Positions 1 to 64,000 of a stretch of 64,000 nt of DNA are shown in pieces. Position 1 is the first letter of the stretch. Each line of letters opens with the position of its first letter. The translations under genes were made by a program, and so were the position numbers. The notes beneath the pieces were generated by a model. It made no database searches. It saw only the letters and a list, made by a program, of their open reading frames with translations, and had not been told where the DNA came from. The stretch is from the NCBI RefSeq assembly GCF_040359615.1, contig NZ_CP132942.1, positions 3,286,001 to 3,350,000 of the forward strand, written 5' to 3'. The stretch comes from Tunturibacter psychrotolerans. Lineage in GTDB: Bacteria > Acidobacteriota > Terriglobia > Terriglobales > Acidobacteriaceae.

Positions 1-260
1 CCGCAGGGTGGCGGACACAGAGACTGGAGAAGATTCGCCTGGAGCGCCAAGAGCTGAGCGATGCAGCCAGGGAGCAGTATGTCGCGAGCCGCTTGAAAAA
101 AGAACAGATGAAGCGAGTCTACGAGGAGATGGAAAGGCGAACGGCGGTGGAAGAGGGCCGCAGGGCGCAATCAACCTCCGATGATCTCTTCCTGTCGCGA
201 AGGCGATGGACCGACGCGACAGAGATGGCGGAGGAGAATGAGCACATGAAAGCTTCCTAA
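1..260 (+). CDS. fliJ: Flagellar FliJ-like protein, C-terminal part
   Basis: Only the last 85 codons lie in the window; the gene begins before base 1 and stops at TAA 258-260. The reading frame starts at base 3. The visible peptide is highly charged and almost entirely helical (segments such as RLEKIRLERQELSDAAREQY and KKEQMKRVYEEMERR), as expected for the long coiled coil of FliJ, the soluble export-chaperone escort and ATPase stalk of the flagellar type III system. The identification rests on this coiled-coil character and on position directly before fliK, where fliJ normally sits. Sequence similarity alone would be weak, because FliJ is poorly conserved. Confidence 0.7.
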   Translation, partial: AGWRTQRLEKIRLERQELSDAAREQYVASRLKKEQMKRVYEEMERRTAVEEGRRAQSTSDDLFLSRRRWTDATEMAEENEHMKAS

Positions 261-329
261 TAGTTTTGGGATTGGTTTGGTCTGTGGATTGCAATTGCAT
301 CGGCTGCAAGAGATGGGCGAGGGACAGAG

Positions 330-2144
330 ATGATGAGCACGGCGATTCTGATGTCGATGGGCGCGGAACAGAGTACGAAGCGTCCGGTTGCCCAAGAGGT
401 AGATAAGTTAGAAGGACCCACGTTCGCGCAGGCCCTTGATGCTCGCGTGGGTATCCCTTCGGAGACGGTGGACAAGGATTCTGCTGCGGGAGCTCCGCCT
501 GAGTTGCGGACAACTGCGGAGGCGACGGCTGGTCCAAGCGCGTGGAATTTGGAGGCCTCAGTAGGAGGCTCTGCGGCGTTAGTGGAGAAGGGATCTGCGG
601 CTGGAACACTGCCCGAAGGGAGTACTCCCAAGTCGGAGTTAGTCACTAAGAATTTGATTGACGTGCCTGAGTTGACGGCTGCGGGGAAGGCAAAGACGCT
701 TGCGGGCCAGGTGGTCTCAAGCGGAGGTGCTAGCAAAGAGATCGCAGGCGCCAAGAGTAGTCCCTCGCAGACTGTGGCTGCAGCAGAGCCGGAGTGTTTT
801 GTAGAGACGAAAGATTCAGGAACTCAAGTTGCTGAGCTATCCGAGAACACGGAAGGGATCACAGGGGAGACGCTAACGGGTCTGCCCCTTGCTGCGGCCT
901 CAGGCATACGGACTGGGGCGGTAAATCCGGTGGAGGGCCAGCGGGACGAGAATCAGGTTCTGATACCCAGCCTCGAGACGCCTGTGACTTCGAAGGGGAT
1001 TGCGGCGACAGGCACAGCGCCGGAGACTGCCACCGCGAAGAAGACAATCAAAACGCAAGGGAGTGATGCAACGGCAGCAGTTGCTTCGAAGGGCGGCACG
1101 ACTGCAGTCCATGCGGTGACAGATGAGGCTAAGGCTGCGCAGGGCGTTGTGATACAGGTTCCCGCTCCGTTGTCTGGTCACACAGAGGCATATGTCGCCT
1201 CGACCGTTTCACATAACGCTATGAGTGATGGGGCTGCAGATGGAACGGCCCTCGTTAGTGCGGCTGCGAGCAACACAACATCGATTGCGGGGACGACCTC
1301 AACTGCAGATGGCTCGAGTCACAAAAACCTTGTGCAGAGCACGAAAACTCCTGCGTCGAATATTGAGACGACACCTACGGCTTCGGCGGATCCGACCGGA
1401 ACCGCGAAGGTTGATGTGAGAGCGGAGAGATCATCGGCAGTAACGGGGAATCCAGCCGGCGATGGCGATGGTAAGGGACGAACTGCAGGCGAGTCTCTGG
1501 GGACCTCGATTCATTCGGTGGTTTCTGGGAGCGATCTTACGAGTGCGGCGGTGCCGTCTGGTGTGACAGGGCTAGTGAAGCTGCCAAACGGAGAGTCGGG
1601 CGCACAGACTTCGGGACTGACTACTGGACTCAGAGAGCAGGATGGTTCAGGTGCGGTTGCGCGGTCCTTCGAGTCAATGCCACGAACTTTGTCGGCGACT
1701 CCAACGGCGCTTGAGGTTGGGATTCCTGATGGCACACACGGGTGGTTGAAGGTTCGGGCTGAGATGACAGACGGCGGTGTCGTGAATGCTTCGGTCTCGG
1801 CGGCGTCTTCGGCGAGCCAGGAGATGCTGCATCGGGAGCTGCCCTCGCTGACGGCCTATCTCCAGGCGGAGAAGGTTGCGGTGAATTCGGTTGTTGTTCA
1901 TCCGGCGGCGGGCACAGGAACTGACTCGCGAGGCTACTCAGCCGGAACAGAGAGTGGCGCAAATGGACAAACGCCACAGGGAAGTAACGAAGGAGGAGAG
2001 CAACGACAGAGTTCTGTGAATGCGGCCACGGAGGCTACAGAGGATGTCTCGAGCTATCAGGAATTGCGGGGAGTTGGAGAGGATGGGACGCTACCGCTGA
2101 CCGTCTATGAAGGCGGCGGAAGCTGGTTGAGCGTTAGGGCATAA
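330..2144 (+). CDS. fliK: Flagellar hook-length control protein FliK
   Basis: A 604-residue protein of FliK layout. A long low-complexity Ala/Thr/Ser/Gly-rich region (about residues 20-460) would act as the secreted ruler. A compact C-terminal domain (about 465-535) has the alternating pattern LEVGIPDGTHGWLKVRAEM followed by LHRELPSLTAYLQAEKV, which fits the Flg_hook fold that switches export specificity at FlhB. The start is ATG 330; a second ATG follows at 333. A purine-rich GGGACAGAG sits directly upstream. It is followed 48 bases later by flgD, the usual fliK-flgD-flgE order. The ruler part is not conserved, so the assignment rests on the C-terminal domain and context. Confidence 0.85.
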   Translation: MMSTAILMSMGAEQSTKRPVAQEVDKLEGPTFAQALDARVGIPSETVDKDSAAGAPPELRTTAEATAGPSAWNLEASVGGSAALVEKGSAAGTLPEGSTPKSELVTKNLIDVPELTAAGKAKTLAGQVVSSGGASKEIAGAKSSPSQTVAAAEPECFVETKDSGTQVAELSENTEGITGETLTGLPLAAASGIRTGAVNPVEGQRDENQVLIPSLETPVTSKGIAATGTAPETATAKKTIKTQGSDATAAVASKGGTTAVHAVTDEAKAAQGVVIQVPAPLSGHTEAYVASTVSHNAMSDGAADGTALVSAAASNTTSIAGTTSTADGSSHKNLVQSTKTPASNIETTPTASADPTGTAKVDVRAERSSAVTGNPAGDGDGKGRTAGESLGTSIHSVVSGSDLTSAAVPSGVTGLVKLPNGESGAQTSGLTTGLREQDGSGAVARSFESMPRTLSATPTALEVGIPDGTHGWLKVRAEMTDGGVVNASVSAASSASQEMLHRELPSLTAYLQAEKVAVNSVVVHPAAGTGTDSRGYSAGTESGANGQTPQGSNEGGEQRQSSVNAATEATEDVSSYQELRGVGEDGTLPLTVYEGGGSWLSVRA

Positions 2145-2192
2145 CGCACAGATCAAATTTCAACAAACTACATGGGATGAGGAGATAGAAGG

Positions 2193-2687
2193 ATGGATTG
2201 GTCACAACTAAATTCGTTTGTAACATCGGGAGCGTCGTCGGCAGGAACAGTGGCTTCGGCACTGGCTCCGAAGCAGGCGGCCGTACATGCGACGCCGAAG
2301 GCGACGTCGACCAACGGAACATCTAACAGCGGATCAGCTAGCAGCAGTGCGGCGAGCGATCCATCGGATATCACGTCGGATGATTTTCTGACGTTGCTGG
2401 TGAGTGAGCTCCAGAACCAGGATCCTACGCAGCCGACGGATCCAAACCAATACATCACACAGTTGGCACAGGTGAACAGTCTCGAACAGCTCATTTCGAT
2501 CAACCAGGGAATTGGGACCCTTGATGGTGCAGTATCAGCTCCTGCTCCTCCATCTGGCTCTGGTTCCAGCTCCGCTTCCGGGGCGAGCTCGGATGCGGTG
2601 GCTGCAGCTACGAGCGCAAACGCTGCGTTGGGTTTGCAGTCGATTCCAGGACAGAACGCGATATGGGGCGGCTCGACGGCGAGCTAA
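2193..2687 (+). CDS. flgD: Flagellar hook capping protein FlgD (short form)
   Basis: A 164-residue protein with the FlgD N-terminal signature around residues 64-105 (DDFLTLLVSELQNQDPTQP, then NQYITQLAQVNSLEQL). FlgD forms the scaffold at the tip of the growing hook. Usual FlgD proteins are about 220-230 residues and carry tudor/Ig-like domains after this segment. Here only a Ser/Gly/Ala-rich tail of about 55 residues follows, so the folded cap domains appear to be absent. The start ATG 2193 has a GAGGAGATAGAAGG Shine-Dalgarno stretch just upstream. It lies between fliK and flgE on the same strand. Confidence 0.88.
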   Translation: MDWSQLNSFVTSGASSAGTVASALAPKQAAVHATPKATSTNGTSNSGSASSSAASDPSDITSDDFLTLLVSELQNQDPTQPTDPNQYITQLAQVNSLEQLISINQGIGTLDGAVSAPAPPSGSGSSSASGASSDAVAAATSANAALGLQSIPGQNAIWGGSTAS

Positions 2688-2772
2688 GCCACAATGGACA
2701 GCCTGTGGCGCCCGTTTACCGACGGTCCGCGCGGTCAACAGAACTATAACCAGAAAGAACAGGGAGAAGAAG

Positions 2773-4008
2773 ATGGGAAATTTTTCGATTGCACTGTCAG
2801 GACTTGAGGCTGACACGACTGCGTTGAACACGATTGGAAACAATCTGGCGAACCTCAACACGACGGCTTATAAGGGGCAGACGACTTCGTTCGAAGATCT
2901 CTTTCATCAACAGCTTGGAGAGTCCGGGGCGGGCGATCCGATCCAGGTGGGATCAGGAACCAAGGTCGGTTCGACCTCGACTGATTTCAGTGAGGGAACG
3001 CTTTTGCCTGATGCCAACGGGAACACGAGCGATATGGCTCTGGACGGCAATGGCTTTTTCATCGTGGAGCAAAATGGCCAGCAGTCGCTGACCAGGGCAG
3101 GAAACTTTACGGTGGGCAACAGCGGTAGTTTGACGACGCAGGACGGTCAGTTTGTATTGGGTTACCCGGCGACGAGCGGCGTGGTGAATACGAACACCAA
3201 TCCCGCACCGATCACGCTTCCGGTGGGCGCGACCGAAGGAGCTCAGGCGACACAGAATATTTCGGTGACCGCGAACCTGAACTCGGGCGCGACAGTTGGC
3301 ACAACGTTTACGACGCCAATACAGGTGTTTGACTCGCTCGGCCAGAGCCATCAGGTAACGATTACCTATGATAAAACCGCTACAAACACCTGGAGCTACT
3401 CTATTGCATTGCCCGCCGGCGATGCGACTGGAACCCCGGTAAACACTACCGGAACTCTTACCTTTGATTCGAGCGGAAACCTGACGTCACCAACTGGAGC
3501 AATCAGCGGGATCAGCTTTCCCACGATGGCCGATGGAGCCAGTGATCTTACCTTCAACTGGAATCTAAACGGAGGGGGAACAAGCCCTCTACTCACACAG
3601 TTGGCTTCCGCGAACAGCAACGGCGCGACTCCTCAGGATGGTTTCACAAGTGGTAACTACACGGGATTCACAGTGGACCCCAGTGGCGTGATTCAAGCTA
3701 AGTTCAGCAACGGCAACTCGCAGACGATCGGTCAGATTGCGGTGGCGAATGTTGCTAACGTGCAGGGCCTGGTCTCCGTGGGAGGCAATAACTTCCAGAC
3801 GACGGGGGCCTCGGGGCAGTTCGTTGCCGGAGTGGCGGGAACCGGCGGGCGCGGTGTAGTGGATGACAGTACGCTCGAACAGTCCAACGTCAATATTTCA
3901 ACAGAATTCTCTAATCTGATTGTTGCGCAAAGGGCGTTCGAGGCCAACTCGAAGACGGTAACTACCTTCGATACGATCTCGCAGGATGTGATTGGGATGG
4001 TTCGGTAA
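2773..4008 (+). CDS. flgE: Flagellar hook protein FlgE
   Basis: 411 residues from ATG 2773, which follows GGGAGAAG at a good distance. The open frame extends upstream to 2512, but that part overlaps flgD and is not FlgE-like. The N-terminus MGNFSIALSGLEADTTALNT and the IGNNLANLNTTAYKG motif are the conserved rod/hook helix. The C-terminus (VNISTEFSNLIVAQRAFEAN, then TVTTFDTISQDVI) is the matching D0 helix. The middle (D1/D2) is Thr/Gly/Asn-rich. It polymerises into the universal joint linking rod and filament and is exported by the system encoded downstream. Confidence 0.95.
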   Translation: MGNFSIALSGLEADTTALNTIGNNLANLNTTAYKGQTTSFEDLFHQQLGESGAGDPIQVGSGTKVGSTSTDFSEGTLLPDANGNTSDMALDGNGFFIVEQNGQQSLTRAGNFTVGNSGSLTTQDGQFVLGYPATSGVVNTNTNPAPITLPVGATEGAQATQNISVTANLNSGATVGTTFTTPIQVFDSLGQSHQVTITYDKTATNTWSYSIALPAGDATGTPVNTTGTLTFDSSGNLTSPTGAISGISFPTMADGASDLTFNWNLNGGGTSPLLTQLASANSNGATPQDGFTSGNYTGFTVDPSGVIQAKFSNGNSQTIGQIAVANVANVQGLVSVGGNNFQTTGASGQFVAGVAGTGGRGVVDDSTLEQSNVNISTEFSNLIVAQRAFEANSKTVTTFDTISQDVIGMVR

Positions 4009-4187
4009 TATCTCCTGAAGCTGGTTGAGGCGGCTTAGCGGGTGCGGGACCGGAAGATCGGTCCGACCGGCTGGCCGCCTCGGCTGTTCTTCCTGTTCAA
4101 GAGCGAGCCCTACGGTACGGAACCTGAAAATTCGCTAATGTTCTCAGACTCTGAACTGGCCACCCGCTTGCAATCTCTTCAGGCATC

Positions 4188-4775
4188 ATGGCTACTTCAC
4201 CTACAGTTCTTGCTGGCGTCTCTTCTACGGTTCCTCCGGATTCCCCTCCCGCTGCAACGGCAGCTCCGGTGGCGGCTAAGTTTCCACTCATTCCTTTATT
4301 GATTGCCGTGGTGTTGGGAGTCGTTGTCGCCACGTTGGGTGTTGGCGGCGTTGTGTACTACCTGGTGCGGACGGGTCGGCTACCTGGACGAGAAGGGGCA
4401 GCTCACAGGGCGGAAGCTGCAGCCCCGGCCGCGACTCATGCCATGGTGCTGGATCCGTTACTGGTTAACCTCGCGGATGCGGGCGGGAGCTCGTACCTCC
4501 GGATCGCTATGACTTTGCGTGTGGCAGATTCCGCAGAAGGTAAAGACGCGAAGCCCAAGGAAGAAAAGCCCAAAGATGGCAAAGAGAACAGTGATGCCGT
4601 CGCCTCGGTACGCGACACGATGTTGACGGTGCTTGGGCAACAGACTGCGGACCGTCTACTGGCCGTTGATGGCAAAGAAGAGTTGAAGACAGAGTTGAAG
4701 ACGGCGTTGGCCGAACATAACGCTGATCTGAAGGTGATGGATGTGTTTTTCACCGACTTTCTGGTTCAGCGCTAA
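4188..4775 (+). CDS. fliL: Flagellar basal-body protein FliL
   Basis: 195 residues: a Pro/Ala-rich cytoplasmic N-terminus, one transmembrane helix at about residues 32-57 (FPLIPLLIAVVLGVVVATLG), and a periplasmic domain with the FliL pattern of a repeated beta-alpha unit. That domain includes DPLLVNLADAGGSSYLRIAM, a Lys/Glu-rich loop and the ending VMDVFFTDFLVQR. FliL associates with the stator ring and supports torque under load. The 179-base gap from flgE to this gene holds no other gene. It precedes a FliN-like gene, as in several fliL-fliM/N operons. The start ATG 4188 has only a modest upstream purine run. Confidence 0.9.
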   Translation: MATSPTVLAGVSSTVPPDSPPAATAAPVAAKFPLIPLLIAVVLGVVVATLGVGGVVYYLVRTGRLPGREGAAHRAEAAAPAATHAMVLDPLLVNLADAGGSSYLRIAMTLRVADSAEGKDAKPKEEKPKDGKENSDAVASVRDTMLTVLGQQTADRLLAVDGKEELKTELKTALAEHNADLKVMDVFFTDFLVQR

Positions 4776-4820
4776 CACGAGATTTTGACTCGCAGAAGAG
4801 ACGAGCGGACAGGGAGAGAG

Positions 4821-5159
4821 ATGACGGGGACAGAGCTTGCGGTGGCCGGTATGGGGAGTGTTGGGACGAAGAGTCTGGATCTGGTAAAGACGGCGCCTGG
4901 TGCTCCATGGATAACGCGGATTGAAGAGCATCCATCGTGGGAGATGCTGTCGCAATTGCGGATCACGATGCGGGTAGGAGTGCCTTTGAATCGGTTCCGG
5001 GTGCGCGACGTGCTGACGCTGAAGGTAGGCCAGGTGTTTGAAAGCGGTTCGCCTGAAACGGAAGATGTACCGCTGATGGTCGGTCAGGTGCAGTTGGGTT
5101 GGAGTGAGTTTGAGGTCGTGGATCAGCGGCTGGGACTTCGGTTGACACGCCTCGGGTAG
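4821..5159 (+). CDS. FliN/SpoA-domain flagellar switch protein (second copy)
   Basis: 112 residues from ATG 4821, preceded by AGGGAGAGAG. A TTG at 4785 is in frame but has no such site. The C-terminal 75 residues carry a SpoA/SURF fold pattern: LRITMRVGVPLNRFRVRDVL, VGQVFES, then VQLGWSEFEVVDQRLGLRLT. The normal FliN is encoded separately at 13002, so this is an additional C-ring-type SpoA protein. It sits between fliL and fliO, where many bacteria place fliM/fliN. It could be a FliN paralogue in the C-ring or a sorting-platform partner for export. The role beyond SpoA-type interaction is inference. Confidence 0.75.
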   Translation: MTGTELAVAGMGSVGTKSLDLVKTAPGAPWITRIEEHPSWEMLSQLRITMRVGVPLNRFRVRDVLTLKVGQVFESGSPETEDVPLMVGQVQLGWSEFEVVDQRLGLRLTRLG

Positions 5160-5211
5160 GGGTGCAGCGCTGCATGGAAAGTTGACTAAGTGTGTCGAGC
5201 GAGGAGTTGAG

Positions 5212-5520
5212 ATGCGGTTTATGCAGGGTGTGAGACCACGAAATTTGAACGAAGCCGCGGCGTCCGAGGTTCAGGGACTTGCGGGATGGGTGTTAGGTCT
5301 GGCGCAGAGTTGGCGCGAGCCGCGAGTCTCTCAGAAGAAACAGCTCCAGTTGGTGGAGACACTGTCGCTTGGCGGGAAACGGCAACTGATGTTGGTGACG
5401 TGCGCGGGGGAGAGCTTTCTGGTTGGTGGCAGCTTCGAGAGTGTGGAGACAATCGTTCGGCTGAGAGCTGAGTCTTCGACGAGCCTCACGACGGACAGGA
5501 TGGATGAACTATGCCGGTGA
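5212..5520 (+). CDS. fliO: FliO-like flagellar export assembly protein, no membrane segment
   Basis: 102 residues from ATG 5212 with GAGGAG upstream; a further in-frame start at 5182 is less likely. The core KKQLQLVETLSLGGKRQLML followed by FLVGGSFESVETIVRL is the cytoplasmic beta domain of FliO. That protein helps assemble the FliP ring. Typical FliO begins with a transmembrane helix, and none is visible here: the first 40 residues are only moderately hydrophobic (GLAGWVLGLAQSW). Its last ten bases overlap the start of fliP, indicating translational coupling, and the position before fliP supports the call. Confidence 0.75.
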   Translation: MRFMQGVRPRNLNEAAASEVQGLAGWVLGLAQSWREPRVSQKKQLQLVETLSLGGKRQLMLVTCAGESFLVGGSFESVETIVRLRAESSTSLTTDRMDELCR

Positions 5521-6428
5521 AAACCGCACTTCGCTGGCTGGTGCTTGCGCTGACAGTGTTGGCGATGGCTTTGCCTGTGGCTTATGCGCAGGCAGAGGGC
5601 AGGATGATGGTCGCAGCGGCGGTGGCGCCGGAGTCATTCTGGGTTAAGAAGCCGGCGGGAAGCTCTATTGCCGTTCACGGTCAGACGCAGTCAAAGAACG
5701 CCAAAGCTGGTGTGAAGACTCATGGGGTCGGAACGGGCGCGAACACTGCTACTGCGGCTTCGGGTGCGAAGAAGAACGATTCGATCGCATCTGAGCTGGC
5801 GGGAAGCAAGAGCGTTCCGTGGTCGATCGTCGTTGGCCTGACACTGTTGACCCTGCTGCCGGCACTGTTGCTGTCGATGACTCCCATGGTGCGGCTTCTT
5901 GTGGTGTTTCATTTTTTGCGGCAGGCGCTGGGGACACAGACTGCTCCGTCAAACCAGATCTTAATGGGACTGGCGTTGATGATGACCTGGTTTCTGATGC
6001 AGCCGGTTCTGCTGGAGGTCGAGCATACCGCTGTCGCTCCGTACAGCGCGGGGACGATAACGGGGGAGCAGGCACTGGACCTCGGAGTGGCACCCGTAAA
6101 GAGATACATGCTGCGCTATGCGCGGGAGAAGGATCTTGCAGTATTTGCTTCGGCGGGGATGGCCACGCGACCGAATAAGAGAGAGGACCTGCCGATTCAG
6201 GTCGTGGTCCCCGCATACATCCTGAGCGAGTTGAAGGCAGGGTTTCAGATTGGCGCGATCTTGTTTCTGCCGTTTCTGCTGGTGGATTTAGTTGTGGCAA
6301 GTATTACGACCTCGATTGGCATGATGCAGCTGCCACCGGTCGTGATTTCGACACCTTTGAAGATTTTGCTCTTCGTAATGATCGACGGGTGGAGTTTGTT
6401 GGCAGATCAGCTGATTAAGAGCTTTTAG
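5511..6428 (+). CDS. fliP: Flagellar export gate protein FliP
   Basis: 305 residues, longer than the usual about 245. A cleavable signal peptide (residues 1-26, ending VAYAQA) is followed by about 75 residues of Ala/Lys/Thr-rich linker that ordinary FliP lacks. The conserved membrane core starts near residue 100. FliP hallmarks are visible: MTPMVRLLVVFHFLRQALGT, NQILMGLALMMTWFLMQPV, PAYILSELKAGFQIGAILFL, then VVASITTSIGMMQLPPVVIS. FliP pentamers form the central export channel with FliQ and FliR, encoded next. The ATG overlaps the end of fliO. Confidence 0.96.
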   Translation: MPVKTALRWLVLALTVLAMALPVAYAQAEGRMMVAAAVAPESFWVKKPAGSSIAVHGQTQSKNAKAGVKTHGVGTGANTATAASGAKKNDSIASELAGSKSVPWSIVVGLTLLTLLPALLLSMTPMVRLLVVFHFLRQALGTQTAPSNQILMGLALMMTWFLMQPVLLEVEHTAVAPYSAGTITGEQALDLGVAPVKRYMLRYAREKDLAVFASAGMATRPNKREDLPIQVVVPAYILSELKAGFQIGAILFLPFLLVDLVVASITTSIGMMQLPPVVISTPLKILLFVMIDGWSLLADQLIKSF

Positions 6429-6458
6429 TGCGGCGAGTAAGTCGCGATCGGAGCGGAG

Positions 6459-6728
6459 ATGGGACCGGATCAGACGGTAGAGATTATGCGGCGAGTGTTG
6501 ATTGAGGCGATGCTTTTGAGCGCACCTCTGCTGGTGGCGGCGGCCCTGGTAAGTCTTGCCGTGAGTTTACTGCAGACCCTCACGAGCGTGCAGGAGCAGA
6601 CGCTGACGGCCGTTCCGAGGTTGGTGGTGGTCTTTGTCATCACTGTGGCGGTGCTGCCATGGATGGTGCATCGGCTGGTTGGATTTACGGTGCGTTTGTT
6701 CACTGACTTTCACAAGTACCTGGGATAG
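6459..6728 (+). CDS. fliQ: Flagellar export gate protein FliQ
   Basis: 89 residues, the standard length, with two transmembrane helices (about 17-38 and 52-75). The family segment ALVSLAVSLLQTLTSVQEQT leads into TLTAVPRLVVVFVITVAVLP. FliQ wraps around the FliP-FliR complex to close the export gate. It lies 30 bases after fliP and 7 bases before fliR. The start ATG 6459 follows GGAGCGGAG. Confidence 0.95.
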   Translation: MGPDQTVEIMRRVLIEAMLLSAPLLVAAALVSLAVSLLQTLTSVQEQTLTAVPRLVVVFVITVAVLPWMVHRLVGFTVRLFTDFHKYLG

Positions 6729-6735
6729 AGGCGCA

Positions 6736-7518
6736 ATGAATCGCGAAGTGAGTGGATTGACAGCGGATTGGCCGCAGTACCTGACGGCAGCGGTGCTGGT
6801 GATGGTGCGGCTGAGCGGGCTGATGGTATTCGCTCCGGTCTTCTCTTCTTCGGCGATTGCCCCGCGGATCAAGGCCGGGTTTGTGTTTGCGATGACGATT
6901 CTGCTGGCGCCAGCAGTGGCGATGGTTCCGGGGGCGCGAGCCGTGCTTGACGGGAGAGCTTTGCTTGGGGAGCTGAGCGTGGGGCTGCTGTTTGGACTTT
7001 CGCTGATGCTGTTGAATGAGGCTCTGACTTTTGCAGGGACGCTATTGGGATTGCAGTTCAGCTTTTCGCTGGTGAATCTGCTAGACCCCAACGCGATGAT
7101 CGAGACGGCGGTGCTGGGACAGATGCTGAGCTGGCTGGGCGTGCTGGTGATCATCGGCTCAGGGCTGGATCGTAGCTTGCTGGCCGCGGTGGTGAGGAGC
7201 TTTTCTGCTGTGCCCGTGGGGCAGGCGGTGATGCAGGCGAAGACCGGAGTAGCGCTGGCCATGATGGCGGGTGGAGTCTTTTTGTCCGGAGTGCAGTTGG
7301 CTGCTCCTGTAATGGCGGCTGCGTTGGCTGTAGAGGTGACGGTTGCGCTGGTGGCACGGTTGTCGCCTCAGTTGCCTTCGCTTGTGATCAGCGTACCGAC
7401 TAAGACCATGGTGTCGTACGTAGTGTTGATAGCGAGCCTGGCCGTGTGGCCTGGATGGATTGAGCGACACTTCACGGCGTTGCTGGATGCTGCGGCAAAG
7501 CTGTTGGTGCGGGCATGA
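6736..7518 (+). CDS. fliR: Flagellar export gate protein FliR
   Basis: 260 residues from ATG 6736, shortly after the fliQ stop, with AGAGG upstream. The open frame reaches back to 6634 inside fliQ, which is not meaningful. Six to eight hydrophobic segments are seen. The family region includes VRLSGLMVFAPVFSSSAIAP near the N-terminus and FGLSLMLLNEALTFAGTLLG in the centre. FliR is the single-copy helical component of the FliPQR export gate. The order fliP-fliQ-fliR-flhB-flhA is the canonical export-apparatus block. Confidence 0.95.
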   Translation: MNREVSGLTADWPQYLTAAVLVMVRLSGLMVFAPVFSSSAIAPRIKAGFVFAMTILLAPAVAMVPGARAVLDGRALLGELSVGLLFGLSLMLLNEALTFAGTLLGLQFSFSLVNLLDPNAMIETAVLGQMLSWLGVLVIIGSGLDRSLLAAVVRSFSAVPVGQAVMQAKTGVALAMMAGGVFLSGVQLAAPVMAAALAVEVTVALVARLSPQLPSLVISVPTKTMVSYVVLIASLAVWPGWIERHFTALLDAAAKLLVRA

Positions 7519-7617
7519 GACTGGCAATGGGGAGTGAAACCGGACAGTCGGCGGCGTCTGAGATTTTGTGGGGACACGCGATCGTGCTGGTGGGCTGTTG
7601 CTGCTTGAGAGGTCCAC

Positions 7618-8808
7618 ATGGCAGATAAAGGCACAGAGCAGGCTACTCCATTACGAAAGAAGAAAGCGAAGGATAAGGGCGATAGCGTTCATAGCCGCGA
7701 GTTGCTGTCAGCGATGGCAATGCTCGGCGGCATCATGATGCTCGGCGCGATGTCGAATGGGTTTGTGGCTGACTGGGGCAAGGTGTACCAGGAGAGTCTC
7801 CGCTCCGCTACGACAAATGTGAGCGGCTTGAATGGACAGAGCGGAGAACAGCTTTTCAACGTGGCTGTGCGCCGTATTCTCGTGCCCGCGCTTATGCCTG
7901 TGGGGTTCGTCATGGCGGCAAGCTTCGCCGGTGCGCTGGTGTCGGGAGTGGCACAGAGCGGTGGCGTGCAGATCTATCCGAGTACGTTGGAGCTTAAATT
8001 TTCGAAGCTGAATCCAGTTACGAACTTGGGAAACCTGTTCAGCTTGCGATCGGCGACACGATTGGTGAAGTCGTTGGTCCCGGCAGCGGTCATGGTTGTG
8101 CTGGGCTGGGGCGCTCTGAAGGCGTTGATGATTCCGATGCCGGTGATGAGTCTGCTGCGACTGCCTGCGACGTTTTCTGCGGCGTACGGGTTGGCGCTCG
8201 ATGCCGCGTGGGTGACGCTGGTGTGGTCCGCGCTCGACTATGCGATCGAGTGGAGGAGCTGGAATCAGCGGCTGAAGATGAGCAAGCAGGAGCTGCGCGA
8301 AGAGATGCGCGATGCTATGGGCAATCCGCAGATCAAGGCGAAGATCCGGCAGGCTCAGCGAGCGATGCGTAAGCGCAAGGTGAAGGCGGATATGTCTCGG
8401 GCGAGCGTGGTGATTACGAATCCTACGCACTATGCGGTAGCGCTGGAGTTCAGCTTCGAGACGATGTCGGCGCCTACGGTGCTCGCCAAGGGGCGCGATC
8501 TGCTGGCCGCGGAGATTCGTGAAGAGGCGCGATGGGCGGGGGTTCCGATTATTGAGAATCCGCCGCTGGCGCGGAGCTTATACAAGATGGTCGAGCCGGG
8601 GCAATCGATTCCATTTGATCTGTACGCGGCGGTAGCGGGAATTCTGGCTTTTCTCTATCGGCAAAAGGTAGAGGAGCGTGTGCGACGGGATCGTCAGGCG
8701 AACGAGAGAGAGCAGAAGGCCAAATTGGCGAGCCGGCTGTTCGATGGAAGAGGGAACGTGGGAGCGACGGGAATGGTTGGAATGCGTGGTTTTGGAGGTG
8801 GGATGTGA
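7618..8808 (+). CDS. flhB: Flagellar export switch protein FlhB
   Basis: 396 residues. The N-terminal signature DKGTEQATPLRKKKAKDKGD is followed by four membrane helices and the cytoplasmic autocleavage domain. The cleavage motif NPTH is intact at residues 268-271 (VVITNPTHYAVALEF). The Lys-rich linker before it (KRKVKADMSRA) is also present. FlhB switches the export apparatus from hook to filament substrates in response to FliK. Its stop overlaps the start of flhA (GTGA), so the two are coupled. The 100 bases between fliR and flhB show no other gene. Confidence 0.97.
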   Translation: MADKGTEQATPLRKKKAKDKGDSVHSRELLSAMAMLGGIMMLGAMSNGFVADWGKVYQESLRSATTNVSGLNGQSGEQLFNVAVRRILVPALMPVGFVMAASFAGALVSGVAQSGGVQIYPSTLELKFSKLNPVTNLGNLFSLRSATRLVKSLVPAAVMVVLGWGALKALMIPMPVMSLLRLPATFSAAYGLALDAAWVTLVWSALDYAIEWRSWNQRLKMSKQELREEMRDAMGNPQIKAKIRQAQRAMRKRKVKADMSRASVVITNPTHYAVALEFSFETMSAPTVLAKGRDLLAAEIREEARWAGVPIIENPPLARSLYKMVEPGQSIPFDLYAAVAGILAFLYRQKVEERVRRDRQANEREQKAKLASRLFDGRGNVGATGMVGMRGFGGGM

Positions 8809-10928
8809 GTGAAGCAGCGATAAAGAAGAATAGTGGTTTTCAGATGGCGAAGCTACAGACGCTGATGTTGCCGGTAGCGGCTATCAGCATGGTGTTCGTC
8901 ATGATTATTCCGGTGCCGAGTGTGGTGCTGGATATTTTGCTGGCAGCCTCCATTACGGCGTCGGTGATTGTGTTTTTGACAGCGGTGCAGGTGCGGCGCG
9001 CGGTCGATTTCTCGGTGTTTCCAACGCTGCTTTTGTTGCTGACACTGTTTCGGCTGTCCTTGAATCTGGCATCGAGCCGGAGGATTTTGCTGCATGGACA
9101 GGAGGGAACGCATGCCGCAGGTGCGGTGATTGAAGCGTTCGGGCAGTTTGTGGTCGGTGGGAATTATGTGGTCGGGCTGGTTCTGTTTCTTGCGCTGATC
9201 GCGATTCAGTTTCTTGTGGTGAGCCATGGTGCGGTGAGAACAGCTGAGGTCACGGCAAGATTTACTCTCGACGCTCTGCCGGGTAAGCAGATGGCCATCG
9301 ACGCGGATATGAATGCAGGCTTGATCGATGAGCAAGGAGCGAGGAAGAGAAGACAGGCCATCGCTCGCGAGGCTGAGTTCTACGGCGCGATGGATGGCGC
9401 GGCTAAGTTCAATCAACGAGATTCGCTGGCGACGATTTTGATTACGGCGATCAACATCGTGGCTGGATTGTTGATCGGGGTGTTGCAGCATGGCACGGAT
9501 CTGGCTACTGCGGTAAAGACCTACACCATTCTGACGGTCGGCGATGGTCTCGTAACGATGATCCCCAGCCTGCTGGTTTCGATTGCAGGTGGCATGGTGC
9601 TGACGCGGGCTTCGTCTGCTGGGTCGCTCGACGAAGAGCTGGGTACGCAACTGTTACGGGGACGCAATACGCTCTGGATCGCCTGCGGTGTGCTGCTTGG
9701 GCTGGCTCTGATTCCTGGATTGCCGAAGCTGTCGTTTGTGTTGCTGGCAGTTGGCGTTGGATTGATTGCGCGGCGGCTTCCCGCGGCGAAGGACGCTTCT
9801 TTACTGTTGGCGGAGGAGACCTCCGGAGTTGCTGCGAAGGGCGATAAAGCGAAAGCAGCGGATGCAGCGAAGGGTGAGAATCTGGCCTCGTTGCTGAAGA
9901 TGGATGAGCTGACGTTGGAGATCGGATTCCAGCTGATTCCCATGGTGGACGAGAAGCAGGGCGGACAAATGCTCAACCGCGTGCGTGCGCTGCGGAGACA
10001 CCTGGCGACCGAGCTTGGGTTTATCGTTCCGCCGATTCATATTACGGACAACCTGCGGCTGAAGCCGCGTGAGTATGTTGTGAGTCTTCGCGGGATCGAG
10101 ATTGCGCGTTGGCAGACAGAGCAAAACTGGTTGCTGGCCGTGAACTCAGATCCAAAAGCGCGTGTGCTGCCTGGCGTGGAGACGAAAGAGCCGGCGTTTG
10201 GCGTGCAGGCCCGGTGGATTCAGCCTGGGTTGGAGGAGCAGGCTCTTGCTGCAGGCTACTCGGTAGTGGATCAGACCACTGTGATTGGAACGCATCTCGG
10301 TGAGTTGATTCGAAGGCATGCACATGAACTACTGGGCCGGCAGGAGGTGAAGCGTCTGTTGGACAGCTTGAATGACAGTCATCCCAAGTTGGTGGAAGAG
10401 CTGGTACCAAAGATGATGACGCTGGGCGAGGTTCAGCGCGTGCTGCAGCAGCTACTGCGGGAGCAGGTTTCGATTCGCGACCTGGGGGCGATCCTCGAGA
10501 TCCTGGTGGAAGCCGCGCAGCAGTCGAAGAACTTGGTGCACCTGGTGGAGAGTGTGCGGCAGTCGCTGGGGAGGGGGCTGGTGCATTCCCTGCTGGATGG
10601 CGAAGGCGGATTGAAGGTGCTGGTGCTGGAGCCGGACCTTGAGAGCGAACTGCAGCAGACTTTTGATCCACAGGGCGCCGGGTTGCTGTTGGGGGATGGA
10701 TCACGACCAGCGGGCATGCGCTCGGACTTTCTGAAGCGGCTGGTGGAATCTGTGAAACGCCTAACCGGAGGAGCGGCCACCTCGGCACTCCCCGTGCTTC
10801 TATGTCCGAGTCCAGCCCGTTATCACGTGCGACGTTGGCTGGAGCCGTTTTTGCCGAAGGTGACGGTGCTGGCGCCAGGAGAGATTCCTCCTGAGATTCG
10901 AGTACGGAGCATTGGCACGGTTGGGTAG
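8805..10928 (+). CDS. flhA: Flagellar export protein FlhA
   Basis: 707 residues with GTG start 8805 overlapping the flhB stop. About eight N-terminal transmembrane helices contain the FHIPEP-family core (VFPTLLLLLTLFRLSLNLAS) and the loop ALPGKQMAIDADMNAGLIDE. The large soluble C-terminal domain (about residues 350-700) forms the nonameric ring that docks chaperone-substrate complexes. Length and domain order are normal. flhF and flhG often follow flhA, but here the next gene is fliA after 57 bases. Confidence 0.98.
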   Translation: MSEAAIKKNSGFQMAKLQTLMLPVAAISMVFVMIIPVPSVVLDILLAASITASVIVFLTAVQVRRAVDFSVFPTLLLLLTLFRLSLNLASSRRILLHGQEGTHAAGAVIEAFGQFVVGGNYVVGLVLFLALIAIQFLVVSHGAVRTAEVTARFTLDALPGKQMAIDADMNAGLIDEQGARKRRQAIAREAEFYGAMDGAAKFNQRDSLATILITAINIVAGLLIGVLQHGTDLATAVKTYTILTVGDGLVTMIPSLLVSIAGGMVLTRASSAGSLDEELGTQLLRGRNTLWIACGVLLGLALIPGLPKLSFVLLAVGVGLIARRLPAAKDASLLLAEETSGVAAKGDKAKAADAAKGENLASLLKMDELTLEIGFQLIPMVDEKQGGQMLNRVRALRRHLATELGFIVPPIHITDNLRLKPREYVVSLRGIEIARWQTEQNWLLAVNSDPKARVLPGVETKEPAFGVQARWIQPGLEEQALAAGYSVVDQTTVIGTHLGELIRRHAHELLGRQEVKRLLDSLNDSHPKLVEELVPKMMTLGEVQRVLQQLLREQVSIRDLGAILEILVEAAQQSKNLVHLVESVRQSLGRGLVHSLLDGEGGLKVLVLEPDLESELQQTFDPQGAGLLLGDGSRPAGMRSDFLKRLVESVKRLTGGAATSALPVLLCPSPARYHVRRWLEPFLPKVTVLAPGEIPPEIRVRSIGTVG

Positions 10929-10985
10929 AGATAGGTCGAAGAGAGACAGCAGGACGGTTCGGGGCAGATCAGGAATGGAGGAAGT

Positions 10986-11924
10986 ATGAACACAGGGGGT
11001 TCGATGCCGATACAGATTGGACAAAGGTTGTCGAAGGGGAAGCTCTCCGGAGAGCAATGGGCTTCGTCGGAGGCTGCACAATTTGATGAGATGGCGGGTC
11101 TGAAGGAGACGGCCATATTTGCCCCGTTCACCGCTGAGGGGCTAGGGGCGACGGAGGGTGGCAGTGCAACCGAGCGGGACATGCTTTTGATGGAGCACCT
11201 GCCAACGGTGCGCTACCTCGCACGACGTATCCATGAACGGCTGCCTCAGCATGTGGAGTTGGATGACCTGGTTTCCGCCGGAGTGGTTGGGTTGATCGAT
11301 GCCTTTTCGAAGTTTGACCACAAGAAAAAGGTGCAGTTCAAAAGCTATGCGCAGTTCAGGATTCGTGGAGCGATTCTTGATTCGCTGCGTACTCTGGACT
11401 GGAGCCCAAGAGAGTTGCGACGTAAAGGAAGGGCCGTTGAAGAGGCGATTCGTGCGGTGACGCAGCGGGTGGGACGAGCGCCGTCTGAGCAGGAGATTGC
11501 TCGGGAGATGGAGCTGACACTGGCGGAGTATCAGGCGCTGTTGGGAGATCTGAAGGGCCTTGAGATCGGCAGTCTGCACATGGAACGGTCGGAGGACTCG
11601 GGTGACGAAGAGCTTGCTTACGTGCCCGGAGCACCAGAGGATGATCCGCTCTTTCGTTGCTTGAAAGGGGAGATGAAGCAGCGACTGGCGGATGCGATCG
11701 ACGAACTTCCGGAGAAGGAGCGGATGGTATTGACACTGTACTACTACGAAGAGCTCACGATGAAAGAGATTGGACTGACTTTGGGCGTGGTGGAGTCGAG
11801 AGTCTCGCAGATCCACTCTTCGGCGGTGTTGCGACTGAGGGCGTCTCTTGCGAGTCTGCGGCCGGGAGATTCGGTCGGAGTGGTGAAGGCGAAGGCTTCG
11901 AAACGGAAGTCTGGAGTACGTTGA
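10986..11924 (+). CDS. fliA: RNA polymerase sigma factor FliA (sigma-28 type)
   Basis: 312 residues. Sigma region 2 is at about residues 70-135 (LARRIHERLPQHVELDDLVS, then QFRIRGAILDSLRTLDWSPR, the FliA/WhiG-type DWxPR signature). Region 3 follows, then region 4 near the C-terminus (LPEKERMVLTLYYYEELTMK, then IGLTLGVVESRVSQIHSSAV). It directs transcription of late flagellar and chemotaxis genes. An extra N-terminal tail of about 55 residues precedes region 2; internal ATGs could be the true start, but GGAGGAAGT before ATG 10986 is a strong ribosome site. No anti-sigma factor FlgM is seen in the window. Confidence 0.95.
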   Translation: MNTGGSMPIQIGQRLSKGKLSGEQWASSEAAQFDEMAGLKETAIFAPFTAEGLGATEGGSATERDMLLMEHLPTVRYLARRIHERLPQHVELDDLVSAGVVGLIDAFSKFDHKKKVQFKSYAQFRIRGAILDSLRTLDWSPRELRRKGRAVEEAIRAVTQRVGRAPSEQEIAREMELTLAEYQALLGDLKGLEIGSLHMERSEDSGDEELAYVPGAPEDDPLFRCLKGEMKQRLADAIDELPEKERMVLTLYYYEELTMKEIGLTLGVVESRVSQIHSSAVLRLRASLASLRPGDSVGVVKAKASKRKSGVR

Positions 11925-11974
11925 CGCTCTGATTGAGTTGTCGTGAGAGATCTCTAACCAGAGAAAGGTATGCA

Positions 11975-12988
11975 ATGGGAAAGCAGCTTGGGCAGGGAGA
12001 TATCGATGCACTGTTTGCGGCGGCCGGGGCAAATGCTTCTGAGCAGGTAGAGGGCGCAGAGGCCGAGGTGCCTCTGGAGCAGTATGACTTTAGTAGCGCG
12101 GGTCAGATTAGCAACGATCAAATGCGTGCGATCAGTTCGGTCAACGACCTGTTTGCCAGGAATCTAATGCATACCCTTGGTGCATGGCTGAGGACCCCGT
12201 TCAAGATGAAGCTAGTGGCGGGCGAGCAACTCCCCTTCAGCGAATTTCTGGAGCGGCTCTCATCGCCGAATTACATCTGTTCGATTCGGTTGGAGCCACT
12301 TGGGGCAGTTGGGTTGCTGGAACTGGAGCTGGCGCTGGCGTCGCCCATTGTTGATGTATTGCTTGGTGGGGTGGGGCGGGCCTGGCCGGCGCGGGAGTTG
12401 ACGGATATCGAAGATGCAATTCTGACGTCGGTTGTGCAGATGACGGTGAAGGAGTTGAACCTGGCATGGCAGTCGGTCGGGTTGGAGTTTGTTTTCGAGA
12501 AGCGAGAGACTGACGCTGCGGTGGCGCGGTTGCTAACCTCCGGGGAAAAAACGCTGTGTGTCAGCTTCGAGGCGCGTATGCCTGAGGCTCAGGGTGCGAT
12601 GAACATCTGCCTCCCGGCAGTTGTCTTGAATGCGATTCTGCGACGGTTGATCTCTGAGGGGGATCGTCCCAAGAGACGATCGAAGGAGGCGCAGGCAAGG
12701 ATGCGCGAGCTGTTGGCTGAGGTAAAGTTCGGCACCGCGCTGCAGTTTCCATCAATGCGTCTAAAGGCGAGTGAGTTGGCGGCCCTGGAGCCGGGCACGG
12801 TGTTGCGTCTTCCGTTAGCGAAGCACTCGATCTCGGAGCTGCGCGTTGGCGGTCTGCAGCTTGGGAGAGCGCACCCGGTGCGGACTGGCGAGCATCGCGG
12901 GGCTCAGTTAGAGGGCGAGATCGACGGCGAAATCTTAAACGATGCCTTGGAGAGTCAGGGCGTGGTCGAAACCATGAGTGTGAACTAG
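11975..12988 (+). CDS. fliM: Flagellar motor switch protein FliM
   Basis: 337 residues from ATG 11975 (GAGAAAGG upstream). An in-frame start at 11933 would add 14 unlikely residues. The N-terminus has LGQGDIDALFAAAG, the FliM CheY-binding segment. Next come the CheC-like middle domain (NDLFARNLMHTLGAWLRTPF, GLLELELALASPIVDVLLGG) and a C-terminal SpoA domain (about residues 255-330). It links the CheY signal to rotor direction in the C-ring. fliN follows after 13 bases. Confidence 0.96.
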   Translation: MGKQLGQGDIDALFAAAGANASEQVEGAEAEVPLEQYDFSSAGQISNDQMRAISSVNDLFARNLMHTLGAWLRTPFKMKLVAGEQLPFSEFLERLSSPNYICSIRLEPLGAVGLLELELALASPIVDVLLGGVGRAWPARELTDIEDAILTSVVQMTVKELNLAWQSVGLEFVFEKRETDAAVARLLTSGEKTLCVSFEARMPEAQGAMNICLPAVVLNAILRRLISEGDRPKRRSKEAQARMRELLAEVKFGTALQFPSMRLKASELAALEPGTVLRLPLAKHSISELRVGGLQLGRAHPVRTGEHRGAQLEGEIDGEILNDALESQGVVETMSVN

Positions 12989-13001
12989 GAGGGAACGGGT
13001 T

Positions 13002-13310
13002 ATGGACAAGGTGATTGGCTCGGATGAGATAGCTGGGATTGATCCAGGGATCGGGCTATTGTGTGACATTGAACTGGATGCGACGCTGCAGTTCGGTTCA
13101 CGCGATATGCCGTTGCGGGAGGTGTTGCAGTTGGGGCCGGGGGACGTGGTGGAGTTGGACCGCCACGTATCGGAGCCGGTTGACCTGATAGTGGGTGACA
13201 GGATTGTGGCTCGGGGTGAGGTGGTCGTTGTCAGTGGCAACTTCGCTCTGCGCATTACCGAGGTGGCGACGCCGCAACTGAGACTGGAGAGCATTCGATG
13301 CCTTTTCTAA
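13002..13310 (+). CDS. fliN: Flagellar motor switch protein FliN
   Basis: 102 residues consisting of a short N-terminus and one SpoA domain: CDIELDATLQFGSRDMPLRE, VLQLGPGDVVELDRHVSEPV, then DLIVGDRIVARGEVVVVSGN. These match the FliN family well. It forms the base of the C-ring with FliM and binds the export ATPase regulator FliH. GGAGGGAACGGGTT precedes ATG 13002. The final 13 bases overlap the next gene, an unusual arrangement that couples a non-classical gene to the motor-switch pair. Confidence 0.95.
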   Translation: MDKVIGSDEIAGIDPGIGLLCDIELDATLQFGSRDMPLREVLQLGPGDVVELDRHVSEPVDLIVGDRIVARGEVVVVSGNFALRITEVATPQLRLESIRCLF

Positions 13311-14305
13311 CGAAGAAGACGGGAGCGATGAGGGTGAGCGCACTGATGCCGAGTGCCTTGAGGGCAGGGAATGGAGTGGCCTGGCAGGAGGATGAGTACA
13401 GGCCGTCGAACGAGTTGGAAGGATTGACGGGATATGGGTTTCCGTCTCCTAAGGAAAAAACATCGCAGCGAAGGGTCTGCGGAAACTTAGAGTGTGAGAG
13501 TGGTTGGACGATGCCATGGCGAAATCGGCGGCGGCCGATCTTCGAAGGACAGTGGGGCTGCAGCGGACGTTGTGTGCTCACAATGGTGCAGGCTGCGGTG
13601 CGTCGTGAACTTGGTGAGGGAGGAACGTCAGCTGCTTTGTCTCCGCACCGGCATAGAGTACCGCTCGGCCTGCTCATGCTGGCGCAGGGGTGGATTACTC
13701 ATCCGCAGCTCCAAAAAGCGTTGGCGGCGCAGCGGGAGAGCGGAACGGGCAAGATTGGAGAATGGCTTTTGAGTGAGTGCGGCGTGGAAGCAGAGCAGAT
13801 CACGCGTGGGTTGAGCATGCAGTGGGGCTGTCCGGTGCTGACGACCGAAGGGTTTTCTCCAGAGTCGATGGCTCTGGTGATGCCAAGAATATTTGTTGAG
13901 AAGTTCGGTTTGCTACCTCTGCGGGTCGCGGGCTCGCGAATTCTGTATCTTGGGTTTACGGATAGGCTGGATGCTTCTTTAGCATTTGCAATGGAACAAA
14001 TGACAGAGTTGAAGGTGGAGAGTGGAGTTGTTGAGGGGACTCAGTTCGAGGCCGCTCAAAGTAAGCTTCTTGCTTGTGAAGGAGTTGATGCAAAGCTGGA
14101 GACCGCGGAAGATAAGGATTCAATGGCGGCGCGAATCACCGCGATTCTGGAGCAGAAACAACCGGTCGCGGCTCGCCTGGTTAGAGTTCATCAGGACTAT
14201 TGGTTGAGGATGTGGCTGGAGAGTGGCACAGTCGGAAAGACAGGCAGTCTGCCGGTCTCGCACGAAGATGTCAAAGACCACGTTTTCACCATCCGGGTCC
14301 AATAG
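13298..14305 (+). CDS. Four-cysteine plus MshEN/GspE-N-like domain protein, coupled to fliN
   Basis: 335 residues; ATG 13298 overlaps fliN by 13 bases and has TGGAGAG upstream. Residues 61-92 hold two Cys pairs (C61-x4-C66 and C88-x3-C92) around a Trp/Arg-rich stretch, suggesting a small metal site. Residues 122-175 form two 24-residue repeats of the MshEN type: PLGLLMLAQGWITHPQLQKA..Q145 and KIGEWLLSECGVEAEQITRG..Q175, six residues apart. In this family the repeats bind cyclic di-GMP. The first repeat has Pro where Arg is usual. The rest of the GspE-N fold follows to about residue 260. There is no Walker motif, so it is not a secretion ATPase. A role as a c-di-GMP reader for the motor is inference. 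Confidence 0.7.
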   Translation: MPFLTKKTGAMRVSALMPSALRAGNGVAWQEDEYRPSNELEGLTGYGFPSPKEKTSQRRVCGNLECESGWTMPWRNRRRPIFEGQWGCSGRCVLTMVQAAVRRELGEGGTSAALSPHRHRVPLGLLMLAQGWITHPQLQKALAAQRESGTGKIGEWLLSECGVEAEQITRGLSMQWGCPVLTTEGFSPESMALVMPRIFVEKFGLLPLRVAGSRILYLGFTDRLDASLAFAMEQMTELKVESGVVEGTQFEAAQSKLLACEGVDAKLETAEDKDSMAARITAILEQKQPVAARLVRVHQDYWLRMWLESGTVGKTGSLPVSHEDVKDHVFTIRVQ

Positions 14306-14378
14306 AAACGACTGAATTCTGATCTCATCAAGATAGAAAAGATGGCCGGTTGGCCCTCTTTTGTGCGCGGGGAAATGC

Positions 14379-14798
14379 CTATCGTTGCATGAAACCTGGA
14401 GCTGGCGACATGGAAGGCGCGGCCATTGCGGAGGATGTGCCAGCGCTAATGTTGGAATCCTGCTGGGGGCCGAGACCAAGCTTGATGATCGCTCTGGAAT
14501 CGGGAATCAGCTTTGTTTGCCAGCCATTATCTTCCTGAAACTTCTGCATGGCCGATTGGGTCTGAGGATCCCAGTGGCCGGAGGCTTCGCCGGAGAGATA
14601 GCCTGACTTGATGAGCGACGCCTGAATCTGCGTTGCTCGCGCGTCATCAATGCCCCGCTGGCCTGCTGGCTTCGTTGCGGAGTGTTTATTCGATAACCTG
14701 GGGGATGTCGGTCCGCGACGCGCGTGAGTGAATGCCAAGCATGGCACCGCGGCTGCGAGGAACAACGTCGAGGTTAGGAGTGATTTGCCAAACTGCAT
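14379..14798 (-). CDS. Exported peptidoglycan-binding (PGBD-like) protein
   Basis: 139 residues from ATG 14798; the longer open frame to 14855 lacks a signal-like start. Residues 1-23 form a signal peptide (FGKSLLTSTLFLAAAVPCLA). Residues about 55-110 resemble a peptidoglycan-binding domain 1: ATQIQASLIKSGYLSGEASG, then WDPQTQSAMQKFQEDNGW. The tail is Ser/Ala/Met-rich. No catalytic domain is attached, so it probably only binds the wall. It converges on the flagellar operon, with 73 bases between the stop codons. Confidence 0.75.
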   Translation of the reverse strand: MQFGKSLLTSTLFLAAAVPCLAFTHARRGPTSPRLSNKHSATKPAGQRGIDDARATQIQASLIKSGYLSGEASGHWDPQTQSAMQKFQEDNGWQTKLIPDSRAIIKLGLGPQQDSNISAGTSSAMAAPSMSPAPGFMQR

Positions 14799-14947
14799 AG
14801 TGAAACCATTACCTTGGTTTGAATATCGGACAGAGAGTGCAGGATCTGTCGTCAATGTTGAAGGTAGAGTATCCCGTTAGTAACGTGCGTGGCAACAAAA
14901 AGGTTGACATGCGGGAATACATCTTTTGGGTGGGTTAGCTCTGAACC

Positions 14948-14990
14948 AGAGAAGGAGTGATGTTGAGACTGACCCAGTCACTCCCTCTCT
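14948..14990 (-). terminator. Hairpin after htrA
   Basis: Arms AGAGAAGGAGTGA (14948-14960) and TCACTCCCTCTCT (14978-14990) pair over 13 positions with one mismatch and enclose a 17-base loop. It lies about ten bases past the htrA stop on the minus strand and probably ends that transcript. There is no long T run, so efficiency is uncertain. Confidence 0.5.
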
Positions 14991-14999
14991 GTTCGCTTG

Positions 15000-16661
15000 C
15001 TACGGGAGAGTGCCACCTACGTAGGAGTTGAGGTTTTTCTGGATTGGAGACTGAATGACAAAGACGACGTCGTCTTTGGATTTCAGAGCGGAAACAATGG
15101 CTCGATAACTGGCCTCGTCTGTTACCGGTTTGCGATTGATGGCGGTGATGATCGTTCCTTTGCCAAGTCCAATCTCGTCGGCAAAAGAGCCAGGCCGCAC
15201 GTTCGTAACAATGACTCCGCCTTTGACACCGACCTTAGCGGACAGTGACGCGGGGATTGCCGATACGGTGATGCCGAGTTTGCCTTCTCCTGCATCGGTT
15301 TCCTGAGGAGTGGAGGTGTCATCCGGCTGACCAGTGATATCCGCGTATGTCTTGGCGCGATCTCCGATAACGACGTTGGCGCTATTCTGCTTGCCCTCGC
15401 GGAGATAACCGAGTTTTACGGTCGAGCCAACGTGCCGAGCAGAGATGTCGTTGACCAGATCGTCGCCATCCTTGATGTTGCGACCGTCAATAGAGACGAT
15501 CACGTCGCCTGCCTGAATGCCAGCCTTTGCTGCGCCTCCGTTCGGTGTGACGACGCCGACGATGACTCCGCTTGAGAAGCCATACACGCGATTGACAGCG
15601 GAGGATTGCGCGACCTGGAACTGAATGCCGATGGAGCCTCGAACCACCTTATGTTCCGGACCGATTAGCATGTTGTAGACGTTTGCGATGATGTTGGCGG
15701 GCATCGCGAATCCAACGCCTTGAGAGCCCATCGATTGGGTGTAGATGGCGGTGTTCATTCCAACGACCTGACCAGCCATATCGACAAGCGGACCGCCAGA
15801 GTTGCCTGGATTGATCGCGGCGTCGGTCTGGATGAAGCGCTGGAACTGGGTTTGTGAGACTCCATTGGGGCTGGGCTCGTCAATGCTGCGGTTTTTGGCG
15901 GAGATAATGCCCGCCGTGACCGTCTTAGAAAGGGCAAATGGGCTGCCAATGGCGAGCACCCAGTCGCCGACCTGTGCCCCGTCGGAGTTGCCAAGTTTGA
16001 CGGTGGGGAGAGGTTCCTTGGTATCGATCTTGATGACGGCGATGTCGGTGTCTTTGTCGACGCCGATCACTGTGGCGGGACGTCCTTCGTCACCGGGACC
16101 ACCGTCAGGATCGGTGGAGAGCTTCACGTAGATCTTGTCGGCTTTGTCGACTACGTGGTTGTTGGTGATGATGTAGCCGCGCGAGTCCACGATAAAGCCG
16201 GAGCCGAGAGCGCGGCGCTCACCTGCAGCGCCACCGTCACCATCGTCTCCGCCCTGCCCACCGAAGAAGCGATTGAAGAAGTCCTGCATGTCGCCGGGGG
16301 ACTGCTGGCTGTCGTCGTCACTGTTTGGGTCACTCGGCTGAGGTAGACGCTGACCGCCGCGCTTGCGTTTACTGTTGGATGGCTTGGGTAGCTCTTCGGT
16401 GTTGATATTGACGACAGCTGGTCCGACTTGTTTGACGATCTGAGAGAAGCCGTTGGAGAGCGCAACGGGCGATGGAATCACGAGTGGTTTCGCGTCGGTG
16501 GAATTGACCTCTGACTGCTCTTTTCCGCTGACGTTGCGCGTAAGAATGGAACCGGCCAGAATGCCGACGGACAAAGTCGCAAGGAGGGTGAACGTCGTGG
16601 TGAGGCGATGGGCGCGAATGCGTTCGAGCAGAGTGGAGGAAGTGTTCTTCGGTGTGTCCAT
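15000..16661 (-). CDS. HtrA/Deg-family periplasmic serine protease
   Basis: 553 residues. One hydrophobic N-terminal segment (about 20-42) exports or anchors it. The trypsin-like domain has the full triad: H169 in GYIITNNHVV, D206 in DTDIAVIKI, and S288 in NPGNSGGPL. Two PDZ domains follow: about 330-425, with GAAKAGIQAGDVIVSIDGRN, and about 455-545, with SFADEIGLGKGTIITAINRK. A Gly/Asp-rich loop at 130-150 corresponds to the LA loop. It degrades or refolds misfolded envelope proteins. The gene appears monocistronic, with hairpins on both sides. Whether to call it DegP, DegQ or MucD cannot be decided from sequence alone. Confidence 0.95.
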   Translation of the reverse strand: MDTPKNTSSTLLERIRAHRLTTTFTLLATLSVGILAGSILTRNVSGKEQSEVNSTDAKPLVIPSPVALSNGFSQIVKQVGPAVVNINTEELPKPSNSKRKRGGQRLPQPSDPNSDDDSQQSPGDMQDFFNRFFGGQGGDDGDGGAAGERRALGSGFIVDSRGYIITNNHVVDKADKIYVKLSTDPDGGPGDEGRPATVIGVDKDTDIAVIKIDTKEPLPTVKLGNSDGAQVGDWVLAIGSPFALSKTVTAGIISAKNRSIDEPSPNGVSQTQFQRFIQTDAAINPGNSGGPLVDMAGQVVGMNTAIYTQSMGSQGVGFAMPANIIANVYNMLIGPEHKVVRGSIGIQFQVAQSSAVNRVYGFSSGVIVGVVTPNGGAAKAGIQAGDVIVSIDGRNIKDGDDLVNDISARHVGSTVKLGYLREGKQNSANVVIGDRAKTYADITGQPDDTSTPQETDAGEGKLGITVSAIPASLSAKVGVKGGVIVTNVRPGSFADEIGLGKGTIITAINRKPVTDEASYRAIVSALKSKDDVVFVIQSPIQKNLNSYVGGTLP

Positions 16662-16793
16662 TAGTAGATCTTGACCTCAGTGTTATGTGTTGCTGTGCGC
16701 CGGACGGCGTGCGCGGCATGAAGTTTAAGTATAGTCGCTGCTCTAGGCTATCGTTTTGTACGAGTCGGGGCGGGTTTCACTCTCTATTTAGAC

Positions 16794-16816
16794 GCAAAAA
16801 AAGACGAAAGTCTTCG
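16794..16816 (-). terminator. Intrinsic terminator after the DMT permease gene
   Basis: Read on the minus strand, AAGAC-TTTC-GTCTT is followed by a run of seven T residues (plus-strand A run 16796-16802). It begins about eight bases after the permease stop and fits a small rho-independent terminator for the amidohydrolase-permease pair. Confidence 0.6.
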
Positions 16817-16822
16817 TGGAGT

Positions 16823-17749
16823 TTAGATCGGATACATGGGGATTGGCGCGTCGGAGGGAAAAAGCTCGATGATGACGATTCCGATGAGGATGAGGGTAGC
16901 CCCCAAAAGCGAGCGGCGGCCAAGATGTTCATGCAGAACCAGGAATGAGGTGATGCACGCGAAGACTGGTTCCAAACTGAGCAGGATAGCGGTGTGGGTG
17001 GGGGGGAGATACCGCTGCGCCCAGCTTTGGATGGTGAAAGCCGCAGCTGTGGCCAGAAGACTGGTGATGGCAAGTGCTGTGATCAGACGGGGCGTGAAGG
17101 TGAGATGGGGTCTTCCGCCTAATGGAAGGGTGATAGCCATCAGTAGTGCGGCCGATCCGATCTGGAGGGTGGCGAGCTGTGCCGTTGGGATGCCTTTCGA
17201 GACATGGGCCAGGGACAGCAGATGGGCGGCAAAGGCTACTGCGCAGAATAGTGTAAGGATGTCTCCCAGGCCGACGGTACTGAAGAGGTTTTGCCAGGAG
17301 GTACCTGCGGGTGTCGTGAGGAGGAGGAGACCGGAGAAGGCGAGGATGGCACCAAGGGCGCTGGTCCAGCGGGGAGGTGGTGTTCCCGAAGGACGAAGCG
17401 CGGGGAAAATAGTGAACAGAGGGACAAAGACGACTACTAGGCCGGTGATGAGGGCGGATTTCGCTGCGGTCGTGCGGGCGAGGCCTGCGGTCTGGAACTG
17501 ATATCCGGCAGCGAGGAAGAAACCTACGATGAGGCCGGAGATTAGACTCTGGCGTTTGACGGAGCCAAGTTGACGGTGGTTAATGATTGCCAGCGCAACA
17601 AAGGCGAGAGCCATTCTGAGCAAATTGAAGAGGAGTGGCGAGGCATCTTGGAGAGCGTCTTTAATTAGTACGAAGGTCGCTCCCCAAATGATGACGACTG
17701 CGAGGAGCAGGAGGTGGGCCAGGGCGGTGGGGCTGAGTCGCCTGGGCAA
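16823..17749 (-). CDS. EamA/DMT-superfamily permease
   Basis: 308 residues with about ten hydrophobic helices in two EamA repeats. The first begins LLAVVIIWGATFVLIKDAL; the second ends SLEPVFACITSFLVLHEHLG, the characteristic EamA C-terminal signature. Members export amino acids, metabolites or drugs, and the substrate cannot be predicted here. The likely start is a TTG directly after the TAG of the upstream amidohydrolase (TAGTTG), so translation is probably coupled. The shared transcript suggests a link with amide or peptide breakdown, but this is only context. Confidence 0.88.
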   Translation of the reverse strand: MPRRLSPTALAHLLLLAVVIIWGATFVLIKDALQDASPLLFNLLRMALAFVALAIINHRQLGSVKRQSLISGLIVGFFLAAGYQFQTAGLARTTAAKSALITGLVVVFVPLFTIFPALRPSGTPPPRWTSALGAILAFSGLLLLTTPAGTSWQNLFSTVGLGDILTLFCAVAFAAHLLSLAHVSKGIPTAQLATLQIGSAALLMAITLPLGGRPHLTFTPRLITALAITSLLATAAAFTIQSWAQRYLPPTHTAILLSLEPVFACITSFLVLHEHLGRRSLLGATLILIGIVIIELFPSDAPIPMYPI

Positions 17750-19540
17750 CTAGTTGTCCGCCCCGGTCGTGGGTTTGGCTGGGCGATTCGCGGTCGAGGT
17801 ATAGACAGTTTCGCCATTCAGGATGGTGCGAAGAACCTTTGTGTGGAGGAGTTGCTGGGGAGTGCCGGTGGTGATGTCGTGATCGAGAACGATAAGGTCC
17901 GCCAGGTAACCGGGTTCGAGGCGGCCCTTCTGATGTTCGCGGAACTCTGCGAAGGCGGAGGCTTGTGTATAGGCGTAGATGGCCTCGTTGAGTGAGATTT
18001 TTTCCTGTGGTTGAAAGGTTTGGGTACCGGCCTCATTCTGGCGGGTGATGGCCGCGTAGAGGCCGCGGAAGGGATTGATGGACTCCACCGGGTAGTCGGT
18101 ACCGAAGGCCAGAGTTACGTTGTGGTCCAGGAAACTCTTCCATGCGTAGGCGTATTTGACGCGCTCGGTGCCCAGGCGGTCGGTGGCCCACTTCATGTCG
18201 GTGAGTAGGTGGGAGGGTTGCATGGAGGCGATGACACCCTCACTGGCGAAGCGTGCGAAGTCGTCGGGAAGCAGGACCTGGGCGTGTTCTACGCGGAAGC
18301 GGAGGCTGGCGGGGGTGGGTTCGGCGGGTGGCGGGGCGGTGACGACGTGGGCGTCGGGGCTGTTGGGGTTGGTGGGTTGAGGTGGCAGGGTGGCGACCTG
18401 GTCGGCGGCTCCGAAGGCGTTGAGGGCCATGTCGTTGGCGCGGTCGCCAATGGCGTGGAAGCCGAGTTGGAAGCCTGCGGCGGCTCGTTCGGAGGCTAGC
18501 TGGGTTAGCTTGTCCTGCTGGTAGCGGGGGAGGCCGGAGTTGTTGGGGTCGTCGGAGTAGGGTTCGTCCATGGCGGCTGTGCGGGAGCCGAGAGAGCCGT
18601 CCATGAAGCCCTTGAGCATGGTGAGGTGGAGGAGTGAATCGTCGGTGGGGTGGCTGGCGCGGCGCTCTTTGAGGACCGTCAGGGGCTTGTCGAAGGGGAG
18701 CCATTCGGCGAAGCGGAGGTGGAGTTTGTGAGCGTCCTCAAGTTCTTCGAGGGCGAGGAAGTCCTCCCAATCGGAGTTGTCCTGGACGCTGGTAACGCCA
18801 TGGGCGAGGGCGTCGTTAATGGCTAGATTGAGGGCTTTGGTGCGCTCTTCGGGGCCGAGTGAGGGAATTTTGCTCACGACCAGGTTGTAGGCGGCGGGTT
18901 CGCGGAGGATCCCGGTGGGGTTGCCGGAGGCGTCGCGGTCGATTTTGGCGCCGGTGGGGTCGGGGGTGTCGGCGGTGATGTTGGCGGCGGCGAGGGCGGC
19001 GGAGTTGGCGAGAGCCATGTGGCCGTCTACCCGTCTGAGGATGCAGGGGTGGCCGGTGGTGACCTGGTCGATGTCCTCGCGGGTGGGGAGCTTGGCGCCG
19101 GGCCAGAGGGTATGGTCCCAGCCGCCGCCCTGGAGCCAGGAGCCGGGTTTGGCCTTGGCGGCATAGATGCGGATGCGCTGTTGCATCTCGGCAACGGATT
19201 TGACTCCGTCGAGGTTGATGGAGAGTTGCTGCTGGCCGGCGTCGGCCATGTGGGTGTGGGCGTCGTTGAAGCCGGGCATTGCGAAGGCGCCGTGTAGGTC
19301 GATGATTTTTGTTTTTGGACCTTTTAGTTTGAGGGTCGTGGCGTCGGAGCCGGCGGCGAGGATCTTTCCGTTGGCGATGGCGAGGGCCTGGACTTTGGCG
19401 GGGGTGGGGGAGGGGTCGTCGGGCCGGAGGTGGGCTCCGGTGAGGATGTTTCCGTGGTGGTAGATGGTGTCAGGCGGGGTTTGTTGCGCCTGCGCGACGG
19501 TGGTGAGGAGGAGGATTGCGATGAGGGTGAAGGGTTTCAC
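17750..19540 (-). CDS. Exported YtcJ-like amidohydrolase (amidohydrolase family 3)
   Basis: About 596 residues from GTG 19540; the longer frame to 19657 adds Arg/Gly-rich sequence without sense. The GTG opens a signal peptide (KPFTLIAILLLTTVAQA). Metal-site motifs of the family are visible: PGFNDAHTHMADAG (HxH), the SWLQGGGWDHTLW segment, GFMDGSLGSRTAAMDEPYSD, FHAIGDRANDMAL, and GTDYPVESINPFRGLYAAIT with the late Asp. The C-terminus IYAYTQASAFAEFRE..LADLIVLD closes the composite beta domain. Homologues hydrolyse N-substituted amides or imidates, and the substrate is unknown. No strong ribosome site precedes the GTG, so the exact start is uncertain. Confidence 0.85.
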   Translation of the reverse strand: MKPFTLIAILLLTTVAQAQQTPPDTIYHHGNILTGAHLRPDDPSPTPAKVQALAIANGKILAAGSDATTLKLKGPKTKIIDLHGAFAMPGFNDAHTHMADAGQQQLSINLDGVKSVAEMQQRIRIYAAKAKPGSWLQGGGWDHTLWPGAKLPTREDIDQVTTGHPCILRRVDGHMALANSAALAAANITADTPDPTGAKIDRDASGNPTGILREPAAYNLVVSKIPSLGPEERTKALNLAINDALAHGVTSVQDNSDWEDFLALEELEDAHKLHLRFAEWLPFDKPLTVLKERRASHPTDDSLLHLTMLKGFMDGSLGSRTAAMDEPYSDDPNNSGLPRYQQDKLTQLASERAAAGFQLGFHAIGDRANDMALNAFGAADQVATLPPQPTNPNSPDAHVVTAPPPAEPTPASLRFRVEHAQVLLPDDFARFASEGVIASMQPSHLLTDMKWATDRLGTERVKYAYAWKSFLDHNVTLAFGTDYPVESINPFRGLYAAITRQNEAGTQTFQPQEKISLNEAIYAYTQASAFAEFREHQKGRLEPGYLADLIVLDHDITTGTPQQLLHTKVLRTILNGETVYTSTANRPAKPTTGADN

Positions 19541-20066
19541 GAGTGGAGTGTATCGCGGAGTTCGCCCGGCTGGGGTTGTGAAGTGTTCGGGATCTCGGTT
19601 TGAGGACCCTCCCCCTCCCCTTGAGGGGTATCTTGCAGGGAAGTCACGTTGATTCATCTACTTGCGGCCAGGGTGTGTCGCTAAAATATAGAAAGCAAAA
19701 CGGTTACGTGCAAAATACTTATTTTGTTGTAGATGTGGGGAATACTTCGCCTCAAATTGTAAGTTTGAATGGGATCTGTACTCTGACAACGCTGCGTTTA
19801 CCGGTTACTTCCATTATAGAAGATTGGCGGTAACTCATACGCCACGTGAAAGTCGGCGTCTGGTGCGGGTTTTGTGATCTGAGGGGCTTGACAGGTTTTG
19901 CAGTTTTTCAAAAAGGGATGAACTTGTGACTGATAAATTAGGGGGCGCTACGCCAACTTCGAAAATCGCACGGCAGGATTGGTTTGCGTTCGGTCAGTCA
20001 CTCTCTTTTCCATCTTGTTCCCCAGCGCACATACAGTTCGACTTTCAGAAAGACGGGAGAAAGATC
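19541..20066 (+). other. Intergenic region before gadB
   Basis: About 525 bases with no convincing gene. 19660-19830 is noticeably A/T-richer than its surroundings. A TTGACA hexamer lies at 19888-19893, but no good -10 box follows at the right distance. The interval includes one arm of the imperfect direct repeat that recurs after gadB. An open frame from 19926 leads into gadB but is judged to be leader sequence. Confidence 0.5.
19945..20000 (+). repeat. Imperfect direct repeat, left copy (before gadB)
   Basis: The segment with CCAACTTCGAAAATCGCA and GGTTTGCGTTCGGTCAGTCA matches a segment 1.57 kb downstream (about 21515-21570) in the same orientation, with a few mismatches and short indels. 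The two copies bracket gadB. Confidence 0.6.
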
Positions 20067-21476
20067 ATGGCACTGCACGACACGGAAGAACTCAAAGCTG
20101 CCCCGAGCAATCAAGTCGAGTCTGATGTTCTGGACCACGAGACCCAGACCTACGTCTTTCCCGAACAAAGACAGAATCCGCAAACCGTCTACCAGACCAT
20201 CCACGATCAGCTGATCCTCGACGGCAACTCCCAGCAAAATCTTGCTACGTTCTGCACGACCTGGATCGAACCGGAAGTGAAGCAGCTTATGGACGAGTCC
20301 GCCGATAAGAACATGATCGACAAGGATGAGTATCCGCAGACCGCGGCTATTGAAGAGCGCTGCGTTCACATGCTGGCTGATCTCTGGAACTCTCCCGAAG
20401 CCGCCAGCACCATCGGCTGCTCCACTACCGGCTCAAGCGAGGCAGCGATGCTCGGTGGACTTGCCCTGAAGTGGAACTGGCGCAAACGTCGGCGCGGCCA
20501 GGGAAAATCAACCGATGCCCCGAATCTTGTCATGGGGCCTGTTCAGGTCTGCTGGCACAAATTTTGTCGCTACTTCGACGTCGAAATCCGCGAAGTTCCC
20601 ATGGAAGGCGATCGTCTCCTGCTCACTTCTCAGGAAGTGCTCAAACTCTGCGACGAAAATACCATTGGCGTTGTCGTCACGCTTGGGGTTACGTTCACCC
20701 TCCAGTATGAGCCGGTTCACGAGATCAGCCTAGCTCTCGATAAGTTGCAGGCCGAGACGGGACTCGACATTCCTATCCATGTGGACGGAGCCAGCGGCGG
20801 TTTCCTGGCGCCTTTTATCCAGCCGGAGCTTCTCTGGGACTTCCGCCTGCCTCGCGTGAAATCCATCAATGCCTCTGGTCACAAATTTGGTCTCGCACCG
20901 CTCGGCGTGGGCTGGGCCCTGTGGCGCGAGAAGCACGACCTGCCCTCAGAACTGATCTTTGAGGTCAACTACCTCGGCGGCAACATGCCGACCTTCGCGC
21001 TCAACTTCTCGCGGCCAGGCGGCGAAATCATCTGCCAGTACTACAATTTTCTGCGCCTGGGCAAAGAGGGATATCGTGAGATCCAGATTGAATGCAGTGC
21101 ATTAGGCCGCTATCTTGCGGACAAGATCGCTGAATTTGGCCCTTTCAGGATTATTTACAACGGTGAAGGCGGAATCCCCGGACTCTGCTGGGAGTTGAAG
21201 GATCCTACTTCTTCAAATTTCACCCTCTACGATTTCGCCGATCGATTGCGCGAGCGTGGCTGGCTTGTTCCTGCGTACTCCATGCCGCCCAACCGCGAAG
21301 ATCTCGTGATCCAGCGCATCCTCATCCGCCACGGCTTCACGCTGGAGATGGCCGGCGAGCTTCTCGTTCAAATGCAGATAGTCCTGGACGAATTTGCCCA
21401 TCATCCACCAGCAGAACGGCTGACCGATTCGCTCGTGGGCGCTGAATCGAGCGCGCATGATCATTCCGGACGCTAG
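20067..21476 (+). CDS. gadB: Glutamate decarboxylase (PLP-dependent)
   Basis: 469 residues from ATG 20067 (GGGAGAAAG upstream), close to the 466 of E. coli GadA/GadB. In-frame starts back to 19926 would add sequence unlike the family. The PLP lysine is K273 in [18 protein letters not shown]. Also visible are [20 protein letters not shown], the cofactor-contact [16 protein letters not shown], and the C-terminal [17 protein letters not shown]. It converts glutamate plus a proton to GABA and CO2, typically for acid resistance, which fits an acidophilic soil acidobacterium. No GABA antiporter gene lies nearby. Plus-strand composition is C-rich here, opposite to the rest of the window. Confidence 0.96.
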
Positions 21477-21514
21477 CGTCTGGGAGAATGCGTTTGCGAA
21501 GATGCATCTGGAGC

Positions 21515-21570
21515 GCATGCCACCGACTTCAAAAAACGCACCTACAAGGCTGGTTTGCTTCGGTCTGTCA
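21515..21570 (+). repeat. Imperfect direct repeat, right copy (after gadB)
   Basis: Contains CCGACTTCAAAAAACGCA and TGGTTTGCTTCGGTCTGTCA, aligning with 19945-20000 across roughly 50 bases. It sits 40 bases past the gadB stop. Confidence 0.6.
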
Positions 21571-21746
21571 GAAATTGAACTTGGACGAGCGCATGGTGCG
21601 GTTGACGATAGTGGATCTGATAACACTTCCAGGGGAGTTCGTCTGGACCTGAGGAGTTCTAAGATCCGTTGAAGAAAAGCGGGTAACTTTCTCAAGCTGC
21701 TGGCTTTCTTTCTGTAGAAATTCCGATCCACTGCCAAGGAACAAAA

Positions 21747-22694
21747 TTGAAACTTGCATTTCTCGCATTCGTTCTTGGAATCACCTCTCTCGTGCCGGTC
21801 CTTGATAGTTCATCCGCCTTTGGACAACAAGACGAGGCCACACGGATGACGGAAGAGAGCCTCCATGAGATGGAAAGGAACCAGCGGTTGACAGATGAAG
21901 CTCAGGCGCAGGCGATGCAGAACATCCGCAACTTGCAAGATCAGGACAACTCTGGACCCTCCATCCCTTCCACCGGCCAGCCAAAATTCTCCGTCAAATC
22001 AGGCGGAGTGAAGTCGGGGACCACGGTAAGCATCAGTTGCCCCACGCCAAACGCGGTCATCTACTACACCACAACGGGGTGGACCCCTACGACATCTTCC
22101 CGGCACTACACTGGCCCGATTACCCTGCTTGCCAGCACCCAGCTACAGGCCTTTGCCGCTGCTCCCACCATGGCGAATAGCACCTACACCAACGCCAGTT
22201 ACACGGTAAAAGGGCCGCCCCTGACTGTGTTTCCACTAACGATCGGCACCGACGATGTACTCCATGCCAAAACTAGACTCCATTTGGTTACAAATTCCAC
22301 GCTGAGCTCCAAGAAGGCGACGGTTGGCGAAAAGATTCCCATCGTGCTCGATCAGGATGTCAAAGTTGGGGATTCCGTGGAGATTCCCAAAGGGACCTCG
22401 GTCGATGCCACCATCACCGCGGTCACTCGATCGGGCCTCGTCGGCATCCCAGGCTCGATTTCCTTCGCCGTCCATTCCTTAGCTGTAAACGGAACTACCG
22501 TCCCATTGCAGGGCGGTGAACGCCTCGATGGTGTCAGCCACACGACAAGGGCTGTTCTTCTGTGGGTGACGTTTGTGGGTTCGATTCCAGCTGTGATGAT
22601 GCACGGTGGCGAAGGTGAGATCAAGCCCGGTATGAGGTTCACTGTCGCTGTTGCGACTGATACTCCGCTAAAGCCTTCGGTACCGACCCCATGA
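21747..22694 (+). CDS. Exported protein with chitobiase/hexosaminidase C-terminal-like domain
   Basis: 315 residues from TTG 21747 with AAGGA seven bases upstream. Residues 1-26 are a signal peptide (ending SSAFGQ). A Glu/Gln/Asn-rich, probably helical segment follows (about 28-66). Residues about 75-150 match the small beta domain often found at the C-terminus of chitobiases and in many secreted acidobacterial proteins (FSVKSGGVKSGTTVSISCPT, AVIYYTTTGWTPTTSSRHYT). Residues about 165-290 resemble a VirB10/TrbI-like beta fold (SSKKATVGEKIPIVLDQDVK, VEIPKGTSVDATITAVTRSG). The downstream convergent gene has a related last domain. The function is unknown; a surface or periplasmic structural role is a guess. 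Confidence 0.7.
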   Translation: MKLAFLAFVLGITSLVPVLDSSSAFGQQDEATRMTEESLHEMERNQRLTDEAQAQAMQNIRNLQDQDNSGPSIPSTGQPKFSVKSGGVKSGTTVSISCPTPNAVIYYTTTGWTPTTSSRHYTGPITLLASTQLQAFAAAPTMANSTYTNASYTVKGPPLTVFPLTIGTDDVLHAKTRLHLVTNSTLSSKKATVGEKIPIVLDQDVKVGDSVEIPKGTSVDATITAVTRSGLVGIPGSISFAVHSLAVNGTTVPLQGGERLDGVSHTTRAVLLWVTFVGSIPAVMMHGGEGEIKPGMRFTVAVATDTPLKPSVPTP

Positions 22695-22700
22695 TTAAAT

Positions 22701-22744
22701 CACCAAAGCTTCGATCGATAGCGAACTCGATCGAAGCTTTGGTG
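22701..22744. terminator. Perfect 18-bp inverted repeat between convergent genes
   Basis: CACCAAAGCTTCGATCGA (22701-22718) and its exact reverse complement (22727-22744) enclose an 8-base loop TAGCGAAC. It starts seven bases after one stop codon and ends 28 bases before the stop of the convergent gene, so it can act as a bidirectional terminator. It also marks the edge where strand composition flips. Confidence 0.75.
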
Positions 22745-22772
22745 GTTGGGGCGATGACTTTGGTTCAGGCGA

Positions 22773-23624
22773 CTAGTAGGGGCGGTAGTAGCCGTAGGGA
22801 GGTGGGTAGTAGCCGTAGGGGGGTGGAGGCGGCGGGTAGCCGTAGACTACGGGGCGCGGCTGCTGCACGACGACGGGAGCTGGTTGTTGGATGTAGGTTG
22901 GGGCGGGTGCCTGGGCCTGCACTACGACCACCGAAGGGTTCTGCTGGGGGTAGTATGGTGGGGGCGCGTAGGACTGCTGGACCGGCTGAGGGTAGGATCG
23001 TTCGACGGGTGCGGGCTGCTGCTGGACGGCGGGGGTGGGGTCGGCGTAGTTGAAGCGGGAGATCACCTCGGGCTGGTGCTGGACCTCGGACTTGGTGGGA
23101 ATGCCTACGTCGTCCAGGAGCTTGACGGTGAGGCGGGTCTCTGGCTTCAGGACCGGGTATGGGCCACGCCGTGGGAGGTTGATGAGGTCGAGGGGCCAGA
23201 GGACGGGAATAAGCCACTCGATGGTGTCGCGAGTTGCGTGTCCGGTTCCGACGATTCTGCCGTTCACATCGACCGGATTCTTTCCTGAGCTTGCGATGAC
23301 TCGGGTCGAGATGGGGATGACAGTGTCGTTTCCGACGACGATGCGATCAAATCTGAGCTCCATCCATCCTTTGCCGACGAAGTGGCCGGGATCTTTGTAG
23401 TCCTCGAAGTGGCCGACGAGATAGCTTCCGTAGGGGAAGACCGAGCGGCCGTACATCTCCGTGTGGCTGACCTGACAGAGGATGGCGTCGCCGACGTGGA
23501 CGGTTTTGGAGGAGATTTTGTCGGAGACCATGCATTGCATGGAGGATCCGGCTGGAATGAGCTGCTCCGCCCCTGCGATGGAGATGGGCAGAATAAGCAG
23601 CAACGAGGCAAGGATGCGTTTCAT
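22773..23624 (-). CDS. Exported protein with VirB10-like domain and Pro/Tyr-rich tail
   Basis: 283 residues from ATG 23624, preceded on its strand by GAGGAGG; the open frame reaches 23642. Residues 1-20 form a signal peptide (RILASLLLILPISIAGAE). Residues about 22-170 have a beta-rich VirB10/TrbI-like pattern (LIPAGSSMQCMVSDKISSKT, then VHVGDAILCQVSHTEMYGRS). From about 200 on the chain is low complexity: QQQPAPV repeats, then PPPPPPYGYYPPPYGYY. It probably reaches into the envelope or wall through this tail. No enzyme motif is seen. Confidence 0.65.
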   Translation of the reverse strand: MKRILASLLLILPISIAGAEQLIPAGSSMQCMVSDKISSKTVHVGDAILCQVSHTEMYGRSVFPYGSYLVGHFEDYKDPGHFVGKGWMELRFDRIVVGNDTVIPISTRVIASSGKNPVDVNGRIVGTGHATRDTIEWLIPVLWPLDLINLPRRGPYPVLKPETRLTVKLLDDVGIPTKSEVQHQPEVISRFNYADPTPAVQQQPAPVERSYPQPVQQSYAPPPYYPQQNPSVVVVQAQAPAPTYIQQPAPVVVQQPRPVVYGYPPPPPPYGYYPPPYGYYRPY

Positions 23625-23982
23625 GGGGGGCCTCCTCATCACACGGGGTGGATTCCGTGTGCCTTACATCTTCGGTTCGCCGGATCGCGGGGGTTGATCT
23701 CTAGACGTGCCAGAATGTAGAGCGAGTTTTGTTGCCGAGGATCTTAGCTTAATTTCTGGCGTATGCCACATAAATTTCTGTGAGTTGAAATTGACACACC
23801 TCCTATGAACGAAAGCGATTGTGCATGCCGATCTGTACCCTCCCGGGGTGGCATCTGGGCTATCGGCGTTATCGGCACAAAGAGTCAATCTCATGAGTGC
23901 GTTTTTAGGACGAGCGTAAAAATTCCGCGGTGTTTGCGGTGAGAACCCGGCGAGGTGCGGAAAGTTGCTCTAAAAATTGGAT

Positions 23983-24070
23983 TGGGGACGGCGGTGGTTT
24001 GGTGGGTGTCGAGTGGGGGTGGGGAGAATGCGGCGGAGGGCGGCTTCGCGATCGGTGGTTATACCACGAC
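23983..24070 (-). pseudogene. Remnant of an M20 peptidase C-terminus
   Basis: The plus-strand segment containing GGAGGGCGGCTTCGCG and CGGTGG..ATACCAC aligns with 25319-25404, the C-terminal codons of the intact M20 peptidase gene. On the minus strand one frame reads WYN and, after a short deletion, DREAALRRIL, against WYDPTGREAALRRIL in the intact gene. Missing bases and the loss of the rest of the gene mark it as a relic of duplication or recombination. Confidence 0.6.
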
Positions 24071-24110
24071 AAACGCGGGGGGTCTCTCCATTGCACTGTT
24101 CCCGGTGAGG
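24071..24110. repeat. REP-like repeat piece beside the M20 remnant
   Basis: GCGGGGGGTCTCTCCATTGC (starting 24075) closely matches GCGGGGGTCTCTCCACTGC inside truA (26953 on). The second half of the element is not preserved here. Confidence 0.5.
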
Positions 24111-24134
24111 CTGTGTCGCCGGTGGAAGTGGGAA

Positions 24135-25277
24135 TCAGTTGTTCGATTTTGCGATGGGGTAGCCCTGCCACAGGTACTCGAGAGCTTCGGGCAGGGTTTG
24201 TTGTTTTACGGCGTGGTCGACGTGGCCGGCATCTTTGGCAAAGACAAATTGATAGTGATATCCATTGGCCGCCAGCACTTTGGCCATGCGTTCGTTGGCG
24301 AGAACCCAGTCGTGCATGTCGTCGAGAATGATGTTGGGGTTGAAGAGATCGCGGTCGCCAACCTCCATCCAGATTCTGATGGGTTTGGGTGGGGTGGCCG
24401 GGATAAGGTGTTCGTGGAACTCCCAGGCTCCGTGAGGGGTGTCCGGGCTGTAGGGCCACTGCTGATTGATGTAGGTACCGGAGTAGGTGAGGACGCGGTG
24501 GTAGAGCTCGGAGTGATACCAGGCCATGATGAGGGCACATGAGCCCCCGGAGCTGCCGCCCATGGTTGCGCGTCCGTCGGGGTCTTTGGTGAGTTTGACG
24601 TGATATTGCTTTTCGACGAGAGGGAGGACTTCGGTCTCGACGAACTCGGCGTAGCGGCCTGACATGGTGTCGTATTCGAGGCCGCGTTCGCTGCCTTGAG
24701 CGTCGCCGCTGCCGTTGCCGATGGAGATCGCAATCATGACGGGAATGCGGTGTTGTGCGATGAGGTTATCGAGGGCGGTGAAGAGGGTGCGGTCGGGTCC
24801 GTCGGCACCGATGATAAAAGGCGCGGCGGTGCCGGGTACATATTGCTTTGGAATGTAGACCGCTACCTTACGGGTGTAGGGGGCGGGGTGGCTGGTGGTG
24901 ACGATGAGTTTGGCGGGGTCTTTGGGGTCGGGAGTACCGAAGGTGCCGGGGTCGCGTGCGATGCCGGGATAGAGCTTGCTGTCGGAGAAGTTCATCGTGA
25001 ACTCGAATATGTCTCCTTGCGGGACGGTTGGGTGAGGAGACATCTCGGGGGCGATGGGATGGGTCGGGCCGAGGATAAAGTTGCCGTCCTGTTGCGGCGA
25101 AGGGATGGCGCCGTCGGGTAGCTCTTTTGCTGCGACGTAACCGGTGGTGTGGGGGTCGCGGGTGGGTGGGGTTGTCGGAGTCTGGGCGATTGCTGTGGCG
25201 ATATTGAGGGTGAGTGCGAGGGCCGTGGTGTGGGTGACGATGCGGCGGCTGGAGTTGCTTCGAAGTTGAGTCTTCAA
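24135..25277 (-). CDS. Exported esterase (esterase D/enterochelin esterase-like)
   Basis: 380 residues with an N-terminal signal (TALALTLNIATAIAQ). The alpha/beta-hydrolase core follows a beta-rich N-terminal part. The nucleophile elbow is GGSSGGSCALIMAW (about residues 241-254), with the Ser in GxSxG. IRIWMEVGDRDLF supplies the likely acid region, and the catalytic His lies in KDAGHVDHAVK. Relatives cleave siderophore, carbohydrate or polyester ester bonds, and the substrate here is unknown. It is followed on the strand by about 490 bases of degraded sequence. The M20 peptidase gene ends 30 bases upstream, so the two may share a transcript. Confidence 0.85.
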   Translation of the reverse strand: MKTQLRSNSSRRIVTHTTALALTLNIATAIAQTPTTPPTRDPHTTGYVAAKELPDGAIPSPQQDGNFILGPTHPIAPEMSPHPTVPQGDIFEFTMNFSDSKLYPGIARDPGTFGTPDPKDPAKLIVTTSHPAPYTRKVAVYIPKQYVPGTAAPFIIGADGPDRTLFTALDNLIAQHRIPVMIAISIGNGSGDAQGSERGLEYDTMSGRYAEFVETEVLPLVEKQYHVKLTKDPDGRATMGGSSGGSCALIMAWYHSELYHRVLTYSGTYINQQWPYSPDTPHGAWEFHEHLIPATPPKPIRIWMEVGDRDLFNPNIILDDMHDWVLANERMAKVLAANGYHYQFVFAKDAGHVDHAVKQQTLPEALEYLWQGYPIAKSNN

Positions 25278-25307
25278 CTGAATGCTCCCGAGGAGATGCT
25301 GGATGAA

Positions 25308-26672
25308 TTAATGTGCGGGGTTGGCGGTGGTCTCCAGAGTGTCTAGGAGGGTGAGAAGTATGCGTCGGAGGGCGGCTTCGCGGCCGGTGGGGTCGTACCA
25401 CTCCTGTAGGGTGTGGATGCCGCCGCCGGTGCCGCCGCTGCCGAGGGCGATCGCGGGGACTCCGCGGTAGAGGGGGATGTTCGCGTCGGTGGAGCCGAGG
25501 CGGAGTTCGGTGCGGAGGGTGAGGTGGCGGTCGACGGCGCGAAGGGTGTGGAGGATGGGGGCGTCGTCGGGGAGGATGGCGGCGGGACGGTTTCCTATGG
25601 TCTCGATGTGGAGTTTTAGTGGTGAGTTGGTGGTGGAATGTGTGGTGACGATGTCGTCGAAGATCTGGTGGACTTCGGTGGCGGCGGAGATGAGCTGGGT
25701 CGCGTCGGTGGAGCGGAGGTCGAGGAGGGCGGAGGCGGACTCGGGGATGGAGTTGATAGAGGTTCCGCCGGAGATGTGGCCAACGTTGAGGGTAAGGAGG
25801 GGGTCCGTGGGGAGGTTCAGGTTGGCGATTTGGGCGAGCGCGCGGCTTAGGAGGAGGATGGGGTTGGGGGTTCCGGCGTCGGCCCAGGAGTGGCCACCGG
25901 GGCCGGTGATGGTGACACGGAAACGCAGGCTGCCGAGGGCTCGGGTGACGGCGGCAGAGGTGCCTCCTCCTTCGAGGATGAGGGCGGCGGCGATGCGGGT
26001 GCGGTAGGGGCCGCGTTCGAAGAGATGACGCATGCCGCGGAGGTCGCCTTCGCCCTCTTCGCCTACGTTGGCGGCGAAGAGGATGGGGATGGGTGGGGTG
26101 ATGTTGGCGTGGCGGAGTGCAGCGGCGATGGCGAGGAGAGCGGTGAGGCCGGCGGCGTTGTCGCAGATGCCGGGGGCGAAGATGCGGGGGGAGTCGTTGG
26201 TTTCGACGGGGTCGATGAGGGTGTCGGCGGGGAAGACGGTGTCGAGGTGGGCGGAGATGAGGATGCAGGGTGGGGCATCGCCGAGTTTGGTGCTGTTTGG
26301 CGAGGCGGTGGCGGATTGATCGAGATGCTGGGGTTTCTCTACTTCGCGGCGGAGGGTGAGACTGTCGGTCGCTTCGGTCGAGATGACGTTATTGATGGGA
26401 GGTGAAACAGAGGTTGCATCGGGTTGGAGTTCGGCGAGGGCGTTGCCGGCGTCGTCGAGGTGGATGTTGGTGAGGCCTAGGTCGTGGAAGCGGTCGAGAA
26501 ACCAGGCGGCGCGGGCGGATTCGCCGAAGGGTGGGGCGGGAATGCGGACCAGTTCGAGTTGCCATTGGCGGAGCTGAGGCTGGTGGAGGTGCAGCCAGTG
26601 AAAGGCGCGGTGGACTGCGGTGAGAGTGGCGAGTCGAGCGATGCGGCGCTGGGCGTTGGCTGTGGCGGGCAT
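25308..26672 (-). CDS. M20-family metallopeptidase with repeat-derived insert
   Basis: 454 residues. Di-zinc ligands are complete: H142/D144 in LISAHLDTVF, D171 in PGICDNAAGLTALL, E205-E206 in NVGEEGEGD, and the late H420 in GGGIHTLQEWY. The dimerisation domain lies between about 235 and 350. Typical substrates are di- or tripeptides or N-acyl amino acids. Residues about 86-130 (including NNVISTEATDSLTLRREVEK) interrupt the region just before the first zinc motif. At DNA level this stretch contains a REP-like repeat. ATG 26672 overlaps the truA stop by one base (TGATG), so it is coupled to truA. Confidence 0.9.
   Translation of the reverse strand: MPATANAQRRIARLATLTAVHRAFHWLHLHQPQLRQWQLELVRIPAPPFGESARAAWFLDRFHDLGLTNIHLDDAGNALAELQPDATSVSPPINNVISTEATDSLTLRREVEKPQHLDQSATASPNSTKLGDAPPCILISAHLDTVFPADTLIDPVETNDSPRIFAPGICDNAAGLTALLAIAAALRHANITPPIPILFAANVGEEGEGDLRGMRHLFERGPYRTRIAAALILEGGGTSAAVTRALGSLRFRVTITGPGGHSWADAGTPNPILLLSRALAQIANLNLPTDPLLTLNVGHISGGTSINSIPESASALLDLRSTDATQLISAATEVHQIFDDIVTTHSTTNSPLKLHIETIGNRPAAILPDDAPILHTLRAVDRHLTLRTELRLGSTDANIPLYRGVPAIALGSGGTGGGIHTLQEWYDPTGREAALRRILLTLLDTLETTANPAH
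26327..26390. repeat. REP-like repeat inside the M20 peptidase gene
   Basis: GCTGGGGTTTCTCTACTTCG at the left and GCTTCGGTCGAGATGACG at the right align with the element in truA (26953-27007: GCGGGGGTCTCTCCACTGCG and GCCTTCGGTCGAGATGACG). The reading frame stays open across it and encodes residues about 95-117. Confidence 0.65.
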
Positions 26673-27643
26673 CAGTACTCGACCTCGACGAGGAAGAGGC
26701 CGCGGGCGGGGGCGGTGGGGCCGGCGGCGGAGCGGTTGCGGGCGGCGAGGATTTTGGGGATGACGTCGGGGTCATGGCTATTGGCGGTTTCGACGAAGGT
26801 GCCGACGAGGTTGCGGACCATGTGGTGGAGGAAACCGGAGCCGGTGACGCGGTAGATGAGGATGTCTTCGCGCTGGTGCCAGGCGGAGTGGAAGACGGTG
26901 CGGGTGTTGTCGGTAGGGATGGTTGAAGGTTCATTCGGGGTGGAGAAGGAATGCGGGGGTCTCTCCACTGCGGCGGGAGAAGCCCCGCCTTCGGTCGAGA
27001 TGACGACTTTTTTGTTTGGCTGAGGTTCGCCTTCGGTCGTGACGATTTCTTTGTTTGGTTGGGAAGGGGAGGAGACGGTGGGGCTCGTTGGGGCGACGGC
27101 AGGGACGGATTCTGAGGATGTTTTTAACCGAGTGGTGAGGTCGGGGTCGACTGCGGCGAAGGAGGTGAAGTCGTGGGTGCCGAGGATGTGGGTGGCGGCT
27201 TGTTGGAGAGGGGCGAGTTCGAGAGGGAAGCGGTAAGCCCAGACGTAGGGAGCGAGCATCGGGGGGCAGATACGGTCTTCGGGATGGGATTCGCAGGGGA
27301 GGATGCGGTACTCGTAGGTTTTGCGGCGGGCGCTGTGGCGGGCGTGGAAGTCTTCGGGGACGGGCTCGACGGAGAGGATGCGGATGCTGGGGGGAAGGGC
27401 GCGGTTGAGGGCGCGATGGAGGTTGGCGGCGGGGATCGGTACTGTGAGGGAGAAGGTGGCGACCTGCGCGAGGGCGTGGACGCCGGTGTCGGTGCGGCCG
27501 GAGCCCTGCGGGAGTACGGTTTCGCCTGTGATGCGATGGATCGCCTGAGCAAGTGTGCCCTGAACGGTGGGGAGGGCGGGTTGAATCTGCCAGCCGTTGT
27601 AGGGGCTTCCGTCGTAAGTGAGGATGGTCTTCCAGTGAGGCAT
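26672..27643 (-). CDS. truA: tRNA pseudouridine(38-40) synthase TruA with internal insert
   Basis: 323 residues against about 250-270 for most TruA proteins. The N-terminal half is normal: LTYDGSPYNGWQIQP, catalytic D52 in GRTDTGVHALAQV, and HARHSARRKTYEYRIL. The C-terminal block is also intact (YRVTGSGFLHHMVRNLVGTF). Between them, residues about 172-248 are a low-complexity insert containing two near-copies, QPNKEIVTTEGE and QPNKKVVISTEGG. These derive from REP-like DNA. TruA modifies positions 38-40 of tRNA anticodon arms. The stop overlaps the M20 peptidase ATG. The extra segment sits before the region carrying late active-site residues, where a surface loop could tolerate it. Confidence 0.93.
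   Translation of the reverse strand: MPHWKTILTYDGSPYNGWQIQPALPTVQGTLAQAIHRITGETVLPQGSGRTDTGVHALAQVATFSLTVPIPAANLHRALNRALPPSIRILSVEPVPEDFHARHSARRKTYEYRILPCESHPEDRICPPMLAPYVWAYRFPLELAPLQQAATHILGTHDFTSFAAVDPDLTTRLKTSSESVPAVAPTSPTVSSPSQPNKEIVTTEGEPQPNKKVVISTEGGASPAAVERPPHSFSTPNEPSTIPTDNTRTVFHSAWHQREDILIYRVTGSGFLHHMVRNLVGTFVETANSHDPDVIPKILAARNRSAAGPTAPARGLFLVEVEY
26953..27066. repeat. REP-like repeat with tandem partial copy inside truA
   Basis: 26953-27007 is a full element like that in the M20 gene. Its right part CGCCTTCGGTCGAGATGACG plus TTTTTTGTTTGGCTGAGG (26986-27025) is repeated with changes at 27028-27066 (CGCCTTCGGTCGTGACGATT, then TCTTTGTTTGG). Both copies stay in the truA frame. Confidence 0.7.
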
Positions 27644-28246
27644 GGGCTGCTTTGGACGGTATCACGGTTGGTGGGCGGGAATGCGGTCTAACGGTCATCC
27701 GACTCGGCTGTGATCAGAACAATGAAAGCTCTGATGACCGCGATTAGTGGATTTAGATGCGAACTGCAACGGCAAGTGCAACAACAGATCCCCTGCGGGG
27801 ATGACAACAAGATGGGCAAAGGCAAACAAAGCCAGTGCGAGATCCCAGGAGCAGAGGGTCATGGGCTGAGGGTAAGGGCATGGGGTTGATATACTTGGCG
27901 CATCGTATCCGGAATGAACATTTGCCGCAGATGTTGGGAACGAAGCGAGCGATGGGTGCGTATCTGTGCTCAGCCTAAGCAACGCTTTTGAAAAGCGATG
28001 CCGGTCAGCAGGATTTTTCCAGGTAGCTTTACGTGTCTTTTGTCTTTAAGAGTCGTTGGGAAGGTGCTGCGCGTCTGAGTGAGAACTGAAAAATCTGAGT
28101 AAGACTGCAAAATCTGGTTGCGAGACTGACCCTCGCGTTTTTGTGCGGGGTTGGGAAGGCTGTGAGTCCGGTAAGGGTGTCGAGAACATCGGTGGACGTT
28201 ACCGGTAGGCGTCGAGAAGATTCAGGAAAGAGTTGGAGAGCGAATC
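27644..28246. other. Long non-coding interval between divergent truA and TolC-family genes
   Basis: About 600 bases. A minus-strand open frame (27695-27982, 95 codons) has no signal or family feature and is judged spurious. Two small perfect inverted repeats are present: ATCCCC-TGC-GGGGAT at 27788-27802 and CGCTTTT-G-AAAAGCG at 27983-27997. Promoters for truA and for the efflux protein must lie here, but none could be fixed. Confidence 0.5.
27983..27997. promoter_or_regulatory. 15-bp palindrome upstream of the TolC-family gene
   Basis: CGCTTTTGAAAAGCG is a perfect 7-1-7 inverted repeat 250 bases before the start codon. It could be an operator for a dimeric repressor, or a short hairpin. Confidence 0.3.
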
Positions 28247-30397
28247 GTGAGATCAAAGAATATGCAGGGGGCGGCGAGTATCTCGTTGCTGCTGATGAGT
28301 CTGTGCACACAGCCGGGATGGTCCCAGCAGACGCAGAGTAGTCCGACGGCGCCAGCTCAGCCGCAACAGACGGAGAGTAATCCGACGGCACCAGCAGCCC
28401 CGCAGGCGGTGGTGAATGACACGACGGGAACGCCGGGGTTGCCGCAGGCTCCGCAGCCGAAGCCGACCGAGCCGTTGTTTATGCGCCCTACGAGCGTCGA
28501 CTACACGAAGCCGAAGAGCCATATCTGGAATCCGATTGCTCCCTACACCCCGACGAATGTTCCGACCTTCCAAATGGGGAACACGTCGATAGGCAATCTG
28601 CTGAAGGACGGGAAGATCTATCTGAGCCTTGCGGATGCGGTGACGCTGGCACTGCAGAATAACTACGATATCGCGATCGCACGGATCAATCTGGATATCG
28701 CGGATACAGACCTGCTGCGGGCGAAGGCGGGATCGTCGCTACGCGGTGTTTCGACGGGACTGTTGACGAATACGATTGGCGGAACGACGACGACGATTAC
28801 GACAGGCGGCGGACCAGGTGCGACCTCGGCAGGTGTGGGCGGCGGTGGTACGGGCGTGGGCGGAATCGTTGTTAGCACGAACGGCGGCGGACCTTTGCCC
28901 GAGAATCTTGATCCGGTTCTGACGGGACAGCTGGAGTATGAAGCGTCGACGGCGCCGCAGTTGAATACGCTGTTCAGCGGTGGGTTGAATGTATTGACTA
29001 CGGATACGGCGACTTACAACTTCAACTACGCTCAGGGATTTTTGACTGGCACACAGTTGACGGTGGGCTTCAACAATACACGCGTGACGACGGACAATCC
29101 TTTTAGCAATTTCAGCCCCTCCTTGACGACAAGCTTTCGCGCTACCGCGACGCAGCATCTGTTGCAGGGGTTCGGATGGGGTGTGAATGGACGGTTTATT
29201 GTGCAGGCCAAGAATGACCGACGGATTACAGACTCGGCATTTCGGCAGCAGGTGCTGTATACGGTGAACCAGGTGGAGAACATCTACTGGGCACTGGTGA
29301 GTGCGTACGAAGATGAGCAGGCGAAGGAACGTCAGTTGACGCAGTCGACGCAGCTGACTTCGGACAACCGGAAGCAGTTGGAGATTGGCACACTGGCGCC
29401 GCTCGATGTGGTGAACTCTGACAGCGCGGTGGCTAGCGATAAGCAGGCGCTGGTGGCTTCGAAGACGAATCTCGAGTACCAGCAGTTGTTGATGAAGCAG
29501 GCGATTGTGCGGAATCTGAACGATCCGCAACTGTCGCAGGCGCCGGTGATTCCGACCGATCGTGTGGCACTGGACAGACTGCCGGAGGAGGATCTGCAGG
29601 TTGAGGATCTGGTGAAGCAGGCGTATGCCAACAACCCGCAGATTGAGCAGGCGGTGTTGAACATGAAGAACAACGAGATCACGATTAAGGCGTTCAAAAA
29701 TGGACTGCTTCCGATTCTCGATGCGTATGCGTTCTATGGTGGCAGTGCATTGGGTGGTGCTCAGAATCCGAGTGCGATCGATTTCAATACGAACAAACCC
29801 TATCCGCCGGGGACGTTTCCTTCGGTCGGTTATGGCGACGTCTTTCAGAACACTTTCAACAACAACGCGCCGGATAAAGGTGTGGGCGTGAACATGACGA
29901 TTCCGCTGCGGAACCGTACGGCGCAGGCCGACCAGGCGCGGTCGCAGATGGAGTATCGGCAGTCGCAGATGCGTTTGCAGCAGCTTTACACAGTGATTCG
30001 TATCCAGGTGACGAACCAGCAGTATGCGTTGACTAATGACCGGGCGCAGGTACAGGCGGCGCAAGCGGCGAGAGACTTTGCGGGGCAGAGTCTGGATGCG
30101 GAGCAAAAGAAGTACAGGCTGGGCGCGTCGACGACTGCGAATGTATTGCAGCAGGCGAGGAACCTGGCGACGGCGGAGAACAATTCTATCTCCGCGACGG
30201 CAGCGTACGCACGAGATCGGGCGCAGTTGTTTCAGATTCTGGCCAATACGCTGGAGCGGTATGGAATCAGTATCGAATCTGCGGCCCAGGCGGTTGCGGG
30301 CGGAGCGGGGATGCAGGCGCCTGTGATTCCGGGGCTGACGGCTCCGAAGGCTCCTGAGGCACCGAAACCGATCGATGTGGCTCCGCCACAGCAGTAG
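28247..30397 (+). CDS. TolC-family outer membrane efflux protein
   Basis: 716 residues from GTG 28247 with GGAG ten bases before. Residues 1-26 are a signal peptide (ending PGWSQ), followed by a Pro/Gln/Thr-rich linker to about 85. Two OEP repeats follow. The first starts LADAVTLALQNNYDIAIARI, the second near VEDLVKQAYANNPQIEQAVL. Long helices are rich in Gln (RTAQADQARSQMEYRQSQMR). A Gly/Thr-rich loop (about 170-210) is inserted after the first helix. It would form a trimeric channel-tunnel, but no inner-membrane or adaptor partner is encoded next to it. A strong hairpin terminator follows. The long N-terminal extension is unusual for TolC itself. Confidence 0.88.
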   Translation: MRSKNMQGAASISLLLMSLCTQPGWSQQTQSSPTAPAQPQQTESNPTAPAAPQAVVNDTTGTPGLPQAPQPKPTEPLFMRPTSVDYTKPKSHIWNPIAPYTPTNVPTFQMGNTSIGNLLKDGKIYLSLADAVTLALQNNYDIAIARINLDIADTDLLRAKAGSSLRGVSTGLLTNTIGGTTTTITTGGGPGATSAGVGGGGTGVGGIVVSTNGGGPLPENLDPVLTGQLEYEASTAPQLNTLFSGGLNVLTTDTATYNFNYAQGFLTGTQLTVGFNNTRVTTDNPFSNFSPSLTTSFRATATQHLLQGFGWGVNGRFIVQAKNDRRITDSAFRQQVLYTVNQVENIYWALVSAYEDEQAKERQLTQSTQLTSDNRKQLEIGTLAPLDVVNSDSAVASDKQALVASKTNLEYQQLLMKQAIVRNLNDPQLSQAPVIPTDRVALDRLPEEDLQVEDLVKQAYANNPQIEQAVLNMKNNEITIKAFKNGLLPILDAYAFYGGSALGGAQNPSAIDFNTNKPYPPGTFPSVGYGDVFQNTFNNNAPDKGVGVNMTIPLRNRTAQADQARSQMEYRQSQMRLQQLYTVIRIQVTNQQYALTNDRAQVQAAQAARDFAGQSLDAEQKKYRLGASTTANVLQQARNLATAENNSISATAAYARDRAQLFQILANTLERYGISIESAAQAVAGGAGMQAPVIPGLTAPKAPEAPKPIDVAPPQQ

Positions 30398-30420
30398 AGG
30401 GCGGCGGATGGTTGAAGAGA

Positions 30421-30449
30421 GGGTTCGGGCTGCGGCTCGGGCCCTTTCG
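30421..30449 (+). terminator. Terminator after the TolC-family gene
   Basis: GGGTTCGGGC (30421-30430) and GCTCGGGCCC (30435-30444) pair over ten positions including G-T pairs around a TGCG loop, followed by TTTCGCTTT. It starts 24 bases past the stop codon. Confidence 0.7.
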
Positions 30450-30526
30450 CTTTCATGAGACGGTTGCTGTGAGTTGCAATGACGGCGAACGCCGCTTAGG
30501 AGCGCACTCTCAAAATAAATTGAGGA

Positions 30527-31090
30527 TTAACGGGGAAGCTCCAGGCGCCGGAATCTTCTGCGAGCTATTGCTGCGAGGCTTAGGATGCCGATGCCGAGCA
30601 GCATGAGACTCGATGGCTCGGGAATTGCGATGGGAATGAGGCGGAAAAAGCCAATGGTGAATGGGGCGATATCGACAGAATCGTGAGGGTCGAAGACCTC
30701 CATGTGGTAGCCGTCGTTGTCATAGACGTGAGCGAGGTTGATTCCGACGGAGCTGTCAAGATAGAGAAGGTCTTTCTCGGAGTCGACGTGCTTGGCGATC
30801 GGATGAGTGTAGAGAAGTTCGTTGTAGGCGTTGGTGTGGTCGGTTCCGAAGAGAACGATGCTTGTGAAGCCATATTCCTGACCAGAACCTGTAACGCCGG
30901 TGAGATCGATGGCAGATGGGATGCGTGGAGCTGGCCTGCCCGTGAGCGGGTCGCCGATGTCTAAGTGGGCTCCCTGGGAGGTGGTGGTGGCTGCGGTGGT
31001 GATGATGAAGTTGTAGGTGTCAGCGTGGCCCGCAATGTTTGATGTAGCCAGGGTGGAAAAGAGAATCAATAGACCGATCTTTCTACGCAT
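30527..31090 (-). CDS. Exported protein with PEP-CTERM sorting signal
   Basis: 187 residues from ATG 31090 (GAGGG upstream on its strand); an earlier ATG at 31111 is possible. The N-terminal signal peptide is RRKIGLLILFSTLATSNIAG. The C-terminus has the full tripartite sorting signal: IPEPSSL, a hydrophobic helix (MLLGIGILSLAAIA), and a basic cluster RRRFRR. An exosortase normally processes such proteins and exports them to the surface or matrix, and no exosortase is visible in this window. The body is beta-rich without known motifs. A partner in extracellular material is plausible. Confidence 0.8.
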   Translation of the reverse strand: MRRKIGLLILFSTLATSNIAGHADTYNFIITTAATTTSQGAHLDIGDPLTGRPAPRIPSAIDLTGVTGSGQEYGFTSIVLFGTDHTNAYNELLYTHPIAKHVDSEKDLLYLDSSVGINLAHVYDNDGYHMEVFDPHDSVDIAPFTIGFFRLIPIAIPEPSSLMLLGIGILSLAAIARRRFRRLELPR

Positions 31091-31111
31091 ACATGGCCCT
31101 CTGTGACACAA

Positions 31112-31355
31112 ACTACCGTTCGCCGTAGGATGCGGTTCTTATCGCGATCGAAGAAGATTGGCTAAGCTCGTTTTTGGTTCGGTCAAAAAACATTCGCGAG
31201 TGAGCAAATTGGTGCTGATAACACACGTGCGCAGATAAGGTGGTGAGGAGGGCTTTCGCGACCTTGGCGCGATGCACAGGAACTCGTTGCGCGATGGTAT
31301 CGGCTGATGGGTCTCGATTCATATCGAATTTGAAGTTCGACTAGACTAATGTTCT
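31112..31355. other. Divergent intergenic region
   Basis: About 240 bases between the divergent PEP-CTERM and DUF255 genes. Promoters for both should be here, but no convincing box or operator could be identified. Confidence 0.4.
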
Positions 31356-33518
31356 ATGGGTCATGAGAGTTCTGAAGAGATCAGTGTGCACTTGAATGCG
31401 TTGGCGAAGGCGGCTTCAGCGTATCTGCGGTCTGCGATGCATCAGCCGGTGGATTGGCAGGAGTGGGGTGAGGCCGCGTTTGAGAAGGCTAAGGCTGCGG
31501 ATAAACCTATTCTGCTGGATATTGGCGCGGTGTGGTGCCACTGGTGTCATGTGATGGATCGCGAGTCGTATGAGAGTGCGGCTACGGCGAAGATCATCAA
31601 CGATCACTTTATTGCGGTGAAGGTGGATCGCGATGAGCGGCCGGATGTGGATACGCGGTATCAGGCGGCGGTGTCTGCGATCAGTGGGCAGGGTGGGTGG
31701 CCGTTGACTGCGTTTTTGACTCCTGAGGGGAAGCCTTACTTTGGAGGGACTTATTTTCCGCCGGCGGATCAGCATGGACGGCCGGGATTTCAGCGGGTGC
31801 TGCTGACGATGGCGGAGGCGTTTCAGAATCGTCGCGATGAAGTGAATGAATCGGCTGGAAGCGTGATGGCGGCGATCGAGCATAACGAATCGTTTATGGG
31901 GAGGAGCGGGAGCCCGGGGCCGGAACTGGTGGCGAAGCTGGTGGCTTCGACGTTGAAGCAGTTCGATTCGCGGTCGGGTGGATTTGGATCGCAGCCGAAG
32001 TTTCCTCATTCTGGGGCGATTGATCTTTTGCTGGATGTGTCCTCGCGTGTATCGAGTGGCGGAGCGGAGAATGGGAGCGAGGCGGCGAAGACTGCAGCGA
32101 TGGTGACGCTGCAGAAGATGTCGCGGGGTGGGATCTATGACCATCTGGCGGGGGGATTTCATCGCTACTCGGTGGATGAGCAGTGGGTGGTGCCGCACTT
32201 CGAGAAGATGTCGTATGACAATAGCGAGCTGCTGAAAAACTATGTTCACGCTTTCCAGACGTTTGTGGAGCCGGAGGCGGCGCGGGTGGCGCGCGAGATG
32301 ATTCAGTGGATCGATGAGTGGCTGAGCGACCGCGACCGGGGAGGATTTTATGCTTCGCAGGATGCGGACTTTTCGCTCGAGGATGATGGCGACTACTTTA
32401 CGTGGACGCGCGATGAGGCCGCGGCGGCGCTGACGGGTGAAGAGATGGCGATTGCGAGTGCGTATTACGACATCGGTGAGATTGGTGATATGCATCACAA
32501 TCCCGCGAAGAATGTTTTGCATGTGCGGGGTACGCTGGAGGGTGTAGCGAAGGCGAATGCGATTACGCTCGAGGTGGCGAAGGAGCGGCTGGATGCGGCG
32601 AAGGCGAAGTTGTATGCGGCTCGGCTGAAGCGGCCTACGCCGTATGTGGATAAGACGATCTATGTGGGCTGGAATGGGATGATGATCTCGGCCTATGTGG
32701 AGGCGGGGCGCGTGCTGGATATGCCGGAGGTGCGGGCGTTCGCGTTGAAGTCGCTGGACCGAGTGCTTGTGGAGGCCTGGGACGCGAAGGCTGGCTTGGC
32801 GCATGTAGTTGCGTATGGAGAACAGGGTGGGAGCGGAGCGCGGGTAGCTGGGGTGCTCGATGACTATGTGTTTTTGGGGCATGCTTCGCTGGATGCGTGG
32901 GAGTTGACGGGGGAGTTGCGGTACTACACGGCGGCTGAGGCGATTATGGAGAGCGCACTGATGAAGTTTTATGATCCGGTTGGGTGCGCGTTATTCGATA
33001 CTGAGAGTGTGGCGGAGGGTGAGACGCGGTTGGGGGCGCTGGTGACGCGCAGGAAGCCGTTGCAGGACTCGCCTACGCCTGCGGGGAATCCTGTGGGAGC
33101 GGCGCTGCTGTTGCGGTTGGAGGCGCTGAATGGGCGGGCAGACTATGAAGTAAAGGCGCTTGAGACGCTGGAGACTTTTGCTGGTGTTGTGGAGCACTTT
33201 GGGTTGTATGCGGCGAGCTATGGGCTGGCGCTGCAGCGGATGGTGCTGCGGGCGGTCGAGGTGTGTGTGATTGGGGATGATGCTGCGGCGCGGCGGCTGG
33301 AGGCCGTGGCGTTGGCTCGGTATGCGGTGAATAAGAGTGTGATTCGGTTGCGGAGGGATCAGCTTGCTGCGCTGCCTCCTTCGCTGGCGGAGACGCTGCC
33401 GCATCTGCCTGGGTTGGGTGGCGAGGGTAGCTTTGCTGTGGTTTGCACGGCGAAGGGATGTCAGCCGCCGGTGTCTGGGGTGGATGAGTTGATTGAGGCT
33501 ATGAATAAGGCTTTGTGA
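31356..33518 (+). CDS. YyaL/SSP411-type thioredoxin-domain protein (DUF255)
   Basis: 720 residues. The N-terminal thioredoxin-like domain (about 15-170) has C61-H-W-C64 in IGAVWCHWCHVMDRESYES, then VKVDRDERPDVDTRYQ and GQGGWPLTAFLTPEGKPYFG, all family hallmarks. The rest folds as an alpha/alpha barrel like sugar epimerases and glucosidases (GGIYDHLAGGFHRYSVDEQW, VPHFEKMSYDN, YVGWNGMMISAYVEAG). The biochemical role is unsettled across the family, which is found from bacteria to mammals. The family's usual Asn/Leu N-terminus (NRLxxExSPYLxQH) is here the divergent LNALAKAASAYLRSAMHQ. Monocistronic with a hairpin behind it. Confidence 0.92.
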   Translation: MGHESSEEISVHLNALAKAASAYLRSAMHQPVDWQEWGEAAFEKAKAADKPILLDIGAVWCHWCHVMDRESYESAATAKIINDHFIAVKVDRDERPDVDTRYQAAVSAISGQGGWPLTAFLTPEGKPYFGGTYFPPADQHGRPGFQRVLLTMAEAFQNRRDEVNESAGSVMAAIEHNESFMGRSGSPGPELVAKLVASTLKQFDSRSGGFGSQPKFPHSGAIDLLLDVSSRVSSGGAENGSEAAKTAAMVTLQKMSRGGIYDHLAGGFHRYSVDEQWVVPHFEKMSYDNSELLKNYVHAFQTFVEPEAARVAREMIQWIDEWLSDRDRGGFYASQDADFSLEDDGDYFTWTRDEAAAALTGEEMAIASAYYDIGEIGDMHHNPAKNVLHVRGTLEGVAKANAITLEVAKERLDAAKAKLYAARLKRPTPYVDKTIYVGWNGMMISAYVEAGRVLDMPEVRAFALKSLDRVLVEAWDAKAGLAHVVAYGEQGGSGARVAGVLDDYVFLGHASLDAWELTGELRYYTAAEAIMESALMKFYDPVGCALFDTESVAEGETRLGALVTRRKPLQDSPTPAGNPVGAALLLRLEALNGRADYEVKALETLETFAGVVEHFGLYAASYGLALQRMVLRAVEVCVIGDDAAARRLEAVALARYAVNKSVIRLRRDQLAALPPSLAETLPHLPGLGGEGSFAVVCTAKGCQPPVSGVDELIEAMNKAL

Positions 33519-33522
33519 GTTG

Positions 33523-33562
33523 TCTCTCCGATACCACTGCTTCGCTTGTGATATCGGAGAGA
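33523..33562. terminator. Hairpin between convergent DUF255 and TonB-receptor genes
   Basis: TCTCTCCGATA (33523-33533) and TATCGGAGAGA (33552-33562) pair exactly. CAC/GTG continues the stem after one mismatch. The hairpin begins four bases past the stop codon and can serve both directions. Confidence 0.65.
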
Positions 33563-33568
33563 TGTCCT

Positions 33569-33615
33569 GCCGGACGGGCCCACTGCGCGTGGGGCGGTCA
33601 CTTCGTGACTTGTGT
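33569..33615. repeat. Small multi-hairpin element
   Basis: CGGACGGGCCCACTGCGCGT is followed by GTCAC-TTC-GTGAC (33597-33609, perfect). Closely packed short stems of this sort resemble REP-type intergenic elements. No second copy was seen in this window. Confidence 0.35.
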
Positions 33616-33663
33616 ACCTTGTTTGGGTGGGGCTCGTTTACTCGGTGCTCCCGTTGGTCGCAA

Positions 33664-36600
33664 TCAGAAAGTGAACTTGGCTGCGCCTTGCAGGATGCGG
33701 GGGGGAGCTGCGCTGATGGCGTCGCCGAAGGTTGAGCTGCCGATGTCGCCGTCGACTGATGACGGGCCGCTGAACTGGGTATGGTTGAAGACGTTGAAGG
33801 CCTCGACGCGGAAGAGCAGGGACTTCGATTCGGTGATGGCTGTTCTTTTGCCGATCGCCATGTCGAAGTTGTCGGAGCCTGGACCGTAGAAGAAGCGGCG
33901 CTTCGCGGTTCCGGGGGAGCCGAGCGCGTTCATGCTGAATGTGGTGGTGTCGAAGTAGCTGTTGCCATTGCGGGGATTGTGGTTGAGCTTGAGGGCGGAG
34001 CCGTTGTAGTCGGGCTCGTCGATGCTGCTGTTGTTGATGCCGTTGGGATTGGTTCCGATCAGCGAGTTGTCTCCGTTGTTGATGACGGTGATGGGGAAGC
34101 CGGTCGCGAAGTGGGTGATGCCGGAGAGGGACCAGCCATTGGTGAGGCGGTTGGGATGAAGGAACTGATCGAAGGGAAGTTGGTACTCGTAGCTGATTAC
34201 GAGGTTGTGCTTCACGTCGAAGGATGAGATTGCGTAGCTGAGCGAGGGGTTGAAGGGGTTGACCTCTTCGCCGAGGTTCGAGGACTGGTCGAGCGATTTT
34301 CCGTAGGTGTAGGCGACGGAGAACTCGAGACGGCCACTGGTGTGACGGGCGCTGAGTTCGAGGGCGTTGTAGTTGGCGTGGCCGAGGGTGGATTGGAGGG
34401 CGTTGCTGCCGAAGTTTGAGCCGAGAGGGCCGCGGGTTCCGTTGACCTGGCCGCCGCCGATGGGGAAGTAGACGGTGTCTTCGCCGCCGGGGCCGCAGGT
34501 GAGGGTGCCGGGTTGGACCTGGCTGGGTTGGCTGAGGCTAAGGCAGAGCGCGGGGTTGCCGGGGTTAGGTTCGATGAGGACTAGCTGGCGGTGGCTGGAG
34601 GTGCCTAGGTAGCTCGCGCTGAAGACGGTGTTGGGGCCTAGCTGACGTTCGATGGAGAGAACCCACTCTTCGGTGTAGGGGATCTTGTTGTGGATGTCAT
34701 AGCCGGGGATGCCTTCGATTGGTTCGAAGGTGCTCCAGTCGATGTTGGGGTCGGGATTGCTGCGCGAGGAGTTGAGCGGTGCGAAGGTGTAGGGGAAGGG
34801 CTGGCCGTTGCTCTGGCCGTCGGCCGCGTTGACGAACGGGGTAGCGAAGAGCGGTGCCTGGGGGCTCGTGTAGGTGGTGCCGTAGGGAGCGTTGGCTGCG
34901 AGTACGCCTATGGAGAGCGCGGGGATCGCGGTATAGAAGTTGCCATAGCTGGCGCGGATGCTGGTGGATCCTGGGGCGCCGAGGATTTTTTCGAGGAAGC
35001 TTGAGTCAGATTGGGGAGACCATGCGAGACCTACGCGCGGGGCGAAGCTTCGATTGCTGATTGGCGCTAGGGTGTCGGGAATTCCGGGGTCGCCGGGATA
35101 GAGGATTCCTGGAGGCGCTCCGGGAAAGACGGTGGATTGTGCACCGGCGACGAAGGTGGAGATCTGGTTGTAGCGCTCGCTCCATGGTGTGACGCGGTCC
35201 CAGCGTAGGCCATAGTTGATGGTTAGGTTGGGGAGGACGTGGAAGCTGTCTTGCGCGAAGAGGCCGGCGTATTTGTTGCGCGCGTAGAAGGGATTGAGCT
35301 GGCTCTGGTTGTACTGGCTGGGAACGCCGATGAGGTAGTCTGCGAAGTCGACTCCGGTTTCTGTTCCTGTGAAGACGAAGTTGCCGTTGAACTGTGCGAT
35401 GGGTGCGCCGTTGACCTGATCGGCGTGGAACTCGCCACCGAACTTGAGGGTGTGTCTGCCTATGACTTTGGAGAAGACGTCAGAGACCTGATAGGTGTTG
35501 TTGGCCTGGATGAGTTGATTGGCCGCGGCGCCGGTGGAGTAGCCGTTGAAGTTGAGGTTCATGACGCTCTGGCCTTTGGGATCGAGCGGAACGATGCTGG
35601 TGCTGCCGTCTGCGTTGACGAAGCCCTGGGATGCGAGGCTTACGTTGCGACCGCCGATGGGCTGGCCGAGATTGGTGAGGTTGCGCATGAAGCTGAGGTG
35701 AAATTCGTTGACCGAAGAGGCGCTGAAGGTCTTGGTGTCGCCGACGGAGAAGAGTTGGGCGCGCCCGGTGGTGAGGGCGTCGAAGCCGGGAACACTGGCG
35801 CCGCTTTGCGCGACGGGGTAGGGGTCGTCGAGATTGAAGTCGTCGATGAAGTAGTAGGCGGAGATGAGTCCGATGCGGGTGTTGACGTCCAAGCGTGCTC
35901 CGGCTTTGTCGTCGCGAACGGTCTGGTTGAAGGAGGATGTTGCGAAGGTGCCGGAGGCGGTGTTTGGTGCGGGGATGTATTGAAGGAGTCTCTGTGCGGG
36001 AGTGGACCATGCGTTCTGCGGGATGGTGGCGTTGGGGAAGACGCACTGTGCAGAGCTGGTGCAGCCGGGGACGTAGTAGGGTTCGCCTGAGGTTACGCCG
36101 TAGCCGAGTTTTTGAGTGAGGAGTTGTGCGAAGTATGGGCCACCGACTGCTCCTGTGAGGTTGCTGGAGAGATCGGAGAGGTTGCCCTGGCGGTCGGCGT
36201 TGGAGGGTACGCTAATGTTTCCTGTGTCCACGCCCTGGGTTTGGCGGGTGCCTTGATAGTCGATGAAGAAAAAGGCTTTGTCTTTGTGAACTGGGCCGCC
36301 GAAGGTTCCGCCGAACTGATTTTGGCGAAAGGCGCCGCGCGTAGGGGAGAAGTAGTTGCGGGCGTCGAGGTCGGTGTTGCGAAGGAACTCGAAGGCGCTG
36401 CCGTGGAAGGCGTTGGTACCGGATTTGGTGATGACGCTGATCTGGCCGCCGCTGAATTCACCGTACTCGGCGTCGAAGTTGCTGGTGATGATGCGGAACT
36501 CGGAGATGGCGTCGAGGTTGGGGACGATGGCGGTGCCGCCGTTGACGTCCTCTTCGACGTCGCTGCCGTTGACGCTGAAGTAGTTTGAGAATTCGTTTTG

Positions 36601-37206
36601 GCCGTTGACGGAGACGGTGCCGGGGTTGAGTGTGCCGGAGGGGTTGAGGATGGTGGCGCCTACGTCCTGTACCGTGCTGGAGGTGATGGAGGTGGCGGGA
36701 GCGACGCCAGCCTGGAGGGAGAGAAGGTCAGTGTAGCTGCGGCCATTGAGCGGGACCGCGGTCATCTGGCGGCCGGTGATGACCTCGCCCATCTGGGTGC
36801 TGATGGTTTCGACGTGGACGGTGTCGTCGGTGACGCTGACGGTTTCTTTGACGCTGCCTAGCTCGAATGCGACGTCGATGGTGAGGGATGCGTTTGTGTC
36901 GAGGATGATGTCCTTGCGCTGGTAGCTCCGGAAGCCGGGGGACTGGGCCTCGAGCTCGTAGTGGCCGACGGGGAGGACGGGGAGGGTGTAATAGCCTTTG
37001 CTGTTGGCGGTGGCGTGATAGGAGAGGCCTGTGCTGGTTTCGTGGATTGTGATCTCGGCCTTTGGAACGACTCTTCCGGAGGGATCCTTTGCGGTTCCGG
37101 AGATGCTTCCTGCGACGCTGGCCCAGACGATGGAGGCACAGAGAACGGCAACGATGCAGAAAGCTTTGCTGATACCGAAACCGAGACGACGAAACTTGCT
37201 CAACAT
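33664..37206 (-). CDS. Oar-like TonB-dependent receptor with carboxypeptidase-regulatory domain
   Basis: 1180 residues, typical for the acidobacterial Oar/SusC-like family. The signal peptide is about 1-30. A carboxypeptidase-regulatory-like domain spans about 32-115 (GSISGTAKDPSGRVVPKAEI, GYYTLPVLPVGHYELEAQSP). A plug domain spans about 120-270 (VITGRQMTAVPLNGRSYTDL, GGQISVITKSGTNAFHGSAF). The rest is a beta-barrel ending in the aromatic ILQGAAKFTF. It presumably imports or binds large substrates such as oligosaccharides or peptides. The multicopper oxidase gene lies 51 bases upstream on the same strand, so they may be co-transcribed. The ligand is unknown. Confidence 0.93.
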   Translation of the reverse strand: MLSKFRRLGFGISKAFCIVAVLCASIVWASVAGSISGTAKDPSGRVVPKAEITIHETSTGLSYHATANSKGYYTLPVLPVGHYELEAQSPGFRSYQRKDIILDTNASLTIDVAFELGSVKETVSVTDDTVHVETISTQMGEVITGRQMTAVPLNGRSYTDLLSLQAGVAPATSITSSTVQDVGATILNPSGTLNPGTVSVNGQNEFSNYFSVNGSDVEEDVNGGTAIVPNLDAISEFRIITSNFDAEYGEFSGGQISVITKSGTNAFHGSAFEFLRNTDLDARNYFSPTRGAFRQNQFGGTFGGPVHKDKAFFFIDYQGTRQTQGVDTGNISVPSNADRQGNLSDLSSNLTGAVGGPYFAQLLTQKLGYGVTSGEPYYVPGCTSSAQCVFPNATIPQNAWSTPAQRLLQYIPAPNTASGTFATSSFNQTVRDDKAGARLDVNTRIGLISAYYFIDDFNLDDPYPVAQSGASVPGFDALTTGRAQLFSVGDTKTFSASSVNEFHLSFMRNLTNLGQPIGGRNVSLASQGFVNADGSTSIVPLDPKGQSVMNLNFNGYSTGAAANQLIQANNTYQVSDVFSKVIGRHTLKFGGEFHADQVNGAPIAQFNGNFVFTGTETGVDFADYLIGVPSQYNQSQLNPFYARNKYAGLFAQDSFHVLPNLTINYGLRWDRVTPWSERYNQISTFVAGAQSTVFPGAPPGILYPGDPGIPDTLAPISNRSFAPRVGLAWSPQSDSSFLEKILGAPGSTSIRASYGNFYTAIPALSIGVLAANAPYGTTYTSPQAPLFATPFVNAADGQSNGQPFPYTFAPLNSSRSNPDPNIDWSTFEPIEGIPGYDIHNKIPYTEEWVLSIERQLGPNTVFSASYLGTSSHRQLVLIEPNPGNPALCLSLSQPSQVQPGTLTCGPGGEDTVYFPIGGGQVNGTRGPLGSNFGSNALQSTLGHANYNALELSARHTSGRLEFSVAYTYGKSLDQSSNLGEEVNPFNPSLSYAISSFDVKHNLVISYEYQLPFDQFLHPNRLTNGWSLSGITHFATGFPITVINNGDNSLIGTNPNGINNSSIDEPDYNGSALKLNHNPRNGNSYFDTTTFSMNALGSPGTAKRRFFYGPGSDNFDMAIGKRTAITESKSLLFRVEAFNVFNHTQFSGPSSVDGDIGSSTFGDAISAAPPRILQGAAKFTF

Positions 37207-37257
37207 ACTTCTCTCCTGATCTTTCTAACTGCCTAACTGCGCAATGCGTGAATGCGT

Positions 37258-39828
37258 TTACTGGATGGTGATTGGTACGTTGACTGTGGTCTGGATCGCT
37301 GAGGCTCCGGTGCCTGAGGTGCCGGTGACTACGACGGTGTAGGTACCTTTTGCTGTGCCGGGGGCAGTCCCTGCGGAGCCGCTGCATCCGATGGCCATGA
37401 AGAGAGCTGCAGTGAAGGCCGCTGTGGTGATGAAGGCGAGCATGGCCTGGACGCGGGTTTTGCGACGTGGCAGGGCTATCAGGAAGAGGCAGGCGAAGGT
37501 AGTGCCGCCGCCTGCGGCGAGCCAGCCGGGAGTCTTCGGTCGCGAACTGCTTAGTGGGTGAGATGGAGTGGTGTTGACGGTGAGAGAGGCCTGCCCGGTG
37601 CCGGTCATCGAGTTTGGATTGACGAAGCAGGCTGACTCGGTGAGGCTCGACGGCATGGCGCAGGTGAAGGCGATGGGTGCGGTGTAGTTGGTGGCGACGT
37701 CGACGTTAATGGGAGCGAGGGCGGCGGAGCCCAGGGGAGCTGTGGTGCCGGGTGACGACAGAGCGAAGGTCGAGATGGTGATCGGGATCGCTGCGGAGAG
37801 CGATTCGTTGTAGGTTGCGTCGCCTTGATAGAAGGCGGTGAGGTTGCTGGTGCCTACGACTCCGTTGATCGGAGTGGAGAGGACGGCCTTTCCGTTGACG
37901 AGCGGCACAGGATTGCCGACGTTGAGGCCGTTGAGCTCGAAATGTACGAGGCCGGTTGGCTTGGCGGCTCCAGTGGCTGCATCGGCTACGTTGGCGGTGA
38001 GTGTGATGTTTCCGTTGGGGCTGACGCTGGTTGCCGATGCGGCGGCGGAGGTGGTTGAGGCTGAGCCGCCGGGAAGGACGAGAATCTCGCCCATCATGCC
38101 GCCGTCTTCGTGCTCGAGGATGTGGCAGTGGTAGACGAAGGTTCCGATAACGTTGGGGTCTCGGAAGTCCATGCGGACCTTGACGCTGGGATAGGGGCCG
38201 CTGCCGTTCCAGTAAGGAATGTCGACGGTGTCGCGGATGGCGGGGTCGTTGACGGGCTGGCCGTTGACCTCGAGGACCTGAAAGTGGATTTGATGGATGT
38301 GGAAGATGTGATCTTCCTCAGCGCGGTTCTCGACGACCCAGTCTTCGACCGTGCCGGAGTGGACGGTGATGTTGGGTGGCTGATCCATGGTGAAGACGGT
38401 TGGGGTCTGGCCTACCTCGGTGATGAAGAAGGTGGTGGGGCTGAGTGGGTTGGTTGGGTCGAGGAGCGTTTCGGAGAAGTAGAGGTTGCGTTGTGCGATT
38501 GGGGTTGCGCTGGCGAGTGCGGCGAAGCGCGTTACTTTGGCCGCGACGGCCTTCGACGGGAGATGCTTTGCGGCTGGGGTGACGGCAGAGTTTTCGACAC
38601 CGGCTTGGCTGACGATATTTGCGATCGGACGGGCGGGGTCGAAGTCACCGTCTGGGCCGGTGTTCCAGTACTGCGTGGCAAGCTGAGCTTTGTCGCCGAG
38701 GTTTGGTGTGGTGATGACGAACTCGGCGCGTGAGCCAGGTGGGAGGAGGACGCTGGTTTCGCTTTCCGACTGCTGGCCGCTGCTGCCTGCGGCGATTGGA
38801 TAGCCGTCGATGGCGACGATCTGGACTGGCTGGGGTGTTCCGTTGACGAGGTATTGCAGGTTGAAGATGGTGTCGGCGCCGGTGTTGGCTACGCGCCATA
38901 GCTCCTGCTGGCCGGGGTTGGTTTGTATGACCGCGGGGGTGTAGCCGGGATAGGTGACGGGGACGTAGTTAATGGAGAGGTCCCAGGCTGGGATGTTGGT
39001 GTCGTTGAGTTCGGAGTTGGGGAGAAGCTGATCGCGCAGGACGAAGGTGCGCTCGGTAAGGCCGGCGAGGGAGGTGTTGACGTTCTGGAGGCCTTCGACG
39101 ATGAGTGCGCCAGTTGCGCCGCCCTGGACCTGACCTTCGCTGAAGCCGTGAGGATGGGGGTGGTACCAGTAGAGTCCGGGCGGCTCGTTCGCAGGGATTT
39201 GGACTTTGTAGTCGAAGCTTTGGCCCGGCGCGATGAGCGTGTGGATGACCTCGTCTTGCCCGCATACCGGTGCGACGTTGGTGCCGTGGAAGTGGATGTT
39301 GGTGGCTGCGGCCGACATGGTGCCATTGCAGGCACTGCTTGTGCTGGTGGCTGGCGTGTCCTTTGCGGAGAGGGTCATGTTCATGCCGGCCATGTCGGCG
39401 GGGGTGGGGGGAGTCAGGTTTGCGGGGAGATTGTTCTGGAAGTGAATGATGAGCTGGTCGCCGGGATTGACGCGGAGGGTCGGGGCTTCAAGGCCGGTGT
39501 TGGTGACGTAGCAGTAGCGGAGGAGGCCCTGAGAGTCGGTCGTGGCGAGGAACTGCATGGTGACTTCGAGGACGCCATTCTGGCTTCTCAACTCAGGGGG
39601 CGCGGAGACGACGGAGCCGGTGGTGAAGCGCGCGCAGACCTGATCGGCGGTGTCGGAGCCGGTCGCCGCGGGAGTGGAGCGCTTTGCGAGGTCTTGTTCC
39701 GAGATTGCGCCATGCGTCAGGTGAGACTGCTGCGCGTTCGCGCTCAGGACGAGCGCGGAGAACAGGATCAGGAGCAGAGAAGAGAGGACGCGGTTGGATC
39801 TCGGTAAGACATTTCTTGCAGCGTTCAT
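37258..39828 (-). CDS. Multicopper oxidase with Ig-like C-terminal extension
   Basis: 856 residues. A signal peptide (ALVLSANAQQ) is followed by three cupredoxin domains. All copper motifs are present: H179-F-H181, H223-P-H225, H507..H510-I-H512 with H515, and H567-C568-H569 with H573 and M578 (type 1 axial Met). A bacterial Ig-like domain follows the oxidase at about 595-685 (TLTANVADAATGAAKPTGLV, AFYQGDATYNESL). Then come another beta segment, a hydrophobic stretch near 775-815, and a Thr/Gly-rich end. Oxidation of metals, phenolics or polysaccharides is possible. A Met/His stretch (MAGMNMTLSAKD) near 146-157 could bind copper, as in CueO/CopA-type enzymes. Confidence 0.9.
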   Translation of the reverse strand: MNAARNVLPRSNRVLSSLLLILFSALVLSANAQQSHLTHGAISEQDLAKRSTPAATGSDTADQVCARFTTGSVVSAPPELRSQNGVLEVTMQFLATTDSQGLLRYCYVTNTGLEAPTLRVNPGDQLIIHFQNNLPANLTPPTPADMAGMNMTLSAKDTPATSTSSACNGTMSAAATNIHFHGTNVAPVCGQDEVIHTLIAPGQSFDYKVQIPANEPPGLYWYHPHPHGFSEGQVQGGATGALIVEGLQNVNTSLAGLTERTFVLRDQLLPNSELNDTNIPAWDLSINYVPVTYPGYTPAVIQTNPGQQELWRVANTGADTIFNLQYLVNGTPQPVQIVAIDGYPIAAGSSGQQSESETSVLLPPGSRAEFVITTPNLGDKAQLATQYWNTGPDGDFDPARPIANIVSQAGVENSAVTPAAKHLPSKAVAAKVTRFAALASATPIAQRNLYFSETLLDPTNPLSPTTFFITEVGQTPTVFTMDQPPNITVHSGTVEDWVVENRAEEDHIFHIHQIHFQVLEVNGQPVNDPAIRDTVDIPYWNGSGPYPSVKVRMDFRDPNVIGTFVYHCHILEHEDGGMMGEILVLPGGSASTTSAAASATSVSPNGNITLTANVADAATGAAKPTGLVHFELNGLNVGNPVPLVNGKAVLSTPINGVVGTSNLTAFYQGDATYNESLSAAIPITISTFALSSPGTTAPLGSAALAPINVDVATNYTAPIAFTCAMPSSLTESACFVNPNSMTGTGQASLTVNTTPSHPLSSSRPKTPGWLAAGGGTTFACLFLIALPRRKTRVQAMLAFITTAAFTAALFMAIGCSGSAGTAPGTAKGTYTVVVTGTSGTGASAIQTTVNVPITIQ

Positions 39829-40243
39829 TGACCAAGCCTCGAAAAAAGTGCAAATTTCGTCTTTTGGCTGGGCGGAGAGAGCCGCTCGCCATCGTGACGG
39901 TTAATTCTTTGCGGACAAGGGGCCTAGTGGTGGAGTCGCAGTCTAGCCCAGGTGTGGTTCTTGAGTCCTCGCGGTCTCCGCCAGGAGTCAACCGTGAGGT
40001 CAGATTTTATGCATTCTCAGCCTTTTACCAGTGCAAACGCGGAGCCTTGAGGTTCAGTCGGTCTCTGCCAGGTGAATTCCGACTGTAAGAGTCCGCAATC
40101 TGGTATAGCCGAAATATACGACAATATCGGTCGTAGATACAAGAGCCGTTTGTAAATTGATGGTTACAGGCGATCCTGCGAGATGGGACGCCATGAACCG
40201 CTCGCATTGGCTCTGTTCGTTCGGCAGGCGGGTTGCCGAGGGT
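39829..40243. other. Intergenic region upstream of the multicopper oxidase
   Basis: About 415 bases between two minus-strand genes. No gene is supported; the plus-strand open frames here lack any family feature. It must contain the oxidase promoter. A perfect inverted repeat lies at 40117-40135. Confidence 0.45.
40117..40135. promoter_or_regulatory. Inverted repeat upstream of the multicopper oxidase
   Basis: TACGAC-AATATCG-GTCGTA, a 6-7-6 perfect dyad in an A/T-rich stretch about 290 bases before the oxidase start. Operator-like, but distant from the gene. It also lies 110 bases after the MscS gene stop. Confidence 0.3.
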
Positions 40244-41176
40244 TCAGCCGCCAAATGGCTGTTGGGCGGGTGGAGCTGTCGGATTGGGGGCGCGGAGGAT
40301 GAGCATGTTTGCGGGGTCGTTGCCGAGGGGGATGCCCTCCTTTTCAAAGGCGAGGATGATGCGGCGTCGCAGCTCGCGGAGGACGCCATCGCGCTGATTG
40401 GCTCGGACGCGGATCTGGACGGGGTAGGTGACGGCGCGGCCTTCGATCTTGTCGACGCCGAGGATGACCGGGTCGGCGATGGCGATGTCTTTGAAGGCGG
40501 AGTCGTGGCGGACTTCGTTGGCGACTTTGCTGAGGAGAGTGATGACCTTGTCAGGATTGGCGCTGGCGTCGACCGAGACCTGGAGGGTGGCGACGGCGTA
40601 GTCGCGGGAGAGGTTGGAGACGGTGGCGATCTGGCTGTTGGGGATGATGTAGAGCGTGCCGTCGCCGTCGCGGACGGTGGTGCGGCGGAGGGAGAGGTCT
40701 TCGACGGTGCCCTTGAGACCGGCGAGCAGGACGACTTCGCCGACGTTGTACTGGTCTTCGACGAGGATGAAGAACCCGTTGATCATGTCTTTGAAGATGG
40801 ATTGAGCGCCAAGGCCGACGCCGACGCCGATGATTCCGGCTGAGGCGAGGATGGGTTGGTAGGGGATGTCAAAGATGTTGAGGATTTGCAGAAAGGCGAT
40901 GAACCCGAGAACACCATAGGAGGTGGCTCGCAAGATGGAGGCCATGGTGCGAAGCTGGGCGGCGCGATGGAAGTTGCCGATCTGATGGTCAGCCCGCGAA
41001 CGCATCTTTTTGACGAAGAAGAGAACGACACGCTGGAGAAGGAAGATGATTAGGAGGACGGCGACGATCTTAGGCAGTTTGTACTGCAGAAAGAACAAGA
41101 TGTCGTTATGCCAGTCTCGTCCGATGGTATCCATGATGGTATCGTCTTGCGGGGCCATGGTGAGAAGGAGCATCAT
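40244..41176 (-). CDS. MscS-family mechanosensitive channel
   Basis: 310 residues with start ATG 41176 or the internal ATG 41158. Three transmembrane segments (about 33-52, 77-98, 103-130) end in the Gly/Ala-rich pore helix (GIIGVGVGLGAQSIFKDMIN). This is followed by GFFILVEDQYNVGEVVLLAG, the family signature at the start of the cytoplasmic beta domain. RTTVRDGDGTLYIIPNSQI completes the match. Such channels release solutes on hypo-osmotic shock. Pro/Gln-rich tail. Confidence 0.93.
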   Translation of the reverse strand: MMLLLTMAPQDDTIMDTIGRDWHNDILFFLQYKLPKIVAVLLIIFLLQRVVLFFVKKMRSRADHQIGNFHRAAQLRTMASILRATSYGVLGFIAFLQILNIFDIPYQPILASAGIIGVGVGLGAQSIFKDMINGFFILVEDQYNVGEVVLLAGLKGTVEDLSLRRTTVRDGDGTLYIIPNSQIATVSNLSRDYAVATLQVSVDASANPDKVITLLSKVANEVRHDSAFKDIAIADPVILGVDKIEGRAVTYPVQIRVRANQRDGVLRELRRRIILAFEKEGIPLGNDPANMLILRAPNPTAPPAQQPFGG

Positions 41177-41285
41177 TACGGCGTCTCGCTTTCGGGGAAG
41201 AAAAATGCTGTGACCAGAATGCGTCAGCTGTTTGTAAGATGCAATGGAGACAGGGACTGAGACACTGCGGAGATTGGGGAATGCT

Positions 41286-41642
41286 ATGAGGATGCTTCGA
41301 TTAACGGTGGTTGGGGCGGTTTTAGCCGGGATGGCTTTAGGAAACGTAAGTGGGGGCCAGCTTCAGCAGATTCAGAGCCAGCACTATCCTGGTCAGGTTC
41401 ATCAACCGGGGGATCTGGATCCGAACACTGACCCACGTCGTCTGGAGCAGCAGGAAGAGGCCCGGAGCACAGAACGGCAGAAACGGCTGGTGGCGGATAC
41501 CGATAAGCTGCTGGCGCTGGCGACGGATCTGAAACAGCAGGTGGATAAGACAAATAAAAATATTTTGTCAGTCGATGTGATCAAGAAGGCAGATGAGATC
41601 GAAAAGCTGGCCCATAGTGTCAAAGAACGGATGAAGGGTTAG
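41286..41642 (+). CDS. Small exported helical protein
   Basis: 118 residues from ATG 41286 (GGGGA upstream); an earlier start at 41244 is less likely. The signal peptide LRLTVVGAVLAGMALGNVSG is followed by a Gln/Pro-rich part (about 25-55) and a charged helix with heptad character (RLVADTDKLLALATDLKQQV, SVDVIKKADEIEKLAHSVKE). It probably acts in the periplasm as a coiled coil. It resembles unnamed small secreted proteins common in Acidobacteria; this is from memory, not a search. Divergent from the MscS gene. Confidence 0.7.
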   Translation: MRMLRLTVVGAVLAGMALGNVSGGQLQQIQSQHYPGQVHQPGDLDPNTDPRRLEQQEEARSTERQKRLVADTDKLLALATDLKQQVDKTNKNILSVDVIKKADEIEKLAHSVKERMKG

Positions 41643-41691
41643 GCGTAAGTATCAGAAATGTAGTGATTTATTTTGAGGGAGATGGCGGGGA

Positions 41692-43383
41692 CTATTGTGG
41701 GCTGGGCTGGGTGAGAGCCGCTGCGGCGTTTATCAGTGGGATGGAGAGGCCGGGGAGGGTGGCGGCTGAGTTTCGCATGGCGGTGACAACGGTTGCTGCG
41801 CTCCAGTCGGGGTGCGCGGCACGGAGAAGAGCGGCGACTCCGGCGGCGAGGGGGGCGGAGGCACTGGTGCCCATTGCCTGCACGTAGGCGGTGTGGCCGA
41901 GACTGAAGCAGCCATAGCTGTGAGAGGAGTCGGCGGGGAGGCCGTCGATGGTGTTGGGGAGGCCTGAGCTGCAGGCGCCCTGAATCCAGCCGCTGACGCC
42001 AGTGTCGGGGCCGTCGGGGTAGCTGCCGCCGGGTGCAGCAAGGGCGTTGAGGGGGGCTCCGTAGTTGCTGTAGTAGGCGAGTGAAACTGGGCCTGGCGTG
42101 CAGGTGGCGCCGGGGGCGGTGTTCTGGGCGCAGGCGGGGTTGGTGGAGGCAGCGATGGCCAGGACGCCGCGTGACTGGGCGGGAAGCTCGACATAGCGGG
42201 GATTGGAGAGGTCGATACCGTCGTTGCCCCCGGAGGCGATGAGGACGATGTTGGCCTGGGCGGCGGCGTAGGTGATCTGGTTGAAGGCGGCGAGGAGTCC
42301 GGCTCCGTCTCCGGTCGTGAGATCGGCGACCGCGCCGACGGAGAGGGAGATGACGTCGGCGCGGTTGGTCACGGCATCTTCGATGCCCTGCATGACCCAG
42401 CTGAGGAGGCCGCTGGCTTCGCCCGCTTCGCACTGGTCGTTGGGATTGGTGTCTCCGGTGATGGAGGCGGGCATGCGCTGAAGCGCTTTGATGTTGAGGA
42501 TAGTCGCCTGAGGTGCGACGCCGATGATCTTGCCGGTTCCGGGACCGATGGCTCCGGCGGCGAGGGATGCGGTCCAGGTGCCGTGGCCCTGCTGGTCCTG
42601 GGGGCTGCCGTCGTCGCAGGCGCTGGGGTAGGCGGTCTGGTCGACTTCGGTGAGGTTGAGAGCCAGGTTAGAGGCGAGATCGGGATGGGATTGGTCGACT
42701 CCGCTGTCGATGACGGCGATGCGGATGCCTTTGCCCATGGTGGTGTCCCACGGACCGTGGGCAGGGCCGCCGGCAACGTTGTTTCCGTAGCCACCGACCT
42801 GCTGGACGGCCCAGCCCTGTGGGGTGGAGGTGTAGTAGGTGTCGTAAGACGGCGGCGGGGGAGGGGGTGGCGGCGGGAGAGTGATTGGAGCGGTGGAGAC
42901 GATGGGGCCGTGGGTTGGGAGTCTACCAATGACCGGAGAGTTTGGGGTGAGAGGCTCTGCCCCGCTGTTGACGTCGGCGGCTTTGATCGCGACGGGCTTG
43001 AGGCGTAGACGAAGCGCGGTGATGATCCGATCGTGGAGGACGTAGCTTACGTTGGGCTGGGCGGAGAGGAGGCGGAGAGTGGTGGCGTCGTCCTGCGAGG
43101 GGGGAGACTGTACGGCGGCGATGCCGAGGTGTTCGTTACGTTGGGTAAGGCGAGTGCCAGCGGAGACCAGGTGGGCCTCAGCGTCGGCGGGGATGGTTCC
43201 ATTGCGATAGAGGACGATGTAGCGGTGAGGAGCGACGCTGGTGGTGTCGATTTGCGCGGCGGCGAGTGGGGGAAGAAGTGGGAGAAAGAGAGCGGCCAGG
43301 CGCGAGATGCTTCGGCATAGCGGACGTGTACTGACCGTTCGGAGACTCGACTTTGCGAGAGCGGATTTGATGAGAACGGACAC
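41692..43383 (-). CDS. Exported subtilisin-like serine peptidase (S8)
   Basis: 563 residues. The signal or anchor is about 28-44, followed by a propeptide-like region with HRYIVLYRNGTIPADAEAHL (inhibitor I9 pattern). A poly-Pro stretch (TLPPPPPPPPPS, about 169-179) links to the catalytic domain. The triad is D226 (RIAVIDSGVDQSHPDL), H267 (QQGHGTWTAS) and S507 (GTSASAPLAAGVAALL); oxyanion N387 lies in SGGNDG. Several Cys could form disulfides. It likely degrades extracellular protein. The stop lies 50 bases after the small exported protein gene ends, and the two converge. Confidence 0.93.
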   Translation of the reverse strand: MSVLIKSALAKSSLRTVSTRPLCRSISRLAALFLPLLPPLAAAQIDTTSVAPHRYIVLYRNGTIPADAEAHLVSAGTRLTQRNEHLGIAAVQSPPSQDDATTLRLLSAQPNVSYVLHDRIITALRLRLKPVAIKAADVNSGAEPLTPNSPVIGRLPTHGPIVSTAPITLPPPPPPPPPSYDTYYTSTPQGWAVQQVGGYGNNVAGGPAHGPWDTTMGKGIRIAVIDSGVDQSHPDLASNLALNLTEVDQTAYPSACDDGSPQDQQGHGTWTASLAAGAIGPGTGKIIGVAPQATILNIKALQRMPASITGDTNPNDQCEAGEASGLLSWVMQGIEDAVTNRADVISLSVGAVADLTTGDGAGLLAAFNQITYAAAQANIVLIASGGNDGIDLSNPRYVELPAQSRGVLAIAASTNPACAQNTAPGATCTPGPVSLAYYSNYGAPLNALAAPGGSYPDGPDTGVSGWIQGACSSGLPNTIDGLPADSSHSYGCFSLGHTAYVQAMGTSASAPLAAGVAALLRAAHPDWSAATVVTAMRNSAATLPGLSIPLINAAAALTQPSPQ

Positions 43384-43599
43384 GCTGCACCTCGTTGTTG
43401 CGCTGAGTTATGCATCGGCGCCGCGAGAATTTGCATTAGTGCCAGTACAGTTGTGTGCTATTACTTTGGTCTGTCGCTTGAGCGAAATCTGACTGATCCT
43501 GCTCGATTAACGGATAGATTGACCCTGTTTGATCGCACGTGCTCTAATTGCCGCCTTTGTGAAGCTAGTTGAAAGTTTGCGTTCTAAGGAGACCTTTGC

Positions 43600-45906
43600 A
43601 TGGTTGGAGTAAGTTTTTTGGCGATGGCCGTTCAGCAGGTTCCCTATGCCCCTGCGGTTGTCGACGGTAGCGATGGACGAGTCTATCTGTGGATTGCTCT
43701 AGGAGTTGGGGTACTGGCGCTGGTGGCAGCCTTGATGCTGGCACGTGCAGTGATTGCTTCCGATACCGGGACGCCGGAGATGCAGGCGATCTCGAATGCG
43801 ATTCGCGAGGGGGCGGAGGCGTTTTTGCGGCGCCAATACAAGACCATTGGTGCAATCGCCGTGGTGTTGGCGGTGGTGGTGTTTGTGGGATACAAGGCTT
43901 CGCCGAGGACCTCGCCTTACGCGCTGAAGACGGTGGTGAGTTTTCTGGTGGGGGCGGTTTGCTCGGGACTGGCGGGCTTTACGGGGATGTATTGCTCGAT
44001 TCGGGCGAACATACGGACGGCTTCGGCGGCTCGGACTAGTTTGAATAAGGCGCTGCAGATGGCGCTGCGCGGCGGTGCGGTGACGGGGTTGGTGGTGGTG
44101 GCGCTTTCATTGCTGGGCGTGGGGTTGTTGTTCCTGTTTTTTGGGGGATTGGAGCATCCGCAGGCGGTGCCGTATCAGTTGGTGGGCTTTGGGTTTGGAG
44201 CTTCGCTGGTGGCGCTATTTGCACAGCTTGGCGGAGGAATTTATACGAAGGCCGCAGACGTTGGTGCGGACCTGGTGGGCAAGGTGGAGGCAGGGATTCC
44301 TGAGGACGATCCACGGAACCCGGCTGTGATCGCGGACCTGGTGGGAGACAATGTTGGCGACTGCGCGGGTCGTGGTGCGGACTTGTTTGAGTCGACGGCG
44401 GCGGAGAATGTGGGCGCGATGATTCTGGGCGCTGCGCTGTATCCGGTGTTTGGCGTGAAGGGGATCCTGTTTCCGCTGATCGTGCATGCGATCAATTTGA
44501 TTGCAAGCATTGTTGGTGTGTTTGTGGTGAAGACGCGTGAGGATGAGGATCCCATGCACGCGTTGAATAAGGGATTTTATGTGACCTCGGCATTGGCGCT
44601 GGCTGGATTTGCCGGGGCGGTTTATACGATGTTGAATGGGCCGCAGGTGCAGCCGATCTGGCTGCTTGGCTGCGGCGTGATTGGGCTGGTGACGGCGTTT
44701 CTGTTTGTTTGGATTACGGAGTACTACACGGAGGCGATCTATCGTCCGGTGAAGTCGATCGTTGAGGCTTCGGTGACGGGGCCGGCGACGAACATCATCA
44801 GCGGATTGGCTGTGGGGATGGAGACGCCGGCGATGCCGGTGGTGGTGATCTCGGCGGCGTTGTTGCTGAGCTACTACTTCGGCGTGCAGGGGTTGGCCGG
44901 TGTGGCGGGGATCAGCGACTATGCCAAGGGTATCTACGGAACGGCAATTGCGACGATGGGAATGTTGAGCTGCGCGGCTTACATTCTGGCGATGGATACG
45001 TTTGGGCCGATTACGGATAATGCGGGCGGGATCATCGAGATGTCGAATCAGCCGCATGAGATTCGCGACCGGACGGACAAGCTGGACTCGGCGGGGAATA
45101 CGACGAAGGCGCTGACGAAGGGGTATGCGATCGGATCGGCTTCGCTGGCTGCGTTTCTTCTGTTCTCAGCGTACCTGGAGGAGATTAAGACAATTGTAAC
45201 CGATAAGGTTGCACTTGCTGGTGGCTATATGCCGGTGGGATGGAGCTTTACGAATATCAACCTGGCGCAGGTGCCGGTGTTTGTGGGCGCGCTGCTGGGT
45301 GCGATGTTGACTTACCTGTTCAGTTCGCTGGCGATCAAGGCGGTGGGGCGAACGGCGCAGATGGTGGTGAAAGATGTGCGCGATCAGTTCAAGGAGAATC
45401 CGGGGATTATGCTGGGGACTTCGAAGCCGGACTATGCGCGCTGCGTGAACATCGTTACTGGCGCGGCGTTGAAGGAGATGGTGGTGCCGGGACTGCTGGC
45501 GGTTGGTTTGCCGGTGGTGGTGGGTTTGATCTTCCGGCATTTCAGCGCGAGCTATCAGGCTAGCTCTGCGTTGTATGCGCCAGGGGCGATTCTGCCGGTG
45601 CCGGCTATTGGTGGAGTTCCTGTGAATCTGGCTGGAGCGGAGGCTGTGGCTGGGTTGCTGATGGTCGGAACTATTTCTGGCGTGTTGCTGGCGATGTTGA
45701 TGAACAATGGCGGCGGCGCGTGGGACAACGCGAAGAAGTTTATCGAGACGGGGCAGTATGGGGGAAAGAAGTCGGAGGCGCATAAGGCGGCAGTGGTGGG
45801 CGATACGGTTGGAGATCCATTCAAGGACACCGCCGGGCCGAGCCTGCATGTGCTGATCAAGTTACTGGCTACGATTACGCTGGTGCTTGCGCCGTTGTTT
45901 GTCTAG
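43600..45906 (+). CDS. hppA: Membrane-bound proton-translocating pyrophosphatase
   Basis: 768 residues with about 16 membrane helices. Substrate motifs are intact: IYTKAADVGADLVGKVEAGI, DDPRNPAVIADLVGDNVGDC, and AVVGDTVGDPFKDTAGPSLH near the C-terminus. The segment GNTTKALTKG has Lys where K+-dependent enzymes have Ala, the accepted marker of K+-independent H+-pumping types. It couples pyrophosphate hydrolysis to proton export, useful under energy limitation. AAGGAGA precedes ATG 43600. The about 215-base divergent gap from the peptidase gene should hold both promoters. A UUCG-loop terminator follows. Confidence 0.96.
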   Translation: MVGVSFLAMAVQQVPYAPAVVDGSDGRVYLWIALGVGVLALVAALMLARAVIASDTGTPEMQAISNAIREGAEAFLRRQYKTIGAIAVVLAVVVFVGYKASPRTSPYALKTVVSFLVGAVCSGLAGFTGMYCSIRANIRTASAARTSLNKALQMALRGGAVTGLVVVALSLLGVGLLFLFFGGLEHPQAVPYQLVGFGFGASLVALFAQLGGGIYTKAADVGADLVGKVEAGIPEDDPRNPAVIADLVGDNVGDCAGRGADLFESTAAENVGAMILGAALYPVFGVKGILFPLIVHAINLIASIVGVFVVKTREDEDPMHALNKGFYVTSALALAGFAGAVYTMLNGPQVQPIWLLGCGVIGLVTAFLFVWITEYYTEAIYRPVKSIVEASVTGPATNIISGLAVGMETPAMPVVVISAALLLSYYFGVQGLAGVAGISDYAKGIYGTAIATMGMLSCAAYILAMDTFGPITDNAGGIIEMSNQPHEIRDRTDKLDSAGNTTKALTKGYAIGSASLAAFLLFSAYLEEIKTIVTDKVALAGGYMPVGWSFTNINLAQVPVFVGALLGAMLTYLFSSLAIKAVGRTAQMVVKDVRDQFKENPGIMLGTSKPDYARCVNIVTGAALKEMVVPGLLAVGLPVVVGLIFRHFSASYQASSALYAPGAILPVPAIGGVPVNLAGAEAVAGLLMVGTISGVLLAMLMNNGGGAWDNAKKFIETGQYGGKKSEAHKAAVVGDTVGDPFKDTAGPSLHVLIKLLATITLVLAPLFV

Positions 45907-45923
45907 CGGCGGTGAGGATGAAG

Positions 45924-45951
45924 ACGGGTAGCCTTCGGGTTGCCCGTTTTT
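45924..45951 (+). terminator. Terminator after hppA
   Basis: ACGGGTAGCC (45924-45933) and GGTTGCCCGT (45938-45947) pair along ten positions around a TTCG tetraloop, followed by a T run. A textbook intrinsic terminator 18 bases after the stop. Confidence 0.85.
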
Positions 45952-46089
45952 CTGTGGATTTTTCTTGCAAGTGAGTGGTTGGAAAGGATCGTGAAGCAGA
46001 GCCAGGGATGGCGGCTTCCCGGTACAATCTTGTCTGCAGCTGTGTTGAGCTGCGGTTTCTGAAGATGGTTTCAACGTAAAGGATGGCGT

Positions 46090-48276
46090 ATGGCAAGACA
46101 GTCTGGATCCAGTGTGCAGGAGAGCAAAAAGGTGGCAGCAAGCGTGGCGGAGAGTTCGCTGACGCGCGAGCAGTTGGTGGAGTTCTATCGACTGATGTAT
46201 CTGTCGCGGCGCACGGATGATCGCGAGATTGTTTTGAAGCGGCAGCAGAAGATTTTTTTTCAGATCTCTTGTGCGGGGCATGAGGCGCTGCTGGTTGCTG
46301 CGGGTATGGCGCTGAAGCCTGGGTATGACTGGTTTTTTCCTTACTATCGGGATCGGGCGATTTGCTTGACGCTGGGCAACACGGTGGAGGAGCAGTTGCT
46401 GCAAGCTGTGGGTGCAGCGGATGACACGGCGAGCGGCGGCCGGCAGATGCCTTCGCACTGGTCGAGCAGAAAGTTGAATATTGTTTCGCCTTCTTCGTCG
46501 ACTGCTACTCAGTGTCTGCACGCAGTTGGATGCGCGGAAGCCGGAAGATTTTTCACGAAGCATCCCGAAGCTGCGAAGAAGCATGATGGGGACTATCGCG
46601 AATTTAAGGATGTGAAGTTCCATGGCGATGAAGTTGTTTATGTTTCGATCGGTGAGGGTTCGACGAGTCAGGGAGAGTTCTGGGAGTCGTTGAATACGGC
46701 TTCGAATGGGAAGCTGCCAGTGTTGTATGTGGTCGAAGACAACGGGTATGCGATCTCGACGCCGGTGGAGGTGAATACACCAGGAGGAAACATCTCGAAG
46801 CTGGTGGCGAATTTTCCCAACTTTCACTTTGCGGAGATTGATGGGACCGATCCGATTGCGAGTTATAAGGCGATGGTGGAGGCGGTGGCTTATTGCCGGT
46901 CGGGTAAAGGGCCTGCGCTGGTGCATGGGCATGTCATTCGGCCTTATTCGCACTCGCTGAGCGATGATGAGAGGCTGTACCGGTCGGTAGAGGAGTTGGA
47001 CGCGGATGCAGCGCGGGATCCGATTTCGCGGATGCAGATGTGGCTACTGCGCGAGGGGATTCTGGATGCAGATGGGATCAACAAGCTGGAGCGGCAGGTG
47101 GATGAAGAGGTGCAGCGGGCGGCCGATCGTGCGGTGATGGCGACGCTGCCGACTGTCGCTTCGATTACGAAACATGTTTATTCCGAGGATTTGAGTTCGC
47201 AGGATATGCGGTTTGCGACGGAGCCGAAGCCGACGGCGGATGCGACGGAGCGGACGATGGCGGACCTGATCAACTGCTGTCTGAAGGACGAGATGCGGCG
47301 GGATGAGCGAGTGGTGGTGTTTGGCGAGGATGTGGCCGATGCTACTCGCGATGGAGCGCTGCGGGCGGGAAAGATCAAGGGCAAGGGCGGAGTGTTCAAG
47401 CTGACGGCGGGACTGCAGACGGAGTTTGGCAGTGATCGCTGCTGGAATTCACCGCTGGCCGAGGCGAATATTACGGGCCGTGCGATTGGGATGGCGGTGC
47501 GTGGGATGAAGCCGGTGGTGGAGATTCAGTTCTTCGACTACATCTGGCCGGCGATGCACCAGATGCGCAATGAGCTTTCGTTGGTGCGGTGGCGTTCGAA
47601 TGGCGACTTCAGTTGCCCGCTGGTGATGCGAGTGCCGATTGGCGGTTATCTGACGGGTGGGTCGATCTATCATTCCCAGTCGGGTGAGAGCATCTTTACG
47701 CATACGCCGGGGGTGCGGGTAGTGATGCCGTCGAATGCTCTGGACGCAATTGGACTGCTGCGGACGGCGATTCGTTGCGACGATCCGGTGTTGTTTCTCG
47801 AGCACAAGCGGCTGTATCGCGAGACGTTTGGGAGGGCGGCTTATCCAGGGCCGGACTATTGCATTCCGTTTGGGAAGGCGAAGATTGTCCGGCCGGGGAA
47901 GGATGTGACCGTGTTGACGTATGGTGCGGTCGTGCCACGGGCGCTGCAGGCGGCACAGAAGCTGCATCGCGATAAAGGTGTGGATGTCGAGCTGATCGAT
48001 CTGCGGAGCCTGACTCCTTATGACTGGGAGGCGATTGCGGAGAGCGTGAAGAAGACCAACCGCGTGATCGTGGCGCATGAGGATATGTTGAGCTGGGGGT
48101 ATGGTGCGGAGATCGCGGCGCGGATCGGGGATGAACTGTTTCATGATCTCGATGCTCCGGTAAGACGCGTGGCAGCGATGGATACGTTTGTTGCGTATCA
48201 GCCGTTGTTGGAGGATGCGATTTTGCCGCAGCCTGAGGATTTGTATCGGGCGATGGCAGAGTTGGCAGCGTTTTAA
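46090..48276 (+). CDS. 2-oxoacid dehydrogenase E1, fused alpha and beta subunits
   Basis: 728 residues. The N-terminal half is E1-alpha: [20 protein letters not shown], and the thiamine-diphosphate motif from [20 protein letters not shown] to [10 protein letters not shown]. The C-terminal half is E1-beta: [40 protein letters not shown], then [18 protein letters not shown]. The substrate is most likely a branched-chain 2-oxoacid (2-oxoisovalerate type), but pyruvate cannot be excluded. No E2 or E3 gene is adjacent. The start ATG 46090 is preceded by AAAGGA. Fused E1 is known in several phyla. Confidence 0.88.
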
Positions 48277-48426
48277 CACTGCTTTCGCGCGGGGAAGACT
48301 GCGGCGGCTTGGGTGGGAGAGATTTTTTTCGCAACTGCTCGGTGGGGTTGGTGTCTTTGATTGCAGATGTCAATTTGTGACTGGCCAGACCGTGTGACTT
48401 CGGTCGGGACACAGTGAGGAGTTGTG

Positions 48427-50640
48427 ATGCGATCGGGATGGAAACCTGCCGGACTTTTTTTCGATGGCACTCGGATTTTGATTTCGGGCGTGTTGTGTGT
48501 GTTGATGGTGGAGCAGCCGATGGTGGCGGCTGCGGCTTCGAAGAAGGCTGTGGTGCCTGCGGTGCAGCAGATTCAGGCAGACCAGCGGGTCCTGCACGCG
48601 CTAAACCGATTTACCTTCGGGCCACGGCCGGGCGATGTAGCGGCGGTGCAGGCGGTTGGGGTGAAGGCTTGGTTTGAGCGGCAGTTGAATCCGTTGAGCA
48701 TCGATGATTCTGCGCTGGAAGCTCGGCTGGAGATGTTTCCGGCGATGCAGATGGAGCAGGCCGAGTTGATGCAGCGATATCCGAGCCCGGCGGTGTTGCG
48801 GCAGATGATTGCGAAGAACGAGCCGCTCCCGAACGATCCTGTGGAACATGCGATCTATGCGGATCAGATTGCGTTTTATAAGGTGGCAAAGGCAAAGAAG
48901 GAGGCCGAGCAGGCTGCGGCGGGTAAGAACGATGATGGAATGGCCGTGGCGAGCGATGGCTCGATGGCGAAGAGTGCGGAGGAGATAAAGAGCAACGCGG
49001 CGTTGCCAGGGGATGGGGTGGATCCGGCGACGCCGGCGATGGCTACGCACGAGGAGCAGTTTTATTCGGGGTTGGATGCGGTGAAGGTGATTAATCTGCC
49101 GCCGGACCAGAGGATGCAGCGGATTCTGGCGATGCCGCCGGAGGAGTTGGTGCGGTTTCGGAAGAGTTTGAGCAGGAGTGAGCTGTTGGTGGCCGCGGGG
49201 GGTCTGTCGCCGATGCAGCGCGAGACGCTAGCTGCACTGCAGGGTTCGCCGCGAATGGTTGGGGCGGAGTTGCTCGAGACGCGGATGCTTCGGGACATCT
49301 ATAGCGAACGGCGGTTGGAGGCGGTGATGACCGACTTCTGGCTGAATCACTTCAATGTGTATCTCAAGAAGAATCAAACTGAGCCGTTTTTGTTGCCCGC
49401 CTACGAACGGGATGTGATTCGTCCGCATGCGCTGGGTAAATTTGAGGATTTGCTGGTGGCGACGGCGAAGAGCCCGGCGATGTTGATGTACCTGGACAAC
49501 TGGCAGAGCATTGGGCCGGATTCGATGGCGGCGAAGAATGGCGGGAAGTTTGCGAAGGTTGTAACGAACCCTCAGGTGAAGCAGGCGCTGAAAGACCGCG
49601 GGCTGAATGAGAATTACGCAAGGGAGTTGATGGAGCTGCATACGTTGGGTGTGCAGTGCGAGGCGAGCGCGGATCGTCCGATGAGAATGCTGGATAGGAC
49701 GTGTGGGCGCGGTTATACGCAGCAGGATGTGACGCAGGTGGCTGAGGTTCTGACGGGTTGGACGATTGATCAGCCGAATCGGAGTGGGACGTACCGGTTT
49801 GAAGAACGGCGTCATGAACCGGGTTCGAAGACGGTACTTGGGAAGAAGATTGGGGAGAGTGGTGAGGCTGAGGGGCTGGAGGTGCTGCATATGTTGGCGA
49901 CCAGTCCGGCTACGGCCCAGTTTATTTCGACGAAGCTGGCGGTGCGGTTTGTGAGCGATACTCCTCCGCTGGCGTTGGTGGATCGGATGGCGAAGGCATA
50001 TCTCTCGAGTGGTGGAGATATCAAAACTGTGTTGCGGACAATGTTCGATTCGCCGGAGTTCTGGTCGCCGGAGGTTTACAGGGCTAAGGTGAAGACGCCG
50101 GAGGAGTTTGTGGTGTCGGCCGTGCGTGCGAGCGGGGCGGAGGTGACGACGGCGATTCCGCTGTTCCAGGCGCTTGAGAAGCTGGGGATGCCGTTGTACG
50201 GGATGCAGACACCGAATGGGTATAGCTGGATGGCGGAGCCGTGGGTGAACTCGGGGGATCTGGTGAACCGGATGAACTTTGCGGTGTCGTTGAGCAATGA
50301 TCGCGTTGTTGGGGTGGAGACGGATTGGGCGCGGTTGCTTAGGGAGTCGGGGTCTTTGTCTGCTGGAGTCTCTGCTGCTGAGAAAGAGAGGAAGCTGGAA
50401 GCTGTGTTGCTTGGCCAAGCGGTGAGCGATCGCACGAGGGATACGGTGTTGGCGCAGTTTCAGGATCAAGCGATGCAACAGCAGGCGGAGAAGAGTTTTG
50501 GAATCAAAGCAAATGAGCAGGAGCCAATGGCGCAGGTGTTGAACGCCAGTTCGCCGAAGCGGGTACGGCCGCCGTTTGATCGAGAGGCTGCGGGGATTGC
50601 CGGTTTGTTGCTGGGTTCACCGGAGTTTCAGAGGCGTTAG
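48427..50640 (+). CDS. DUF1800-family protein
   Basis: 737 residues from ATG 48427; GTG 48424 is also possible, and GAGGAG lies just upstream. A hydrophobic N-terminal stretch (LISGVLCVLMVEQPMVAAAA) serves as signal. DUF1800 begins with VLHALNRFTFGPRPGDVAAV. Further family marks are VMTDFWLNHFNVYLKKNQTE, NYARELMELHTLGV and QQDVTQVAEVLTGWTI. A Lys/Ala/Asp-rich insert (about 155-215) breaks the usual domain. Members occur next to DUF1501 genes, as here, and act outside the cytoplasm in unknown ways. Confidence 0.9.
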   Translation: MRSGWKPAGLFFDGTRILISGVLCVLMVEQPMVAAAASKKAVVPAVQQIQADQRVLHALNRFTFGPRPGDVAAVQAVGVKAWFERQLNPLSIDDSALEARLEMFPAMQMEQAELMQRYPSPAVLRQMIAKNEPLPNDPVEHAIYADQIAFYKVAKAKKEAEQAAAGKNDDGMAVASDGSMAKSAEEIKSNAALPGDGVDPATPAMATHEEQFYSGLDAVKVINLPPDQRMQRILAMPPEELVRFRKSLSRSELLVAAGGLSPMQRETLAALQGSPRMVGAELLETRMLRDIYSERRLEAVMTDFWLNHFNVYLKKNQTEPFLLPAYERDVIRPHALGKFEDLLVATAKSPAMLMYLDNWQSIGPDSMAAKNGGKFAKVVTNPQVKQALKDRGLNENYARELMELHTLGVQCEASADRPMRMLDRTCGRGYTQQDVTQVAEVLTGWTIDQPNRSGTYRFEERRHEPGSKTVLGKKIGESGEAEGLEVLHMLATSPATAQFISTKLAVRFVSDTPPLALVDRMAKAYLSSGGDIKTVLRTMFDSPEFWSPEVYRAKVKTPEEFVVSAVRASGAEVTTAIPLFQALEKLGMPLYGMQTPNGYSWMAEPWVNSGDLVNRMNFAVSLSNDRVVGVETDWARLLRESGSLSAGVSAAEKERKLEAVLLGQAVSDRTRDTVLAQFQDQAMQQQAEKSFGIKANEQEPMAQVLNASSPKRVRPPFDREAAGIAGLLLGSPEFQRR

Positions 50641-50770
50641 AGAGTTGAAACCTGGTTCTCGCTCAGCCTTTTGGTAAGTGAATTGAGTCGTTTCGATTTG
50701 GCAACTTCTCGGATGTGGATGCGTTTGTAAGTACAGGCGACGCAAACGGCTGGGCAGAGAGAGGTCTAAG

Positions 50771-52087
50771 ATGGCGAACATGAAGAATATGGCGGATCAG
50801 AGCGACTGGGGATGCGATCTTCATGGGCGGGACGCAGCACGACGTGGAGTGACGCGGCGTGGGTTTATGAAGGGTGGGGCACTTGCGCTGATCGGGACTT
50901 CAACGATTCCCGCGTTTTTGTCGCGGAGCGTTCTGGCCGAGGTGACGACTGCTGCGGCGAATAAGAAGAAGCTTGTTGTTCTGTTTCAGCGAGGCGCGGT
51001 GGATGGGTTGAACGTTGTAGTGCCCTACAAGGAGAAGAACTACTATGCGATGCGGCCTTCGATCGCGATTCAGGAGAAGGACGTTCTGGATTTGAATGGA
51101 TTTTTTGGTCTGCATCCAGCGATGACCGCGTTCAAGCCGCTGTATGAGCAAGGGCATCTCGCGATTGTGCAGGCGGCGGGATCGCCTGATACTACGCGGT
51201 CGCACTTCGATGCGCAGGATTATATGGAGAGCGGTACGCCTGGTGTGAAGACTACGGAGGATGGATGGTTGAATCGCGCGCTGCAGGCGGAGAGTTTGAC
51301 GGGGAAGCCGTCGGCGTTTCGTGCGGTGGCGCTGGGGACCCAGGTGCCGAGAACGCTGCAGGGAAAGATTCCGGCGATTGCGTTAAATAATCTGGCGGAT
51401 TTTTCTGTCGCTGGAAAGGGACCGCAGACCTCGCCGATCAGCAATGCGTTTCAGGCGATGTATGACGAGAGCTCGGATGCGGTGCTGCATGGGACCGGAC
51501 AGGAGACCTTTGAGGCGGTGAAGATGCTGAAGTCTGCGGACCCATCCAGATATCAACCGGCGGCTGGAGCGGTTTATCCGAATACTCCGTTTGGGAATAG
51601 TTTGAAGCAGGTGGCGCAATTGATGAAGGCGAACCTGGGAGTGGAGGCTGCATTCTCCGACATCGGAGGTTGGGATACGCACCAGAACCAGGGGAACGTG
51701 AATGGGCAGCTGGCGAATCGACTGAAGGAGTTCTCGGAGACGATTGCGGCGTTCTGGAAGGATATGGGAGACGACGCGGAGAACGTGACGCTGGTGACGA
51801 TGTCGGAGTTTGGGAGAACAGCACGGCAGAATGGAACCGGTGGTACCGACCATGGACATGCGAATGTGATGTTTGTGCTCGGCGGCAGGGTGAAGGGGGG
51901 CAGGGTTTATGGGAAGTGGCCCGGGCTTGCGGAGGAGCAATTGAACGAAGGAAGGGATCTGACGGTGACGACGGACTTCCGGCGGGTGTTGGGTGAGGCG
52001 GCGTACAAAACTCTTGGCGCGAAAAATCTTGAGTTGATGTTTCCGGGAGCGCAGGTTCGTCCGAGTGATTTTTTGAACTTCTCGTAG
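50771..52087 (+). CDS. DUF1501-family Tat-exported protein
   Basis: 438 residues with a twin-arginine leader (TRRGFMKGGALALIGTSTIP) near residues 24-45. The alkaline-phosphatase-like fold of DUF1501 is seen in LVVLFQRGAVDGLNVVVPYK, LHPAMTAFKPLYEQGHLAIV, GSPDTTRSHFDAQDYMESGT, and TMSEFGRTARQNGTGGTDHG. The last contains the conserved His/Asp metal-type motif. It follows the DUF1800 gene after 130 bases in the same orientation, and the pair is widely conserved. Tat export suggests folding or cofactor loading in the cytoplasm. Confidence 0.92.
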   Translation: MANMKNMADQSDWGCDLHGRDAARRGVTRRGFMKGGALALIGTSTIPAFLSRSVLAEVTTAAANKKKLVVLFQRGAVDGLNVVVPYKEKNYYAMRPSIAIQEKDVLDLNGFFGLHPAMTAFKPLYEQGHLAIVQAAGSPDTTRSHFDAQDYMESGTPGVKTTEDGWLNRALQAESLTGKPSAFRAVALGTQVPRTLQGKIPAIALNNLADFSVAGKGPQTSPISNAFQAMYDESSDAVLHGTGQETFEAVKMLKSADPSRYQPAAGAVYPNTPFGNSLKQVAQLMKANLGVEAAFSDIGGWDTHQNQGNVNGQLANRLKEFSETIAAFWKDMGDDAENVTLVTMSEFGRTARQNGTGGTDHGHANVMFVLGGRVKGGRVYGKWPGLAEEQLNEGRDLTVTTDFRRVLGEAAYKTLGAKNLELMFPGAQVRPSDFLNFS

Positions 52088-52293
52088 ACTTGAAAGGCGC
52101 GAATGTATCCTGCGCGTCACTCTTCTGTTTATGGAATGTAAAAATGAATGGGATACAAAATAGTGGAAAAAAGGCGGCAACTTTTCTTTCGATACTGCGT
52201 CTTATTGGATGTAACACATAAACAGTCGGGCTAGCAGTTCCCACAGTTCCGGCTTCCCATATCCGCAACAAAAGAACTCCCCCACCACAATGT

Positions 52294-52319
52294 AAGGCTC
52301 CCAGAATACCGGGAGCCTT
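52294..52319. terminator. Hairpin between DUF1501 and DoxX genes
   Basis: AAGGCTCCC (52294-52302) and GGGAGCCTT (52311-52319) form a perfect 9-bp stem with loop AGAATACC between converging genes. The 260-base interval around it holds no gene. Confidence 0.6.
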
Positions 52320-52349
52320 CACTCCTTTAGCTGCTTCTTCTGGTATTGA

Positions 52350-52748
52350 TCAGGCGAATCCGATCTTGCGATCGAGGGCCATCGCTCCGGCGCCGTAAAA
52401 GAAGAGCATGATGGCCAGGACGGCGAGGGCGAGGATGTAGCCGTAGAAATCGAAGTCGTGATGGATGCCGACGGTGGCAAAGGCTACCAGCATATTGACT
52501 CCAATCAAAAACGCAATCAGCCGGGTGAATAGGCCCAAAACGAGGAGAATGCCGCCGACAAATTCGGTGTAGGCGGAGACGTATCCGAGCCAGTAAGGTA
52601 GGCCGAGAGTGGTGACGTAGTGAGCGTAGTGGTGCAGGGCGCTGACTGGGTGAACCTTCTCATACCCGAAGACCGTCATGGAGACGCCGAGGATCAGACG
52701 CATGAGAAGCGCGCCAATAGGTTGCAGGCTGTTAAGCCATTTCGTCAT
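52350..52748 (-). CDS. DoxX-family membrane protein
   Basis: 132 residues, four transmembrane helices. The family pattern shows in IGALLMRLILGVSMTVFGYE, LPYWLGYVSAYTEFVGGILL and GLFTRLIAFLIGVNMLVAFA. Members are small quinone- or redox-associated membrane proteins whose activity is poorly defined. The start ATG 52748 is preceded on its strand by AAAAGGAT. The alpha/beta hydrolase gene ends 52 bases upstream on the same strand. Confidence 0.88.
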   Translation of the reverse strand: MTKWLNSLQPIGALLMRLILGVSMTVFGYEKVHPVSALHHYAHYVTTLGLPYWLGYVSAYTEFVGGILLVLGLFTRLIAFLIGVNMLVAFATVGIHHDFDFYGYILALAVLAIMLFFYGAGAMALDRKIGFA

Positions 52749-52800
52749 AAAAAATCCTTTTGAAAAGGGTATCGCGGAGGAGTGGAGGGCGACGTGGATC

Positions 52801-53730
52801 TTAGCGGACGGGTGCCGCGGAAGGTACGAGTTGGGGAGAGGATGCGGGGAGATATTGATCGAGAAAGCGGGTGAGGCTTTGATTGAAGAGAGGGTCGGAG
52901 AGGGTGGAGAGCTCTACAGTGACTTTTGGATCGGCGGCGGTGCGGTAGCTTTGGTCGGTGGCAGAGGTGCGGGAGAGGAGAAGCTTTAAGGTTTTGAGGG
53001 TGGCGAGGGGCGTGGCGAGGGGGAAGTTTTCGTGGAAGAGAAGGCTGAGTGGGATAAGGCGGGATCGGGTGTCGTGCTGGGCCAGTTCAAGGAGATCAGC
53101 ATGGGGGGCGTCGAGGATTAGGGCGGGAATTTTCGAGTGATCGACCGCGAGTTGAGTGGCGAGAGAGGCTCCGACGCCAGTTCCGTAGGGGATGATTTGT
53201 TGCTCGGGGATGGCGCGGGAGTTCGTGAGGTACTGCCAGGCGGAGTCAGCGTCGCGGGTCATATTTTGCTGGCTGGGTCGGGTTGAGGCGCTCTGGCCGT
53301 AGCCACGGTAGTCAAAGGCGAAGACGTTGAGGCCGATGTTGTGGAGGTTGGCGAGAAGAGTACTGGAGTCGGCGAGGGAGCCGTCTCCAGCGGGGAGGAA
53401 GAGGATGGTGGTGTTGGAATAGCGCGCGCCGGGAGAGGCCGGAATCCACCATCCGGTAAGCTGGGGAGTTGCGGATTCGTCCGGGTCGAAATGGATGAGT
53501 TGGTAGGGTATGCCTGCGATGGAGGCTGGAGCGGTTGAGGTGCGAGTGGGGTGTAGGACCAGCTGCCATTGGCCTTGATAGAAGAGCAGGCAAAAGGTTA
53601 GGTAGCCGCAGAGGAGAGCCACGACAATGGTGACCGCAATGGCTTTCACGAGCCAGACGGGGCTGACGACTTCAGGTGGAGCGCTGGTTGGCGGGGTGTG
53701 TTTGCTTGGCTTCGGAGTGGGGCGGGGCAT
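52801..53730 (-). CDS. Membrane-anchored alpha/beta-hydrolase fold protein, nucleophile missing
   Basis: 309 residues with one N-terminal transmembrane helix (about 27-50) as in BEM46-like hydrolases. Core strands are clear (TTILFLPAGDGSLADSSTLL, NVFAFDYRGYGQSASTRPSQ). The nucleophile elbow reads YGTGVGASLATQLA (182-195): residue 185, where Ser is expected in GxSxG, is Gly. The late strand expected to carry His (VTVELSTLSDPLFNQSLTRF) has none in place. It may therefore be a non-catalytic relative. Homologues are membrane-bound lipases or esterases. Confidence 0.8.
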   Translation of the reverse strand: MPRPTPKPSKHTPPTSAPPEVVSPVWLVKAIAVTIVVALLCGYLTFCLLFYQGQWQLVLHPTRTSTAPASIAGIPYQLIHFDPDESATPQLTGWWIPASPGARYSNTTILFLPAGDGSLADSSTLLANLHNIGLNVFAFDYRGYGQSASTRPSQQNMTRDADSAWQYLTNSRAIPEQQIIPYGTGVGASLATQLAVDHSKIPALILDAPHADLLELAQHDTRSRLIPLSLLFHENFPLATPLATLKTLKLLLSRTSATDQSYRTAADPKVTVELSTLSDPLFNQSLTRFLDQYLPASSPQLVPSAAPVR

Positions 53731-53828
53731 GAGTCGGGCTTCTGTATCGACTTTAGCATTCGCGTCTGAGGTGGTGAGTCGTTTGGGCGGGAGTGAACCT
53801 CTAAGATGGAGATAGCGGAGGATTTCGA

Positions 53829-54140
53829 GTGGCGCAGTGGGTGAGGTTGTGTGGGTTGGCGGAGGCTCCGCCGGTGGGACGAGTGATGGAGGCCGAGGTC
53901 GAGGGTGTTGCGGTTTGCCTGGCGAATGTGAATGGGGAGTTATCGGCGCTGGATAACGTGTGTCCGCATCGGCAGGGGCCGCTTGGGCAGGGTTGGATTG
54001 AGGGTGAGGCGGTGGTTTGTCCGTGGCATTCGTGGGCGTTCCATGTGAAGACGGGATTGGCGGAGTATCCGGCGCATGAGCGGGTGGAGGTGTTTCCGCT
54101 GCGGGTGGAGGGTGGGGACGTTCTGGTGGACATCGAGTAA
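53829..54140 (+). CDS. Rieske [2Fe-2S] ferredoxin
   Basis: 103 residues from GTG 53829 with GGAGG seven bases before. The cluster ligands are C45-P-H47 (NVCPHRQGPL) and C64-x2-H67 (VCPWHSWAF). It resembles the small NirD/BphF-type electron carriers that serve dioxygenases or nitrite reductases. No oxygenase gene is beside it, so the partner is unknown. Divergent from the hydrolase gene. Confidence 0.9.
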   Translation: MAQWVRLCGLAEAPPVGRVMEAEVEGVAVCLANVNGELSALDNVCPHRQGPLGQGWIEGEAVVCPWHSWAFHVKTGLAEYPAHERVEVFPLRVEGGDVLVDIE

Positions 54141-54278
54141 CGGCCCGTTTGGGGAATCAAGGTCGGAACATCGACTTGATTGAGGAAAACTTTGTATGTC
54201 GGGCGAGGAATAACGGGTTACGCTGCCTTTTAGAGACACGCCATTCGAAAGGGTGGCTCATCGAGAGGGAGTTCTTCC

Positions 54279-54401
54279 ATGAAGTTGCGTTCGTTGTTTC
54301 TTGCTGTAGTTGCTTTTGTCGTTCTTGCCGGTGCCGTAATACCTGCTAACGCTTCCACCTATCATCATCACCGTCATCACCACCATCATCACCACAGCTA
54401 G
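54279..54401 (+). CDS. Exported histidine-rich 40-residue peptide
   Basis: ATG 54279 follows GAGAGGGA with an 8-base spacer. The first 25 residues form a clear signal peptide (RSLFLAVVAFVVLAGAVIPA then NA). The mature part is only about 15 residues, STYHHHRHHHHHHHS, with ten His and one Arg. The gene ends at TAG 54399-54401 and has its own rho-independent terminator 20 bases on, strong evidence for a real transcript. Such a chain should bind Ni, Cu, Zn or Co in the periplasm. A storage, buffering or metal-scavenging role is inference. It lies between a Rieske gene and carA and appears monocistronic. Confidence 0.75.
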   Translation: MKLRSLFLAVVAFVVLAGAVIPANASTYHHHRHHHHHHHS

Positions 54402-54422
54402 CGTTTGAATAGAATGTGAAAG

Positions 54423-54449
54423 AGCTCGGCCATTGTGCCGGGCTTTTTT
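54423..54449 (+). terminator. Terminator after the His-rich peptide gene
   Basis: AGCTCGGC (54423-54430) and GCCGGGCT (54437-54444) pair with one G-T pair around CATTGT, followed directly by six T residues. Confidence 0.85.
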
Positions 54450-54484
54450 GCGTGCGAAGGGATTTGCCTGGGATCAGCGTTTCG

Positions 54485-54505
54485 CAGCATAAATGCTGAT
54501 AGAAT
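54485..54505 (+). promoter_or_regulatory. Palindrome and -10-like box upstream of carA
   Basis: CAGCAT-AA-ATGCTG (54485-54498) is a perfect dyad directly before TAGAAT (54500-54505), a fair -10 element about 30 bases ahead of ATG 54536. A protein binding here could control carA. No good -35 box is visible. Confidence 0.4.
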
Positions 54506-54535
54506 CTATTAAATCCACTCCAGGCAGGAGAGGCA

Positions 54536-55675
54536 ATGCAGGCAATACTGGCGCTAGAAGATGGGCGCGTTTTTCGGGGTAAGAGTTTTGGCGCGCGAGT
54601 GGAACGCTCGGGCGAGGTGGTCTTCAATACATCACTAACCGGCTATCAGGAGATCTTCACCGATCCCTCTTACGCGGGTCAGATCGTGGTTTTGACAAAT
54701 CCACATATTGGGAACTATGGGACGACGCCAAGCGATGCGGAGTCGAAGAAGCCGTTTATTGAAGGCCTGGTGACGCGTGAGTTTTCGCCGATGAGCTCGA
54801 ACTGGCGTTCGACGCAGGTGGCGGATGAGTATCTTGAGCGCTATGGGGTGCCGGTGATCGCTGAGATCGATACGCGAGCTGTGGTGCGGCATCTTCGGGC
54901 GAATGGCGTGATGCGTGGCGTGATTGCATCGGCAGAAAATCTTGACGTGGATGCGCTGGTGGCGAAGGCGCGGGCGATCAAGAAGATGGAAGGCACTGAC
55001 CTCGCGAGCATCGTGAGTACGAAGGTTGCTTATGAGTGGGATTCGAATGAGCCGAAGAATCAGACGGGCGATACGCTGCTGACGCCTGCGGTTGAGGGCG
55101 ATGCGAAGCAGATGCACGTGGTCGCGTATGACTTTGGGATCAAGGAAAATATTCTTCGAATGCTGACGCGGGAGAACTGCCGCGTGACGGTGGTTCCGGC
55201 GAAGACCTCGGCGAAAGATGTGCTGGCGATGGAGCCGGATGGCGTGTTCTTCTCGAATGGGCCGGGGGATCCGGAGCCGCTGGAATATGCGCAGGAGAAT
55301 ATTCGCGCGTTGCAGGGAAAAACTCCGATGTTCGGAATTTGCCTGGGGCATCAGCTGTTTGGGCTGGCGCTGGGCGGGAAGACTTATAAGTTGAAGTTCG
55401 GTCACCACGGTGGAAATCACCCGATCATGAATCATCAGACGGGGAAGGTTGAGATTACTGCGCAGAATCACAACTTCAATGTGGATCCTGATTCGCTCCC
55501 GGACGATGTGGAGAAGACGCATACGAACTTGAACGATCAGACGCTGGCGGGCCTGAAGCATAAGACTGATCCGATGTTCAGCGTGCAATACCATCCTGAG
55601 GCTAGCCCTGGGCCGCATGACTCGCACTATCTCTTCAAGGATTTTCGGAAGATGATGGAAGAGTTCAAAAAATAG
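54536..55675 (+). CDS. carA: Carbamoyl-phosphate synthase small subunit
   Basis: 379 residues, standard length. The N-terminal domain has LALEDGRVFRGKSFGA and TSLTGYQEIFTDPSYAGQIV. The class I glutamine amidotransferase has the Cys nucleophile in MFGICLGHQLFGLALGG, then KLKFGHHGGNHPI, and the His-Glu pair in VQYHPEASPGPHDS. It supplies ammonia to CarB for carbamoyl phosphate used in arginine and pyrimidine synthesis. GGAGAGG precedes the ATG. carB follows after 73 bases that contain a hairpin with a T run. Confidence 0.98.
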   Translation: MQAILALEDGRVFRGKSFGARVERSGEVVFNTSLTGYQEIFTDPSYAGQIVVLTNPHIGNYGTTPSDAESKKPFIEGLVTREFSPMSSNWRSTQVADEYLERYGVPVIAEIDTRAVVRHLRANGVMRGVIASAENLDVDALVAKARAIKKMEGTDLASIVSTKVAYEWDSNEPKNQTGDTLLTPAVEGDAKQMHVVAYDFGIKENILRMLTRENCRVTVVPAKTSAKDVLAMEPDGVFFSNGPGDPEPLEYAQENIRALQGKTPMFGICLGHQLFGLALGGKTYKLKFGHHGGNHPIMNHQTGKVEITAQNHNFNVDPDSLPDDVEKTHTNLNDQTLAGLKHKTDPMFSVQYHPEASPGPHDSHYLFKDFRKMMEEFKK

Positions 55676-55680
55676 AGATT

Positions 55681-55710
55681 AAATGGCGCGGCTTTGGTCG
55701 CGCATTTTTT
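55681..55710 (+). terminator. Hairpin with T run between carA and carB
   Basis: AAATGGCGCG (55681-55690) and CGCGCATTT (55699-55707) pair with one bulged G, closing an 8-base loop, and T residues run to 55710. It looks like an intrinsic terminator, yet it lies inside the carAB operon, so it may attenuate carB relative to carA, or carB may have its own promoter. Confidence 0.55.
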
Positions 55711-55748
55711 CGGCACAAAGAGATTGAGTTAGAGGAAGAAGAGAAGAG

Positions 55749-58700
55749 ATGCCGCGTAGGAATGACATTGCGAAGATTTTGGTGATCGGCTCGGGGCCGA
55801 TTGTGATTGGACAGTCGGCGGAGTTTGACTACTCCGGGACGCAGGCTTGTAAGGCGCTGAAGGCCGAGGGGTATGAGGTAGTGCTGGTGAACTCGAACCC
55901 GGCGTCGATCATGACTGATCCTGAGGTTGCGGATAGAACTTACATTGAGCCGTTGAATGCGGCTTACCTAGAGGAGATTCTCCGCGTTGAGAAGGAGATG
56001 CTTGATCCGCATGGGTTGGGCACTAAGGGTAAGTTTGCGGTGCTTCCTACGGTGGGCGGGCAGACGGCGCTGAACCTTGCGGTGGATCTGGCGGACTCGG
56101 GCGTGCTGGATAAGTTTGGGATCGAGTTGATCGGGGCAAAGCTGGAAGCGATCAAAAAAGCAGAAGACCGGCTGCTGTTCAAGGACGCGATGACGAAGAT
56201 CGGGCTTGATATGCCGCGGTCTGCGCTGATCAACAACCTTCGTGATGGGTTGGAGTTTGCAGCGAAGATTGGATTTCCGGTGGTGATTCGGCCTTCGTTT
56301 ACGCTGGGTGGTTCGGGTGGCGGCATTGCTTACAACCGCGAGGAGTTGATGGAGATCCTTTCGCGCGGGCTCGATCTTTCTCCGGTGCATGAGTGTTTGC
56401 TTGAAGAGAGCGTGCTCGGTTGGAAGGAGTATGAGCTGGAGGTAGTGCGGGATCTAAAGGATAACGTCATCATCATCTGCTCGATTGAGAACTTTGACCC
56501 GATGGGCGTGCATACGGGTGACTCGATTACGGTGGCGCCTGCTCAGACGTTGACCGATCGCGAGTATCAGGCGATGCGGGATGCGGCGATTCGTGTGATT
56601 CGCGAGATTGGCGTGGAGACGGGCGGGAGCAATGTGCAGTTTGCGGTGAATCCGCTAAACGGGCGCATGACCGTGATCGAGATGAATCCGCGGGTTTCGC
56701 GGTCGTCGGCTCTGGCGAGTAAAGCTACTGGTTTTCCGATTGCGAAGATTGCGGCGCGGTTGGCTGTGGGCTACACGCTGGATGAGATTCAGAATGACAT
56801 CACGAAGGCTACGCCGGCCTGCTTTGAGCCGACGATTGATTATGTCGTTGTGAAGATTCCGAAGTGGCAGTTTGAGAAGTTCCCTGGTGCGGATGAGGTT
56901 CTGGGGCCGCAGATGAAGTCGGTCGGCGAGGTGATGGCGATTGGCAGGACCTTCAAGGAAGCGATAATGAAGGCGGTGCGATCGCTCGAGACGGGCAAGA
57001 AGGCTACGGCCGATGACATTGAGCCGCGCCGATTGACGCAGCGGCTAGTGACTCCACATCCTGAACGGTTGAGTTACGTCCGATACGCGTTTGAGCGAGG
57101 AATGACGGTGCGTGAGGTTGCGCGCATGACGTCGATGGACCCGTGGTTTCTGTATCAGATCAAGCAGATTACGGACGAGATCAAGGCTGTTGGTGGCGTG
57201 CCGATGTCTGAGGTGACGGCGGAGCAGCTGCGTGCGGCGAAGCGGATGGGGATCTCGGATGAAAGGCTTGCGGCGAGTTGGGGTTTGACTGGCGCGGAGG
57301 GTACAGCCGCGGTGCGGGCGTTGCGGAAGAAGCTGAACGTGATGCCGGTGTACAAGATGGTGGATACGTGTGCGGGCGAGTTCGAGAGCTATACGCCGTA
57401 TCTGTACAGCTGCTACGACGAAGAGGATGAGGCGCCGCCGACGAAGAAGAAGAAGATTCTGATTTTGGGGAGCGGGCCAAACCGGATCGGGCAGGGAATT
57501 GAGTTTGATTACTGCTGTTGCCATGCGGCGTTTGCTTTGCGCGAAGATGGGTACGAGACCATCATGGTGAACTGCAATCCGGAGACGGTGTCGACCGACT
57601 ATGACACGAGCGACCGGCTGTACTTCGAGCCGCTGACGCTGGAAGACGTGCTAGGGGTGTATGAGCATGAGGCTTCTTCGGGTGCTGAGATTGGGATGAT
57701 TGTGCAGTTTGGCGGACAGACTCCGCTGAACTTGTCGCTGCCGCTGAAGAAGGCAGGCGTCCCGATTATTGGGACATCTCCGGAGTCGATCGATCTCGCG
57801 GAGGATCGCAAGCGATTTGGGAAATTGATTGAGGAGTTGAAGATTCCGCAGCCTGAGGGCGCGATGGCGACGAGCGTCGAAGAGGCTGTGGCTGGCGCGA
57901 ATCGTGTTGGTTACCCGGTGCTGGTGCGGCCTTCGTATGTGCTGGGCGGACGCGCGATGGTCATTGCCTATGACGATGATGCGATTGTGCGGTACATGTC
58001 GACTGCGATTGAGTACTCGCAAGAGAGGCCGGTGCTGATCGACCACTTTCTAGAAGACGCTATCGAGTGCGATGTGGATGCGCTGTGCGATGGCGATGAT
58101 GTGGTGATCGCTGGGATCATGCAGCACATCGAAGAGGCGGGAATTCACTCTGGGGACTCGTCGTGCGTGCTGCCGGCGGTTGATTTGAGTGATGATGTGC
58201 TGCGTACGATTCGGGAAGATACGCGCAAGCTGGCGATGGCGTTGGGCGTGCGGGGCTTGGTGAATATTCAGTTTGCGATTCAACGGGGCACTGTGTACGT
58301 CATCGAAGTAAACCCTCGGGCTTCGCGGACGGTGCCTTATGTTTCGAAGGCGACAGGAATCCCTCTGGCGAAGGTTGCTTCGCGGATCATGGTGGGACGG
58401 AAGCTGAAAGAGTTGCTGCCAGAGCAAGTAGCGAGCCGAAAAGACCTGGAGACTGGCTCTCACTACTTTGTGAAGTCGCCGGTGTTTCCGTGGGGCAAGT
58501 TTCCGGGAGTCGATACGGTGCTTGGGCCGGAGATGAAGTCTACCGGTGAGGTGATGGGGGTCGCTGATAACTTTGGCGAGGCGTTTGCGAAGGCACAGAT
58601 TGCGGCCGGGCAGGTGCTTCCGCTGCAGGGAACGGTGTTCCTGAGCGTCAACGATCATGACAAAGAAGGCGCGGTTTCGCTGGCACGGGAGTTTGTGGAG

Positions 58701-59063
58701 ATGGGTTTCCACGTGGTGGCGACGCATGGGACGGCGATTGTGCTGGAGCAGGCTGGACTGCAGCCGGAGCGCGTCTACAAGGTGAAGGAGGGCCGCCCGA
58801 ACGTCGTCGATCTGATCAAGGGAGATAGAATTCAGCTGATCGTGAATACGCCGCACGGGCAGGATACTTTCTTTGACGAGAAAGCAATCCGAAGGGCTGC
58901 GGTGATGGCGAGGATTCCGACGATTACGACGTTGGCGGCTGCGCGCGCTGCGGCCGATGGTATCTCCGCACTGCAGAAGGGTACATTGAGTGTCGTTGCG
59001 CTGCAGACGCTTCATGCGAACAGAATTGCGGGTGAAGTCAAAACGGCTGCTGCAGTGAAGTAG
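55749..59063 (+). CDS. carB: Carbamoyl-phosphate synthase large subunit
   Basis: 1104 residues, the usual length. Two homologous ATP-grasp halves begin with [20 protein letters not shown] and [20 protein letters not shown]. Other signatures are [20 protein letters not shown] and [20 protein letters not shown], with [20 protein letters not shown] and [20 protein letters not shown]. The C-terminal MGS-like allosteric domain (about 950-1085) includes [20 protein letters not shown]. It makes carbamoyl phosphate from bicarbonate, ammonia and two ATP. Confidence 0.99.
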
Positions 59064-59070
59064 AGGTGGG

Positions 59071-59085
59071 CGGCTAGCCTAGCCG
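59071..59085. terminator. Short inverted repeat after carB
   Basis: CGGCTA-GCC-TAGCCG lies eight bases after the carB stop and just before the stop of the convergent gene. It may help end both transcripts, but has no T run. Confidence 0.35.
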
Positions 59086-59089
59086 GATG

Positions 59090-59575
59090 CTAGTAGGGGT
59101 CGTGGGCTAGCCTTGCGCCGATGGCGTAGCCGATTGTGGAGAGGGGGAGCCAGGTGCCGATGAGGAGGCCGTCCCCGCCCATGAGACCGCTGCCGTGACG
59201 GAAGGTAAAAAAGGTGCGCCAGAGTTTGTCGACCGCTCCGCAGTTTTCGCAGAGGCCCTTGCCGGTTGGCAGATCGAGTACCCAGACGCAGACGATGGAA
59301 AATATGACCAGGCCCGAGATCCAGGTGTAAAGTGCAATATCGTTCCGTTGAACGCGAGCTATGATTGCACCGCCAAGCATGGGAATGAGGGCGGCCAGAA
59401 ATGTCGTGAGCACCTTGGGCGTCGTTGAGTCGGGATCCGGGTGATTGAGTGAGACGGCTACGATAACGCCCACGAGCAATACGATGGCGATGAGTGTGTG
59501 GCTGAGAAACCAGAAGGCTTCGCGGCCGAGGTCACCGAGAGATTTGCCCTGCGAGATGTCTCGTCCGTTCGTCAT
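59090..59575 (-). CDS. Four-helix membrane protein of unknown function
   Basis: 161 residues from ATG 59575; another ATG lies three codons earlier. Hydrophobic segments: about 23-43 (FLSHTLIAIVLLVGVIVAVS), 58-75, 85-103 and 137-153. A Cys pair (CENCG, about 109-113) sits in the loop before the last helix. No family recognised. The Cys pair could bind metal or form a disulfide. Confidence 0.65.
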   Translation of the reverse strand: MTNGRDISQGKSLGDLGREAFWFLSHTLIAIVLLVGVIVAVSLNHPDPDSTTPKVLTTFLAALIPMLGGAIIARVQRNDIALYTWISGLVIFSIVCVWVLDLPTGKGLCENCGAVDKLWRTFFTFRHGSGLMGGDGLLIGTWLPLSTIGYAIGARLAHDPY

Positions 59576-59698
59576 GGGTACCAAAAGCTAGATTACTTCA
59601 ACGGATGTTGTGATGAGACGGCCTGTTGTTACGTCTTTCGGGTGATGTGATTGGTGGCTTAATCGCATGGTTGAGCGATTCGCTTTTAGAATAGAGAG

Positions 59699-60763
59699 AT
59701 GCTTCTCGATGGGCTTCAACTACCGCTGACTACGCCGTTTTATCCGGACGGACGCCTCAATCTACACAAGCTGGAACACAACGTAGCTCGTTACTCGAAG
59801 ACTCCGGCCGCTGGGCTGGTCGCGTTGGGTGAGACAGGAGAGCCGACGCTGCTGTCGGAGGAAGAGACGCGGCATGTATTGCGGAGTTGCGCTGCAGCGG
59901 CTGCGGCGGAGAAGGTGCTGATTGCCGGAGTGTCGCGCGATAGCGTGGCGGGGACGCTGGAACTGGCGGAGTCGGCTGCCGAGTTTGGGTATGACGTGAT
60001 GCTGATGAAGCGACCTTCGATACTTCGGGATAACGGTCGAGTGGAGCATAGGAAGGAGCTGCTTGCTTACTTTCAGGCTGTGGCTGATCGGTCGGCACTG
60101 CCGGTCCTGTTGTATAGCTCGGCTGCGGAGGATGGCGCGATGTTGCCCGCAGAGGTTGTGATCGAGCTTGCGGGGCATTCAAAGATTATCGGCATGCTGG
60201 AAGGTGGAGAGGGCCGCGAGCGAATTGAGACGATCAAAAGAGGCACCGCAAATTTCAAACGTGATGTAACGGTTACATCGGTTTTCTCTGCTGTGACCGG
60301 AAGGATGCTGAGCCGCAGCGAAGGCGCAGAGGCAAAAGACCTGATTCTGGCGACTGCGTTGACGGATAGTGGAGCTGCTGTGGCGACGCCATCGAAGACG
60401 GTAGCGAAGACACGAACGAAGGTGGTGGGATTCCAAATATTGGCCGGCACGACGGATGGGATGCTGGAATCGTTGCGAGGCGGCGGAGTGGGAGCGATGC
60501 CTGCGTTTGCAGCGGCGGCTCCACAGGCCTGCTACGAGGTGCTGGCGGCGTGGAAGGATGGAGACGAGGGGTTGGCGCAGGAGAAGCAGGAGCGACTGCG
60601 GGAGGTGGCAGCGAGGATCGAGCGACAGATGGGGGTCGCGGGGATCAAATTTGGGTGTGATTTGAATGGGTACTACGGAGGGATGCCGCGTCTGCCATTG
60701 TTGCCGCTTAGTGGGGATGAACGGGGTGAGGTTGAGGCTTTAATGCAGGGGATGCGGAACTAA
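59699..60763 (+). CDS. DapA-fold (dihydrodipicolinate synthase-like) protein without Schiff-base lysine
   Basis: 354 residues, longer than the usual about 290-310. The beginning is family-like: LQLPLTTPFYPDGRLNLHKL and GLVALGETGEPTLLSEEETR (normal GTTGE). The Tyr region is present (VLLYSSAAEDGAMLP, Y139). The strand that should read GIKEA is IIGMLEGGEGRERI: L167 replaces the lysine that forms the substrate imine. The TIM-barrel continues with VGAMPAFAAAAPQACYEVLA, and about 50 extra residues lie at 190-245. It is probably not an aldolase of the normal type. ATG 59699 has a weak upstream site. Confidence 0.8.
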   Translation: MLLDGLQLPLTTPFYPDGRLNLHKLEHNVARYSKTPAAGLVALGETGEPTLLSEEETRHVLRSCAAAAAAEKVLIAGVSRDSVAGTLELAESAAEFGYDVMLMKRPSILRDNGRVEHRKELLAYFQAVADRSALPVLLYSSAAEDGAMLPAEVVIELAGHSKIIGMLEGGEGRERIETIKRGTANFKRDVTVTSVFSAVTGRMLSRSEGAEAKDLILATALTDSGAAVATPSKTVAKTRTKVVGFQILAGTTDGMLESLRGGGVGAMPAFAAAAPQACYEVLAAWKDGDEGLAQEKQERLREVAARIERQMGVAGIKFGCDLNGYYGGMPRLPLLPLSGDERGEVEALMQGMRN

Positions 60764-60766
60764 GAC

Positions 60767-61750
60767 TTAGTGTTTTGGTGTGACGGGGATTCCCATGCCG
60801 CTGAGTTTGCTGCGGGCCTGCATGGCTTCGGGCGAGTTGGGGAAGCGCTGGATGAGGGTGCGGAGTTCGCGGGTGCCGGCTTCGTTTTCTTTTAAGCTGA
60901 AGAGCGCCATGCCCTTGTGGAGATGGGAGACGGGGACCTTGTTGCTGTCCGGGTACTGCTCGAGAACAGCGTCGTAGGCCTTGATGGCCGCGGGGTATCG
61001 ACCGTCCTTGAATTCGATCTCGGCCTGGTAGTAGAAGGAGTTTCCGGAGAGGGGGTTGTCGGGATAGTACTTGACGACGTCGCCGAACTCAGAGGATGCG
61101 AGGGGATATTTGGCGGCCATGTAATCGCCGAGTGCGGTCTTGTAGAGCTCATCGGCGGGAGGGACGGCGGGGCCGGGGGCTTCGGCTGCCTGTGGGATGC
61201 CGGCTGAGGGTTTACCTTTTTTCGTGGCAGGCGCCACGGTTGTTGGAGGCGGTGCTGTGGTCGGGGAAGTGGGTGGGAGTGTGGCTGAGCTAGTCGGCTG
61301 CGGCATGCCGGCACTCATGGACTGCTGTTGACTCTGGACATCCTGCATCAGCTTCTGGAGGGTCGCGATGCGGGCCTTGATTTCGTCGACGGAGTCGTTG
61401 AGAGACTGGATCTGACCGGAGACCTGATCGACCTTTCCGCTTTGCGCGTCCTGCTGGGTCTGTAGCTGCTTGCGCATCGCGTCGACGTTTGCTCCCATCT
61501 TGTTGATGGAGTCGGCGCTCTGTTGGATGAGGTCTTTCATGACTCCCATGCGCTCGTCGTTCGACTGTTGAAGACGGGCTACTGCGTCCTGCAGGGCCTG
61601 GATCTGGGTCTGCAGTTGCACCATGTCTTTGCTGACGGCAAAGGCTGCTGGCGCGGAGCAGAAGCTGACGGCCACAAGGAGAGCGGCAGACGCAAGATGG
61701 AACGTCGGTATGACGAACTTGCGGTGAAGAGTTTGCTCGGGTTTGATCAT
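60767..61750 (-). CDS. cpoB: Tol-Pal coordinator CpoB (YbgF)
   Basis: 327 residues with signal peptide (HLASAALLVAVSFCSAPAAF), a coiled coil (about 40-135; LQTQIQALQDAVARLQQSND), a Pro/Thr-rich linker (about 145-200), and C-terminal TPR repeats (ELYKTALGDYMAAKYPLASS, YYPDNPLSGNSFYYQAEIEF). CpoB links Tol-Pal constriction with peptidoglycan synthesis at division. It is third in the tolB-pal-cpoB order. A strong hairpin separates it from pal, so it probably uses its own promoter. Confidence 0.88.
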   Translation of the reverse strand: MIKPEQTLHRKFVIPTFHLASAALLVAVSFCSAPAAFAVSKDMVQLQTQIQALQDAVARLQQSNDERMGVMKDLIQQSADSINKMGANVDAMRKQLQTQQDAQSGKVDQVSGQIQSLNDSVDEIKARIATLQKLMQDVQSQQQSMSAGMPQPTSSATLPPTSPTTAPPPTTVAPATKKGKPSAGIPQAAEAPGPAVPPADELYKTALGDYMAAKYPLASSEFGDVVKYYPDNPLSGNSFYYQAEIEFKDGRYPAAIKAYDAVLEQYPDSNKVPVSHLHKGMALFSLKENEAGTRELRTLIQRFPNSPEAMQARSKLSGMGIPVTPKH

Positions 61751-61834
61751 GGTAGAGCGCTCGGCTTTCTGTCTTCCGTCGACCCTCGCGCTGGATTGCG
61801 CGAGGACTAAAGAGTTGGGTCAGGTTAGCAGAAA

Positions 61835-61863
61835 CCCCTGTCCTTGAATCAGGACAGGGGAAG
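61835..61863 (-). terminator. Terminator after pal
   Basis: CCCCTGTCCT (61835-61844) and AGGACAGGGG (61851-61860) form a perfect 10-bp stem with loop TGAATC. On the minus strand the stem is followed by TTTC. It lies 32 bases after the pal stop. Confidence 0.75.
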
Positions 61864-61891
61864 GGTGATCTCGGGTTGCGTTTCGGTTGGG

Positions 61892-62656
61892 TTAGCGGTC
61901 GAGAGAGAATTGGCCGCGGCGATTTTGCTGCCAGCAGGTTTCATTGTCTTCGGTGCAGAACTGTTTTTCTTTGCCATAGCTGATGACGCGTAGGCGGCTC
62001 GCCTGGACGCCAGCATTGACTAGTGCGGTGCGAGCGGCGTTGGCGCGGTTTTCGCCGAGGGCGAGGTTGTACTCGGCCGAACCACGATCGTCGCAGTAGC
62101 CGCCAATAACGACCTTAATCGCGGGATGAACCGTGAGATAAGCAGCTGCCCTCGTTGTGGCGGTTACGGCGTCGGGACGGAGATCATAGCTGTCGTAGTC
62201 GAAGAAGACGTCCTGAACGTTCTCGTGGAAGGCGGCGTCACTGCCCATGTCGTTATCCGCGGGCGGGGGAGCGGGGGCAACCGGAACACGCACGGTTACG
62301 CGGACATTGGCTTCGGTGGTTCCGCCATCGCCTTTGGCGGTGAGATGGAAGTTTGTGGAGGTGGAGGGCGCAACCGTCTGGGTGCCGTTGATGGTCACGT
62401 CCCCGATACCGTCGATGGTGGCAGAGGTCGCGTTTTGCGTTCGCCAGTTGAGGACGACGGATTGACCGAGATCGATGGTAAGCGGGTCAGCAGTAATTGT
62501 GGCCGTAGGTGCGGGCGGCGGAGGAGCGGGGGCAGGACCGAGCGCGTTCGGATCGATGCCGCTGGCTTTCTTATGGCAGCCAGTAACGGCGCCAATGGAA
62601 ATGAGAGTTGCTGCGATTACCAAGGTCTTGCGAATTCCTGCTTGCATTGCGTTCAT
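61892..62656 (-). CDS. pal: Peptidoglycan-associated lipoprotein Pal with Ig-like insert
   Basis: 254 residues. The lipobox is IGAVTGC (Cys about 27), followed by a Pro/Ala linker. A beta-rich Ig-like segment (about 50-125; PLTIDLGQSVVLNWRTQNAT, STSTNFHLTAKGDGG) precedes the OmpA domain (about 145-254). That domain starts with VQDVFFDYDSYDLRPDA and includes GYCDDRGSAEYNLALGENRA, with the conserved Asp and Arg for diaminopimelate binding. Pal tethers the outer membrane to the wall. The extra beta segment is absent from proteobacterial Pal. Confidence 0.92.
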   Translation of the reverse strand: MNAMQAGIRKTLVIAATLISIGAVTGCHKKASGIDPNALGPAPAPPPPAPTATITADPLTIDLGQSVVLNWRTQNATSATIDGIGDVTINGTQTVAPSTSTNFHLTAKGDGGTTEANVRVTVRVPVAPAPPPADNDMGSDAAFHENVQDVFFDYDSYDLRPDAVTATTRAAAYLTVHPAIKVVIGGYCDDRGSAEYNLALGENRANAARTALVNAGVQASRLRVISYGKEKQFCTEDNETCWQQNRRGQFSLDR

Positions 62657-62733
62657 TTTGATATCTCCTGCTAACGGTAAGGTTTCAAAGATCTAGTTGC
62701 CTGCGAAGTGGTTCCGCAGAGACGATAAACTTT

Positions 62734-64000
62734 TCATTTCCAACTCCAGTTGGGCATGTCTGCTCCAGCGCCTGTGAGTTCATGTTTCTGTGTGCCGTCG
62801 GCGAGCATGGTCATGATCTTCATGTGAGCGGCTTTGCCATCGGGTGAGTTCGCATAGACGATGTGACGCCCGTCGGGGGACCATGAGGGGAAGTCGCAAC
62901 GGCCGCCATCGTGGGTGAGCTGGATCCAACGTTTCGTGGCGATCTCCATGACGTAGATGTCTTGTCCGCCGGGAGCTCCCGGGCCGTATTTACGATCCCA
63001 GGCGAAGGTGAGGAACTGTCCGTTGGGAGACCATGAGGGTGAAGTTGCGTAACCTCCGTCGGTCATACGCTGGACGTTGGAGCCGTCGATGTCCATGACG
63101 TAGAGCTGAGGAAGATTGGTGCGGCCACTGATCCAGGCGATCTGCGATCCAGTGCGTGGATTGAAGACGGGTGAGACATCGGGGCCGCGAAAGCTGGTGA
63201 TGCGGCGTGGCAGGGTGCCGTTGGCGTCAGAGATCCAGATCTCGGGATCACCGCTGCGCGAAGAGGAGTAAGCAATGTCCTTGCCGTTGGGCGACCATGC
63301 GGGAGAGAGGTTGGTTCCACCCACAGAGGCGAAGTTGACCATGCGGTTGAGGACCAGGGAGTACATCCGGATCTGAAAGCCGTCGTGGCCGAGCGATGAG
63401 AATGCGAGGCGTGAGTTGTCCGGCGAGATGCGAGGGGAGATGGAGACTGTACCGAGATGAGTGATAGCGTGCTGGTTGGCGCCGTCGTAGTCCATCTGCC
63501 AGATCTCTTTGTTCGCGCCTGTGAGCTTGACGTAGAAGATCTTCGATTCGGCGATGCCCTGACTGCCTCCGCTGAGACGGAAGATAATCTCGTCGGCAAA
63601 GCGGTGTGCGATCTGGCGGGCAGAATCGTCGCTTGCGTCTTCGTTGTACTGCTTGGCGAGTACTTGCGGGTATTGGAGATTTTTCGCGTCGAAGAGGAAG
63701 CCGTTGCAGATGATCTTGCTGCCCTGAACGCTGAAGTTGCCGAAGGCAACCATCGCGGCGGAGGTTGGCGCGTCGGCCCACTGTTGAATTTTGATTTCTG
63801 CGGGGGCGCCTGGAATGGCTTGCGGCAGGAGACTTTTGGAGACGATGTCGAAGATGCCTGCGTTGCTGAGGTCTGCGAACAAGGTCGTGTCGAAGGTGTG
63901 TTTGAAGGCCGTGGTTTGGGGATCAGCGGATGTGGGCTTGAAGTCAGCGACGGCTATGCGAATGTTAGAGACACCGCTGGACGTCTCGGTCTTAAAGCCT
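62734..64000 (-). CDS. tolB: Tol-Pal beta-propeller protein TolB, N-terminus cut off
   Basis: The frame is open to the right edge; the TTG at 63882 is not the start. Before it the frame reads SNIRIAVADFKPTSADPQTT and AFKHTFDTTLFADL, the TolB N-terminal domain. The six-bladed propeller follows with its WSPNGK/DIAYSS and WISDANG repeats (SPAWSPNGKDIAYSSSRSGD, ATSPSWSPNGQFLTFAWDR, FPSWSPDGRHIVYANSPDG). It ends MPNWSWK. TolB is the periplasmic Pal partner of the constriction machine. pal follows after 77 bases. The signal peptide lies outside the window. Confidence 0.95.
   Translation of the reverse strand, partial: GFKTETSSGVSNIRIAVADFKPTSADPQTTAFKHTFDTTLFADLSNAGIFDIVSKSLLPQAIPGAPAEIKIQQWADAPTSAAMVAFGNFSVQGSKIICNGFLFDAKNLQYPQVLAKQYNEDASDDSARQIAHRFADEIIFRLSGGSQGIAESKIFYVKLTGANKEIWQMDYDGANQHAITHLGTVSISPRISPDNSRLAFSSLGHDGFQIRMYSLVLNRMVNFASVGGTNLSPAWSPNGKDIAYSSSRSGDPEIWISDANGTLPRRITSFRGPDVSPVFNPRTGSQIAWISGRTNLPQLYVMDIDGSNVQRMTDGGYATSPSWSPNGQFLTFAWDRKYGPGAPGGQDIYVMEIATKRWIQLTHDGGRCDFPSWSPDGRHIVYANSPDGKAAHMKIMTMLADGTQKHELTGAGADMPNWSWK

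Follow-up and report, generated by a model that had tools for sequence, protein, structure and literature searches.

To our knowledge, the route by which c-di-GMP reaches the flagellar motor has been worked out for few bacteria. CheY-like c-di-GMP regulators of the motor are known under the name Cle, and YcgR, FlgZ and MotL are described as PilZ-type effectors of c-di-GMP at the motor. MshEN domains outside ATPases are also known: the available text of the MshE paper (PMC5013675) names PA3740, FrgA, Bd2402 and fusions with REC, CheA, CheX and HD-GYP domains, and ties PA3740 and FrgA to swarming.

The protein considered here, called the Cys4-MshEN protein below, is encoded next to fliN in the window, by which we mean the whole stretch of 64,000 nucleotides that was analysed. 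It differs from MshE, PilF and PilB with their MshEN (GSPII) domains in being without the ATPase part, in carrying a four-cysteine (Cys4) motif on the N side and a proline at Arg 1 of repeat I, and in having a gene that adjoins fliN. With YcgR, FlgZ and MotL it shares the proposed role of a c-di-GMP effector at the motor, whereas a Pfam scan at E<=1 gave no PilZ match, in agreement with the sequence-only reading, which had called the protein unrelated in fold to YcgR. PA3740, FrgA, Bd2402 and the fusions are alike in joining MshEN to other or uncharacterised domains, but their descriptions set them apart, since neither a Cys4-MshEN protein nor a link with fliN appears in the available text of PMC5013675. 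The literature searched gave no description of the Cys4-MshEN family, which is weak evidence of absence because part of the results was off-topic. While MshEN joined to other domains is already described, the Cys4-MshEN family with its fliN link would be the new part, and this family, seen so far in Acidobacteriota, suggests an undescribed c-di-GMP route to the flagellar motor. If this is true, a sensor domain of pilus ATPases, freed of its ATPase, is tied to flagellar switch genes; a pilus regulator would have been reused in the flagellum, and one gene would suffice for a direct test.

The locus and its MshEN protein

The features of the locus are as follows.

11933..12988, + strand: fliM (Pfam FliM 129.7 bits; TIGR01397 173.9 bits, below its cut-off of 219.6)
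13002..13310, + strand: fliN, the upstream gene (TIGR02480 84.4 bits, cut-off 84.05)
13298..13310, + strand: 13-base overlap of the fliN 3' end and the start of the Cys4-MshEN gene
13298..14305, + strand: Cys4-MshEN gene, 335 amino acids, ATG start; the flagellar run in the window ends with it
13298..13462, + strand: N-terminal tail, residues 1-55, predicted disordered, poorly conserved in the family alignment
13478..13573, + strand: four-cysteine motif C61-x4-C66 ... C88-x3-C92, residues 61-92, putative zinc site
13661..13732, + strand: MshEN repeat I, residues 122-145 (PLG ... Q)
13751..13822, + strand: MshEN repeat II, residues 152-175 (KIG ... Q)
13826..14074, + strand: C-terminal alpha/beta half of MshEN, residues 177-259 (Pfam MshEN below cut-off; within the structural match)
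14090..14293, + strand: C-terminal alpha/beta segment, residues 265-332, with conserved W302 and R304

Upstream on the same strand lie a fliK-like frame (Pfam score below cut-off), flgD, a hook-region frame, fliL, a second FliMN_C gene, fliO, fliP, fliQ, fliR, flhB, flhA, a sigma factor, fliM and fliN. For fliP, fliQ, fliR, flhB, flhA, the hook frame and the sigma factor, the names come from reading the translations. A putative peptidoglycan-binding protein and then a DegP-like protease, both also read from translations, follow downstream on the opposite strand. The second FliMN_C protein (4785-5159, + strand), between fliL and fliO, scores 39.5 bits against a cut-off of 23.8, and the cluster therefore has an extra FliN-like protein. 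The frame ending in FliN is about 100 amino acids long in the window and about 270-360, with a long N-terminal part, in the loci L022, L055, L057, L065 and L070. Among the matches listed for the window's genome, the closest named ones are Edaphobacter lichenicola strains and Tunturiibacter, which points to Acidobacteriota. The window's genome gives 10 GGDEF and 3 PilZ matches, which makes c-di-GMP signalling plausible there.

The overlap noticed from the letters is as described, with the fliN stop at 13310 and the start of the open reading frame at 13298; the GGAG upstream of this start lies within the fliN coding sequence. Starts were chosen mechanically in the 80 distinct loci whose fliN could be read: 54 offer a candidate start that overlaps fliN, and 68 one between -13 and +27 bases from the stop of fliN. 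L022 and L025, with the start 103 and 198 bases downstream, retain the two fliN codons from which the ATG arises; as these codons persist there without an overlap, part of the conservation of the ATG may come from inheritance of fliN sequence. A chance or shadow frame is ruled out by 1905 homologues at E<=1e-3 (the best 120 of the 1905 were inspected, and the remainder may include other MshEN proteins) and by 75 copies adjoining fliN. A truncated PilB pseudogene is likewise ruled out, no internal stop being present in the rows of the 75 members from the host class. Outside that class, 4 of 9 rows have 1-2 TGA inside the matched stretch, but in all 9 loci the frame stays open across both the Cys and the MshEN part.

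The two 24-residue repeats of the MshEN type that had been proposed were found at residues 122-145 and 152-175, six residues apart. Profile searches divided on them: NCBIfam NF053729 (c-di-GMP_motif) narrowly passes its cut-off (38.3 against 38.0 bits, residues 122-175), whereas Pfam MshEN (PF05157) stays below its gathering score (16.6 against 23.1 bits) and matches residues 177-259, leaving the repeats out. The same Pfam profile passes in two relatives (L127, 49.1; L131, 37.0) and fails in two others (L132, 20.6; L055, 23.0), and, judged at E<=1e-5 and not by the curated cut-off, the NF053729 motif is present in 91 of 92 and in 13 of 13 members of the family. In a phmmer search of PDB sequences PilF was best at 8e-16, followed by PilB and MshE chains, and the predicted structure matches the MshEN fold over residues 119-260. 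The Cys4-MshEN protein is an MshEN protein by fold and motif. The relaxed pattern of Wang et al. does not fit repeat II of the window's protein, a deviation that we place at positions 10-11 (Cys-Gly). With Leu added at position 1, this pattern occurs twice in 71 of the 405 family sequences, a single time in 292 and nowhere in 42, so that most members lack a second perfect motif as the pattern defines it.

The lack of ATPase motifs noted earlier was borne out: Pfam at E<=1 returned MshEN alone and no T2SSE, and the alignment of the family profile to the PilB chain 5zfr stops at residue 231 of 582. Residues 265-332 resemble the beginning of the post-MshEN region in PilB, and the family profile runs on, in a loose alignment, into the ASDIHIEP..VR region of PilB chains. 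Within this segment W302 is kept in 51 of 51 representatives and R304 in 48 (representatives share less than 60% identity over the MshEN region and were drawn from the 405 family sequences).

On the N side, pLDDT is below 50 at residues 1-3 and 5-55. The two Cys pairs are present in the translation at 61/66 and 88/92 and are kept in 48, 50, 51 and 51 of the 51 representatives, respectively; a helix is predicted at residues 90-105, at the second pair. The structural comparisons mainly span residues 119-335, beyond the Cys4 part, and the Pfam scan at E<=1 gave no match to zinc-finger families. Presumably the CxxxC site resembles those of YacG or of the TRASH type, and zinc at the four cysteines is putative.

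Distribution and the slot after fliN

The distribution of the gene was followed in a class sample of 249 genomes of the host class, nearly all at least 90% complete, with 8 candidates scored per genome, and in a phylum sample of 297 genomes, with 7 candidates scored in each and a cut at 1e-24. In the class sample a clear gap in score, from at most 85 bits for PilB/GspE-sized proteins to at least 133 for the family, sets the two apart, and 75 copies were found in 73 genomes. All 75 adjoin a same-strand fliN, 58 by coordinates and the other 17 by fetched loci, and in the loci of named records the gene comes after fliN every time (24 of 24). Of the outcomes that were to refute the sequence-only reading, neither the lack of any MshEN-type profile hit nor a scattered family was observed. 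Two genomes (G237 and G253) have two copies each, every one adjoining its own fliN.

Beyond the class, 9 more copies were found in families f19, f35, f40 and f44 (E 1.5e-32 to 5.4e-25). In 8 of these 9 loci fliN lies upstream of the gene, 375 to 2036 bases away, and in the ninth the contig starts too late to show fliN; the intervening sequence consists in part of HDOD-like and DUF2802-like genes. The link with fliN thus reaches far beyond the window's genome, but the overlap is not universal outside the class. In both samples the gene was found confined to flagellar clusters, given 7 or 8 candidates scored per genome. The organism names seen on protein-search matches are Acidobacteria, few of the listed matches being named. 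In L017, a contig labelled Rhodanobacteraceae, both the cluster and the genes that flank it are the same, and the label is probably a binning error; the record of L015 is labelled just 'bacterium'.

Among FliN-bearing genomes of the class sample, the gene is present in 56 of 60 in family f1, 1 of 1 in f2, 1 of 1 in f3, 5 of 7 in f5 and 10 of 10 in f7. With 8 candidates scored per genome, no copy was found in 64 of 64 FliN-bearing genomes of f6, 4 of 4 of f4, 1 of 1 of f13, 4 of 60 of f1 and 2 of 7 of f5, and flagellar genes therefore occur without the Cys4-MshEN gene.

Other genes can fill the slot after fliN. In five clusters of a second type (L065-L069) an HDOD-like gene stands between fliN and flgF, replacing the Cys-MshEN gene; these are a cluster of G031, elsewhere in that genome than the remnant described below, and one cluster each of G003, G006, G020 and G027. 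In L065, the one of the five that was scanned, Pfam HDOD scores 53.2 bits, and in L127 it scores 208 bits. A short DUF2802-like gene takes the slot in L073, L074, L127 and others (Pfam score below cut-off in L073 and L127), and in L127 it stands beside both the HDOD and the Cys-MshEN gene. In L107 and L108 genes of the flgF type directly follow fliN, and our own models found neither an HDOD-like nor a Cys-MshEN gene there.

Proposed action at the flagellar motor

What stands of the accessory of the flagellar switch responsive to c-di-GMP, as envisaged in the sequence-only reading, is the MshEN domain, the missing ATPase and PilZ parts and the link with fliN. On this basis we propose that the protein would be a cytoplasmic, ATPase-less relative of the N-terminal regions of PilB and MshE, made together with FliN, whose two MshEN repeats may bind c-di-GMP and which may act on the flagellar C-ring or basal body. 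The four cysteines would most likely hold zinc and form a docking module; ligand binding would shift the seat of the MshEN and C-terminal parts on the switch complex, and c-di-GMP would thereby tune rotor output. The chances of this reading as a whole, from binding through action on the C-ring or basal body to rotor output, appear about even. Its site of action alone, the C-ring or basal body, is probable. More tentatively, and with rather less than even confidence, a PilB-type N-terminal part and a Cys4 module may have become a c-di-GMP-responsive switch subunit across several Acidobacteriota lineages. If true, such a subunit would be a further kind of motor regulator beside PilZ proteins (YcgR) and CheY-like proteins.

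Alternatively, the protein could be a c-di-GMP-sensing checkpoint of assembly or export, acting on completion of the C-ring or the start of rod export and not on rotation. Genes of the flgF type lie downstream in all 9 loci outside the host class, as flgF/flgG-type genes do in many fetched class loci, and HDOD-like and DUF2802-like frames are neighbours of the gene in L127, L129, L130 and L134, with weak scores from small models of our own and Pfam confirmation of the HDOD-like frame for L127 only. The PilB and MshE relatives belong to secretion machines, and the DUF2802-like neighbours may resemble SwrB. In Bacillus, SwrB is a basal-body accessory needed for activation of the flagellar export apparatus, but it is a single-pass membrane protein, and an MshEN domain goes unmentioned in the available text (PMC4526659). 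Against a checkpoint, the window's genome has two rod-type matches, taken for flgF/flgG by frame size, about 340 kb away, and the gene still stands with fliN. We consider this explanation unlikely, if worth keeping in mind.

Ligand binding and the remaining alternatives

Both the proposed tuning of the motor and the checkpoint presume a ligand, and a third explanation holds that ligand binding has been lost and MshEN serves as a plain protein adaptor. It is modelled on PilB of Xanthomonas citri, whose N-terminal domain binds PilZ; XpsE with XpsL is another adaptor of this kind. The evidence lies in the ligand positions, for which we took 1, 2, 3, 17, 21 and 24 of each repeat after the MshE paper (PMC5013675), a choice of our own since the paper marks them in bold that is not visible in the available text. 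Conservation at these 12 presumed positions exceeds that at the remaining 36 (0.70 against 0.45; p 4.5e-6, uncorrected for shared descent), and as the Gly and Leu among them double as fold positions, conservation cannot tell ligand contacts from the needs of the fold. More specifically, Gly 3 is kept in 51 of 51 representatives in each repeat and Gln 24 in 47 in repeat I and 51 in repeat II, all four being present in the window's protein.

Position 1 of the repeats is Pro 122 and Lys 152 in the window's protein, not Arg. The family norm is Pro in repeat I (45 of 51) and Arg in repeat II (44 of 51), and outside the host class the first of these is Lys, Arg or Leu; according to the available text of PMC5013675 the relaxed pattern allows R, K, P or N there. 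In PilF, as far as the available text of PMC11731258 describes it, GSPII-C has three motifs, of which the second has Pro as its first residue, and it binds c-di-GMP at ~460 nM. The same text leaves the binding pair unstated, but any two neighbouring motifs include the Pro motif. GSPII-B has Lys and Leu where Arg would be expected and binds at 6 nM, while GSPII-A, in which His ends motif I and motif II is degenerate, is a non-binder (PMC11731258). Since GSPII-C and GSPII-B bind, the Pro of repeat I is probably no obstacle to c-di-GMP binding. The Pro at the usual Arg position had been read correctly, whereas the altered binding expected from it is largely answered by the family norm and by GSPII-C. 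An adaptor without ligand is improbable in view of these two binders, of the Gly 3 and Gln 24 kept in both repeats, unlike in GSPII-A, and of several outside-class relatives with K/R before L/I-G in repeat I. Binding of c-di-GMP by the Cys4-MshEN protein, as the motor reading would have it, is probable.

That the protein is a passenger of the flagellar operon, sensing c-di-GMP and acting elsewhere, for instance on type IV pili or polysaccharide, would suit known MshEN proteins, which act on pili, secretion and polysaccharide, among others (available text of PMC5013675), but is very improbable: with 8 candidates scored per genome, so that stray copies could escape, the 249 genomes yielded no copy away from fliN, nor any in the 101 genomes without a FliN match at 1e-8, and one genome without a full copy (G031) keeps a 3' remnant only, with no fliN, fliM or flhA within 19 kb around it.

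The weak match in G031 (E 4.8e-8) was rejected as a divergent copy, being that remnant. It lies at L060:9585-9797 and matches residues 266-332 in 25 of 71 columns (35% identity). It runs into a sigma-54 activator frame, which its first half resembles; the genuine remnant is therefore probably just the last ~30 residues. The same peptidoglycan-binding neighbour gene stands beside it, and the remnant resembles the trace that deletion of a flagellar cluster would leave.
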